A stretch of 40,281 bases of DNA, taken from Anaerolineales bacterium. GTDB taxonomy: Bacteria > Chloroflexota > Anaerolineae > Anaerolineales > RBG-16-64-43. Shown one piece after another: positions 1 through 40,281 of the stretch. The stretch is from the NCBI GenBank assembly GCA_016928575.1, contig JAFGKK010000081.1, forward strand, positions 1 to 40,281, read 5' to 3'. The position numbers and the translations under genes are program-made. A model generated the notes under the pieces. It was not told the DNA's origin and searched no databases. It worked only from the letters and a program-made list of their open reading frames with translations. Each line of letters begins with the position of its first letter. The first letter of the stretch is position 1.

Positions 1-1
1 A

Positions 2-277
2 GCGCTGGCGTCCTACCGCGAGTCGCTCGCTATTAGGAAGCGCCTGGCCGAGGCGGATCCGTCGAACGCGGGATGGCAGCGGGACCTTTCATATTGTTTG
101 ACGCGATTGGCCGAGCTTTACAAACGGCAAGGCGAGCGTCTAAAAGCGCTTCCGCTTGCGGAAGAGAGCCTATCGATCGACGAACGGTTGTCCGCGCTCG
201 ATCCCACGAATGTCCAATGGAGGAAGGACGTGGAGGCAAGCCGGGCGCTGGTCGCCCGTCTTCGCGGCGCCGAATAA
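2..277 (+). CDS. TPR protein, C-terminal fragment (5' end outside window)
   Basis: An open frame enters from the left edge in frame 2 and stops at TAA 275-277, giving 91 residues. It contains two helical-hairpin units of the kind seen in large bacterial TPR proteins: ALASYRESLAIRKRLAEAD, then a unit with ALPLAEESLSIDERLSALD, each followed by P-[ST]-N and a tryptophan (NAGWQRDL, NVQWRKDV). Such repeats usually end long multidomain proteins with an N-terminal effector or NTPase domain. That domain is not visible here, so only a protein-interaction scaffold role can be proposed. The 3' side carries a strong hairpin at 345-378. Confidence 0.8.
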   Translation, partial: ALASYRESLAIRKRLAEADPSNAGWQRDLSYCLTRLAELYKRQGERLKALPLAEESLSIDERLSALDPTNVQWRKDVEASRALVARLRGAE

Positions 278-344
278 TCATCCCAAACGGCGCCGTTTCA
301 TTTCTTCTCCCCATTCGTTATCGTTCTTTCTCGCCGAAAGGAAT

Positions 345-378
345 GAAACGGATGCCCGTCCATGAGGGCATCCGTTTC
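345..378 (+). terminator. Hairpin terminator between converging genes
   Basis: A perfect 13-bp inverted repeat (GAAACGGATGCCC, 345-357, with GGGCATCCGTTTC, 366-378) encloses an 8-nt loop and is followed by a short T-rich stretch. It lies between the end of the plus-strand TPR gene at 277 and the end of the minus-strand small gene at 427, so it could terminate both. The T-tract is short, so termination is inferred from position and stem strength. Confidence 0.6.
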
Positions 379-426
379 TTCATCTGAACGGTGAATTGGT
401 TTACGGGTTGCGTACGCGGAGAACGT

Positions 427-579
427 TCAACGCCGGATCAGAATCAGCACACCCGCGGCGATGGCGACGACCGCCATCACGATGTCCATCCCGGTGAAGC
501 TGAGATTCAGGATCGAGATCAGTCCGGTCGCGATCAGCCAAACGGCCAGCAGGAACATTCCCAGGTTGCGAGCTCTCAT
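427..579 (-). CDS. Small two-helix membrane protein (50 aa), function unknown
   Basis: Read on the minus strand from ATG 579-577 to TGA at 429-427. A consensus Shine-Dalgarno AGGAGG (590-585) lies 5 nt before the start, and an extended -10 box (TGC-TATAAT, 617-609) lies 30 nt before it. These signals are strong for so short a gene. The protein starts MRARNLGMFLLAVWLIATGL and has two hydrophobic segments (about residues 6-25 and 31-47) separated by a short NLSFTGMD loop, ending with two arginines. It resembles tiny conserved membrane proteins common in environmental bacteria, but no function is known to me. It is divergent from the oxidoreductase operon. Confidence 0.75.
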   Translation of the reverse strand: MRARNLGMFLLAVWLIATGLISILNLSFTGMDIVMAVVAIAAGVLILIRR

Positions 580-608
580 GGTGTCCTCCTCATGCGGTGG
601 ATGGGAAA

Positions 609-617
609 ATTATAGCA
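609..617 (-). promoter_or_regulatory. Extended -10 promoter for the 50-aa membrane protein
   Basis: On the minus strand the sequence reads TGC-TATAAT, a perfect -10 hexamer with the extended TGn element. No good TTGACA-like -35 is seen at 16-18 bp. The start codon is 30 nt downstream. Confidence 0.6.
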
Positions 618-844
618 CGGGTGATTTTTTCAGTTGCGGCGATTCCTTTCCGGGAACCAAAAATGAATTGGTGCGTCATTTCAGCCTGAGTTTTTCCGAG
701 GGAAGCGTAATTCCCGCGGGTTGTAACCCCGCGCGTCCGTCCGATGCCCGGACCGCCGGTCAAAGAGCAAAGCCGCAGAGCATGTATTCCTTTTTTTGTG
801 GTTTTTGTGCCTTTTGCGGACAATTATTTTCATTCAAGCGTGGC

Positions 845-853
845 TGGTATAAT
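845..853 (+). promoter_or_regulatory. Extended -10 promoter of the glycan operon
   Basis: TGG-TATAAT is a perfect -10 with the TGn extension, 66 nt upstream of the first gene of the glycan cluster. No clear -35 is seen. It is the only strong promoter-like sequence noticed between here and 17735, which fits one long transcript. Confidence 0.6.
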
Positions 854-918
854 TTTCAATCCCGGCGGCGCAAGCCAAAGGAAAATCCGGGGCTTCAAAC
901 CCCGAATGCGGAGACCGA

Positions 919-1962
919 ATGGAAAAAGCCAAGGCGATTATCGTCGGCAGCGGCGTTGCCGGCGCGGTTCGGCATTTGCCCTTTTTTAAAAGCCACCCCG
1001 AGGTCGAGCTCGTCGGAATGTGCGACCCGGACCTGGCGCGGGCGCGCAAAGTCGCGGACGAGAACGGGATTCCCGGCGCCTACGCCTCCCTCGAAGAAGG
1101 TCTGCGCGAAACCGGGGCGCGGATCGCCTCGATCTGCACCCCGCCGCAGACCCACAAGGACCTGACGATCTACGCCTTCGAGCACGGGGCGGACGTGCTG
1201 TTGGAGAAGCCGTTCGCTGTCACCCTGGCGGAGGCGCGCGAGGTGGTCGCCGCCCAAAAGCGCACCGGCCGTAAGCTTTCGGTGGTGCACCAAAACAAGT
1301 TCATGGCGGGCATCCTGCGCATGGCGGAAATCGTGCGGCGCGGCGAAGCGGGCCGGATCCTGCACGTCGGCTTGACCTGGATGACCAACGGGGATCAGGA
1401 CCGGATGGTCATCGATCCGGACTTCTGGTGCCATAAAATTCCCGGCGGCCGCTGGGCGGAAAGCCTCCCGCACCAGCTCTACATCGCCTACGCGCTGGTG
1501 GGGGAGATGAAACTGCTGAGCGTGGCGGCGCGCAAGACCACCGCCAAGTGGCCGTGGATGAGCGCCGACGAAGTGGATGTGGTGCTGGAGAGCAAGGACG
1601 GGTACGTCAACATCCGCATGTCGGCCAATCCCGCGGAAACCAAGCGCCGGATCAACGTCCTCCACGGCACCCGGGCGTCTTACATGTTCTCCTACAAGAC
1701 CGCATTTGCGCTGGCCGAACGGCCCAACGCCAAGATCTCCGCGGATTTGTTCCGCCGCTGGCTGACGGCCCGGATCGCGTTCCGGCCCAAACGGCCTGCG
1801 CCGCCCTCCCCGCACGAATACATGATCCATCACTTCATAGACTACGTCCTGAACGACGGAGAAAATCCCACCTCGCCCGAGGAAGCCCTGCACGTCGAGG
1901 AGTTGAACGAGCAATTCGGCGAAGCGTTCGAACGCGTCATCCGTAAAACCCCGGCCGGTTGA
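919..1962 (+). CDS. Gfo/Idh/MocA family NAD(P)-dependent oxidoreductase
   Basis: 347 residues, the usual length for the family. The N-terminal Rossmann fold starts IIVGSGVAGAVRHLPFF (residues 7-23), a slightly divergent dinucleotide-binding loop, followed by the acidic end of strand 2 in MCDPD. The family hallmark LLEKPF (94-99) supplies the catalytic-site lysine, and ICTPPQTH (72-79) is the usual cofactor-side strand. The C-terminal half is the alpha/beta substrate domain. These enzymes oxidise or reduce sugars, nucleotide sugars or inositols, and the substrate cannot be read from the sequence. As first gene of a glycan operon it may make a modified sugar donor (inference). A GGAG at 910-913 precedes the ATG by 5 nt. 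The next gene starts 7 nt after its stop. Confidence 0.9.
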   Translation: MEKAKAIIVGSGVAGAVRHLPFFKSHPEVELVGMCDPDLARARKVADENGIPGAYASLEEGLRETGARIASICTPPQTHKDLTIYAFEHGADVLLEKPFAVTLAEAREVVAAQKRTGRKLSVVHQNKFMAGILRMAEIVRRGEAGRILHVGLTWMTNGDQDRMVIDPDFWCHKIPGGRWAESLPHQLYIAYALVGEMKLLSVAARKTTAKWPWMSADEVDVVLESKDGYVNIRMSANPAETKRRINVLHGTRASYMFSYKTAFALAERPNAKISADLFRRWLTARIAFRPKRPAPPSPHEYMIHHFIDYVLNDGENPTSPEEALHVEELNEQFGEAFERVIRKTPAG

Positions 1963-1969
1963 GGTTCGC

Positions 1970-3640
1970 GTGCGCGACGAAGGCGGAATCCTGCGGCGGC
2001 TGCGCTTCCGCCCGAACCCCGGAACCGACGGGGCGTTCGAGCGGGCGGAGGGCGCCCCCGTACCGGTCCCGCCCCCGGATTGGGACCGCGCGCTCGATCT
2101 GTTGCGGCGGATCAATGCCCTCGCCGACGATGCCGGCCGGCGGATTTCCTCGATCCTCACCGAGGACGGCTTCGAACCGTGGTGGTACGGACAGGACCGC
2201 CTGCTGCGTTTCTACCTCGTCCCGCTGACTCAGCTGTTGCCCCTGCTCGAAGCCGTCGAAGGCGAAGCTCCCGTCGCCGTGGCCGACGCGCCGCCGGATT
2301 TGGCGCGGGTGCTGCAAGCCGTCGGCGGGAGATCCGGTTTCCCCGCCTACCGCGCCGGCGCCGCGCCGGCGGCCGGAAGCCTCCGCGGAAAGGCGGCGCT
2401 GCTGGCCCTCTCGCTTTTCTCCCTCGCCGCTTTCCGAGCCGCCTCGCGCGACACGCTGTTCTTCATCATCGACCACGTCAACCCCGGCCTGCGCGAGGAT
2501 TTCCGGTTCGTTCCGCTGTACCGCGAATTGGAGCGGGCCGGATACCGCTTCGCGGAATACGCCCACACGCTGTCGCCCCACCAGGCGCTGAGGAATTTTT
2601 TCCCCCGGCGCAGACCGGTGTTTTTCCTCGAGGCCGCGGATTTCTGGGGTCGGATCGCCGGCGAACGGGCCGCAATTCCCACGGCGGAATTTTCCGGCCG
2701 GAGTTCGGACCGCCTGGAAGACCGCGCGCTGCGGGCGCTGATCCCCGTGGCGTTGGACAGTTGCGCGCAATCCGTCGTCCGCCAGCGGATGTTGAAGCGG
2801 GCGCTGCGATTCCAGCGCGTCCGCCGGGCGCTGATCTTCGACGACAACCGCCACAACCACGAGCTGGTCGCCGCCTGCCTATCCCTCGGAATTCCCGTCC
2901 TTGGGTTCCAGCACGGGGTGTTCAATAAATTCCACGCCGGCCTGATGGCCTACGGCTTCGGCGGGGCCCGCCCGCACGCCTTCGACCGCTACGGGGTGTG
3001 GAGCGGATTGTTCCGCGACCGCCTGCTGACCGACACCGCGCTGTACCGGCCGGAGCAGGTCTTCGTCGCCGGACCGCTGCGCCCGCCGGAAGGCATTCCG
3101 TCGGATCGGAGCCGGGCGGGACAAAAAACCGCGGCCGAAGGAAAAGTGCGGGTGCTGGTGGTGTCGGAGCCGCTGGCGCGGAAAAGCGAGGTGGCGGTTT
3201 TTTTGCAGGTGCTGCAGTCCGATCCGCGGTTTGAATTGTTCTTGAAACTGCGCCCCGGCGAATCCCGGATCGGCCTTCGGGATTATGCGCTGTCCGCCTC
3301 GACCGTCCGATTGCTGGAAAGCGGGAGCGTTTACGAAGCCTTCCGGCAGGTCGACGTGGCGGTCGGAACCTACAGCTCCGTGCTCTATGAGGCGCTGTTG
3401 GCGGACGTCCCGGCGGTGTGGATGAAGACCACCCGCGCCTACGGACGCGAGTTGGCGGACGACGGATTGGCCGAGGCGGCGGCGCGGCCGGAAGAATTGC
3501 CGGACGCTGTCTTGCGAGCGGCGGCGCTCCCGGAGGATGAACGCCGGCGGCGGCGGGAACGCGCTTGGGGGGAAGCGGGCCGCAGCGGCGCCGCATCCCT
3601 GGTGCAGACGCTGAAGCAACTGGGCGGACCGCCCGGATGA
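1970..3640 (+). CDS. GT-B-fold surface-polysaccharide protein (KpsS/CDP-glycerophosphotransferase-like)
   Basis: 556 residues from a GTG start, 7 nt after the oxidoreductase. It is not a typical GT4 enzyme. The middle has IFDDNRHNHEL (289-299) and LGFQHGVFNKFH (311-322), the kind of His-containing loop found in capsule proteins of the KpsS/KpsC type and in surface-carbohydrate or teichoic-acid glycerophosphotransferases. The C-terminal VGTYSSVLYEALLADVP (465-481) is the donor-binding signature of that GT-B clan. The first 280 residues are variable with no signal peptide; residues about 135-160 are moderately hydrophobic and could contact the membrane. It could add a Kdo, sialic-acid-like or polyol-phosphate unit, but the donor is unknown. 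The family assignment is from recognisable motifs only. Confidence 0.6.
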   Translation: MRDEGGILRRLRFRPNPGTDGAFERAEGAPVPVPPPDWDRALDLLRRINALADDAGRRISSILTEDGFEPWWYGQDRLLRFYLVPLTQLLPLLEAVEGEAPVAVADAPPDLARVLQAVGGRSGFPAYRAGAAPAAGSLRGKAALLALSLFSLAAFRAASRDTLFFIIDHVNPGLREDFRFVPLYRELERAGYRFAEYAHTLSPHQALRNFFPRRRPVFFLEAADFWGRIAGERAAIPTAEFSGRSSDRLEDRALRALIPVALDSCAQSVVRQRMLKRALRFQRVRRALIFDDNRHNHELVAACLSLGIPVLGFQHGVFNKFHAGLMAYGFGGARPHAFDRYGVWSGLFRDRLLTDTALYRPEQVFVAGPLRPPEGIPSDRSRAGQKTAAEGKVRVLVVSEPLARKSEVAVFLQVLQSDPRFELFLKLRPGESRIGLRDYALSASTVRLLESGSVYEAFRQVDVAVGTYSSVLYEALLADVPAVWMKTTRAYGRELADDGLAEAAARPEELPDAVLRAAALPEDERRRRRERAWGEAGRSGAASLVQTLKQLGGPPG

Positions 3641-3674
3641 TTTTCGGCCGATCCATCGGCGAGGAAGACGACAA

Positions 3675-4865
3675 ATGCCCGCGGTGACGTCGGTTAAGGG
3701 AAACGGCAAACCCCGGATCGCTTATCTGATCCCCTACCTGCGCGGATTCCGCGGCTGGGTGACGTTCGTGGAAGGCGCCATCCGCTCCCTGCAGAATTTC
3801 GTCGAACCGGTGTTGATCGTCTCGCAAGGGGACCGGGCGGCGGTCAGGGAAAAATTCCCCCGCCTCGAGCATCACGTCCTCCCGACGGTCCAAGCGGAGG
3901 AATGGAGCGGGACCGCGGGCTCGATGCTGCGCCGGATGGTCCCCGCGCTGTGGCGCACCGCAAGGATACCGCCGCTGCGCGTTAAGCTGGTGCATTCGCT
4001 GGAGATGTTTCCGGCCGGATGGGCGGGGGATGTTTTGGCGCGCACCCAGAGGGCGCCGCATGCGCTCACCGCTTTTGGAACCTACGCCGTCATTTGGAAT
4101 ACCTGGCCGCTTTTGGACCGCTTCTACCGCGGCGTCCTGCGGCGGGCGGCGGCGGTGTACCCCATCTCGCACGGCACGGAAGCGAAATTGTGGGAAGCCT
4201 ACCCGGAGGATCTTGCCGGGACCGTCGTGCGGACCGTCCTGTGCGGATCCCGCGCGGCGGAGCAGGTTCCGGCCGGCTTGGCGCGGGACCGGCGGCCGCC
4301 CCCCGCGCCGGTCGTCCTCTCCGTGGGCATGGTCAAGCCGCGCAAGGGGTACCATATCAGCCTGAGCGCGTTCGGCCGCCTGCAGAAACGTTTTCCGCAA
4401 GCGGCGTACCACATCGTCGGGCGGCCGGACCCGGCCTACCGGGCGCATTTGGACGGCATCGTCCGCCGCGAAAAACTGCACGGCGTCCGGTTCCACGGCA
4501 CGGTGGATCCCGCCGAGCTGGACCGCCTGTACCGGTCCGCGTCGGTGTTCCTCCTGCTTTCGCAGGAAGTGGACCGGCATTTTGAGGGTTTCGGACTCGT
4601 GTTTCTCGAGGCCGGCGCCTACGGACTGCCTTCGGTCGGGTCCCGCAGCGGAGGAATCCCGGACGTCGTAATCGACGGCGATACGGGGTTTGTGGTGGAT
4701 CCCACGGATGCGGAAGAGGCCGGCCGCGCCTTGATCCGCCTGGCGGAGAATCCCTCGCTTTCCGCGCGGATGGGGATGGCCGGCCGGGAGCGGGCCGAAC
4801 ACCTCAGCTGGGACCGGTACGCGGCGGAACAATGGGACCAGTACCGGCGGCTGTTGGGCGTTTGA
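3675..4865 (+). CDS. GT4-family glycosyltransferase (first of a tandem pair)
   Basis: 396 residues with a GT-B fold. The N-terminal acceptor domain begins KPRIAYLIPYLRGFRGW (12-28). The C-terminal donor domain has the SVGMVKPRKGYHISL segment (216-230) and the retaining GT4 motif EGFGLVFLEAGAYGLP (304-319), with its E-x7-E pattern, then GSRSGGIPDVV. It adds a sugar from a nucleotide-sugar donor to a growing glycan in the cytoplasm; the sugar is not predictable. GAGGAAG (3661-3667) serves as ribosome binding site 7 nt before the ATG. It is clearly paralogous to the next gene over the whole length (shared LVHSLE-FP-GW, AFGTY/TFGTY, KPRKGYH and FLEAGAYGLP blocks), so the pair arose by tandem duplication. 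Confidence 0.88.
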   Translation: MPAVTSVKGNGKPRIAYLIPYLRGFRGWVTFVEGAIRSLQNFVEPVLIVSQGDRAAVREKFPRLEHHVLPTVQAEEWSGTAGSMLRRMVPALWRTARIPPLRVKLVHSLEMFPAGWAGDVLARTQRAPHALTAFGTYAVIWNTWPLLDRFYRGVLRRAAAVYPISHGTEAKLWEAYPEDLAGTVVRTVLCGSRAAEQVPAGLARDRRPPPAPVVLSVGMVKPRKGYHISLSAFGRLQKRFPQAAYHIVGRPDPAYRAHLDGIVRREKLHGVRFHGTVDPAELDRLYRSASVFLLLSQEVDRHFEGFGLVFLEAGAYGLPSVGSRSGGIPDVVIDGDTGFVVDPTDAEEAGRALIRLAENPSLSARMGMAGRERAEHLSWDRYAAEQWDQYRRLLGV

Positions 4866-5025
4866 AGAATCGGGTTTTCCAATGTCGTTCGGAGGAGCTC
4901 CGGAGGGGAGACGAGGAATCGGGGGCGGATTCGGAAAAGCTGAGTTTCCAAAGCCATTCATCGCCGGTTTCCCGCCCTCGCCGGCGGCTCGGGCTCGGAA
5001 ACACACCGGCGGATAGGAACTTGCG

Positions 5026-6198
5026 TTGACGGAAAATTCCCGCATCCGGGTTGCATTTGTCATCCCCCTCCTCCGCGGCCGCGGGGGCTGGCCGACGGCG
5101 GCCCTCGGCATCCTGCGCTCGCTGGAATCGCGGGTGGAACCGATCCTGGTCGTCGCGCGGGCGGATGGAGAAGCGGCGCGTTCCTTGTTTCCGCGGGCCG
5201 AAATCGCCGCCCTGCCGGAAATCCAACCGAACGTGGCCGGATCGCTGCGCACGTGGGCGCACATGCTGCCGACCCTGGCCGCGTTGCGGACTCTCCCGCC
5301 GCTGCGAGTCCGGCTGGTTCACTCGCTGGAATTGTTCCCGACTGGTTGGATCGGGGATCGGATCGCCCGGCGCGAATGCGTTCCGCACGCGGTCACAACC
5401 TTCGGGACTTACGGCGTGGTCTGGCGCCGCTGGGCGATTCCGAGGCGGATCTGCGACGGGATCATCCGCCGGGCGGCGTGCCTGTGCCCGATGTCCACCG
5501 GAACCGCGGAGAGAATGCGCGCGGCCTTCCCCGGCGCGATGGCCGCCGCCAAGGTCCGGGTTGTCCTGCACGGATCGGATTTCGCCGCGCGCATACCCCG
5601 CGAAACCGCCGAACGAAAAAAATTTTCCCCCGATCCGACGGTGATCTCGGTCGGGGGAATCAAGCCGCGCAAGGGGTATCATGTCTGCCTGCAGGCCTTC
5701 GGCATTCTGCAGCGCCGGTTTCCCGGCGCGCGGTTCCTGTTGGCGGGCGGCGGAGTCGGGAACCGCTACCAGCGGGAGCTGGAAGCTCTCATCCGCCGCG
5801 AAGGAATCCGCAACGTCGAGTTCCTCGGTCCGCTGACCTGGGAACAGCTGGATCCGCATTACCGCGCGGCGGACATGCTGGCGATGACCTCGCAGGACGA
5901 GGGCGACCATTTTGAGGGCTTCGTGTTCGTGTTCCTCGAGGCCGGCGCGTACGGCCTGCCGGTCGTCGGCACCCGCAGCGGCGGAATTCCGGACGCGGTG
6001 GTGGACGGCGAGACGGGGTACCTCCTGCCGGCGGACGACGTGGAGGGGGTCGCCCGGGCGATGATTGCGCTTGCGGAGAATCCGGAGCTCTCGCGTAAAA
6101 TGGGATTGGCCGGACGCGCCCGGGCCGAAACCCTGACCTGGGAGCGTTATGCCGCCGAGCAGTTCGAAATCTACCGGTCGATGCAGGGGAGCGCATGA
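5026..6198 (+). CDS. GT4-family glycosyltransferase (second of a tandem pair)
   Basis: 390 residues from a TTG start, with AGGAA at 5015-5019. It is a GT-B enzyme parallel to its left neighbour: VRLVHSLELFPTGW (95-108), TTFGTYGVVW (124-133), GIKPRKGYHVCLQAFG (211-226) and the GT4 motif EGFVFVFLEAGAYGLP (297-312). Differences concentrate in the acceptor half, for example RGRGGWPTAALGIL at the start, which suggests the copies now use different acceptors. The 160 bp between the pair have no gene and are unusually long for this operon. The stop overlaps the next start as ATGA (6195-6198). Confidence 0.88.
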   Translation: MTENSRIRVAFVIPLLRGRGGWPTAALGILRSLESRVEPILVVARADGEAARSLFPRAEIAALPEIQPNVAGSLRTWAHMLPTLAALRTLPPLRVRLVHSLELFPTGWIGDRIARRECVPHAVTTFGTYGVVWRRWAIPRRICDGIIRRAACLCPMSTGTAERMRAAFPGAMAAAKVRVVLHGSDFAARIPRETAERKKFSPDPTVISVGGIKPRKGYHVCLQAFGILQRRFPGARFLLAGGGVGNRYQRELEALIRREGIRNVEFLGPLTWEQLDPHYRAADMLAMTSQDEGDHFEGFVFVFLEAGAYGLPVVGTRSGGIPDAVVDGETGYLLPADDVEGVARAMIALAENPELSRKMGLAGRARAETLTWERYAAEQFEIYRSMQGSA

Positions 6199-7346
6199 GG
6201 ATCGCTTACCTGAGTTCCGCGGACGTGCCTTCGCCCTCGGCCAACAGCCTGCAGGTGATGAAGATGTGCCAGGCTTTCGTCCGGGAAGGCCACGAGGTGC
6301 ATCTGATTCTCCCGCCGGCGGAAAGGGGATCCGCCGAATCCGGCGGCGGCCCGCTTTCCGATCGGGAGGCGGCTCAGTATGGGTTGACCGTCCGCTTTCC
6401 CGTCCGCCGGGTGAGATTGCTGCCGCTCCTGGGGCGCCGCGGGCTGGCCTGGGCCGAAGCGGACGAGGCCGCGCGGATCGTCCCCAACCTGGTATACACC
6501 CGCGGGATCGACATCGCCTGGGCGGTCGCCCAGCACGGCTTTCCCGTGATGCTCGAAGTGCATCACGAGCCGACCGGACGGCTCGGACCGCTTTACTTCC
6601 GCCAAATTCTGGGCAGGCGCAACCTGCGCCTGGCGGTGATCAGCCGGGCGCTGGAGGAGAATCTTCGCCGGGCGTATCCCGCCCTGTGCAGCCGGGAGAT
6701 GCTCGTCGCGCCCGACGCCGTCGATGGCGAACAGTACCGCAATCCGCCGGCACCGGCACGGGCGCGCGCGCGGTTGAAACTTCCGGCCGCACGTTTCACG
6801 GCCGGGTATTTCGGCAGTCTGGTGGCCGGGCGCGGCGTGGAGTTGATCTGCGAGATGGCGCGGCGCTCCCCGACCGCGCAATTCTTGATCCTGGGCGGGC
6901 ATCCGCAGGAGGTGGCGGACTGGAAGGTGCGCGCGGCCGGAGTAAACAACGTGCGCTGGCTGGGCCACGTTCCGAACGCCGAAATCCCGCTGTACCAGGC
7001 GGCCTGCGACGTACTGCTGATGCCCTACCAGCGGGAAGTGACTGTCCGCGGCCGGGGCGACACCGCCGCGATCATGAGCCCGATGAAGTTGTACGAATAC
7101 ATGGCGGCCGGCCGGGCGATTCTCTCCAGCGACCTGCCCGCCCTGCGGGTGATGCTGAACGAGAACAACAGCCTGTTGCTGCCGCCGGAAGACCCGGCGG
7201 CCTGGGCGGAGGCTCTGGCAAAAATCCGCCAGAATCCGAACCGCCGGAAGCGAATCGCGGCCCGCGCCCGGGCGGACGTGCGCGAATGCACCTGGCGGAA
7301 CCGCGTAAAACGGATCCTGGAATTCATCGCCGCCAACCATGGATAA
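6195..7346 (+). CDS. GT4-family glycosyltransferase (first of a second tandem pair)
   Basis: 383 residues starting at the ATGA overlap with the previous gene. The N-terminus MRIAYLSSADVPSPSANS, followed by QVMKMCQAF, is an acceptor-domain start typical of this subgroup. Later come EVHHEPTGR, the donor-domain GYFGSLVAGRGVE, and MSPMKLYEYMAAGRAILSSD, a degenerate form of the GT4 E-x7-E motif (KLYEYMAAG). It is paralogous to the following gene (shared MKMC/LKMC block, VPN-IPLY, LLMPY/LIMPY and SP-K--EYMAAGR). It probably adds one specific sugar at the cytoplasmic face. Its end overlaps the next gene by 8 bp. Confidence 0.86.
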   Translation: MRIAYLSSADVPSPSANSLQVMKMCQAFVREGHEVHLILPPAERGSAESGGGPLSDREAAQYGLTVRFPVRRVRLLPLLGRRGLAWAEADEAARIVPNLVYTRGIDIAWAVAQHGFPVMLEVHHEPTGRLGPLYFRQILGRRNLRLAVISRALEENLRRAYPALCSREMLVAPDAVDGEQYRNPPAPARARARLKLPAARFTAGYFGSLVAGRGVELICEMARRSPTAQFLILGGHPQEVADWKVRAAGVNNVRWLGHVPNAEIPLYQAACDVLLMPYQREVTVRGRGDTAAIMSPMKLYEYMAAGRAILSSDLPALRVMLNENNSLLLPPEDPAAWAEALAKIRQNPNRRKRIAARARADVRECTWRNRVKRILEFIAANHG

Positions 7347-8475
7347 ACTGGTGTATATCGCCCGTTCCCGGATTCCCTCCAACCGGGCCAACTGCGTGCA
7401 GACCTTGAAGATGTGTTCCGGATTCGCGGCCCATCTGCCGGTGGAGCTGATCGCCCCCTACTACCCGGAGGATGCGCGCCGGAAGGAAACCCTGGCCGAG
7501 CGGTTCGCCCTGCCGCGCCCGTTCGACGTGACCTGGGTCCGCTTCCCGCATTGGGGGAATCGCTTCGCGGTGCGCGGATACGCACTGGCGGCGGCCTGGC
7601 ATGCGCGCCGGCGCCGCGCCGGGCTGGCCTATTCGCGCGAGCCGTGGTCCGCTTATCATTTGGCGCGCGCCGGAGTCGGGGTGGGATTCGAAGCCCACCA
7701 TCTCGAGGAGGACCGGCGCTATCCGGTTTGGAAAAAGCTGGTTGCGGATCCCGCCTTGTCGCCCGCCCTGCGCGGCATCTTCTGCATTTCCAAATCCCTG
7801 ATCGAGGACTACGCCGCCGCCGGCGCGCGCCGCAATCTGCTGCATTGGGCGCCGGACGGCGTGGACCTCCAGCGGTTCGAGCCTTCCATCGGACGCGCGG
7901 AAGCCCGCCAAAAATTGGGGCTTCCCGCCGCGGCGAAGATCATCTGCCACGCGGGGCACCTTTATCCGGGGCGCGGGGCCGAGGAGGCCGTCGAGGCGGT
8001 GGGTGCGATCCCGGAATCCGTGCTCCTGATGGCGGGGGGGAATCCCGGGGATATCGAACGAGTCCGCGCCTTTTCCGACGGGCGCGGAATGGCCGAACGG
8101 GTGCGCTTCGCGGGCACGGTGCCGAACGGGAAAATCCCGCTCTACCTGTGGGCGGCGGACGTCCTAATCATGCCTTACACCTCGCGCACTGAGACGGTGG
8201 GCGCCATGTCTCCGCTGAAGATGTTCGAATACATGGCGGCCGGCCGGCCGATCGTGGCCACCGATTTTCCGGCCGTGCGCGAGGTGCTGCGCGACGGGGA
8301 GAACGCGCTGCTGGTTTCTCCCGACAGCGCGGAATCCCTGGCGCGGGGAATCCGGCGCTCGCTCGAAGATCCGGCGCTCGCGGAATCCATCTCCCGCCGG
8401 GCGCGGGAGGATGTCCGCGCCTTCACTTGGGAACTCCGGGCGGAGCGAATCCTGGAAATTCTGGAGAAGCCATGA
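7339..8475 (+). CDS. GT4-family glycosyltransferase (second of the second tandem pair)
   Basis: 378 residues. It starts MDKLVYIARSRIPSNRAN, then CVQTLKMCSGF, the same layout as its left neighbour. EAHHLEEDRRYP lies in the acceptor half. The donor domain has CHAGHLYPGRGAEEAVEA, VPNGKIPLYLWAADVLIMPY and MSPLKMFEYMAAGRPIVATD. The overlap of 8 bp with the preceding gene and the ATGA with the next indicate coupled translation. The active-site environment is conserved relative to its neighbour while the N-terminal half differs, which fits duplication followed by a change of acceptor. Confidence 0.86.
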   Translation: MDKLVYIARSRIPSNRANCVQTLKMCSGFAAHLPVELIAPYYPEDARRKETLAERFALPRPFDVTWVRFPHWGNRFAVRGYALAAAWHARRRRAGLAYSREPWSAYHLARAGVGVGFEAHHLEEDRRYPVWKKLVADPALSPALRGIFCISKSLIEDYAAAGARRNLLHWAPDGVDLQRFEPSIGRAEARQKLGLPAAAKIICHAGHLYPGRGAEEAVEAVGAIPESVLLMAGGNPGDIERVRAFSDGRGMAERVRFAGTVPNGKIPLYLWAADVLIMPYTSRTETVGAMSPLKMFEYMAAGRPIVATDFPAVREVLRDGENALLVSPDSAESLARGIRRSLEDPALAESISRRAREDVRAFTWELRAERILEILEKP

Positions 8476-10385
8476 CGGGTGCGTTGGGTACCGATGCGGC
8501 GACATGGGCCGGGATCGCCTTTCTGTCGCTCCTTTCCGGGGCGATCTTCCTAGCGTGGTTCTTTTGCTTTTCGGGCAGGTCGACCGGCTTGGTATACGCC
8601 CTGGTCGCGGCGCAGGCGGCGTTTATCGGACAGGTGCTCGGTTGCATGCTGGTGTTGGGGTGGCTCGGCATCCTCCGACCGATTCCGCTGGCCGCGGTAA
8701 ACGCGCTCGTCACGGCCGGAATCTGCCTGCTGGGCGTGCGTCCGCGCTGGCAGGCCGTGCGGGAACAGAACCGGACCCACCTTTCCCGGCTGCGGAAGGT
8801 CCGGATTCCCGTCTGGGTCGCCTTGCTCGGCGCATTGATGCTGGTCGTGATCGCCCGCAACGTTTTCTGGGGCTGGTTCCTGCCTCCGTACATGCGCGAC
8901 GATGTCGCCTACCATCTTTCGATCATGGGCAACATTCTGCAAAGCGGCGCGATCCGTTTCTTCCCCAGCCCGGCGGAGCGCATCAGCTACTTCCCGATCA
9001 ATTCGGAATTGTTCCAGGGTTGGCAGGTCATCTTTTTGGGATCGGACAAGCTGGCCGACCTGGCGTTTCTGCCCACCATTCTGGCCGGAGGCCTTGCGCT
9101 GTACGGGCTCTGCCGGCGATTCGGATTTTCGCGGCGGGCTTCGGTCGCGGGGTGGGCGGTGTTCGCCTTCACGCCGCTGGTCTTTCTCCAGCAGGTCGGA
9201 TCGTACAACGACGCCTGGATGGCGGCTGTGTTCCTGTGCGGGGTTTACCTGGCGCTGGCGCCGGTTCCTCCGGGCGACGCGGCGGGAACCGGCAGGACGG
9301 CGGTCCTGGCGGGAATTTGCGCCGGCGTCATACTGGGGACGAAATTTTCGGGCGTCCTCAGCAGCCTGGCGGTCTTGGCGCTCATGGTGCATGGATTGAT
9401 CCGCCTTCCGCGGTTCGCAGAGGATGGCGGACGCATAACGCCGATTCGAAGGCGGGCCGGTCCGTTGCTGATGTCGGCGGCGGTTTTCGGGTTGTGCGCG
9501 GCCGCCTACGGCGGCTGGCCGCTCCTTCGCAATGCGGTTTACGCGGGCAATCCGCTCGCCCCGGTGGAAGTCAAGATCGGATCGCAGGTGATCTGGCCGG
9601 GGAAGGCGGAAGATGCTTTCCTGGCGATCGGTTCCGAAGACCTCATCCGGGATACGGAGAATAGCTGGGACCTCGCTTATCAAATCTGGTTCGAACGCTC
9701 CCGGATGATCTTCGATTGGAACAACGGGGGAACAGGGCCGATCTGGTTGTTCCTCGGCCTGCCCGGCGCGGCCCTCTGGCTGTGGGCGGCGCTGCGCAGA
9801 CGCGACGGCGCCGCCTTGCTCGTCGGAATCCTGTGCCTCGGGATCCTGATCTTCACCCCGGCGCAGTGGCGGCCGCGCTACGTGCTGCCGCTGATGCTGT
9901 TGTGCGGACTGGGAGGGGCGCTGCTGTACGAATCCCTGGGGGCCTGGCCGCGGCGAATTCTATCCGGGATGCTGGCCCTGGCGGCGGCGTTCGTCGTCGC
10001 GGCCGCGCTGCGGCCGGCGCCGCTCGAGCCCGACAAGGCGGCCACGCTGGTTTTCCTCAGCGACGACGCGGCGCGCAGCGCGGCCGGCGCGCATCCAAAC
10101 AACGAATTGTATGGGTGGGTGGATGCGCGCACGTCCGGAGCGCCCGCCGTGATCGCCTACGGCCGATGGGTGGACGCCTATCCGCTCTTCGGTTCGGACC
10201 TGCGCAACACCGTGCTTTCTTTCCTCGCCGACGATGCGGAAGAATGGGATCGGCTTCTCAGAGAAAACGATGTGGATCTTGCGGTGGTCGCCAGCGGCTC
10301 GTCGGAAGAGGAGTGGATGAAGTCCGCCGGGGAGTACAGGGAGGTTTTCCGGTATGAAACCTGGATCGTTTATGCGCGGCAATAA
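8472..10385 (+). CDS. Multi-spanning GT-C-type membrane glycosyltransferase
   Basis: 637 residues from the ATG in the ATGA overlap at 8472; an upstream in-frame ATG at 8427 lies inside the previous gene and is less likely. There are many hydrophobic segments, starting at residues 11-33 and 37-67. The first large loop carries YMRDDVAYHLS (140-150), the acidic pair expected near the catalytic site of GT-C enzymes that use polyprenyl-linked sugar donors (GT39/ArnT/RgtA-D-like). The C-terminal soluble stretch (about residue 535 on) resembles the periplasmic domain of such proteins. It most likely transfers a sugar on the outer face of the membrane, but it could also be a polymerase- or ligase-like protein. 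The stop lies inside the next small gene. Confidence 0.75.
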   Translation: MTGALGTDAATWAGIAFLSLLSGAIFLAWFFCFSGRSTGLVYALVAAQAAFIGQVLGCMLVLGWLGILRPIPLAAVNALVTAGICLLGVRPRWQAVREQNRTHLSRLRKVRIPVWVALLGALMLVVIARNVFWGWFLPPYMRDDVAYHLSIMGNILQSGAIRFFPSPAERISYFPINSELFQGWQVIFLGSDKLADLAFLPTILAGGLALYGLCRRFGFSRRASVAGWAVFAFTPLVFLQQVGSYNDAWMAAVFLCGVYLALAPVPPGDAAGTGRTAVLAGICAGVILGTKFSGVLSSLAVLALMVHGLIRLPRFAEDGGRITPIRRRAGPLLMSAAVFGLCAAAYGGWPLLRNAVYAGNPLAPVEVKIGSQVIWPGKAEDAFLAIGSEDLIRDTENSWDLAYQIWFERSRMIFDWNNGGTGPIWLFLGLPGAALWLWAALRRRDGAALLVGILCLGILIFTPAQWRPRYVLPLMLLCGLGGALLYESLGAWPRRILSGMLALAAAFVVAAALRPAPLEPDKAATLVFLSDDAARSAAGAHPNNELYGWVDARTSGAPAVIAYGRWVDAYPLFGSDLRNTVLSFLADDAEEWDRLLRENDVDLAVVASGSSEEEWMKSAGEYREVFRYETWIVYARQ

Positions 10386-10545
10386 GGTGAGCGGATTCCG
10401 GCTCGGGCGGATTGCCGGCTGGATCTTCCTGGCGGCCGTCGGCGCCCTTGCGGCCCTGTATTTTCTCGATCCGACGCGCCGCGCCGCACTAACCGGGACC
10501 GCCGGATGGTTCCTGCGGGCGCTCCGATTCCTGCTCGGAAAGTGA
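10354..10545 (+). CDS. Small single-pass membrane protein (63 aa) overlapping the GT-C gene
   Basis: 63 residues, beginning in another frame 32 bp before the end of the GT-C gene. A GGAGG at 10341-10345 lies 8 nt before ATG 10354 and supports this start; an internal ATG at 10372 is a possible shorter alternative. The protein has a basic N-terminus, one hydrophobic helix (IAGWIFLAAVGALAALYFL, about 20-38), a short DPTRR turn and an amphipathic C-terminal helix ending FLRALRFLLGK. I recognise no family. The overlap suggests it is made together with the membrane glycosyltransferase and may be an accessory subunit (inference). Confidence 0.6.
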   Translation: MKPGSFMRGNKVSGFRLGRIAGWIFLAAVGALAALYFLDPTRRAALTGTAGWFLRALRFLLGK

Positions 10546-10553
10546 GCCAGCGG

Positions 10554-11717
10554 ATGCCGAAGGAGGCCGAGCCCCGGCCGCAAAAGATCCTGTTCCTGAT
10601 TCCCACCCTGGCTTCGGGCGGAACCGAACGCCAGGCGGCCGAGCTCGTTCGGCGCCTGGACCGCGAGCGATTCGAGCCGCTGGTGGCGGTTATGTACGGA
10701 TTGGACCGCGTTCCGGCGGAAATTTCCGTCGGCGGCGCGCGGCTCCTCAGCCTGCGCAAACCGCTCGGCAAGCTGGGAAATCTGGTGGCGCTGTTCCGTT
10801 TGTGGCGGCTGATCCTGTGCGAACGCCCGGCCGTGGTGCAGTCCTTCCTGCGGCATGCGGATCTTTACGCCCGGATCGCCGGCGGCCTGGCCCTCCAGCG
10901 CCGGATCGTCACCTCCCTGCGCACGCGGATCGGCGGGTTTTGGAGCAAGCCCTGGCAGTGGACCGAGCGGATCCTGTGGAGGTTGAGCGCGCGGATCGTC
11001 TCCAATTCGGTGGCGGCGGCCCGCGAGGCGGAATCCCTGCTCGGCATCCCCGCGTCGCGGCTGGCCGTCATTCCCAACGGGGTCGACCTGGAGCGTTTTC
11101 ATCCCGGGTTGGATTGGCGCGCGCCGCGCGCGGCGTTCGGGCTCTCGCCTTCGGACTTGGTCTTCGGCATGGTCGCCCGCTACTCGCCGGTGAAGGATCA
11201 CGCCACCCTGCTCACCGCCGTGGCGCAGATGCGCAACTCCGGCTACTGGCCGGAATACGCACGGCTGTTCCTGGTCGGCGGAACCACCTTCGCCGATTCC
11301 CGCCGCGGCGTGGAGGATCGGATTCGGGAACTCGGTCTGGAATCCGTCGTCCTGCCGATGGGAGTGCTCGCCGACGTGGAACGCGCCTACGCCGCGCTGG
11401 ATTGGCTGATCCTGCCATCGCGTTTTGAAGGCTTCCCCAATTCGGTCCTCGAGGCGATGGCGTGCGGGAAGCCGGCGATCGTCTCCGACGCCGCGAATGC
11501 GGAGGGAATCGTGGCCGAGGGGGAGACCGGATGGGAATTCCCGGCCGGCGACGCGCTGGCGCTGGCCGCCTGCCTGCGCCGGGCGATCGGCACTCCGCCG
11601 GAGCAGCGGGTGGCGATGGGGCGGGCGGCGCGCACCTTCGTCGAAGGCCGGTACTCCACGCGCCTGATGGTCCGAAAATTCGAATCGCTGTACGAAGAGC
11701 TGGCCGAACGCCGATGA
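10554..11717 (+). CDS. GT4-family glycosyltransferase
   Basis: 387 residues when started at ATG 10554, 8 nt after the stop of the small membrane gene; a longer frame from 10506 would overlap that gene. The N-terminus PQKILFLIPTLASGGTERQA carries the GG-x-E/ERQ loop typical of GT4 enzymes. The donor domain has FGMVARYSPVKDHATLL, and the retaining motif is SRFEGFPNSVLEAMACGKP, with the E-x7-E pair. INGV-type acceptor-loop features appear as IPNGVDLERFHPG. It adds a hexose-type residue in the cytoplasm; the exact sugar is unknown. The end forms an ATGA overlap with the next gene. Confidence 0.88.
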   Translation: MPKEAEPRPQKILFLIPTLASGGTERQAAELVRRLDRERFEPLVAVMYGLDRVPAEISVGGARLLSLRKPLGKLGNLVALFRLWRLILCERPAVVQSFLRHADLYARIAGGLALQRRIVTSLRTRIGGFWSKPWQWTERILWRLSARIVSNSVAAAREAESLLGIPASRLAVIPNGVDLERFHPGLDWRAPRAAFGLSPSDLVFGMVARYSPVKDHATLLTAVAQMRNSGYWPEYARLFLVGGTTFADSRRGVEDRIRELGLESVVLPMGVLADVERAYAALDWLILPSRFEGFPNSVLEAMACGKPAIVSDAANAEGIVAEGETGWEFPAGDALALAACLRRAIGTPPEQRVAMGRAARTFVEGRYSTRLMVRKFESLYEELAERR

Positions 11718-12847
11718 GCGGGCGGATTCGGGTCGCCTTCGTGCACGATGCGTATCCGGAGTACCGCCGGCCGCTCTTCGCCCGCCTGGCGGAGCACTGC
11801 GATCTGCGCTGCTTCTTCATCAATCAGGATCCCGCCGAGCTTCCGCCGCGCTCCGTCTCGGTCCGCGGATACCGCATCCCGCAGATGTCGGACCTCGTCG
11901 TTGCGCCCTCGCTCGGCGGGCGGATTCTCGCTGAGCACCGGCGCGAACCGTTCGATGTCGTCCTGTGCCCGGAGCCGTCGTATTCCTCGGCGATCGCGGC
12001 GGGCGGCGCCGCGCGGCGGATGCGGATTCCGTACGTCGTGTTCAGCGGCGAATGGTATACGGCGCGCCATCCGCGGAGGATCCTGACGCATTGTCTGGAA
12101 CGCTCGCTGGTCCGCGGCGCGGCCTTCTGCCTGGCGTACGGCACCCGCGCTTGGCGGCGCTTGGCCGGGATGGGAGTCGATCCCGAACGCATCCTGATCA
12201 CCGGAAACGCCAGCCCGTACCAATTTACGCAGGCCTCCGCGGCGGAGGTCCGCCAAATCCGCCGGCGGTGGCAGATCGGCCCGGTCCCGGTCCTCCTGTT
12301 CCTGGGCCGCTTGCTTGCCTTCAAGGCGCCGGAGATCCTGGTAGACGCGTTCGCCATCCTGCGCAAAGAATGCCCGTCGTTCCTTGTAATCGCCGGCGAC
12401 GGACCGCAATTGGGTGCCCTCCACCGGCGGGTGTTGCGGCACGGATTGAAGGACGTTCTGTTTACCGGGGCCGAGGTCCGCGGAGACGCGGAGAAGAATC
12501 TGCTGTACTCGCTGGCCGACGTGTTTGTTCTGCCCTCGCGCAAGGGGCGGATCGCGGAACCGTGGGGGTTGGTGTTGAACGAGGCGGCTTCGGCGGGGCT
12601 TCCGATCGTGACCACCGACGGTGTGGGCGCGGTGGGGGACCTGATCCGCGACGGGGAGACCGGCCGCGTGGCGGCGCAGGGGGACGCGCGGGCGCTGGCC
12701 GGAGCGGTGGTGGAATTCCTACGCTCGCCCGAAACCGCGCGCGCCTGCGGCGTGCGGGCCCGCGCCCGGACCGCACAATTCACAATCGAACGCATGGCCG
12801 GCGCATTTGTGAGCGCCTTTGAACGGGCGGCCGGAGGCGGGCGGTGA
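11714..12847 (+). CDS. GT4-family glycosyltransferase
   Basis: 377 residues from ATG 11714 (ATGA overlap); the much longer frame from 11462 lies within the preceding gene and is rejected. It starts MSGRIRVAFVHDAYPEYRRP, the pattern of GT4 enzymes whose first strand is followed by an acceptor loop with YRRPLF. The donor domain has LLFLGRLLAFKAPEILVDAF, a conserved FLGR-K. The retaining motif is variant: RIAEPWGLVLNEAASAGLP, where EPWGLVLNEA provides the E-x7-E pair. GTGA overlap with the following gene. Confidence 0.86.
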   Translation: MSGRIRVAFVHDAYPEYRRPLFARLAEHCDLRCFFINQDPAELPPRSVSVRGYRIPQMSDLVVAPSLGGRILAEHRREPFDVVLCPEPSYSSAIAAGGAARRMRIPYVVFSGEWYTARHPRRILTHCLERSLVRGAAFCLAYGTRAWRRLAGMGVDPERILITGNASPYQFTQASAAEVRQIRRRWQIGPVPVLLFLGRLLAFKAPEILVDAFAILRKECPSFLVIAGDGPQLGALHRRVLRHGLKDVLFTGAEVRGDAEKNLLYSLADVFVLPSRKGRIAEPWGLVLNEAASAGLPIVTTDGVGAVGDLIRDGETGRVAAQGDARALAGAVVEFLRSPETARACGVRARARTAQFTIERMAGAFVSAFERAAGGGR

Positions 12848-13977
12848 GCAAACCGCGGGTGGCGATGGTGTCGCTGTCCCCGCTGGCGACCGGCGGGATC
12901 GAGACTCACCTGTTGCAGATCTTCCACGGCCTCGGCCGGGAATTCGATTTCCGCGTAATCGGAACCGTCGCGGAGCCGTTTCCGACGCTGGCCGGAGGTG
13001 CGGGGGTGAAATGCGTCCCGCTTCCGGCCGCCGGGAAGCTCGACCCGAGAGGGCTGTTGCGGTTGTGGAAGGAATTCCATGCGCAGAAGATCGACCTGGT
13101 ACACACCCACGACACCCGCGGCGGATGGCTGGGCCGCCTGGCGGCCCGCTTGGCGGGAATCCCGGCCATTCATACGGTGCATACCCCGTCCTTTTTCCTT
13201 CCCCCAAACCCCCTGGCGGTTTTCGCTTACCGCCAGGCGGAGCGCGTGCTCAACAACCGCTTCAGCGACGAGGTCATCTTTGTTTCGAAAACGATCCGCA
13301 AGATGTATTTGGACGGGCGGCTGGCGGCGGCCGAAAAATCCAGCCACGTGGCGAACGGCCTGGAGGCGGAATGGTTTTCCTCCGCCCAGCATATCCTGCG
13401 TCCGGGCGCGGAGATCCGCTATTTGTACGTCGGCCGAATGGCGCGCGAAAAGGGGATGGAAAACTTGGCGGCCGCCTTCGGGACCGTCGCAAAGAAAGTC
13501 CGCGGCGCGCGGCTGCTGATCGCGGGGGAAGGGCCGAAGCGGGCGGACCTGGTCCGGGCTGCCGAAAGCGGCGGGTGGAGGGCGAATCTGGAACTGCTCG
13601 GATTGCTCCTGCGCGCGAAAGCCCGCGAAGCGATGCGCGCCGCCGACGTTTTTGTGCTGCCCTCGGATTTCGAAAGCTTCTCCTACACCTTGCTCGAGGC
13701 CATGGCCAGCGGATTGCCGTGCATCGCCGCCGATGTGGGCGGCAACCGGGATCTGGTTGAGCCGGAACGAACCGGCCTGTTGGTGCCCCGCGGCGATCCG
13801 TACCGCCTGGCGGAAGCCATGATCCGTTTGTCTGATAATCCGGAAATGCGGATTGCGATGGGGCGGGAAGGCGCGTTGCGGGCGCAGGAGTATACTTTGG
13901 AACGGATGATCGACGGAACGCGTTCGGTCTATCGAGCGGTGTTGGATCGGCGTTCCACCGGAGGAACCTCCACCTGA
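12844..13977 (+). CDS. GT4-family glycosyltransferase
   Basis: 377 residues from a GTG start in a GTGA overlap. The N-terminus has VSLSPLATGGIETHLLQI with the GG-x-E loop. HTHDTRGGWLGRLAARLAGIP is the classic second acceptor-domain block, cited here in part (HTHDTRGGWLGR). The donor domain has YVGRMAREKGMENL, and the retaining motif is SDFESFSYTLLEAMASGLP, with E-x7-E followed by ADVGGNRDLV. This is the most canonical GT4 sequence of the cluster. It uses a nucleotide-sugar donor in the cytoplasm. TGATG overlap by one base with the next gene. Confidence 0.9.
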   Translation: MSKPRVAMVSLSPLATGGIETHLLQIFHGLGREFDFRVIGTVAEPFPTLAGGAGVKCVPLPAAGKLDPRGLLRLWKEFHAQKIDLVHTHDTRGGWLGRLAARLAGIPAIHTVHTPSFFLPPNPLAVFAYRQAERVLNNRFSDEVIFVSKTIRKMYLDGRLAAAEKSSHVANGLEAEWFSSAQHILRPGAEIRYLYVGRMAREKGMENLAAAFGTVAKKVRGARLLIAGEGPKRADLVRAAESGGWRANLELLGLLLRAKAREAMRAADVFVLPSDFESFSYTLLEAMASGLPCIAADVGGNRDLVEPERTGLLVPRGDPYRLAEAMIRLSDNPEMRIAMGREGALRAQEYTLERMIDGTRSVYRAVLDRRSTGGTST

Positions 13978-15494
13978 TGACCATGGCCGGATTCCGACCG
14001 CCGTTTTTCCTGGTCCTCTCCCTTTTCCTCGCTGGGGCGGGGGCTCTGGCGGTGGCCTGCTTCGGCTGGGAGGGCTTCGGGGCGCCGCTCCTGGCCTTGC
14101 TCGCGGCCGGCGGGGCGGCCTTCGGCCTGGCGCTATTGGATTCGCCGGCCGAGGAGCGGCGCTTTGTGGCGCGGTTGTTCCTCGCGGCGCTCGGCGTCCG
14201 CCTGCTGGCGGCCGTCCTTTTCCGGATCGCCGTCGGCGGCGACGAATCCTACCTCTACTCGGATTCCAACAGCTACGACCGGGTGGCGTGGGTGCTGGCG
14301 CAGGCTTGGCGCTCTCCCGCCGCAGTCGGCGGGGTCGGTCCGGTCGATTTCATCCTGGACGACATGTATCCGCGATTGCTCGCCGGATTGTATTTCCTCC
14401 TCGGACGTGCCCAGCTCGCGGCGGTGGTCCTCAACACCGTGTTCGGCGCTTCGTCGGTCTATTTGGTATACCGCATCGGCATCCTGCTGCTGGATCCGGT
14501 GACGGCCCGCTGGGCCGGATGGCTGACGGCCTTCTACACCGGGTTTTGGCTGTGGGAAATGATGACGATGAAGGATGCGCTGTTCCTGTTTCTCATCCTG
14601 CTGTTCTTCCTGGGGCTCTACCGGGTATGGTCCGTCTTCACCCTCCCCGGCCGGTTCGGCCGGCGGATATTATCCTCAGCGGCATGGATCGCAGTGCTGG
14701 GGCTGATCTTCCTGGCCGCCGGGGAGCTGCGGGATTACATGCCGCCCATTTTGGCTTGCTCTGCCCTGCTTCTGCCGGTCCTTTTCTTTTTGCGGGGCGG
14801 CGGACCTTGGCGATGGGGGTTGGCTGTCGGATCGGCGGCCGCCGCCGTGCTCATCTTCGGACCCTGGATCTCATCCCGCAGCCTTCCGGGGGTGGCGCTG
14901 GGATCCGATTCGCTCCTCGGGCAAGCAACCGAGGTGCCCGACACGCGCACCGTAGGTGTTTTTCTGGATTGGATCATCGGCCATCCGTCCGGATTCGCGA
15001 GGTACATGTTCTTGGCGGCCGTTTCCACCGGGCTGGCCCCCTACGCCTGGCTGGTGCCGGGGTCGCTGCCCGAGGTTTCCCGGTTTGAAAACTACATGAT
15101 CGCTTATCCTGGAATGTGGATGTGGTACGTTCTGATTCCGTTCGCGCTGTTCGGATTGGTGCAAACCGTGCGCCGCACCAAGGGGGAGATCGGACCGGTT
15201 GTGTTCTACGCGGCGGCCGTCTTCCTCATGGTTTCGGTCTTCATTCCGCGGGAACACCGCCACAGGGATATGATGATGCCCGTGGCGCTGCTCTTGGCGG
15301 CGTCCGGGCTGGTGCACGGCCGGAAATGGTGGGCGCTCGGCCTCGCCGTGTGGATTCCTTTGGTGGGCTTCATCGCTTGGAAGCTGAACAGCGCCGTTCC
15401 CATCCTGCTGGCCGCGGGCGCGGCGGCGGCCGGAGTGCTTTTCTGGCACGTCCGGATCCGGCGGCGGGAATCCCGGCTGATGAGGATCCAATAG
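13977..15494 (+). CDS. Multi-spanning GT-C-type membrane glycosyltransferase
   Basis: 505 residues, polytopic, starting at the TGATG junction with a GGAGG 12-16 nt upstream; an ATG two codons later is also possible. Hydrophobic helices lie at about residues 8-28 and 33-53, then repeatedly to the C-terminus. The first large external loop contains DESYLYSDSNSYDRVAW (89-105), an acidic-rich sequence in the position of the GT-C catalytic aspartates, and a second loop has FILDDMYPRL. The layout matches GT39/ArnT-like enzymes that use lipid-linked sugars outside the membrane. A Wzy-type polymerase is an alternative because both are polytopic, but the acidic first loop favours GT-C. Confidence 0.7.
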   Translation: MTMAGFRPPFFLVLSLFLAGAGALAVACFGWEGFGAPLLALLAAGGAAFGLALLDSPAEERRFVARLFLAALGVRLLAAVLFRIAVGGDESYLYSDSNSYDRVAWVLAQAWRSPAAVGGVGPVDFILDDMYPRLLAGLYFLLGRAQLAAVVLNTVFGASSVYLVYRIGILLLDPVTARWAGWLTAFYTGFWLWEMMTMKDALFLFLILLFFLGLYRVWSVFTLPGRFGRRILSSAAWIAVLGLIFLAAGELRDYMPPILACSALLLPVLFFLRGGGPWRWGLAVGSAAAAVLIFGPWISSRSLPGVALGSDSLLGQATEVPDTRTVGVFLDWIIGHPSGFARYMFLAAVSTGLAPYAWLVPGSLPEVSRFENYMIAYPGMWMWYVLIPFALFGLVQTVRRTKGEIGPVVFYAAAVFLMVSVFIPREHRHRDMMMPVALLLAASGLVHGRKWWALGLAVWIPLVGFIAWKLNSAVPILLAAGAAAAGVLFWHVRIRRRESRLMRIQ

Positions 15495-15495
15495 G

Positions 15496-16692
15496 ATGAA
15501 GATTCTTTTTGTCGCCCCCAAAATGCCGTGGCCGGCCACCGACGGCGCACGGATCGCCATCTACGAACTGGTCCGGCATCTCACGGCCCGCGGACACCGC
15601 GCGGCCCTGCTGGGATTCGGCCCGCCGGAAGCGGCCGACGAACTCCGGGCGCGGGCGGGTTTGATCTGGGCGAAGTCGGTCGGCCACGACACATCGACGA
15701 AGTACGCGAATGCGCTCGTGGGTCTGCTTTCGTCCATGCCCTACACCGCATCCAAGTACCGCTCCAGCGCCATGGCGGCGGAGATCCGCGAAGCGTTCCG
15801 CGAGGAGCGCTTCGATATCGTCCAGCTCGAAGGCACCCATATGGCCCATTACCTTGGGCTGGCTCAAGGACTCGGGGCCCACGCCGTCCTGCGCCTGCAC
15901 AACGTCGAATCCGTTCTCGCCGCGCGCTTCGCCAAGACGGCCGTATTCCCGCTGAACCTGTACGTGGAGGACCAAGCCCGCCGGATGCGCTCGTTCGAAC
16001 GTCGGGCGTGCCGCCAGGCCGATTTGTGCCTGGCGATCACCCAGGAGGATGCGGACCGGGTGATCCAACTCGCTCCGGAAGCCATCGTCTCCGTGTCGCC
16101 GGCCGGGGTGGATCTGAAGCGCTACTACCCCAAACCGATGAGCGAGGAGCCCCGCACCGTGGTCTTTGTGGGAGCGCTGGATTGGCCGCCAAACGCCGAC
16201 GCGATCCGATGGTTCCGCGCCAAGGTGTGGTCGCGGATCGTGCAGGAGGAGCCCACCGCGCGCTGGCTGGTGGTGGGCAAATCGCCGACGGCGGACATCC
16301 TGCATTGGCCGGAGGAGGACCGCAACATCCAAGTGACCGGATACGTGGATGATGTGCGCCCGTATCTGGACCGCGCTGCGGTGGTGGTGGTTCCCCTGCG
16401 CAGCGGCGGAGGCATGCGCCTGAAGATCCTGGAGGCGATGGCCGTGGGGAAACCCGTTGTCAGCACCCCGATGGGGGCCGAGGGAATCTCCGCCGAGAAC
16501 GGGCGGGAAATTATCCTCGCCGCCCCCAACCGTTCCTTCGGTGTGGAAGTCGTCCGGCTGCTGCGCGACCCCGCGGAGCGCAAACGGATCGGCAAAGCCG
16601 CCCGCCTGTGGGCGGAAGGCTATGGATGGGACCGGATCGCCGCCGACCTTGAAGGGGAATATCAGGCGCTGACCGGCTCCCGCGGCCCATGA
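15496..16692 (+). CDS. GT4-family glycosyltransferase (PEP-CTERM/exopolysaccharide-associated type)
   Basis: 398 residues. MKILFVAPKMPWPATDGARI starts the acceptor domain and resembles glycosyltransferases found with exopolysaccharide loci (the group that includes TIGR03087-like enzymes). Other markers are RLHNVES, VSPAGVDLKRYYP, the donor-domain VVFVGALDWPPNADAIRWF, and GGGMRLKILEAMAVGKPVVST. In the last, the first glutamate of the usual E-x7-E motif is replaced by a glycine/serine-rich loop (RSGGGMRLKILEAM). That is characteristic of this subgroup. The ATG follows the previous stop by one base. ATGA overlap with the GT2 gene. Confidence 0.86.
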   Translation: MKILFVAPKMPWPATDGARIAIYELVRHLTARGHRAALLGFGPPEAADELRARAGLIWAKSVGHDTSTKYANALVGLLSSMPYTASKYRSSAMAAEIREAFREERFDIVQLEGTHMAHYLGLAQGLGAHAVLRLHNVESVLAARFAKTAVFPLNLYVEDQARRMRSFERRACRQADLCLAITQEDADRVIQLAPEAIVSVSPAGVDLKRYYPKPMSEEPRTVVFVGALDWPPNADAIRWFRAKVWSRIVQEEPTARWLVVGKSPTADILHWPEEDRNIQVTGYVDDVRPYLDRAAVVVVPLRSGGGMRLKILEAMAVGKPVVSTPMGAEGISAENGREIILAAPNRSFGVEVVRLLRDPAERKRIGKAARLWAEGYGWDRIAADLEGEYQALTGSRGP

Positions 16693-17717
16693 CCGATCCC
16701 CGGCCGTCGGTTTCCGTATTGATCCCGTGCCGCAACGAGGAACGTACGATCGAACAGGTCCTCGACGCATTGCGCGCCCAGACCTATCCGTCGGAGCAGG
16801 TGGAAGTGATCGTGGCCGACGGCCGTTCGACGGACGGGACACGGGATAAACTCCGGGCCTATGCCCGGGCCCATCCCGGATGGACGCTGCGACAAATCGA
16901 CAATCCCGGCCAGACTGCGCCGGCGGGGCTGAACGCGGGCCTGCGGGAGGCCCGGGGCGAGATCATCCTGCGCATGGACGCGCACGCCGTTCCGGATCCG
17001 GACTACATCGAGCGCGTCGTGGAAACCTTGGCGCGCACGGGATGCGACGGGGTGGGCGGAGGGATCGACATTCAGCCGGGGGGACCGGGGCTGATCGCGC
17101 GCGCGATCGCGGCCGCCGTCGCCAATCCGTTCGCCACCGGCGGGGTGCGCTACCGTTCGGGTGGACAGGCGGGGGAAGTGGACACCGTCCCCTTCGCGGC
17201 GTTCCGCCGCGAAGTGTTCCGGCGGGTGGGGGAATTCAACGAAGGGGTTCCGGTCAACGAGGATTACGAATTCAACTACCGGGTGCGCGCCGCCGGGGGA
17301 AGGATCTTTTTTTCTCCGGCAATCCGATCGCGCTACATCGCCCGCGGCCGACCGGGCGCGCTCATTCGCCAATATTATTCCTACGGGCATCAGAAGGCGG
17401 TTATGCTGGCCTTGCACCCGAAATCCATCCGCCTCCGGCAATTCATTCCGGCAATGTTCGCAGCCTCCCTGGCCGCAGGCGCCGCGGCGGCGGCCCTCCA
17501 CCGGCCGGCGGCCTTCCTGCTGGGCGTGATGCTTCTGGCGTACGGCGCGGCCGCGTTCTTTTTCGCCGCTCGGGATGCGGTTCGCCGCCGGGATCCGGCG
17601 CTTGTCCCGGCCCTCCCGCCGGTTTTTTTCTGCATCCATACTGCCTGGGGTTTGGGTTTTTGGGCCGGAATGGCCGAAATTATTGGGGATCGGCTGAGGG
17701 GAAAGGGCGGCTCCTGA
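16689..17717 (+). CDS. GT2-family glycosyltransferase with C-terminal membrane segments (ExoA-like)
   Basis: 342 residues. It is an inverting GT-A fold: VSVLIPCRNEE (8-18), VADGRSTDGT (42-51), the metal-binding region ILRMDAHAVPDPDY (93-106; an M-D-A-H form of the DxD motif) and the catalytic-base segment VPVNEDYEFNYR (187-198). After residue about 250 come two to four hydrophobic segments, ending in GFWAGMAEIIGDRLRG. This is the architecture of succinoglycan ExoA and related enzymes, which add beta-linked sugars to a lipid-linked intermediate at the membrane. It is the last gene of the first glycan transcript; the next promoter begins 18 nt after its stop. Confidence 0.9.
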   Translation: MTDPRPSVSVLIPCRNEERTIEQVLDALRAQTYPSEQVEVIVADGRSTDGTRDKLRAYARAHPGWTLRQIDNPGQTAPAGLNAGLREARGEIILRMDAHAVPDPDYIERVVETLARTGCDGVGGGIDIQPGGPGLIARAIAAAVANPFATGGVRYRSGGQAGEVDTVPFAAFRREVFRRVGEFNEGVPVNEDYEFNYRVRAAGGRIFFSPAIRSRYIARGRPGALIRQYYSYGHQKAVMLALHPKSIRLRQFIPAMFAASLAAGAAAAALHRPAAFLLGVMLLAYGAAAFFFAARDAVRRRDPALVPALPPVFFCIHTAWGLGFWAGMAEIIGDRLRGKGGS

Positions 17718-17734
17718 GCGGCGGCCCGATTCGG

Positions 17735-17740
17735 TACAAT
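17735..17740 (+). promoter_or_regulatory. -10 element (TACAAT) before the sugar epimerase
   Basis: GG-TACAAT lies 30 nt before the TTG start of the epimerase, inside the only gap of the glycan cluster (17718-17769). No clear -35 is seen. The same GGTACAAT form recurs at 35149-35156 and 35640-35647. Confidence 0.45.
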
Positions 17741-17769
17741 GGTTTCCTTCCGCGCGGAGGCGGACTGCG

Positions 17770-18717
17770 TTGGCTAACTACCTCATCACCGGCGGCGCCG
17801 GTTTTATCGGGTCGCACCTCGCCGAGAGTCTGGTCCGACAGGGGCATACGGTCAGAATTCTGGATAATTTTCTGACCGGAAAAAGATCGAACCTGGCTGG
17901 GATCCGCGGCAAAGCGGAAGTCATCAAGGGGGACATCCGCGACAAGCGGGCGGTCCTGGCGGCCGTGCGCGGCATGGAGTACGTGCTGCATCACGCGGCA
18001 CTGGTCTCGGTGGCCGAATCGGTCGAGCGTCCGGAGGAAACCCTCGACATCAACATCAACGGAACGCTGAACGTTCTCCAGTCGGCGAGGAAGGCGGGGG
18101 TCCGGCGGGTGGTGATGGCCTCCTCTTGCGCGGTCTATGGATCCGGACGGATTCCGGCGCGGGAAGACCAGGCTCCGCGGCCGCTTTCACCCTACGCGGT
18201 CAGCAAGCTGGCGGGCGAAGCGCTCGCGCTGTCGTTCCATCATTCCTACGGCCTGCCGGCCGCCTGTCTGCGGTATTTCAACGTTTTCGGCCCGCGTCAG
18301 GATCCCTCCTCGCCGTATTCGGGCGTGATTGCCATATTCTCCGCTCGGGCGGTTGCCGGTGAGCCGGTGACGATTTACGGCGACGGCCGCCAGACTCGGG
18401 ATTTCATTTATGTCGCCGATGTGGTAGACGCCAACCTCCGGGCCTGCGAATCGGAAACCGCGCCGGGACGGGCGATGAACGTCGGCACCGGCCGCGGGCG
18501 CAGCCTGCTGCAGCTGCGTTCGGATCTGGCCGACCTGCTGGGAGCGCCGCTGGCGGTGCGGCACGCCCCGCCGCGGTCGGGGGATATCTACCATTCCCGA
18601 GGCGATCCGGCGCTGGCCCGCAAGCTGATCGGCTTCCGGCCGCGGACGGATTTCCGGGCGGGTTTGGCCGCCACGCTCGATTGGCAGCGCGGCGCGGCCG
18701 GGCGGCGGGCGCCATGA
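17770..18717 (+). CDS. NAD-dependent sugar epimerase/dehydratase (UDP-glucose 4-epimerase-like)
   Basis: 315 residues from a TTG start preceded by GGAGG (17756-17760, spacing 9). It is an extended short-chain dehydrogenase: cofactor loop ITGGAGFIGSHLAE (6-19), then ILDNFLTGKRSN (30-41), catalytic serine in ASSCAVYG (117-124) and the Y-x3-K pair in SPYAVSKLAGE (140-150). RYFNVFGPRQDP and GDGRQTRDFIYVADVV complete the substrate pocket. It resembles UDP-GlcNAc/UDP-Glc C4 epimerases such as WbpP and WbgU relatives. It likely interconverts a UDP-sugar for the glycosyltransferases upstream. ATGA overlap links it to the dehydratase. Confidence 0.88.
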   Translation: MANYLITGGAGFIGSHLAESLVRQGHTVRILDNFLTGKRSNLAGIRGKAEVIKGDIRDKRAVLAAVRGMEYVLHHAALVSVAESVERPEETLDININGTLNVLQSARKAGVRRVVMASSCAVYGSGRIPAREDQAPRPLSPYAVSKLAGEALALSFHHSYGLPAACLRYFNVFGPRQDPSSPYSGVIAIFSARAVAGEPVTIYGDGRQTRDFIYVADVVDANLRACESETAPGRAMNVGTGRGRSLLQLRSDLADLLGAPLAVRHAPPRSGDIYHSRGDPALARKLIGFRPRTDFRAGLAATLDWQRGAAGRRAP

Positions 18718-20600
18718 ACAAATCGATCGTCTTCCTGCGCAACCGCTACCTTTTTCTGGCCGACCTGGCGATCATCGCCGCATCAATTTCGATCGCCTTC
18801 GTCCTCCGCCTGCCGTCCGAGCAGCTTCCCGTCTACGTCCCGACCGCGCTGGGGATGATCGCGGCGGCTTTGCTGATCAAGCCGATCGTGTATTGGCGGT
18901 TCGGCCTGTACCGCCGCTTCTGGGCGTACGCCAGCATGAAGGAAGTGCTAATCATCTTCGGCGCCATCGCGGCCAACGGCTTGCTCATGCAGGGGTACTA
19001 CCTGCTTTCCTTTTATATCACCAAGCCGCGGGTTCCTTTCACCATTCCGGCGATCGACGCCCTGGTGAGCCTGGTGCTCGTCGGCGGAATGCGGTTCTCG
19101 ATCCGCATGCTGTCCGAAGTGATGCAGGCGCGCCGCCGCCTGCCGGGCAGCGGCGCGACCAAGCGGGTGCTGATCGCCGGGGCCGGAGATGCGGGCGCGC
19201 TGGTGGCGCGCGAGATGCAGAAGAATCCGCAGTTGCGGATGATCCCGGTCGGCTTTCTCGACGACGCGCCGGAGAAGCTCAACCAGCGAATCCACGGCGT
19301 GCAAGTACTGGGAAGGCTGGATCACGTCCGCAGGATAGCCGCCGAACAGGAAGCCGACGAGCTGGTGATCGCGATTCCCTCGGCGTCGGGCGAGGTGTTC
19401 CGCAAAATCTCCGATCAATGCCGGAAGGGAAAAATCCCCTTTCTCACCATGCCCGGCCTGTACGAGCTGATCGGCGGACGGGTGAGCGCCGGGCGGCTGC
19501 GCAACGTCGAAGTGAGCGACCTCCTGCGCCGGGCGCCGGCCCACACCGCCGATCAGGCCGTCGGCTACGCCCTGAGCGGCAAGCGGGTGATGGTCACCGG
19601 AGGAGGCGGGTCGATCGGCTTCGAGCTCTGCCGGCAGATCGCGCGTTGGGGTCCGAGCGAGATCCTGCTCCTGGGGCACGGGGAGAACAGCATCTTCGAG
19701 GCGCTGATCGCCCTCGGCGAGGACTACCCCGAACTGGCCCTGCATCCGGTCATCGCCGACATCCGCGACCGGATCCGCATGCAGGCGGTTTTCCGGGCCC
19801 ATTCGCCCCAGGTGGTGTTCCACGCCGCGGCGCACAAACACGTGCCGCTGATGGAGATCAACGTCGAAGAAGCCTTCACCAACAACGTGCTCGGTACGCG
19901 CAACCTGGTCGAGATGGGGTTGGAAAGCGCGACCGAACGGCTGGTGCTCATCTCCAGCGACAAGGCGATCCGGCCGACGAGCGTGATGGGCGCCACCAAA
20001 CGCCTGGCGGAGATGATCGTGCAGGAAGCCGCGCTGCGGAGCGGGAGGCCATACGTCTCCGTCCGGTTCGGCAACGTCCTTGGCAGCCGCGGCTCGGTCA
20101 TCCCCGTGTTCAAACGGCAGATTGCGCGCGGAGGGCCGGTGACGGTGACCCACCCGGACATGGAGCGCTATTTCATGACCATCCCGGAAGCGGTCCATTT
20201 GGTCCTGCAGGCGGCCATCCTCGGCGAGGGCGGGGAGACTCTTCTGCTGCGGATGGGACAACCGGTGCGGATCGTATCCCTGGCCGAGGATCTCATCCGG
20301 CTTTCCGGACTGGAACCGGGCAAAGACATCCCGATCGTCTTCACCGGAGTGCGCCCCGGGGAAAAGCTCAGCGAGCAGTTGTGGGAAGAAGACACCATGC
20401 TGCGGCCGACCAACCACCCCGACATTCTCCGATTGGTCGAGGAGAATCACACGCCGGAGCCCGCGGACCTGAAGCGCCGGGTGGAGGAATTGGCCCGTCT
20501 GGCGGACCAGGGTGAAGTCCAAAAATTGGTCCGGGGATTGAACGAAATCGTCGGAGGGACGATCGGACAGGTTCCCCCGCCCGACATGATCAGCGTTTGA
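18714..20600 (+). CDS. Membrane-anchored nucleotide-sugar 4,6-dehydratase (WbpM/CapD/PglF type)
   Basis: 628 residues from ATG 18714 (ATGA); a longer frame to 18681 overlaps the epimerase. Four hydrophobic segments occupy about residues 13-125. A first Rossmann domain follows with VLIAGAGDAGALVARE (152-167), then the catalytic domain with VMVTGGGGSIGFELC (292-306). The active site reads ISSDKAIRPTSVMGATKR (413-430): methionine replaces the usual tyrosine and the lysine is kept. This Ser-Met-Lys form is known from WbpM-type UDP-GlcNAc 4,6-dehydratases. It makes the 4-keto-6-deoxy precursor of bacillosamine, QuiNAc or FucNAc-type sugars at the inner membrane. It supplies donors for the glycan cluster. 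Confidence 0.92.
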   Translation: MNKSIVFLRNRYLFLADLAIIAASISIAFVLRLPSEQLPVYVPTALGMIAAALLIKPIVYWRFGLYRRFWAYASMKEVLIIFGAIAANGLLMQGYYLLSFYITKPRVPFTIPAIDALVSLVLVGGMRFSIRMLSEVMQARRRLPGSGATKRVLIAGAGDAGALVAREMQKNPQLRMIPVGFLDDAPEKLNQRIHGVQVLGRLDHVRRIAAEQEADELVIAIPSASGEVFRKISDQCRKGKIPFLTMPGLYELIGGRVSAGRLRNVEVSDLLRRAPAHTADQAVGYALSGKRVMVTGGGGSIGFELCRQIARWGPSEILLLGHGENSIFEALIALGEDYPELALHPVIADIRDRIRMQAVFRAHSPQVVFHAAAHKHVPLMEINVEEAFTNNVLGTRNLVEMGLESATERLVLISSDKAIRPTSVMGATKRLAEMIVQEAALRSGRPYVSVRFGNVLGSRGSVIPVFKRQIARGGPVTVTHPDMERYFMTIPEAVHLVLQAAILGEGGETLLLRMGQPVRIVSLAEDLIRLSGLEPGKDIPIVFTGVRPGEKLSEQLWEEDTMLRPTNHPDILRLVEENHTPEPADLKRRVEELARLADQGEVQKLVRGLNEIVGGTIGQVPPPDMISV

Positions 20601-21027
20601 TTCCGCAGGCCGTCCCCGGATCCGCCCTGCTCGTCCGCGGGAAGATGCAGGCATGACAAAGGTCGGCTCTGAAACGGCAAAACGAAAAAACCGCCGGGTA
20701 TCGGCGACGCGGAAAGCGGCGCGGCGGATTCCTGCGCGCCGACCAAGCCGGCCGAAACGCAGGCCCGACGACACCCTCCCAGCCGGTGCTCCGGCGGCGT
20801 CCCGGCCGGCTGCGGCGATAGCGGAACCGGCCCGCGCCGGCTTTCACCCCTTCGGAAAAATCCTTAACCGCATCTGGAAAAATGTGGGCAGCTGTTTTAG
20901 AGCCCCATCCCGGGAAAAAGGGAGCGGGACGAGCAATCCATTGGGTTTGCAGAAGGCGGAATTGGCATCGACCCCTCCGCCCGCGCGCCAAAGCAGACTA
21001 CAAATTTTATTTCCATACGCTGGAAAA
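20601..21027. other. Gap between dehydratase and exported TPR protein
   Basis: This 427-bp stretch stays open in the frame of the next gene from ATG 20653. The predicted 125 extra residues are unusually rich in Arg, Lys, Pro and Ala without any domain, and they would place the clear signal peptide of the TPR protein in the middle of a chain. I therefore treat it as non-coding or leader DNA. No tRNA, strong hairpin or consensus promoter was seen. Confidence 0.4.
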
Positions 21028-22401
21028 ATGAAATTCCCGGCGATCGGCCTATGCGTTCTCCTCTGGCTGATCCCGGCCGCCACACCGAACGGCGCCGTTC
21101 CCTATCGACCGTCCTGCCCCGCAGATCCGCGTCCGGCGGCCGGCTGGGGCGTGCTGTGGTTCCCGCAGGACGACGCGTTCGCGCTGTCCGCCGCCCGGGA
21201 ACTGCTCGGGAGGCGGGATTTTCCGGCGGCGGTCTGTTTCTTCCGGCTGGCAGAGGATACCCATCAGCGGGATCCGCATTTTCTATACGAGCTTGGCGAA
21301 GCCTATTGGGGATCCGGCGATCTGGAATCGGCGCTGGAGCAATGGGAAAAAGCGCTGGCGCTCGCTCCGGCGTGGGACGAGTTATCCGTCCGACTGTGGA
21401 AGGGGTACTTCCAGGGCGAATTCTGGGATCGGGCGGAGCCGGCGATCTCGCGCCGCCTGGCCCGGCATGCGGACGACGTTGAGGCCAAATTCGCTTTGGC
21501 GCTGGTCCGCGCCGCGCGTAATCCGGGAAGCGCGCTGGACCTGCTCGCCGCATTGCGGACGGCCCCCAAGCCGGTTTCGACCAACGCGCGGGCCTTGGAG
21601 GCGGTGATCCGGGCGGCGATCGCGAGAAGGGTCCCCGAATACATCTTCGCCGCAACCGGGGAAGAACTGCTCCGGCAAGGCCAGGCCGCGCTCGCCAAAG
21701 AAGCTCTGCGCCGGGCGATCGAGAGAAATCCGAATTACGGGGAAGCGTACGCGCTGTTGGGGCTGGCGCAGGAGGCCACCGGCGGGGATCCGGAAGAATC
21801 TTACCGGAGGGGCGTCGCCCTGGCGCCGAACTCCGCCCTGGCCTGCCTGGCGTACGGCGCTTGGCTGAGGCGGCAGGGGGAATCCACTCTGGCCCGCTGG
21901 TGGCTGATCCAAGCTTGGATCGCGCGGCCGGGGGATTGGATCATCGCGGCGGAGCTTGCCCAATTGGATTTCGACCGCGGGAATTTGAACGACGCCGAGC
22001 AATGGCTTCTGCAGTCGGTGGCGGCCTACCCGGCCGAACCCGAGGCCTGGATCGCGCTGGCGGCGTTCTTCATCGAAAACGATTACCGGGTGGAAGCGAA
22101 CGGAATCCCGGCGGCCCGCCAGGCGGTGATCCTGGCCCCGGACAACGACCGGGCGCTGGACCTGCTCGGCTTGGGATGGTACAAGCTGGCCGATTTTTCC
22201 ACGGCTGAGCGGATGTTCCTGCGCGCCTTGGAGAAGAATCCGGATTCCGCCAAGGTGCATCTGCACCTGGGAATGTGCTATTGGGAGCAGGGACGCGCGG
22301 CCGAAGCGAGAAGCGAATGGGAAACCGCACTCCAACTGGATCCCCGCGGCGCCGTCGGCCGGCAGGCCGAAGAATTCCTCTCCAGGTCCCGCCCGGAATA
22401 G
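21028..22401 (+). CDS. Exported TPR-repeat protein
   Basis: 457 residues from ATG 21028. The first residues MKFPAIGLCVLLWLIPAATP form a signal peptide, followed by a short linker with two cysteine-flanking prolines (YRPSCPADP). From about residue 45 to the end the chain is a run of TPR-like helical hairpins: LLGRRDFPAAVCFFRLAED, FLYELGEAYWGSGDLESALEQ, then KVHLHLGMCYWEQGRAAEA near the C-terminus. It should act outside the cytoplasm as a scaffold. Because it follows the glycan genes, a role in polymer export or assembly is possible (inference). The in-frame extension to 20653 would bury the signal peptide and is not favoured. Confidence 0.7.
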   Translation: MKFPAIGLCVLLWLIPAATPNGAVPYRPSCPADPRPAAGWGVLWFPQDDAFALSAARELLGRRDFPAAVCFFRLAEDTHQRDPHFLYELGEAYWGSGDLESALEQWEKALALAPAWDELSVRLWKGYFQGEFWDRAEPAISRRLARHADDVEAKFALALVRAARNPGSALDLLAALRTAPKPVSTNARALEAVIRAAIARRVPEYIFAATGEELLRQGQAALAKEALRRAIERNPNYGEAYALLGLAQEATGGDPEESYRRGVALAPNSALACLAYGAWLRRQGESTLARWWLIQAWIARPGDWIIAAELAQLDFDRGNLNDAEQWLLQSVAAYPAEPEAWIALAAFFIENDYRVEANGIPAARQAVILAPDNDRALDLLGLGWYKLADFSTAERMFLRALEKNPDSAKVHLHLGMCYWEQGRAAEARSEWETALQLDPRGAVGRQAEEFLSRSRPE

Positions 22402-22415
22402 GCCCCGGGCCGGTT

Positions 22416-22421
22416 TATAAT
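22416..22421 (+). promoter_or_regulatory. -10 promoter element (TATAAT) before the 65-aa membrane protein
   Basis: TATAAT lies 15 nt after the stop of the TPR gene and 23 nt before ATG 22444. Together with AGGAGG (22431-22436) it makes a compact leader for a small gene with its own promoter. Confidence 0.55.
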
Positions 22422-22443
22422 CGCCCTCACAGGAGGAAAAACC

Positions 22444-22641
22444 ATGCCCAAGAGTCAAATCCTGAAAATCCTCAATCCGTGCCTGGCGCTGTTGCTGGTC
22501 TTCATACTGCTCTCCGCGTTGTTGCCGGCCGTCTTCCCGTTCCCCCTTCATCGCGGGGCGGGAATACTTTTCGCGGCGGGAATCGGACTTCATATTGTAT
22601 TAAACTGGCCGTGGATCCGCTCGAATCTGTTTAAGCGTTGA
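22444..22641 (+). CDS. Small two-helix membrane protein (DUF4405-like), 65 aa
   Basis: 65 residues with consensus ribosome binding site AGGAGG (22431-22436, 7 nt before ATG). Two hydrophobic segments lie at about residues 14-33 and 38-55. The second ends in GLHIVLNWPWIRSNLFKR, the His-x3-Asn-Trp signature of the small DUF4405-type membrane proteins, where the histidine may bind heme or a quinone in larger relatives. That function is not proven for the short forms. The strong promoter and ribosome site indicate real expression. It ends the conserved gene block before a 400-bp repeat-rich gap. Confidence 0.75.
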   Translation: MPKSQILKILNPCLALLLVFILLSALLPAVFPFPLHRGAGILFAAGIGLHIVLNWPWIRSNLFKR

Positions 22642-23038
22642 CCGGTTGCGGGAATGGGCCAGCGGATGCCTTTTGATCCCTGCCCCGGTCCGCCCATCGA
22701 TCTGCCTCGAAAGACACGGATGCGGGGATTGCGGGCGCCGCGCCGGCGACGGCTTTTCTCCGCGCCTGATTAGAAAATAAAAAGGTTACTATTCAACCGG
22801 CGATCGTCATGCCGGCGCCCGCCCTCGGCATGTTCCTTACCGGGGGTGAAATTAGCCGGCATCCAGTAAATCATCAATAAATACTGGATCCCGGCTTCGG
22901 GCACGCCGGGGTGACGGACAAAACTTATAACGCTGGTGATGTTTTACTGAGATTATTCAGCCGAAATAAGCTGCCTGAGCAGTTGCGAAAAAAATAATAT
23001 TCCGGCGCCAACCCATCCCATCTACAATCGGCAACGCA
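22642..23038. other. Repeat-bearing intergenic region
   Basis: 397 bp without a supported gene. It holds the 110-bp MITE-like repeat (22806-22915), an AT-rich stretch (about 22770-22795 and 22925-23000) that is unlike the surrounding GC-rich DNA, and a TACAAT box at 23023-23028 just before the broken DUF385 gene. Nothing else was recognised. Confidence 0.5.
22806..22915. repeat. MITE-like nested inverted repeat (110 bp)
   Basis: The element starts GTCATGCCGGCG and ends CGCCGGGGTGAC, imperfect terminal inverted repeats. An inner inverted repeat sits at its core: CCGGCATCCAGTA (22857-22869) pairs with TACTGGATCCCGG (22882-22894), with one mismatch, around an AT-rich loop. The layout GTCAT-CCGG ... 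GGATCCAGT / ACTGGATCC ... CCGG-TGAC matches short non-coding repeats scattered through many environmental bacterial genomes. No transposase is near, so it would depend on one elsewhere, if mobile at all. Confidence 0.6.
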
Positions 23039-23440
23039 TTGATTAAGACATTTGTTTTTTCGCCGCTTCATCCGCTGCTCGGAGAGAGTTTCGCCGTCAT
23101 CACCGTTTACGGCAGCAAGACCGGACGGCGAATATCGACCCCGATCAACGTATCGCACAGCAGAGAGGAATTCACCGTCGTCAGCTACCGCACGCGCACC
23201 TGGTGGCGGAACCTGCGCGAAGGCCGCGCGGGCGGACTGCGGCTGGGCGGAAAGACGGTGACCGTCACGGCGAAAATCATCGACGATCCGGAGCAAGGCC
23301 GGGATGGCCTGCGGGTGTATTTCGAGCGCCATCCGGGGTATGCGGAATATTCGAGATCCGGGCGGATGCCCTGGGACGGATCCCGGAGGACGACCTGAAA
23401 CGCGCAGCCCGGGGGCGGGTGATCATCCGGTTGACGTCCC
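23039..23440 (+). pseudogene. Frameshifted DUF385 / deazaflavin-dependent nitroreductase-family gene
   Basis: Starting at TTG 23039, the frame reads a DUF385-type protein: VITVYGSKTGRRISTPINVS, then VVSYRTRTWWRNLREGRAGG and VYFERHPGYA. These small split-barrel proteins bind F420 or a related flavin. After HPGYA (about 23342-23350) the frame becomes non-homologous and stops at 23396-23398. The expected ending continues in the neighbouring frame: IRADALGRIPEDDLKRAARG, then RVIIRLT, to about 23437. A one-base deletion (or equivalent) explains this. It is either a decaying gene or an assembly error. A TACAAT box at 23023-23028 is the only promoter-like signal. Confidence 0.7.
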
Positions 23441-23820
23441 GCAGGCCGAAATGGCGTGTGGGCGCGATTAAGAATCCAGCCCGGCGGGGGGTGCCAATCT
23501 CGGTCCTGTTTCCTTCAGGCACCGGTGCGCTTGCTTCCCCATTCGGATCACCGGATGCTCCTATGCCGCCCGCGGCGGAGGGGATCGGTTCTGGCGGGGG
23601 AAGACAACCCGGAATCGCAAACCAGGTTTTTCCGATGGCTTACGGTTGGTTAACCATCCTGAAACGCAACGGCGACCGATGGGTGGACGGGCGCGTGCGC
23701 GTCGATCTGCGGCAAGGCGAGCGGACGCGGGCCTTTGCGTTCGCCGGTCGGCCGTGAATCCGGATTCGAAGGAAGTGTTCGGCGCAAGCAGAACAGTCGG
23801 GTTGATTAAGAAAGCGGCGG
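23441..23820 (+). other. Region without recognised gene
   Basis: After the broken DUF385 gene, a frame stays open to TGA 23755-23757. It is composed of Pro/Gly/Ala-rich sequence and then a more protein-like tail (GWLTILKRNGDRWVDGRVRV). I recognise no family and see no ribosome binding site. It could be the degraded 3' part of another gene or chance open frame in GC-rich DNA. The promoter of tRNA-Leu begins at 23821. Confidence 0.35.
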
Positions 23821-23848
23821 TTGACACCGCTTCTCCCTGGGCTATAAT
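23821..23848 (+). promoter_or_regulatory. Consensus promoter of tRNA-Leu
   Basis: TTGACA (23821-23826) and TATAAT (23843-23848) are separated by 16 bp. Both hexamers match the housekeeping sigma consensus exactly. The tRNA 5' end is 16 nt after the -10, consistent with a very short leader. This is the strongest promoter of the window. Confidence 0.85.
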
Positions 23849-23864
23849 TCCCGGGCTTCCCGCC

Positions 23865-23946
23865 GCGCTGGTGCTGGAACTGGCAGACAGGCATGGTTGA
23901 GGGCCATGTGCCGCAAGGCGTGAGGGTTCAACTCCCTCCCAGCGCA
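23865..23946 (+). tRNA. tRNA-Leu (anticodon GAG)
   Basis: 82 nt folding as a class II tRNA. The acceptor stem pairs GCGCTGG (23865-23871) with CCAGCGC (23939-23945), with A as discriminator. The D arm contains the conserved GGAACTGGCAGAC. The anticodon stem is CATGG/CCATG with loop TTGAGGG, so the anticodon is GAG, reading CUC and CUU leucine codons. A long variable arm follows (GTGCCGCAAGGCGT), then the T arm GAGGG-TTCAACT-CCCTC. The 3' CCA is not encoded (sequence continues CTG), so it must be added by CCA transferase. Confidence 0.93.
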
Positions 23947-23951
23947 CTGCG

Positions 23952-23981
23952 ACCGCCGCCGAGATCGGGCGGCGGTTTTGT
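23952..23981 (+). terminator. Rho-independent terminator after tRNA-Leu
   Basis: ACCGCCGCC (23952-23960) pairs perfectly with GGCGGCGGT (23968-23976) around a 7-nt loop, followed by a T-run (TTTTGTT). It lies 5 nt after the tRNA discriminator base. Confidence 0.85.
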
Positions 23982-24048
23982 TACCCCCTCTCCTGCCCTC
24001 CCCCGGTTGGCGAACCACGCCAACCGGGGGAGGGCAGGAGAGGGGGTA
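23982..24048. repeat. Long GC-rich palindrome, copy 1
   Basis: Perfect 31-bp inverted repeat: left arm 23982-24012 starts TACCCCCTCTCCTGCCCTCC, right arm 24018-24048 ends AGGGCAGGAGAGGGGGTA, with a 5-nt loop (AACCA). The arm tips next to the loop read GGTTGGCG/CGCCAACC. It belongs to a family with the palindromes at 27117-27178 and 37153-37219. It sits between the tRNA-Leu terminator and the TATAAT box of glyQS, which starts 4 nt after it, so its right arm occupies the -35 position of that promoter. Confidence 0.9.
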
Positions 24049-24051
24049 CGT

Positions 24052-24057
24052 TATAAT
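24052..24057 (+). promoter_or_regulatory. -10 promoter element (TATAAT) of glyQS
   Basis: Perfect TATAAT, 33 nt before the ATG of the glycyl-tRNA synthetase. The expected -35 position falls in the GC-rich right arm of palindrome copy 1, so there is no consensus -35. Confidence 0.6.
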
Positions 24058-24089
24058 CCCGAAAACCTTTCCCGATCGGAAAACCGCCT

Positions 24090-27116
<3,027 letters not shown>

Positions 27117-27178
27117 CCCCCTCCTTTATCTTCCCCCGTTTGGCGAATTTCCCCAAACGGGGAAGGCAGGGGAGGGGG
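27117..27178. repeat. Long GC-rich palindrome, copy 2 (imperfect)
   Basis: The left arm 27117-27143 begins CCCCCTCC directly after the TGA of glyS and ends CCCCCGTTTGG. The right arm 27153-27178 reads CCAAACGGGGAAGG, then CAGGGGAGGGGG. Outer CCCCCTCC/GGAGGGGG and inner CGTTTGG/CCAAACG pair; the middle has mismatches and one bulge. Inner-stem bases differ from copy 1 in both arms (GTTTGG/CCAAAC versus GGTTGG/CCAACC), i.e. compensatory. It fills the gap exactly between the stop of glyS and the ribosome binding site (27181) of the next gene. Confidence 0.85.
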
Positions 27179-27190
27179 CAAGGAGGCCTT

Positions 27191-28174
27191 ATGGACGCCA
27201 TACGCTGGGGCATCTTGGGCACGGGCGGGATCGCAAGAAAATTCGCGGACGGCTTGGCGTTGCTTCCGGATGCGCGCCTGGCCGCGGTGGGATCGCGCAC
27301 GCGCGGATCGGCGGAAGCATTCGGCAAGCAGTGGAGGATCCCGCATCGGCACGGCAGCTACGCGGCGCTGATGGCTGACCCTGACGTGGAGGTGATCTAC
27401 ATCGCCACGCCGCACACCCTGCACCGCGAAAACGCGCTCGGCTGCCTTTCCGCCGGAAAGGCCGTGCTGTGCGAGAAGCCGTTCACGATCAACGCCCGCC
27501 AGGCGGAGGAAGTGATCGCCCAGGCGAGGAGCAGGAAACTCTTCCTCATGGAAGCCATGTGGACCCGCTTCTTCCCGGTTGTCGCGAAGGTCCGCAGCCT
27601 GCTGGCCGAAGGGGCGATCGGGGAGGTCCGTCAGGTTCAAGCCGATTTCGGCGCCCAGCCGAAGTTCGACCCGAAAAGCCGGCTGTTTGATCCGGCCCTC
27701 GGCGGCGGCGCTTTGCTGGACCTGGGGGTGTATCCAGTCTCGCTGGCGTCGATGGTGTTCGGCGAGGCTCCCCGGCGGATCACCTCCGCGGCGCGCCTCG
27801 GCTCCACCGGGGTGGACGAGCATGCCGCCGCGATTTTGGAATACTCCGGCGGCCGGATGGCGGTGGTGTCGTGCGCGATGACGTTCGTCTCGCCCCAGGA
27901 AGCGCACATCCTCGGGACGAACGGGCGGATCCGGATCCGCCGCCCGTGGTGGTTCCCCGCCGCGGTCACCCTTTCACGGACGGGAAAGGATGACGAGGAG
28001 ATCACCATGCCCTACCTCGGAAACGGCTATGCCCACGAGGCGGCGGAGGTGATGGAGTGCCTGCGGGGCGGAAAAATGGAAAGCACGGTGATGCCGCTGG
28101 ACGAGACGCTTCGCATCATGCACGCCCTCGACTCCATCCGCGCGCCATGGGGTTTGAAATACCCGGGGGATTGA
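27191..28174 (+). CDS. Gfo/Idh/MocA family oxidoreductase (dihydrodiol-dehydrogenase-like)
   Basis: 327 residues from ATG 27191, with consensus AGGAGG at 27181-27186. A longer frame to 27113 would read through the palindrome and overlap glyS, so it is rejected. The N-terminal Rossmann loop is WGILGTGGIARKFADGL (6-22). CEKPFTINARQAEEVIAQAR carries the family EKP motif, and MEAMWTRFFP and LGGGALLDLGVYPVSLASM are characteristic of the trans-1,2-dihydrobenzene-1,2-diol dehydrogenase / 1,5-anhydrofructose reductase subgroup. It uses NAD(P) on a sugar or diol substrate that cannot be specified. It may be transcribed together with glyS, separated only by palindrome copy 2. Confidence 0.9.
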   Translation: MDAIRWGILGTGGIARKFADGLALLPDARLAAVGSRTRGSAEAFGKQWRIPHRHGSYAALMADPDVEVIYIATPHTLHRENALGCLSAGKAVLCEKPFTINARQAEEVIAQARSRKLFLMEAMWTRFFPVVAKVRSLLAEGAIGEVRQVQADFGAQPKFDPKSRLFDPALGGGALLDLGVYPVSLASMVFGEAPRRITSAARLGSTGVDEHAAAILEYSGGRMAVVSCAMTFVSPQEAHILGTNGRIRIRRPWWFPAAVTLSRTGKDDEEITMPYLGNGYAHEAAEVMECLRGGKMESTVMPLDETLRIMHALDSIRAPWGLKYPGD

Positions 28175-28230
28175 GCGTTTTTCCGATGAGAGGGTGAAGC
28201 TGGCGACGTCACCCGGCGCGGAAACTCGGA

Positions 28231-28298
28231 AATCCACGGAGGCCATAGAGGTGCACGGATTCTTTTCCGTCTGTGATCCTCCGCGGCCTCCGTGGATT
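28231..28298. repeat. Inverted repeat with 14-bp perfect arms
   Basis: Arms 28231-28244 and 28285-28298 are perfect reverse complements around a 40-nt centre. The sequence CCACGGAGGCC/GGCCTCCGTGG resembles the degenerate (A)CAGAGG-type repeats scattered in intergenic DNA of many bacteria. Whether it is a mobile remnant or a structural RNA element is unclear. Confidence 0.55.
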
Positions 28299-28418
28299 CT
28301 CGGCGCCGACGGGACCGATTGGTACGAATCGGTGATGGGATGTTGAAAGGTTCCCGTCTCCTTTGCTTCGGCGGCGGGGATGCGGTCCCGCCGCACCCGG
28401 CGGAAAAATTCATCCGAT

Positions 28419-28446
28419 AAAAAACCGAACCTTCGGCCTTTTTTCG
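28419..28446 (+). terminator. Possible terminator hairpin with A-run and T-run
   Basis: AAAAAA-CCGA-ACCT-TCGG-CC-TTTTTT: a short GC stem with flanking A and T tracts and a CC bulge. The loop is 4 nt. It could end transcripts from the oxidoreductase, or from the opposite strand. The stem is weak, so the call is tentative. Confidence 0.35.
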
Positions 28447-28449
28447 TTA

Positions 28450-28458
28450 TGCTATACT
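28450..28458 (+). promoter_or_regulatory. Extended -10 promoter of the TPR-cdaA block
   Basis: TGC-TATACT, a near-consensus -10 with the TGn extension, 26 nt upstream of ATG 28484. No -35 match, because the upstream bases form the A/T-run hairpin. Confidence 0.5.
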
Positions 28459-28483
28459 CTGTGCGGAAGCCGTCGAGGGAAGC

Positions 28484-30823
28484 ATGCCGGGTCATCGGGA
28501 AGTATACGAACAGGCTTTGAGGCAGGGCAACAGCGCGGCCTGGGACCAAAAATGGGATCAGGCGATCACCGCCTACCAGCGCGCCCTCACGGAATTCCCC
28601 GGCGATCCGGTGGCGATGGACCATCTCGGCCTGGCCTTCATGCAAAGCGGCCAGCTGGATCAGGCCCAAGCGGTGTATCAGGAAGCCGTCCGGGCCGATC
28701 CGCAGAATCCGATTCCCCACGAAAAAATTGCGGAAATCCTGGAACGCAACGGGAAGGTCGTGGAATCGGTTCAGTTGCGCCTGAGCGCGGCCGAACTTTT
28801 TCTTGCCAAGCGGGAAGCCGACAAGGCGATCGACAATTGGCTGGCGGCCGCCCGGCTGGTTCCTGAAAACATGGTCGCCCGCTCCCGCCTGGCATTGGCA
28901 TTCGAGCGGACGGGACAGCACAAACAGGCGGTGACGGAATATCTGGCTCTGGCGGCGATCATGCAGCGCGCGCGCCAGCCAGAGAAGGCGATGCAGGCGA
29001 TCGAGCAGGGAATCCGGATCATTCCCGATTCGCCGGAGCTCGCCCGCGCCCGATCGGCGCTGAAATCCGGCAAGGTGTTGGCCATCCCGCCGCCCTACAA
29101 GCCGGGGATGACCGGGATGCTGGTACCACAGACAGCGAGCCTTCCGCCGGAACCGCCCCCCCCTTCGCCCCGGCAGACCGCGAGCGTCGAACCGCGCTCG
29201 ACCAGCCCCCAAGACGCGGCGCAGAAGAAGGCGATGGCCGTCCTGGCGGAAAAACTTTTCGAGGCGGACCGGGACACCTTCGACCAGCGGCGCACCTCCA
29301 TCGACCAATTCACCCGCGGGGAGGAAAAGGCGGTTTCGGCGCACGCCGACCAGAACCGCTACCTGGCCCTGGCCATCGACGCCTATTCCCGCCAACAGCA
29401 ACAGGAAGCGATGGAGTATTTCGACCGCGCCTTCCGCGTCGGCTTCGAGCATCCGGCGGCTTCCTTTCTCTTCGGCACCCTGCAACTGGCGGAGGAACAG
29501 TTGGAACAGGGGATGCTTTCCCTGCAGAAGGCCGTCGAGCATCCGGACCTCTCGATGGGCGCGCATTACATCCTCGGCCGCGCTTGCCGGGATGCGGGCC
29601 AGGCGTACCGGTCGGCGATCCACTTCCTCTCCGCCCTGCGCCTGGCGGATATGAACACCGTCCCGGATGATCAGCGGGACGCTCTGCAGCGCACCTACGA
29701 GGCCTTCCTCGAGGTCCCGGAATCCGAACAGGAACCGGACCAATGGAACCAGACGGGCGAGCGGATTGAAGCCCTGTTGACCTCTCCGGATTGGGAAAGC
29801 CGCCTGCGGCTGGCCCGCGCCCAATTGGACGCGCAATCGGATTCCCCCGGAACGGCTCCGTTGGCGGAAATGCTTTCGCTCGGCAAACCGCAGGCGCTGA
29901 TCGAAGCCATGGGCTACCTGGACCTTGCGGTCCGGCGCGGCTTGTGGCGGACGGCGATGGAGCAGGCAATGCTGGCCCTCGACCACGGCCCGACCTACCT
30001 GCCCCTGCATCTGCGGATCACGGAAATCCAGCTGAAGGAAGATAAGCAGACGGAGGCGCTCGCCAAACTGGGGCTGATCGCGCGGACGTACCGGATCCGC
30101 GGCGAAACCCTCCAAGCCGCCAAAATTTACGAGCGCATTTTGCAGATCAACCCGATGGACGTGGGTTCGCGGACCGAATTGATCAACCTGCTCGTCCAGC
30201 AAGGGGATTTGCGCAGCGCACTGAGTTTTTACCTTGATTTGGCGGACGTCTACACGCAGCTGGCGGACTTGGAAGGTGCACGGCAGACATACGAATCCGC
30301 GCTGATGCTCGCCATACGCAACAACGCCGACAAGTCCTGGCAGATCCAATTGCTCTACCGGCTGGGCGATCTGTACATGCAGCGGCTGGATTACCGGGCC
30401 GCCCTGCAGACCTTCCAGCGCCTGCAACAGCTCGATCCGACCGACGAGAAAGCCGGGACCCAGCTGGTGGATTTGATGATCCGCCTGGGAAAGATCGGCG
30501 ACGCGCAGAATCTGATCAACAACGTCTCCCGCGAATGGACCCGCCTCGGGCGCCAGGATCAGGTCCTCGAGTGGCTCGAGGAGTTGGTGCGCGTGCGCCC
30601 CGAAGAGGCGCTCTTGCGCCGGAAACTGGCGGATACGTATCAACAGCGGGGACGGATCGCCGAGGCGATCGGGCAGTTGGACGCGCTGGGGGACGCGCAG
30701 GTTGAGGCAGGCAACATCCCCGACGCGATCCTGACGGTGCGGGCGATCCTCGCCCTGCGCCCGCCCAATGCGGAAGGCTACCAGGAACTGCTGCAAAAGC
30801 TTGAATCCGGCTCCGTAACCTGA
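28484..30823 (+). CDS. Large cytoplasmic TPR-repeat protein upstream of cdaA
   Basis: 779 residues, GAGG before the ATG. It has no signal peptide or membrane segment. Residues 1-195 form TPR units (WDQKWDQAITAYQRALTEFP, then AMDHLGLAFMQSGQLDQAQA). A proline-rich linker (about 200-245) with PPYKPGMTGMLVPQ and PPEPPPPSP follows. The remaining 530 residues are a second long TPR solenoid, for example LYRLGDLYMQRLDYRAALQT and LADTYQQRGRIAEAIGQLDA. It acts as a scaffold; partner unknown. Its stop is only 9 nt before cdaA, so the two are co-transcribed. A link to c-di-AMP signalling is an inference from this position. Confidence 0.8.
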   Translation: MPGHREVYEQALRQGNSAAWDQKWDQAITAYQRALTEFPGDPVAMDHLGLAFMQSGQLDQAQAVYQEAVRADPQNPIPHEKIAEILERNGKVVESVQLRLSAAELFLAKREADKAIDNWLAAARLVPENMVARSRLALAFERTGQHKQAVTEYLALAAIMQRARQPEKAMQAIEQGIRIIPDSPELARARSALKSGKVLAIPPPYKPGMTGMLVPQTASLPPEPPPPSPRQTASVEPRSTSPQDAAQKKAMAVLAEKLFEADRDTFDQRRTSIDQFTRGEEKAVSAHADQNRYLALAIDAYSRQQQQEAMEYFDRAFRVGFEHPAASFLFGTLQLAEEQLEQGMLSLQKAVEHPDLSMGAHYILGRACRDAGQAYRSAIHFLSALRLADMNTVPDDQRDALQRTYEAFLEVPESEQEPDQWNQTGERIEALLTSPDWESRLRLARAQLDAQSDSPGTAPLAEMLSLGKPQALIEAMGYLDLAVRRGLWRTAMEQAMLALDHGPTYLPLHLRITEIQLKEDKQTEALAKLGLIARTYRIRGETLQAAKIYERILQINPMDVGSRTELINLLVQQGDLRSALSFYLDLADVYTQLADLEGARQTYESALMLAIRNNADKSWQIQLLYRLGDLYMQRLDYRAALQTFQRLQQLDPTDEKAGTQLVDLMIRLGKIGDAQNLINNVSREWTRLGRQDQVLEWLEELVRVRPEEALLRRKLADTYQQRGRIAEAIGQLDALGDAQVEAGNIPDAILTVRAILALRPPNAEGYQELLQKLESGSVT

Positions 30824-30832
30824 TCGAATCCG

Positions 30833-31732
30833 ATGACCAACCTCGTCCAGAACGTCCTCTTCCTGTTCCAGCGCCTGCATTGGTACGACGTGCTGGACAT
30901 CGGCCTGGTGGCCCTGCTGTTCTTCATCCTGCTGACCCAATTCCGGGGCACGCAGGCCGGCACGGTTCTGCGCGGGATTGCGATGATGATCGTCGGCGTG
31001 GCGCTGTTGACCAGCGTCGCCCAGCTCCCGGCGGTATCCTGGATTTTGGAAACCATTCTCCCGGCCCTGCTGATCGTGATCCCGGTCGTGTTTGCTCCGG
31101 AGATCCGCCGGACCCTCGAGCGGGTGGGGCGGGCGGATTTTCTCCGCCGCGCGTCGCCGATGACCGAGGTGCCGCCTTACATTCAAGCGGTGGTGGCCGC
31201 CGCCAAGCGGCTTTCCGAACGGCGGCACGGCGCACTGATCGTGATCGAACGCGACGTCGGGTTGGACGATTTCTCCTGCACCGGGTTGCGGCTGGATGCG
31301 GACGTGTCCGCTGAATTGATGATGCAGATCTTCTACCCCAACACGCCGCTGCACGACGGCGCCGTGATCCTGCGGCGCGAGCGGATCCTCGCCGCCGGAT
31401 GCGTCGTGCCGCTCTCCTCCGGCAACGTCTTGGCTTCCTCCGACCGGCGGATGGGCTTGCGGCACCGGGCGGCCCTGGGAATCAGCGAGGTGAGCGACGC
31501 CGTCGCGGTGGTGGTTTCGGAGGAGACCGGCATCCTCTCGGTGGCGCATAACGGGCGGATGATCCGCAGGCTGGATCCGCAGCGCCTGCAGAACATCCTG
31601 CTGGCGTTCACGCGAAATGCGGCGGGCTCCACGATCTTTCCCTGGACCTTGTTCCGCCGCAAAAGCGCTTCGCCGGCCGTCCGGCCCACGGAACCGGAAG
31701 GCGCGGAAAGCGAGGAAAGGCATCCCGAATGA
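30833..31732 (+). CDS. cdaA: Diadenylate cyclase CdaA (c-di-AMP synthase)
   Basis: 299 residues. Three N-terminal membrane helices (about 20-36, 45-62, 68-87) are followed by a DisA_N catalytic domain. The two signature motifs are intact: DGA in NTPLHDGAVILRRER (170-184) and RHR in RRMGLRHRAALGISE (205-219). The enzyme condenses two ATP molecules to cyclic di-AMP at the inner membrane, a messenger controlling potassium, osmolyte and cell-wall homeostasis. A charged C-terminal tail (about 265-299) is longer than in the Bacillus protein. It is followed through an ATGA overlap by its usual partner gene cdaR/ybbR; glmM, often third in Firmicutes, is not here. Confidence 0.95.
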   Translation: MTNLVQNVLFLFQRLHWYDVLDIGLVALLFFILLTQFRGTQAGTVLRGIAMMIVGVALLTSVAQLPAVSWILETILPALLIVIPVVFAPEIRRTLERVGRADFLRRASPMTEVPPYIQAVVAAAKRLSERRHGALIVIERDVGLDDFSCTGLRLDADVSAELMMQIFYPNTPLHDGAVILRRERILAAGCVVPLSSGNVLASSDRRMGLRHRAALGISEVSDAVAVVVSEETGILSVAHNGRMIRRLDPQRLQNILLAFTRNAAGSTIFPWTLFRRKSASPAVRPTEPEGAESEERHPE

Positions 31733-32964
31733 AAAAGCGGCTGGCTGCCTGGGGTGCGAACGCATTTTCTTTCCTGCTGGCGCTGATCCTCGCGCTGGCG
31801 GTCTGGGCGAACGCCGTCAGCACCGCCGATCCCAACGAGACCCGCACGCTCACCGCTCCATTGGCGGTGGAGATCGTCGGGTTGCAGCCGGGATTGGTCG
31901 CCCAGGGTTACGAAGCCGCCGTGGTGCAGGTGACCATCCAAGCCCCGCGTTCGATTTGGGATCAACTCGTTCCGGAAAACTTACACGCCCGGGTGGATTT
32001 GAGCGGAAAGGCCGAGGGGCAGTACGTAGTTCCGGTGGAGATCCAGACGGACGTCGATCCGGTACGGGTGGAACGGGTGGAACCCAATTCGGTGGAGATC
32101 GTCATCGACCGCCTGGCCGCGCGAACCCTCTCGGTTCGCGTCCAATTGGCGGGAAACTTGGCGCCGGGTTTCCAGGCCGGAACCCCCGCCCTAAGCCCGG
32201 TGTCGGTGCAGGTCTCCGGGCCGGAATCGCTGGTCGATCGGATCGCCGAGGTCGTCGCCACGGTCGACATGGAAGGGGTCCGCAATCCGACGGACCAAAG
32301 CGTGGAGCTTGTCCCGCTCGATACGGAAGGAAACGTGGTCGCGGGCGTGTCGATCGAGCCGCCGGCGGTGTCGGTTTCGGTCCCCGTCCAACAACTCGGG
32401 GGATACCGCGATCTGGTGGTGAAGGTTCCCCTGGTCGGAACGGTGAAGAGCGGATACCGGCTGACCGGGCTGACGATCGATCCGCAGGTGGTCACGCTGT
32501 ATTCCGACGATCCGGACGTGATCCGGAACCTTCCCGGATATGTGGAGACGGAGCCGCTCGACATTGACGGGGCATCCGCCGACATCGTCCGCTCGCTTTC
32601 CCTGGTCCTACCCGCCGGCGTGCAGGTGGTCGGCAACCCGCGGATCATCGTCCAGGTCAACATCTCGGCGATCGAAGACAGCCTCACCGTATCGCGGCCG
32701 ATACGCTTCCAGGGGTTGGAGCCGGGTCTGGCGGTCACCCTCTCGCCGGAATCGGTGGACGTCATTCTTTCGGGTCCGGCCTCCGTCATCTGGTCCCTTA
32801 GGCCGGCCGACATCGACGTCTATTTGGACCTGACCGGCATGGATCCGGGCCGGTACGCCATGACCCCCGAAGTGAACATTCCGGACGAACTGCAATTGGT
32901 CACCCTTTCTCCGGAGCAGGTGGAAGTGGTGATCGCGGAAGCGACTCCGACCCCGTTCCCGTAG
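31729..32964 (+). CDS. cdaR: YbbR-domain protein (CdaR), regulator of CdaA
   Basis: 411 residues from the ATGA overlap with cdaA. One N-terminal membrane anchor (FSFLLALILALAVWANAVS, 13-31) is followed by four extracytoplasmic YbbR domains of about 80-90 residues. Each has the pattern of short beta strands with PxxVxVxGP-like segments: ALSPVSVQVSGPESLVDRI, TIDPQVVTLYSDDPDVI, SPESVDVILSGPASVI. In Bacillus and relatives the YbbR/CdaR protein binds CdaA in the membrane and modulates its activity. The short tail after the last domain is Pro/Thr-rich. Confidence 0.93.
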   Translation: MKKRLAAWGANAFSFLLALILALAVWANAVSTADPNETRTLTAPLAVEIVGLQPGLVAQGYEAAVVQVTIQAPRSIWDQLVPENLHARVDLSGKAEGQYVVPVEIQTDVDPVRVERVEPNSVEIVIDRLAARTLSVRVQLAGNLAPGFQAGTPALSPVSVQVSGPESLVDRIAEVVATVDMEGVRNPTDQSVELVPLDTEGNVVAGVSIEPPAVSVSVPVQQLGGYRDLVVKVPLVGTVKSGYRLTGLTIDPQVVTLYSDDPDVIRNLPGYVETEPLDIDGASADIVRSLSLVLPAGVQVVGNPRIIVQVNISAIEDSLTVSRPIRFQGLEPGLAVTLSPESVDVILSGPASVIWSLRPADIDVYLDLTGMDPGRYAMTPEVNIPDELQLVTLSPEQVEVVIAEATPTPFP

Positions 32965-32985
32965 TCCGCGAAAGCGAAACCTTTG

Positions 32986-34353
32986 ATGCGAAAGCCGATT
33001 GTCGCCCTGGTGGGCCGTCCGAACGTCGGAAAATCCACCCTGTTCAACCGCTTGGTTGGGCGGCGGGTGGCCGTGGTCGATGACACGCCCGGCACGACCC
33101 GCGACCGGCTGGTGGCGGAAGGCGAGTGGCAGGGGCGGACGTTTGACGTGGTCGACACCGGGGGGATCGATCCGGATTTTTTCCGCCACGGCAAGCCGCT
33201 TTCCGTAGGATCGGCGGATTACATCGGTCCGATCCGGTTCCAGGCGGAGATGGCGGTCCGCGACGCCGATCTGGTGCTGTTTCTGGTGGACGCCGAGGCC
33301 GGGGTGACGTCGGCCGACGGGGAAGTCGCCGACATTTTGCGCAAGCGGCGGGGCTCGCCAAAGGGCGGGAACCGCCCGCCGATCCTCCTGGTGGCGAATA
33401 AATGCGACAATCCGGCGCGACGGGAGCAGGCGGCTGAGTTTTATGAGCTTGGGATGGGGGACCCGCACCCGGTATCTGCGGTCCACGGAAGCGGGGTCGG
33501 GGACCTGCTGGATGCGATGACGGCGCTCCTGCCGGACGCGGCGGCCGTCGAGGAGGGGGAGGACCGGATCCGGATCGCCATCGTCGGCAAACCGAACGTC
33601 GGAAAAAGCAGCCTGCTCAACCGCCTGCTCGGCGAGGAGCGGGTGATCGTCAGCCCGATCCCCGGCACGACCCGCGACGCCGTCGACACCCGCTTGGTGT
33701 TCCAAGGCACGCCCGTCACCCTGATCGACACCGCAGGCATCCGCCGCCGCGGGAAGATCGAACCGGGGGTGGAGAAATTCAGCGTCCTGCGCGCACTGCG
33801 GGCTCTGGAGCGGGCGGACGTGGCCCTGTTGGTGCTGGACGCCGAGCAGGGCATAGCGTTGCAGGATGCGCACATTGCCGGTTTTATCGCCGAGGCCCGG
33901 CGCAGCGCCGTGGTGGTGGTGAATAAATGGGACGCGGTCGAAAAGGATTCGCAATCGCAGGATCTGTATCGGCGCCGGATCCGCGAGGAGCTGGATTTTC
34001 TGGACTACGTGCCGGTGCTGTTTGTCTCCGCCAAGACCGGGCAACGAACGGGGGAAATCCTGCCGGCGGCGCTGCGGGTTCAAGAAGAGCGCCTGGTGAG
34101 GATCCCGACATCGGAGTTGAACCGGATTCTGCGCGAAGCCCAGGAGAAACACGCGCCGCCGGCCCGCTCGGGCCGCCAACTCAAGCTGTATTACGGATCC
34201 CAGGTTAAAGCCGATCCGCCCACGTTTCTAATTCATGTAAACGATCCGGGTCTGGTGCATTTTTCCTACCGGCGGTTTCTTGAAAACCAAATCCGCGCCC
34301 GATATCCCTTCCTGGGCACTCCGTTGGTGTTATCCTTCCGCAAAAGATCGTAG
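32986..34353 (+). CDS. der: Ribosome-assembly GTPase Der (EngA)
   Basis: 455 residues from ATG 32986; a TTG one codon earlier is also in frame. Two tandem GTPase domains: the first with GRPNVGKST (10-18), PGTTRD (35-40), DTGG (57-60) and NKCD (138-141); the second with GKPNVGKSS (201-209), PGTTRD (226-231), DTAG (248-251) and NKWD (313-316). A C-terminal KH-like domain follows (LKLYYGSQVKADPPTFLIHV, then NDPGLVHFSYRRFLENQIR). Der binds the 50S ribosomal subunit and is needed for its maturation. All nucleotide-binding motifs are intact, so both domains should hydrolyse GTP. It follows cdaR by 21 nt. Confidence 0.96.
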   Translation: MRKPIVALVGRPNVGKSTLFNRLVGRRVAVVDDTPGTTRDRLVAEGEWQGRTFDVVDTGGIDPDFFRHGKPLSVGSADYIGPIRFQAEMAVRDADLVLFLVDAEAGVTSADGEVADILRKRRGSPKGGNRPPILLVANKCDNPARREQAAEFYELGMGDPHPVSAVHGSGVGDLLDAMTALLPDAAAVEEGEDRIRIAIVGKPNVGKSSLLNRLLGEERVIVSPIPGTTRDAVDTRLVFQGTPVTLIDTAGIRRRGKIEPGVEKFSVLRALRALERADVALLVLDAEQGIALQDAHIAGFIAEARRSAVVVVNKWDAVEKDSQSQDLYRRRIREELDFLDYVPVLFVSAKTGQRTGEILPAALRVQEERLVRIPTSELNRILREAQEKHAPPARSGRQLKLYYGSQVKADPPTFLIHVNDPGLVHFSYRRFLENQIRARYPFLGTPLVLSFRKRS

Positions 34354-34365
34354 AATAAGTTAAAA

Positions 34366-34440
34366 ACCCCAGAGATACGATAGAATTTCCCTGCAAGCGG
34401 ATCGTTTTCCGGTTCTTTGTGGTTTTCATACCTTTGACTT
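34366..34440. repeat. Degenerate CAGAG-type repeat remnant
   Basis: Between der and lepB the bases CCCCAGAGATACGATAGAA and, inverted, TTCTTTGTGGTTTTCATACC resemble the repeats near 762-820 and 39969-40044. It is degenerate and not a gene. Nothing else was seen in the 34354-34475 gap. Confidence 0.35.
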
Positions 34441-34499
34441 TTCACGGAGTTGTGACGGGATGCCATCCCCCTTCCTTTACTTAGCGCGCATGGACGACG

Positions 34500-34505
34500 T
34501 ATAAT
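34500..34505 (+). promoter_or_regulatory. Promoter element before lepB
   Basis: TATAAT (34500-34505) with a TTTACT (34476-34481) 18 bp upstream as a possible weak -35. It lies 46 nt before the favoured start of signal peptidase I. Confidence 0.55.
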
Positions 34506-34550
34506 CTGCCCGCGTCCGGGATGGAAAATCCGCGGCGGATTCGAGGCCTG

Positions 34551-35225
34551 ATGCAAGATCAATCGTATCTCCCCGAGGCGGTGGAAACGCCCAAGAACAA
34601 ATCGCGCCTGCGGGCGATCGCGCTGGAAACGCTGCAAACGCTCGCGCTGGCCGGAGTGTTCTACCTGGCCATCAGCCTGGCCACCGCTCGGGTGGTGGTC
34701 GAAGGACCGAGCATGCGACCGACCCTGCTCAGCGGGGAATGGATCATCGTCAGCCGATTGGCCTATGCCTGGGCCCCCCCTCAACGCGGGGACGTGATCG
34801 TCTTCCTGCCGCCGACCAACGCCCAGACCGACGATTTGATCAAGCGGGTGATCGGTCTGCCGGGCGAGACCCTGGAGATCCGCGGGGGATCGGTGTGGAT
34901 CAACGGCCAGGAGTTGGAGGAAACGTACATCCTGGGAAGCACTTCACCGGACAACCGCTGGCAGCTGGGCCCGGAAGAATTATTCGTCATGGGCGACAAC
35001 CGCGGAATATCGCTGGATTCACGGTCCTTCGGGCCGGTATCCATGAAGGAAGTGGTAGGCAAGGCGTGGGTGATCTATTGGCCTCCCCCGGAATGGGGCC
35101 TGCTGGAATGGCGCAACGGAGCCTCCGATCCGCAGAATTCCGCTTTCCGGTACAATAGGCTTCCCTCCCTTTGGGGATTGGGGGCCGCTTCACGATCATC
35201 CGGCGCAAACGCCGGCCGGAGTTGA
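34551..35225 (+). CDS. lepB: Signal peptidase I
   Basis: 224 residues from ATG 34551, which has a GAGG just upstream; an in-frame ATG at 34521 would add ten residues. One N-terminal membrane helix (about 28-45) precedes the peptidase S26 core. The catalytic serine is in VVEGPSMRPTLLSGEW (Ser54) and the general-base lysine in DDLIKRVIGLPGE (Lys98). Box E is LFVMGDNRGISLDSRSFGP (145-163). It removes signal peptides from exported proteins at the outer face of the membrane. The C-terminal 35 residues are a variable Ser/Ala/Arg-rich extension. The next gene starts 2 nt after the stop, but with its own TACAAT box inside lepB. Confidence 0.95.
   Translation: MQDQSYLPEAVETPKNKSRLRAIALETLQTLALAGVFYLAISLATARVVVEGPSMRPTLLSGEWIIVSRLAYAWAPPQRGDVIVFLPPTNAQTDDLIKRVIGLPGETLEIRGGSVWINGQELEETYILGSTSPDNRWQLGPEELFVMGDNRGISLDSRSFGPVSMKEVVGKAWVIYWPPPEWGLLEWRNGASDPQNSAFRYNRLPSLWGLGAASRSSGANAGRS
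35151..35156 (+). promoter_or_regulatory. -10 element (TACAAT) inside the 3' end of lepB
   Basis: CGG-TACAAT, the same form as at 17735 and 35642, 72 nt before the zinc-finger gene start at 35228. It lies within coding sequence, so it may be fortuitous. Confidence 0.35.
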
Positions 35226-35227
35226 GC

Positions 35228-35536
35228 ATGACGGACGAAAAAGATCAGGACAACTGGAAAGAGAATTGTCCGGAATGCCAGATGGGGACGCTGCGCAGCG
35301 GCAGCGTGCCTTATTATGCGAAGTTGGAAGAGACGCTGGTGGTCGTGCCGGATTTTCCGGCTTGGATCTGCGACATCTGCCGCCACTGCGAATACGACGA
35401 GAGCGCCCTGGACGCCCTGCGGATCATCCTCGGCCCCTCAGCGCACATTCCCGCCCTGCCCACTCCCCGAAAGCGGCTCCCGGCGGAAGATCCTTTTTCC
35501 GGTCTGCGCAACGACACCCGCAAAGGGTCGAAATAA
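35228..35536 (+). CDS. YgiT-type zinc-finger protein (102 aa)
   Basis: 102 residues from ATG 35228; the longer frame from 35171 would overlap lepB. Four cysteines form a C-x2-C-x30-C-x2-C zinc site (Cys14, Cys17, Cys48, Cys51) in KENCPECQMGTL and PAWICDICRHCEYD, with VVPDFPAWICDIC as the beta strand typical of YgiT-type zinc ribbons. These occur in MqsA-type antitoxins or as stand-alone proteins. No toxin gene or helix-turn-helix part is present here, so a toxin-antitoxin role is not supported. The C-terminal 35 residues are basic and probably disordered. Confidence 0.7.
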   Translation: MTDEKDQDNWKENCPECQMGTLRSGSVPYYAKLEETLVVVPDFPAWICDICRHCEYDESALDALRIILGPSAHIPALPTPRKRLPAEDPFSGLRNDTRKGSK

Positions 35537-35641
35537 GCTCCGCATCTTCCCCGCCAAACCATCGTAACCATCCCCCGGCCTCCGCCGGAAGAACGGCAGA
35601 ACCCGCGACTCCGGATTGGTGAATCGCCAAGCCGGGAGGGG

Positions 35642-35647
35642 TACAAT
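35642..35647 (+). promoter_or_regulatory. -10 element (TACAAT) before the GT-C gene
   Basis: GGG-TACAAT, 31 nt before TTG 35678. Same GGTACAAT form as the elements at 17735 and 35151. No clear -35. Confidence 0.45.
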
Positions 35648-35677
35648 ATCGGTCCGCCGGAAGGGGCGCCAACCATC

Positions 35678-37147
35678 TTGAAGATCCCGAAACGTTTCTT
35701 CATCGCGGCTTTGATCGTCCGGCTGATCCCCGTGCTGTTTGCGTACAACCTGGGAATCGGGCTGGACGACATGCACCAATACGACATGCTGGCCCGCAGC
35801 CTGGTTGCGGGCAACGGCTACCGCTGGTACTCCGAACCGGACCTGGACCTGATCCGCCCGTACATCGCGGTGGATCTGACCAACGTGCCGTACGATCCGC
35901 GCGGGATCGAAGCCGCATTCCGCGGCCCGATGTATCCGATCTTTCTGGCCGCAGTCTATTTTTTCAGCGGCCTTTCGCACCGCTTCTTTGTCGCGCGCCT
36001 GGTGCAAGCCGCTCTCAGCGCCCTGCTGGCCCCGATGACCTACGTCCTGGCGCGCCGGTTGGATCCGGAACGCGAGCGCACGGCGCACATCGCCGCCTGG
36101 ATCATGGCGCTCTACCCGATGAGCGTGCTGTATCCGCTGGCTCTGGCGACCGAGAATCTCTTCTTCGTCCTCACTCTGGGATGCGTCCTCCTGATCCTGC
36201 GCGGGGCTCAGGGCAACACGATCGGCGGGGGGCCGCCCGGCGCGGGGAGGAAACCTTGGGATCGGCCCGGGGTGCGCTGGTTCGCACTCGCCGGCGCGGT
36301 GGCCGGATTGGCAATCCTCACCCGCTCGGTGTTCGCGGCCTTCGTCCCCTTCGCGATGTATTGGATTTGGCGCAACGCGAAGAGCCTCCGCGGCGCGGGG
36401 GTATTCGCCGCCGCCGCCGGGCTCGTGGTTTTTCCCTGGGCGCTGCGCAACTCCATTCTGGCGGGCCGTCCGGCGTTCGTGGAAATCTCGCTCGGCTACA
36501 ACCTGTATATGGGATACCACCCGAAAAGCAGCGGCACGTTCCAATACGGGATCTCGACCGACCTGCTGACGATTTTCAACGACATGGACCGCGACACGGT
36601 CGGGCTGGAGCGGGCAGCCGGCTTTCTCCGCGATGATCCAGGGCGGATCCCGGAACTCGCCGTCCGCAAAGCCGGATATTTCTTCGGGCTGGAACGCCGC
36701 GCGATCCAATTCTTCTATTCCAACAACTTCTTCGGATCCATCCCCGCGCCGATCCTGCTGGCGATAGCGGGATTTTTCCTCCTGCCATGGGGGTTTCTGG
36801 CGCCGGCGGCGGCCTTCGGCGCCGCGGCGGTGCCGCGTTCAAATACGAAGACGATGGTGTTGCTGTTCCTGGCGGCCTACATCACGCCCCACCTCCTGAT
36901 CCTGGCCGAGGAGCGGTTCCACATGACGCTGATCCCGTTTTTCGCGGCGCTGGCCGCGGCGGCGGTCGTGCGCCGGCGCGAGCTTCTGGCGTCGTTCCGC
37001 ACCCCGCTCGGATGGAGAGCCTGGATTTTGCCGGCCGCCGCGTTGTTGCTGCTTGTGTTCAACTGGGGATACGAGCTGTGGGCGGACCGGGAGCATCTGG
37101 CGGCGCTGTTCGGTCCGGGCGGAAACGAAACGTTTTTTCCATATTAG
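35678..37147 (+). CDS. GT-C/GT39-type membrane glycosyltransferase (ArnT-like)
   Basis: 489 residues from a TTG start. It is polytopic: the first helix (about 8-25) is followed by GIGLDDMHQYDMLARSL (26-42), the acidic first-loop motif of GT39/ArnT-like enzymes. A second external segment with YDPRGIEAAFRGPMYPIFLA precedes the next helix. Further hydrophobic segments run to about residue 470. These proteins transfer a sugar from a polyprenyl-phosphate donor onto lipid or protein on the outer face of the membrane. A possible substrate is the glycan made by the left cluster, but the gene is 15 kb away. Followed by palindrome copy 3. Confidence 0.8.
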   Translation: MKIPKRFFIAALIVRLIPVLFAYNLGIGLDDMHQYDMLARSLVAGNGYRWYSEPDLDLIRPYIAVDLTNVPYDPRGIEAAFRGPMYPIFLAAVYFFSGLSHRFFVARLVQAALSALLAPMTYVLARRLDPERERTAHIAAWIMALYPMSVLYPLALATENLFFVLTLGCVLLILRGAQGNTIGGGPPGAGRKPWDRPGVRWFALAGAVAGLAILTRSVFAAFVPFAMYWIWRNAKSLRGAGVFAAAAGLVVFPWALRNSILAGRPAFVEISLGYNLYMGYHPKSSGTFQYGISTDLLTIFNDMDRDTVGLERAAGFLRDDPGRIPELAVRKAGYFFGLERRAIQFFYSNNFFGSIPAPILLAIAGFFLLPWGFLAPAAAFGAAAVPRSNTKTMVLLFLAAYITPHLLILAEERFHMTLIPFFAALAAAAVVRRRELLASFRTPLGWRAWILPAAALLLLVFNWGYELWADREHLAALFGPGGNETFFPY

Positions 37148-37152
37148 CGGAT

Positions 37153-37219
37153 CACCCCCTCCCCTGCCCTCCCCTGTTTAGCGTACTATGCTAAACGGGG
37201 GAGGGCAGGGGAGGGGGTG
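37153..37219. repeat. Long GC-rich palindrome, copy 3
   Basis: Left arm 37153-37182 (starts CACCCCCTCCCCTGCCCTCC) pairs with right arm 37190-37219 (ends GGGGAGGGGGTG), 30 bp with a single G-T wobble, loop 7 nt (GTACTAT). The stem tip reads GTTTAGC/GCTAAAC, a paired change compared with copies 1 and 2. It starts 6 nt after the stop of the GT-C gene and ends 11 nt before the ATG at 37231 or 32 nt before the favoured start at 37252. Confidence 0.9.
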
Positions 37220-37251
37220 TTAATGTACCGATGCGGGAAAGGGAATTGGGC

Positions 37252-37878
37252 ATGCTCCGAAAATGGCTCCGCCTCGAGCAATTATCCTTCGACCGGGAGA
37301 TCGTCGCCATCACCGTCGCCAGCACGCTTCTGGTGATGGTCGATTACTATTACGAGCTCACGCCGGTATCCGGGATCGACGGGGTCGGCTTGTACCTGTT
37401 GATTCCCCTGGCGATGGTCGTTTTCGGCTTCCGCCGGCCGGTGCGGGAGTACGGCTTCACCCTCGGGGACTGGAAGGCGGGCTTCGCCATCACCGGCGCG
37501 GCGGTCATGGTCATGGCGCCGGTCCTGTGGGCCGTCGGCCGCGCCGATCCGTCGATGAGGACCTACTATTCCTGGCAGGCCACGCGGATCCTGCCGCTGA
37601 TGACCTTCCTGGACCTGCTCGGGTGGGAGTTCCTCTTCCGCGGCTTCGTGCTTTTCGGATACGAAAAAAAATTCGGCGTGCATGCGCTCTGGCTGCAGGC
37701 GGTGCCCTTCGCCATGGCCCACATCACCAAGCCCGCCGTGGAAACGCTTTCCACCATCTTCGGAGGGTTCGCCTTCGGATGGGTGGCGTGGCGGACCCGC
37801 TCCTTTCTGTATCCGTTCCTGATCCATTGGTTCGTGGCCACGTTCACGATCCTCGTGGCGGCGGGATGGTTGGGGTAG
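37252..37878 (+). CDS. CPBP-family intramembrane metalloprotease-like protein
   Basis: 208 residues from ATG 37252, which has AAAGGGA 7 nt upstream; an in-frame ATG at 37231 would add seven residues but lacks a ribosome site. It is polytopic with at least five hydrophobic segments. Conserved motif 1 reads DLLGWEFLFRGFVLFGYEKK, a W-E-F-x2-R-G variant of the usual E-E-x3-R, with Glu126 and Arg130. Motif 2 is FAMAHITKP (His157) followed by a glutamate, and motif 3 is LIHWF (His192). This is the CPBP (Rce1-like/abortive-infection) family, which cleaves peptides in the membrane or acts as an immunity or modification protein. The single glutamate of motif 1 is sufficient in many bacterial members. 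Confidence 0.82.
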   Translation: MLRKWLRLEQLSFDREIVAITVASTLLVMVDYYYELTPVSGIDGVGLYLLIPLAMVVFGFRRPVREYGFTLGDWKAGFAITGAAVMVMAPVLWAVGRADPSMRTYYSWQATRILPLMTFLDLLGWEFLFRGFVLFGYEKKFGVHALWLQAVPFAMAHITKPAVETLSTIFGGFAFGWVAWRTRSFLYPFLIHWFVATFTILVAAGWLG

Positions 37879-37943
37879 GATGACCCGTTGATCGCGGCAG
37901 GGGCCGGCGCCCGCCCCCGCCGACCATTCGTGGAATCGATTTG

Positions 37944-39158
37944 ATGGAAATCGTCATCGAAAAAATCATCCATGGGGGCGACGGTATGGGCTACGCGCCC
38001 GACGGGCGGCCGGTGTTCGTCCCTTTCACCGCTCCGGGGGAGACGGTCCGCGTGGAGCCGGGCGAATCGCACAAGGGATACCTGCGGGCAAAGCTGGCGG
38101 AGATCGTCGACCCGTCCGCGGAACGGGTGGCGCCCCGCTGCCGGCATTTCGGCGAATGCGGCGGATGCCAGTTGCAGCACCTGGCTTACGCCGCCCAGGT
38201 GCGGGCCAAGGAAGCGGTCCTGCGCGAACAGCTTCAACGCCTGGGGGGAATCGCCGATCCTCCGCTCCGCCCGGCGCTGCCCTCTCCCGCGGAATGGAAT
38301 TACCGCAACCACGTCCAATACGCGCCGGCGGCAGGCAACCGCCTCGGCTTTTTCCGCCGCGGATCGCACACCGTGCTGCCGGTGGAGGAATGCCACCTCC
38401 CGGAACCGCGGCTCCTCGAACTGTGGAAGGCGCTGGATTGGGAATCCTTCCCCGGACTGCGCCAAATCGGCTTCCGTGCTTCCGACGACGGCGAGATGAT
38501 CGTCCTCGAGGGGGAATCCGGAGGGATCCCGGAGGTGTGCGTGGAAGCCGAGATCTCGGCCGCGTGGCTCGACTCGCACGGGGAACCGACCTATCTTGCC
38601 GGCGGGCCGCTGCGGTATACCGTCCTCGGCCGGACCTTCACGGCTTCGGCCGGGAGTTTTTTCCAGGTCAACACGGCCCTGATCCCGGCGATGGTCGAGA
38701 CGGTGCTGTCGCTGGCCGAACCGAAGCGCGGCGAGACCGCCTTCGACATCTACTGCGGAACGGGGCTGTTCAGCGCATTTCTCGCCGAACGAACGGCGCG
38801 GCTGATCGGGATCGAGGAATCCCCGCTGGCGGCGGCGGATTTCGAGGCCAACCTGGATTCGTTCGACACGGTGGAGCTCTACGCCGCTCCCGCGGAAGCG
38901 GCGCTGGAGGCGATCCGCGTAAAGCCGGACCTGGCGGTGATCGATCCGCCGCGCAGCGGGTTGACCGCGCGGGCGATGCGGGCGCTCTTGCGCTCCGCTC
39001 CGGCCCGGATCGTCATGGCCTCGTGCGATATGTCGACTCTGGCGCGGGATGCGCGCATCCTGGCCGGCGCGGGATACCGGCCGACCGCGGTCGTCCCGAT
39101 CGACCTCTTCCCGCAGACCAGCCATTTGGAAACGATCAGCCGCTGGATCAAGGAGTGA
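37944..39158 (+). CDS. rlmD: TrmA/RlmD-family RNA (uracil-5)-methyltransferase
   Basis: 404 residues from ATG 37944; a TTG codon precedes it in frame. An N-terminal TRAM domain (1-57) is followed by an iron-sulphur cluster site with Cys66, Cys72, Cys75 (PRCRHFGECGGCQLQH) and Cys150 (EECHLPEP). The SAM-binding motif is AFDIYCGTGLFSAFLAE (266-282). Later come AVIDPPRSGLT (331-341) and the catalytic cysteine in MASCDMSTLARD (Cys361). It methylates C5 of a uridine in 23S rRNA (position 1939 or 747 in E. coli terms) or in tRNA; the target cannot be told from the sequence, so the symbol is by family. AAGGAG at its end serves the next gene. Confidence 0.88.
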   Translation: MEIVIEKIIHGGDGMGYAPDGRPVFVPFTAPGETVRVEPGESHKGYLRAKLAEIVDPSAERVAPRCRHFGECGGCQLQHLAYAAQVRAKEAVLREQLQRLGGIADPPLRPALPSPAEWNYRNHVQYAPAAGNRLGFFRRGSHTVLPVEECHLPEPRLLELWKALDWESFPGLRQIGFRASDDGEMIVLEGESGGIPEVCVEAEISAAWLDSHGEPTYLAGGPLRYTVLGRTFTASAGSFFQVNTALIPAMVETVLSLAEPKRGETAFDIYCGTGLFSAFLAERTARLIGIEESPLAAADFEANLDSFDTVELYAAPAEAALEAIRVKPDLAVIDPPRSGLTARAMRALLRSAPARIVMASCDMSTLARDARILAGAGYRPTAVVPIDLFPQTSHLETISRWIKE

Positions 39159-39163
39159 AGCCT

Positions 39164-39964
39164 TTGCCCACCCCAAGCTCGGAAACGGAATTCGCAATCC
39201 GCGCGGCGAAAGCCGCCGGAAAAATCCTTTTGGAGGGATTCGGAACCCGGATGCGGATCGAGCACAAACGCCGCGAAATTGACCTGGTGACCGAATTCGA
39301 CCGCCGCTCGGATGAATGCATCCTGGGACGGATCCGCCGGTCGTTTCCGGACCATCGAATCCTCTCCGAAGAAAGCGGACAGATCGGCGGCGGAGAAGAA
39401 GAGAGAAAGCCCATCTGGATGGTGGATCCGCTCGACGGGACGACCAATTTCGCCCACGGATTGCCGATCTTCAGCGTGTCGATCGCGCTGCGGGAGGGCG
39501 GACGCACGAAGCTGGGCGTCGTATACGATCCGACCCGCAAGGAAATTTTTTGGGCGGAGCGCGGCAAAGGGGCGTTCTGCGGATCGGCCCGCCTGCGGGC
39601 GACGCAGTCAACCGACCTGCGCAGCAGCCTGCTGGTGACCGGGTTCCCCTACGACGCCTGGTCGAATCCGCAGAACAATTTGGACCTGTATGCGCGGTTC
39701 GCGGTGCGCTCGCGGGGGGTGCGGCGCCTGGGATCGGCGGCGCTCGACCTGGCGTACGTCGGCGCGGGCCGGTTCGACGGGTATTGGGAGATGCGCCTTT
39801 CGCCTTGGGACGTGGCCGCCGGCGGGCTGATCGCCGAGGAAGCCGGGGCGCGGGTGACCGCGATGGACGGGGTGAGCGACTACTTGGCCGGCGAACCGTC
39901 GCTCATCGCGGCCAATCCCATCCTGCACGGGAAGATGTTGGCGGTGATTTTAGGCGGGGATTGA
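39164..39964 (+). CDS. Inositol-monophosphatase-family phosphatase (SuhB-like)
   Basis: 266 residues from TTG 39164, chosen because AAGGAG (39150-39155) lies 8 nt before it; a GTG at 39155 in a GTGA overlap is the alternative. Metal-binding motifs are complete: ILSEESG (66-72), WMVDPLDGTTNFAHG (85-99) and LSPWDVAAGGLIAEEAG (212-228). The family removes phosphate from inositol monophosphate, or acts on related sugar phosphates or 3'-phosphoadenosine phosphate; SuhB also affects RNA processing. The substrate here is unknown. The last gene of the plus-strand run. Confidence 0.92.
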   Translation: MPTPSSETEFAIRAAKAAGKILLEGFGTRMRIEHKRREIDLVTEFDRRSDECILGRIRRSFPDHRILSEESGQIGGGEEERKPIWMVDPLDGTTNFAHGLPIFSVSIALREGGRTKLGVVYDPTRKEIFWAERGKGAFCGSARLRATQSTDLRSSLLVTGFPYDAWSNPQNNLDLYARFAVRSRGVRRLGSAALDLAYVGAGRFDGYWEMRLSPWDVAAGGLIAEEAGARVTAMDGVSDYLAGEPSLIAANPILHGKMLAVILGGD

Positions 39965-39968
39965 TTTG

Positions 39969-40044
39969 TACACCGTAGAGTCGCAGAGAACGCAGAGGGG
40001 GAAAAAGCTCCGCGCATTCTGCGCCTTTGCGGCGAATTTTTTTT
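39969..40044 (+). repeat. Degenerate CAGAG-type inverted repeat with T-run
   Basis: GTACACCGTAGAGTCGCAGAG, then AACGCAGAGGGGG, is followed by the inverted partner CCGCGCATTCTGCGCCTTTGCGG and a run of eight T residues (40037-40044). It lies between two converging genes, so it could act as a bidirectional terminator. It resembles the repeats at 762-820 and 34366-34440. Bases 39968-39988 are cited in pieces only. Confidence 0.45.
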
Positions 40045-40049
40045 AGGAA

Positions 40050-40281
40050 TTATTCCTTCGGCGGCAGGCGGACGATGACCTCCGCCTGCAGGGCCCCGCC
40101 GTCGCCCGCCGTCAGCCCGTACACCGCAACCAAGTCCCCGGCCGCCAGATCCCGGATCGCGATTTCCCGGCCGTCCTGTTCGAGGAACCGCGTTTGGGGC
40201 GAGACGAGCACCACCCGCGGTCCGCCCTGGGAAGCGACTTCGATGCTTTGCGGGTGGATGCGGAGGATTCGTCCGGTCAGG
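40050..40281 (-). CDS. DUF5666-like protein, C-terminal fragment
   Basis: Minus strand, entering from the right edge and ending with TAA at 40052-40050; 77 residues are visible. Pattern: LTGRILRIHPQSIEVASQGG, then VVLVSPQTRFLEQDGREI, IRDLAAGDLVAVYGLTAG and a final ALQAEVIVRLPPKE. The G-x-V/I-x2-I, T-x-F, L-x2-GD-x-V-x-V-x-G and L-x-A-x2-I-x-V steps are those of DUF5666, small OB-fold-like extracytoplasmic domains of unknown function. The N-terminus and any signal peptide are outside the window. Confidence 0.7.
   Translation of the reverse strand, partial: LTGRILRIHPQSIEVASQGGPRVVLVSPQTRFLEQDGREIAIRDLAAGDLVAVYGLTAGDGGALQAEVIVRLPPKE

Follow-up and report, generated by a model that had tools for sequence, protein, structure and literature searches.

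Directly upstream of the gene for the membrane diadenylate cyclase CdaA, an Anaerolineales bacterium encodes a large, predicted soluble tetratricopeptide repeat (TPR) protein, and, judged by gene order and phylogeny, this TPR-cdaA pairing is old and widespread in Chloroflexota. Because the pairing is old and widespread, it suggests a partner of c-di-AMP signalling that has not yet been described. Our leading reading, to which we give a probability of roughly 40%, is that CdaA-CdaR has the TPR protein as its scaffold on the cytosolic side, where it may stand in for GlmM. The window, by which we mean the whole 40,281-nucleotide stretch that was analyzed, is contig JAFGKK010000081.1 of the draft assembly GCA_016928575.1 (137 contigs).

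Results

Predicted architecture of the TPR protein

The TPR gene occupies positions 28484–30823 on the + strand, an assignment based on its open reading frame and translation, Pfam, ortholog alignment and AlphaFold2; it begins with ATG, encodes 779 residues, and is preceded by a Shine-Dalgarno-like GAGGG (28475–28479, + strand) seen in the sequence just 5′ of the start codon. Twenty-three Pfam families match it, nearly all of them TPR or related helical repeats (TPR_2, E 4e-30), with TPR families above their gathering scores. Every NCBIfam match lies under its curated cut-off (MamA, 87 of 200 bits); to Pfam and NCBIfam the protein is a generic TPR protein only, and neither finds a known nucleotide-binding domain in it. 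Hydropathy in a 19-residue window predicted no membrane segment, and since the maximum was 1.2, as compared to 2.3 for both CdaA and CdaR, the protein is predicted to be soluble.

AlphaFold2 on 24 TPR orthologues (mean pLDDT 87.8, pTM 0.51) predicted two confident helical solenoids separated by a low-confidence linker. The first TPR solenoid, delimited by AlphaFold2 helices and pLDDT, spans residues 5–194 (28496–29065, + strand), and the second, a helical TPR-like solenoid in the same model, residues 281–775 (29324–30808, + strand). Secondary structure is absent from the proline-rich linker, residues 195–241 (29066–29206, + strand), and pLDDT drops below 50 at residues 208–238 and 262–282. The Pfam TPR matches and the two all-helical solenoids are those of the TPR superfamily, in which 34-residue helix-turn-helix repeats stand in tandem. 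An earlier, sequence-only reading of this DNA had described a soluble, 779-residue double TPR solenoid with a proline-rich hinge; Pfam, hydropathy and the AlphaFold2 prediction confirm this description.

The N-terminal motif G-x-S-A-A-W-x3-W is invariant in the 24 aligned orthologues, comprising S17-A18-A19-W20 and W24 of solenoid 1. The alignment and the drawn loci indicate that the protein is a family of its own, with this invariant motif and its own gene context. Like MamA, PrsT, PilW and BatC, for which NCBIfam models exist, it is a tandem TPR superhelix; unlike them, it has its own invariant motif and gene context, and it scores under their curated cut-offs. The Foldseek matches listed for the model are generic TPR superhelices and scaffolds only, the best being Ctr9, TTC21B/IFT139, Ski3, Naa15 and APC/C subunits. 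These are likewise long, partner-holding TPR superhelices, but with query-normalised TM-scores of at most 0.17 and identities of 10–15% among the 50 matches shown, the likeness to the eukaryotic scaffolds is one of generic repeats alone. Among named TPR genes the closest, at 89% identity, is from ‘Anaerolineales bacterium isolate Zod_Metabat.1134’. No full-length paralogue was found elsewhere in the bacterium's own genome, where the second-best match (E 9e-5) covers 138 residues only.

The cdaA locus and its transcription

The gene order in the window is TPR-cdaA-cdaR-der, followed by lepB. The TPR gene ends 9 nt before cdaA (30824–30832), confirming the spacing that had been noted earlier. 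The 299-residue product of cdaA (30833–31732, + strand) matches DAC (E 1e-40, 138 bits, cut-off 27) and TIGR00159 (222 bits, cut-off 188.8), with CdaA_N slightly below its cut-off (22.2 against 23.8 bits); it has the N-terminal hydrophobic windows of a transmembrane CdaA-type cyclase within residues 15–93, carries the DGA and RHR motifs as HDGA and LRHR, and is the sole DAC match in its genome. Overlapping cdaA by 4 nt, cdaR (31729–32964, + strand) encodes a 411-residue YbbR protein with a single N-terminal hydrophobic stretch by hydropathy and four Pfam YbbR stretches (E 5.5e-34). As in the Firmicutes-type operon, cdaR lies directly downstream of cdaA; the operon in the window contains no glmM, and the gene after cdaR is der (EngA GTPase; 32983–34353, + strand), which follows cdaR in many drawn loci.

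The gene upstream of TPR ends at 28174. Positions 28415–28446 (+ strand) fold into a terminator-like hairpin 5′ of the unit that includes a T run (−8.3 kcal/mol, z −2.8, with 4 of 200 shuffles equally good). A putative extended −10 promoter element, TGCTATACT (28450–28458, + strand), is held within an 11-base block, TATGCTATACT, that is invariant in the window and in genomes G001 and G003 while the surroundings diverge. Extended −10 elements have the consensus form TGnTATAAT. A consensus scan of the + strand near the TPR gene returned no canonical sigma-70 site, and no Rfam RNA reached its gathering threshold in 28100–35300. The 9-nt gap before cdaA is too short to contain a promoter. The hairpin, the invariant TGCTATACT, GAGGG and the 9-nt gap together make TPR the probable first gene of the transcription unit in this genome, and TPR, cdaA, cdaR and der appear to share one extended −10 promoter. 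The shared promoter that had been suspected at the outset is thus better supported by the invariant TGCTATACT block, the hairpin and the short gap.

Linkage of TPR and cdaA in the class and the phylum

A 24-orthologue profile matched 160 of the 297 genomes of a class draw at E 1e-30, and DAC matched 289. Both places are listed for 98 genomes, and in 76 of them TPR immediately precedes DAC on the same strand. This count leaves out 52 of the 150 listed TPR places, for which no DAC place is listed, as well as 10 of the 160 TPR-bearing genomes that have no TPR place in the list, and it takes ten DAC places from the survey of the order. The remaining genomes place the two on another contig or strand (21) or far apart on the same strand (1); among the 21, G098 is really adjacent, with a 78-aa cdaA fragment after TPR at a contig end, and G193 is cut by contig ends.

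The order argF-TPR-cdaA-cdaR-der, the most frequent one among the drawn loci, recurs outside the class, where TPR adjoins cdaA in G443, G485, G471, G403, G354, G367, G401 and G413. Genome G443, which we take to be the cultured Chloroflexus aurantiacus J-10-fl, has argF-TPR-cdaA-cdaR with a TPR protein called at 1,095 aa. The flanks of TPR-cdaA vary, with argF, polA, gfo and rpsI contexts. One draft genome, G044, has TPR and CdaA fused in one reading frame; comparison by eye with its close relative G056 shows an in-frame loss of ~200 bases, equal to the last ~50 TPR residues and the spacer. Because the fusion is known from a single draft genome, it could be an assembly error, and we count it as weak evidence.

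Two families from other classes, f82 and f93, show a second operon type, rplM-rpsI-TPR-cdaA-cdaR (rplM and rpsI being identified by reading the sequences); the TPR-cdaA pair is present in four of six f82 loci and all three f93 loci examined, and a fifth f82 locus has an 86-aa TPR-scoring piece. These TPR genes are shorter (~310–410 aa) and match Pfam TPR families. The one locus scanned for what follows, that of G475, continues with a gene of phosphoglucomutase type and a GlmS-like one, which has SIS and amidotransferase domains. In the four f82 genomes with the pair, no other protein matches the family as well as the cdaA-adjacent TPR protein (E 2e-10 to 3e-4), which aligns from the family's N-terminus. 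In f93 the adjacent TPR protein is not the genome's best family match; it may therefore have been recruited independently, or have diverged too far for its origin to be recognized. The four f70 loci examined have rpsI-cdaA and lack a TPR gene.

A probable single split in the window's order

Within the order Anaerolineales, 51 of 61 genomes (the window's own and 60 relatives) match the TPR protein at E ~1e-30 or better, which argues against a chance gene; some of these genes are cut by contig ends, and three of the 51, all of family f9, match over only ~450–460 residues at 24–27% identity. In 16 of the 51 the TPR gene is immediately 5′ of cdaA and in 24 it is separate; the other 11 are undecided. 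Where the two are separate, polA-TPR is often found at one place and coaE-cdaA-cdaR-der at another (polA, coaE, argF and rho were assigned by reading the sequences; for argF, Pfam confirmed the assignment in one locus). Families f4 and f10 have polA-TPR-cdaA-cdaR runs. In G249 a single run comprises polA, a 374-aa gene, TPR, coaE, cdaA, cdaR and der, an arrangement that resembles a transitional stage between the linked and split states.

To place these states, a quick LG+G4 tree was made of 86 TPR proteins; proteins shorter than 600 aa are left out, and long-branch warnings apply to L238 and L240. The codon-based gene caller used for the loci missed cdaA in L083, L237 and L233, so these loci, along with the L091 fusion, were assigned the adjacent state manually from DAC coordinates or locus inspection. 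L214, in which the caller missed TPR, is absent from the tree though counted as adjacent in the class draw, and G038 and G021, whose TPR genes end at contig ends, were given no state. G249 was scored as separate because coaE lies between TPR and cdaA; in a six-frame recheck of 33 separate rows, G249 alone had cdaA in the fetched stretch. Adjacency changes state 8 times on this tree, against a mean of 26.3 in shuffles, none of which (of 500) gave so few changes. The separate rows of the order fall into a single derived clade, which has 25 rows (24 separate, 1 undecided; SH-aLRT 100). We interpret the parting of TPR and cdaA in this order as a single late event; the family to which the window belongs, placed just outside the split clade, retained the old state.

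The sequence-only reading had taken a conserved TPR-cdaA-cdaR order in Chloroflexota as its check, and the finding of the TPR gene elsewhere in most relatives as speaking against it. Adjacency of TPR and cdaA prevails in the class draw (76 of 98), with more examples outside the class; inside Anaerolineales, in contrast, the gene is indeed elsewhere in most relatives (24 separate against 16 adjacent, and among the 80 closest named TPR loci cdaA comes next in no more than 9), although the separate rows there are one derived clade.

Occurrence of TPR and CdaA apart from each other

Presence of the two proteins is untied in either direction. In a phylum draw of 161 genomes (thresholds E 1e-20 for TPR and E 1e-15 for DAC), TPR was found in 54 and DAC in 120. 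A CdaA regulator would occur only where CdaA occurs; 17 of the 54 TPR-bearing genomes have no DAC match (ten of family f79, four of f71 and three of f97), and YbbR was found in none of seven TPR-bearing, DAC-less genomes tested, both controls being positive. The TPR proteins of the two f79 genomes examined retain the family start M-P-G-N-R..F, and the four DAC-less proteins in the tree, of which two belong to f79 and one each to f71 and f97, group with family f95, which has TPR-cdaA. Some relatives thus seem to have lost c-di-AMP synthesis yet to have kept the scaffold. Conversely, 83 of the 120 DAC genomes of the phylum draw have no TPR match at E 1e-20, as do at least 129 of the 289 DAC genomes of the class draw at E 1e-30, and 16 drawn loci (5 and 11 in two locus sets) have argF-cdaA with no TPR gene between. 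Genome G184 has argF-TPR-der without cdaA between, its sole DAC match being a CdaA-YbbR fusion elsewhere. This retention without a DAC match fits poorly with the pure c-di-AMP effector or CdaA-only regulator that had first been suggested.

GlmM and distance correlations

GlmM exceeds its curated cut-off in one of 41 genomes, with three f3 genomes slightly below: G006 and G019, which have argF-TPR-cdaA, and G032, which has TPR-cdaA. In the bacterium's own genome nothing passes the cut-off of the GlmM model TIGR01455, and only distant phosphomutases score (159 bits). Protein distances were correlated over the 35 genomes (22 adjacent, 13 separate) in which each of the four proteins had been called, which makes for a weak test. 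With Der held constant, the correlation was 0.52 for TPR-CdaA and 0.53 for CdaA-CdaR; for TPR-Der, the partial correlation was 0.28 overall and 0.46 in the adjacent set. In the separate set, TPR-CdaA (0.34) was lower than TPR-Der (0.43). These values are weakly compatible with a CdaA partner but not specific to one.

Discussion

The published operon is cdaA-cdaR-glmM in the available parts of three papers (PMC8573169, PMC8316131, PMC12974146), which bears out the initial remark that a TPR partner lies outside the standard description. The word ‘tetratricopeptide’ occurs in the available part of PMC8316131 in one reference title only, and no TPR gene beside cdaA was found among the listed titles and abstract openings of the open-licence literature. 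According to PMC8573169, CdaA activity requires higher oligomers, and in Firmicutes these are blocked by the cytosolic enzyme GlmM; control of CdaA in Leptospira, where the operon lacks glmM, is described as unsolved in the discussion of PMC12974146. The Firmicutes and Chloroflexota operons alike combine a membrane CdaA, an extracytoplasmic CdaR and a cytosolic protein encoded alongside. They differ in that this protein is the enzyme GlmM, encoded downstream, in Firmicutes and the TPR scaffold, encoded upstream, in Chloroflexota, where der follows cdaR and the role of the TPR protein is a proposed one. The operon is a variant of the known CdaA-CdaR module and not a new kind of system.

Taken together, the TPR gene has probably long been part of the cdaA operon in Chloroflexota, and its product is probably a soluble scaffold with a predicted architecture of two superhelical arms and a flexible linker. 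We propose that the scaffold would bind the cytosolic face of CdaA, and thereby the CdaA-CdaR membrane complex, and so occupy the place taken by GlmM in Firmicutes. With the cyclase on one arm and a cytosolic client on the other, the scaffold would couple the position or oligomeric state of CdaA, and hence c-di-AMP output, to the client. The adjacency in 76 of 98 genomes, the few changes on the tree, the rpsI-type pairing, the G044 fusion, the rarity of GlmM and the correlation of 0.52 speak for a CdaA partner. Against one stand the TPR genomes without DAC and the DAC genomes without TPR, the argF-cdaA loci, the linkage of TPR in the order, which is more often with polA than cdaA, and G184, and further the Der correlations, the single-draft origin of the fusion, the near-GlmM proteins of f3 and the f93 proteins that are not best matches. 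Its survival beyond CdaA in some lineages makes it very probable that the scaffold serves further clients. A bolder version strikes us as rather doubtful: that the protein is a dedicated third subunit of CdaA-CdaR in Chloroflexota, which replaces GlmM as the cytosolic controller of cyclase oligomerization and relays client information into c-di-AMP output, cyclase-less lineages having kept the scaffold for its client.

Nearly equal in standing to a CdaA partner is a passenger of the operon, that is, a general cytosolic TPR scaffold for envelope, division or ribosome-related work, with the order of polA, coaE, argF, TPR, cdaA, cdaR, der and lepB kept for co-expression only. Such a passenger would be retained in genomes without DAC and YbbR matches, and would stay beside polA after the split from cdaA, as TPR does in many genomes; the unrelated enzymes argF and der are steady neighbours as well, and the rate correlation of TPR with Der points the same way. 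What a passenger accounts for less well is that TPR-cdaA is kept while its flanks change among argF, polA, gfo and rpsI, and that f82 has the pair outside the argF-der cluster with a TPR protein that is the genome's best family match. Much less probable is a c-di-AMP effector, a TPR protein that binds the nucleotide and acts downstream: it would suit such an effector that TPR appears to share its transcript with the one cyclase gene identified in the genome, but Pfam and NCBIfam recognize repeats in the protein and no nucleotide-binding domain of a known kind, and TPR persists without a DAC match. Least probable of all is DNA polymerase I or another polA-locus product as the main partner. Of the 80 closest named TPR loci, 65 have polA directly upstream and 9 have cdaA directly downstream, which would favour it, but these loci are the top scorers of a single scan and mostly polA-type loci of the order. 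On the tree, polA rows are confined to the order and G280, which is also the only drawn class locus outside the order with polA directly upstream.

For a CdaA partner, the TPR-cdaA pairing offers a concrete, testable candidate in another phylum, and one that is present in G443, the genome taken to be that of the cultured Chloroflexus aurantiacus. For the lineage itself, argF-TPR-cdaA-cdaR-der is an old operon whose linkage history can be read from the relatives.

Natural fusions of CdaA and CdaR

At two loci of relatives, the diadenylate cyclase CdaA and its YbbR-repeat partner CdaR occur as natural fusions of 709 residues (L264:4181-6310, minus strand) and 687 residues (L273:3659-5722, minus strand); both match the DAC and YbbR domains, with DAC at the N-terminal end and the YbbR repeats at the C-terminal end. 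Loci L263 and L265 appear to encode further such fusions (698 and 706 residues), as judged by length and a CdaA match. The natural fusions are a direct sign of the CdaA-CdaR partnership. The TPR protein and CdaA also share a single open frame of 1031 residues in one draft genome (L091:3936-7031), in which ~200 bases are lost in-frame relative to locus L094.

Neighboring genes

The TPR-cdaA unit is preceded, at a distance of ~6 kb, by the gene for a second TPR protein of 582 residues (window 20653-22401), and a similar gene is likewise upstream in both G001 and G003, genomes of the window's family. The window also carries glyQ and glyS fused as a single glycyl-tRNA synthetase gene (24090-27116, 1008 residues). 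Proteins of one family, ~430-590 residues long and represented at L262:17680-18969 (minus strand), are often encoded directly upstream of polA, with the matching gene in this position at many loci of Anaerolineales. Its N-terminus reads like a response-regulator receiver, the one member scanned bears a C-terminal Y1 (IS200-like) transposase domain, and the family may be domesticated.

TPR proteins in genomes without a DAC match

Seventeen TPR-bearing genomes from families f79, f71 and f97 of the phylum-wide draw (3.1-7.4 Mb, rounded sizes) returned no DAC match at an E-value of 1e-15, and YbbR was not found in any of the seven tested. Together, these absences point to an apparent loss of c-di-AMP synthesis in these TPR-bearing genomes.
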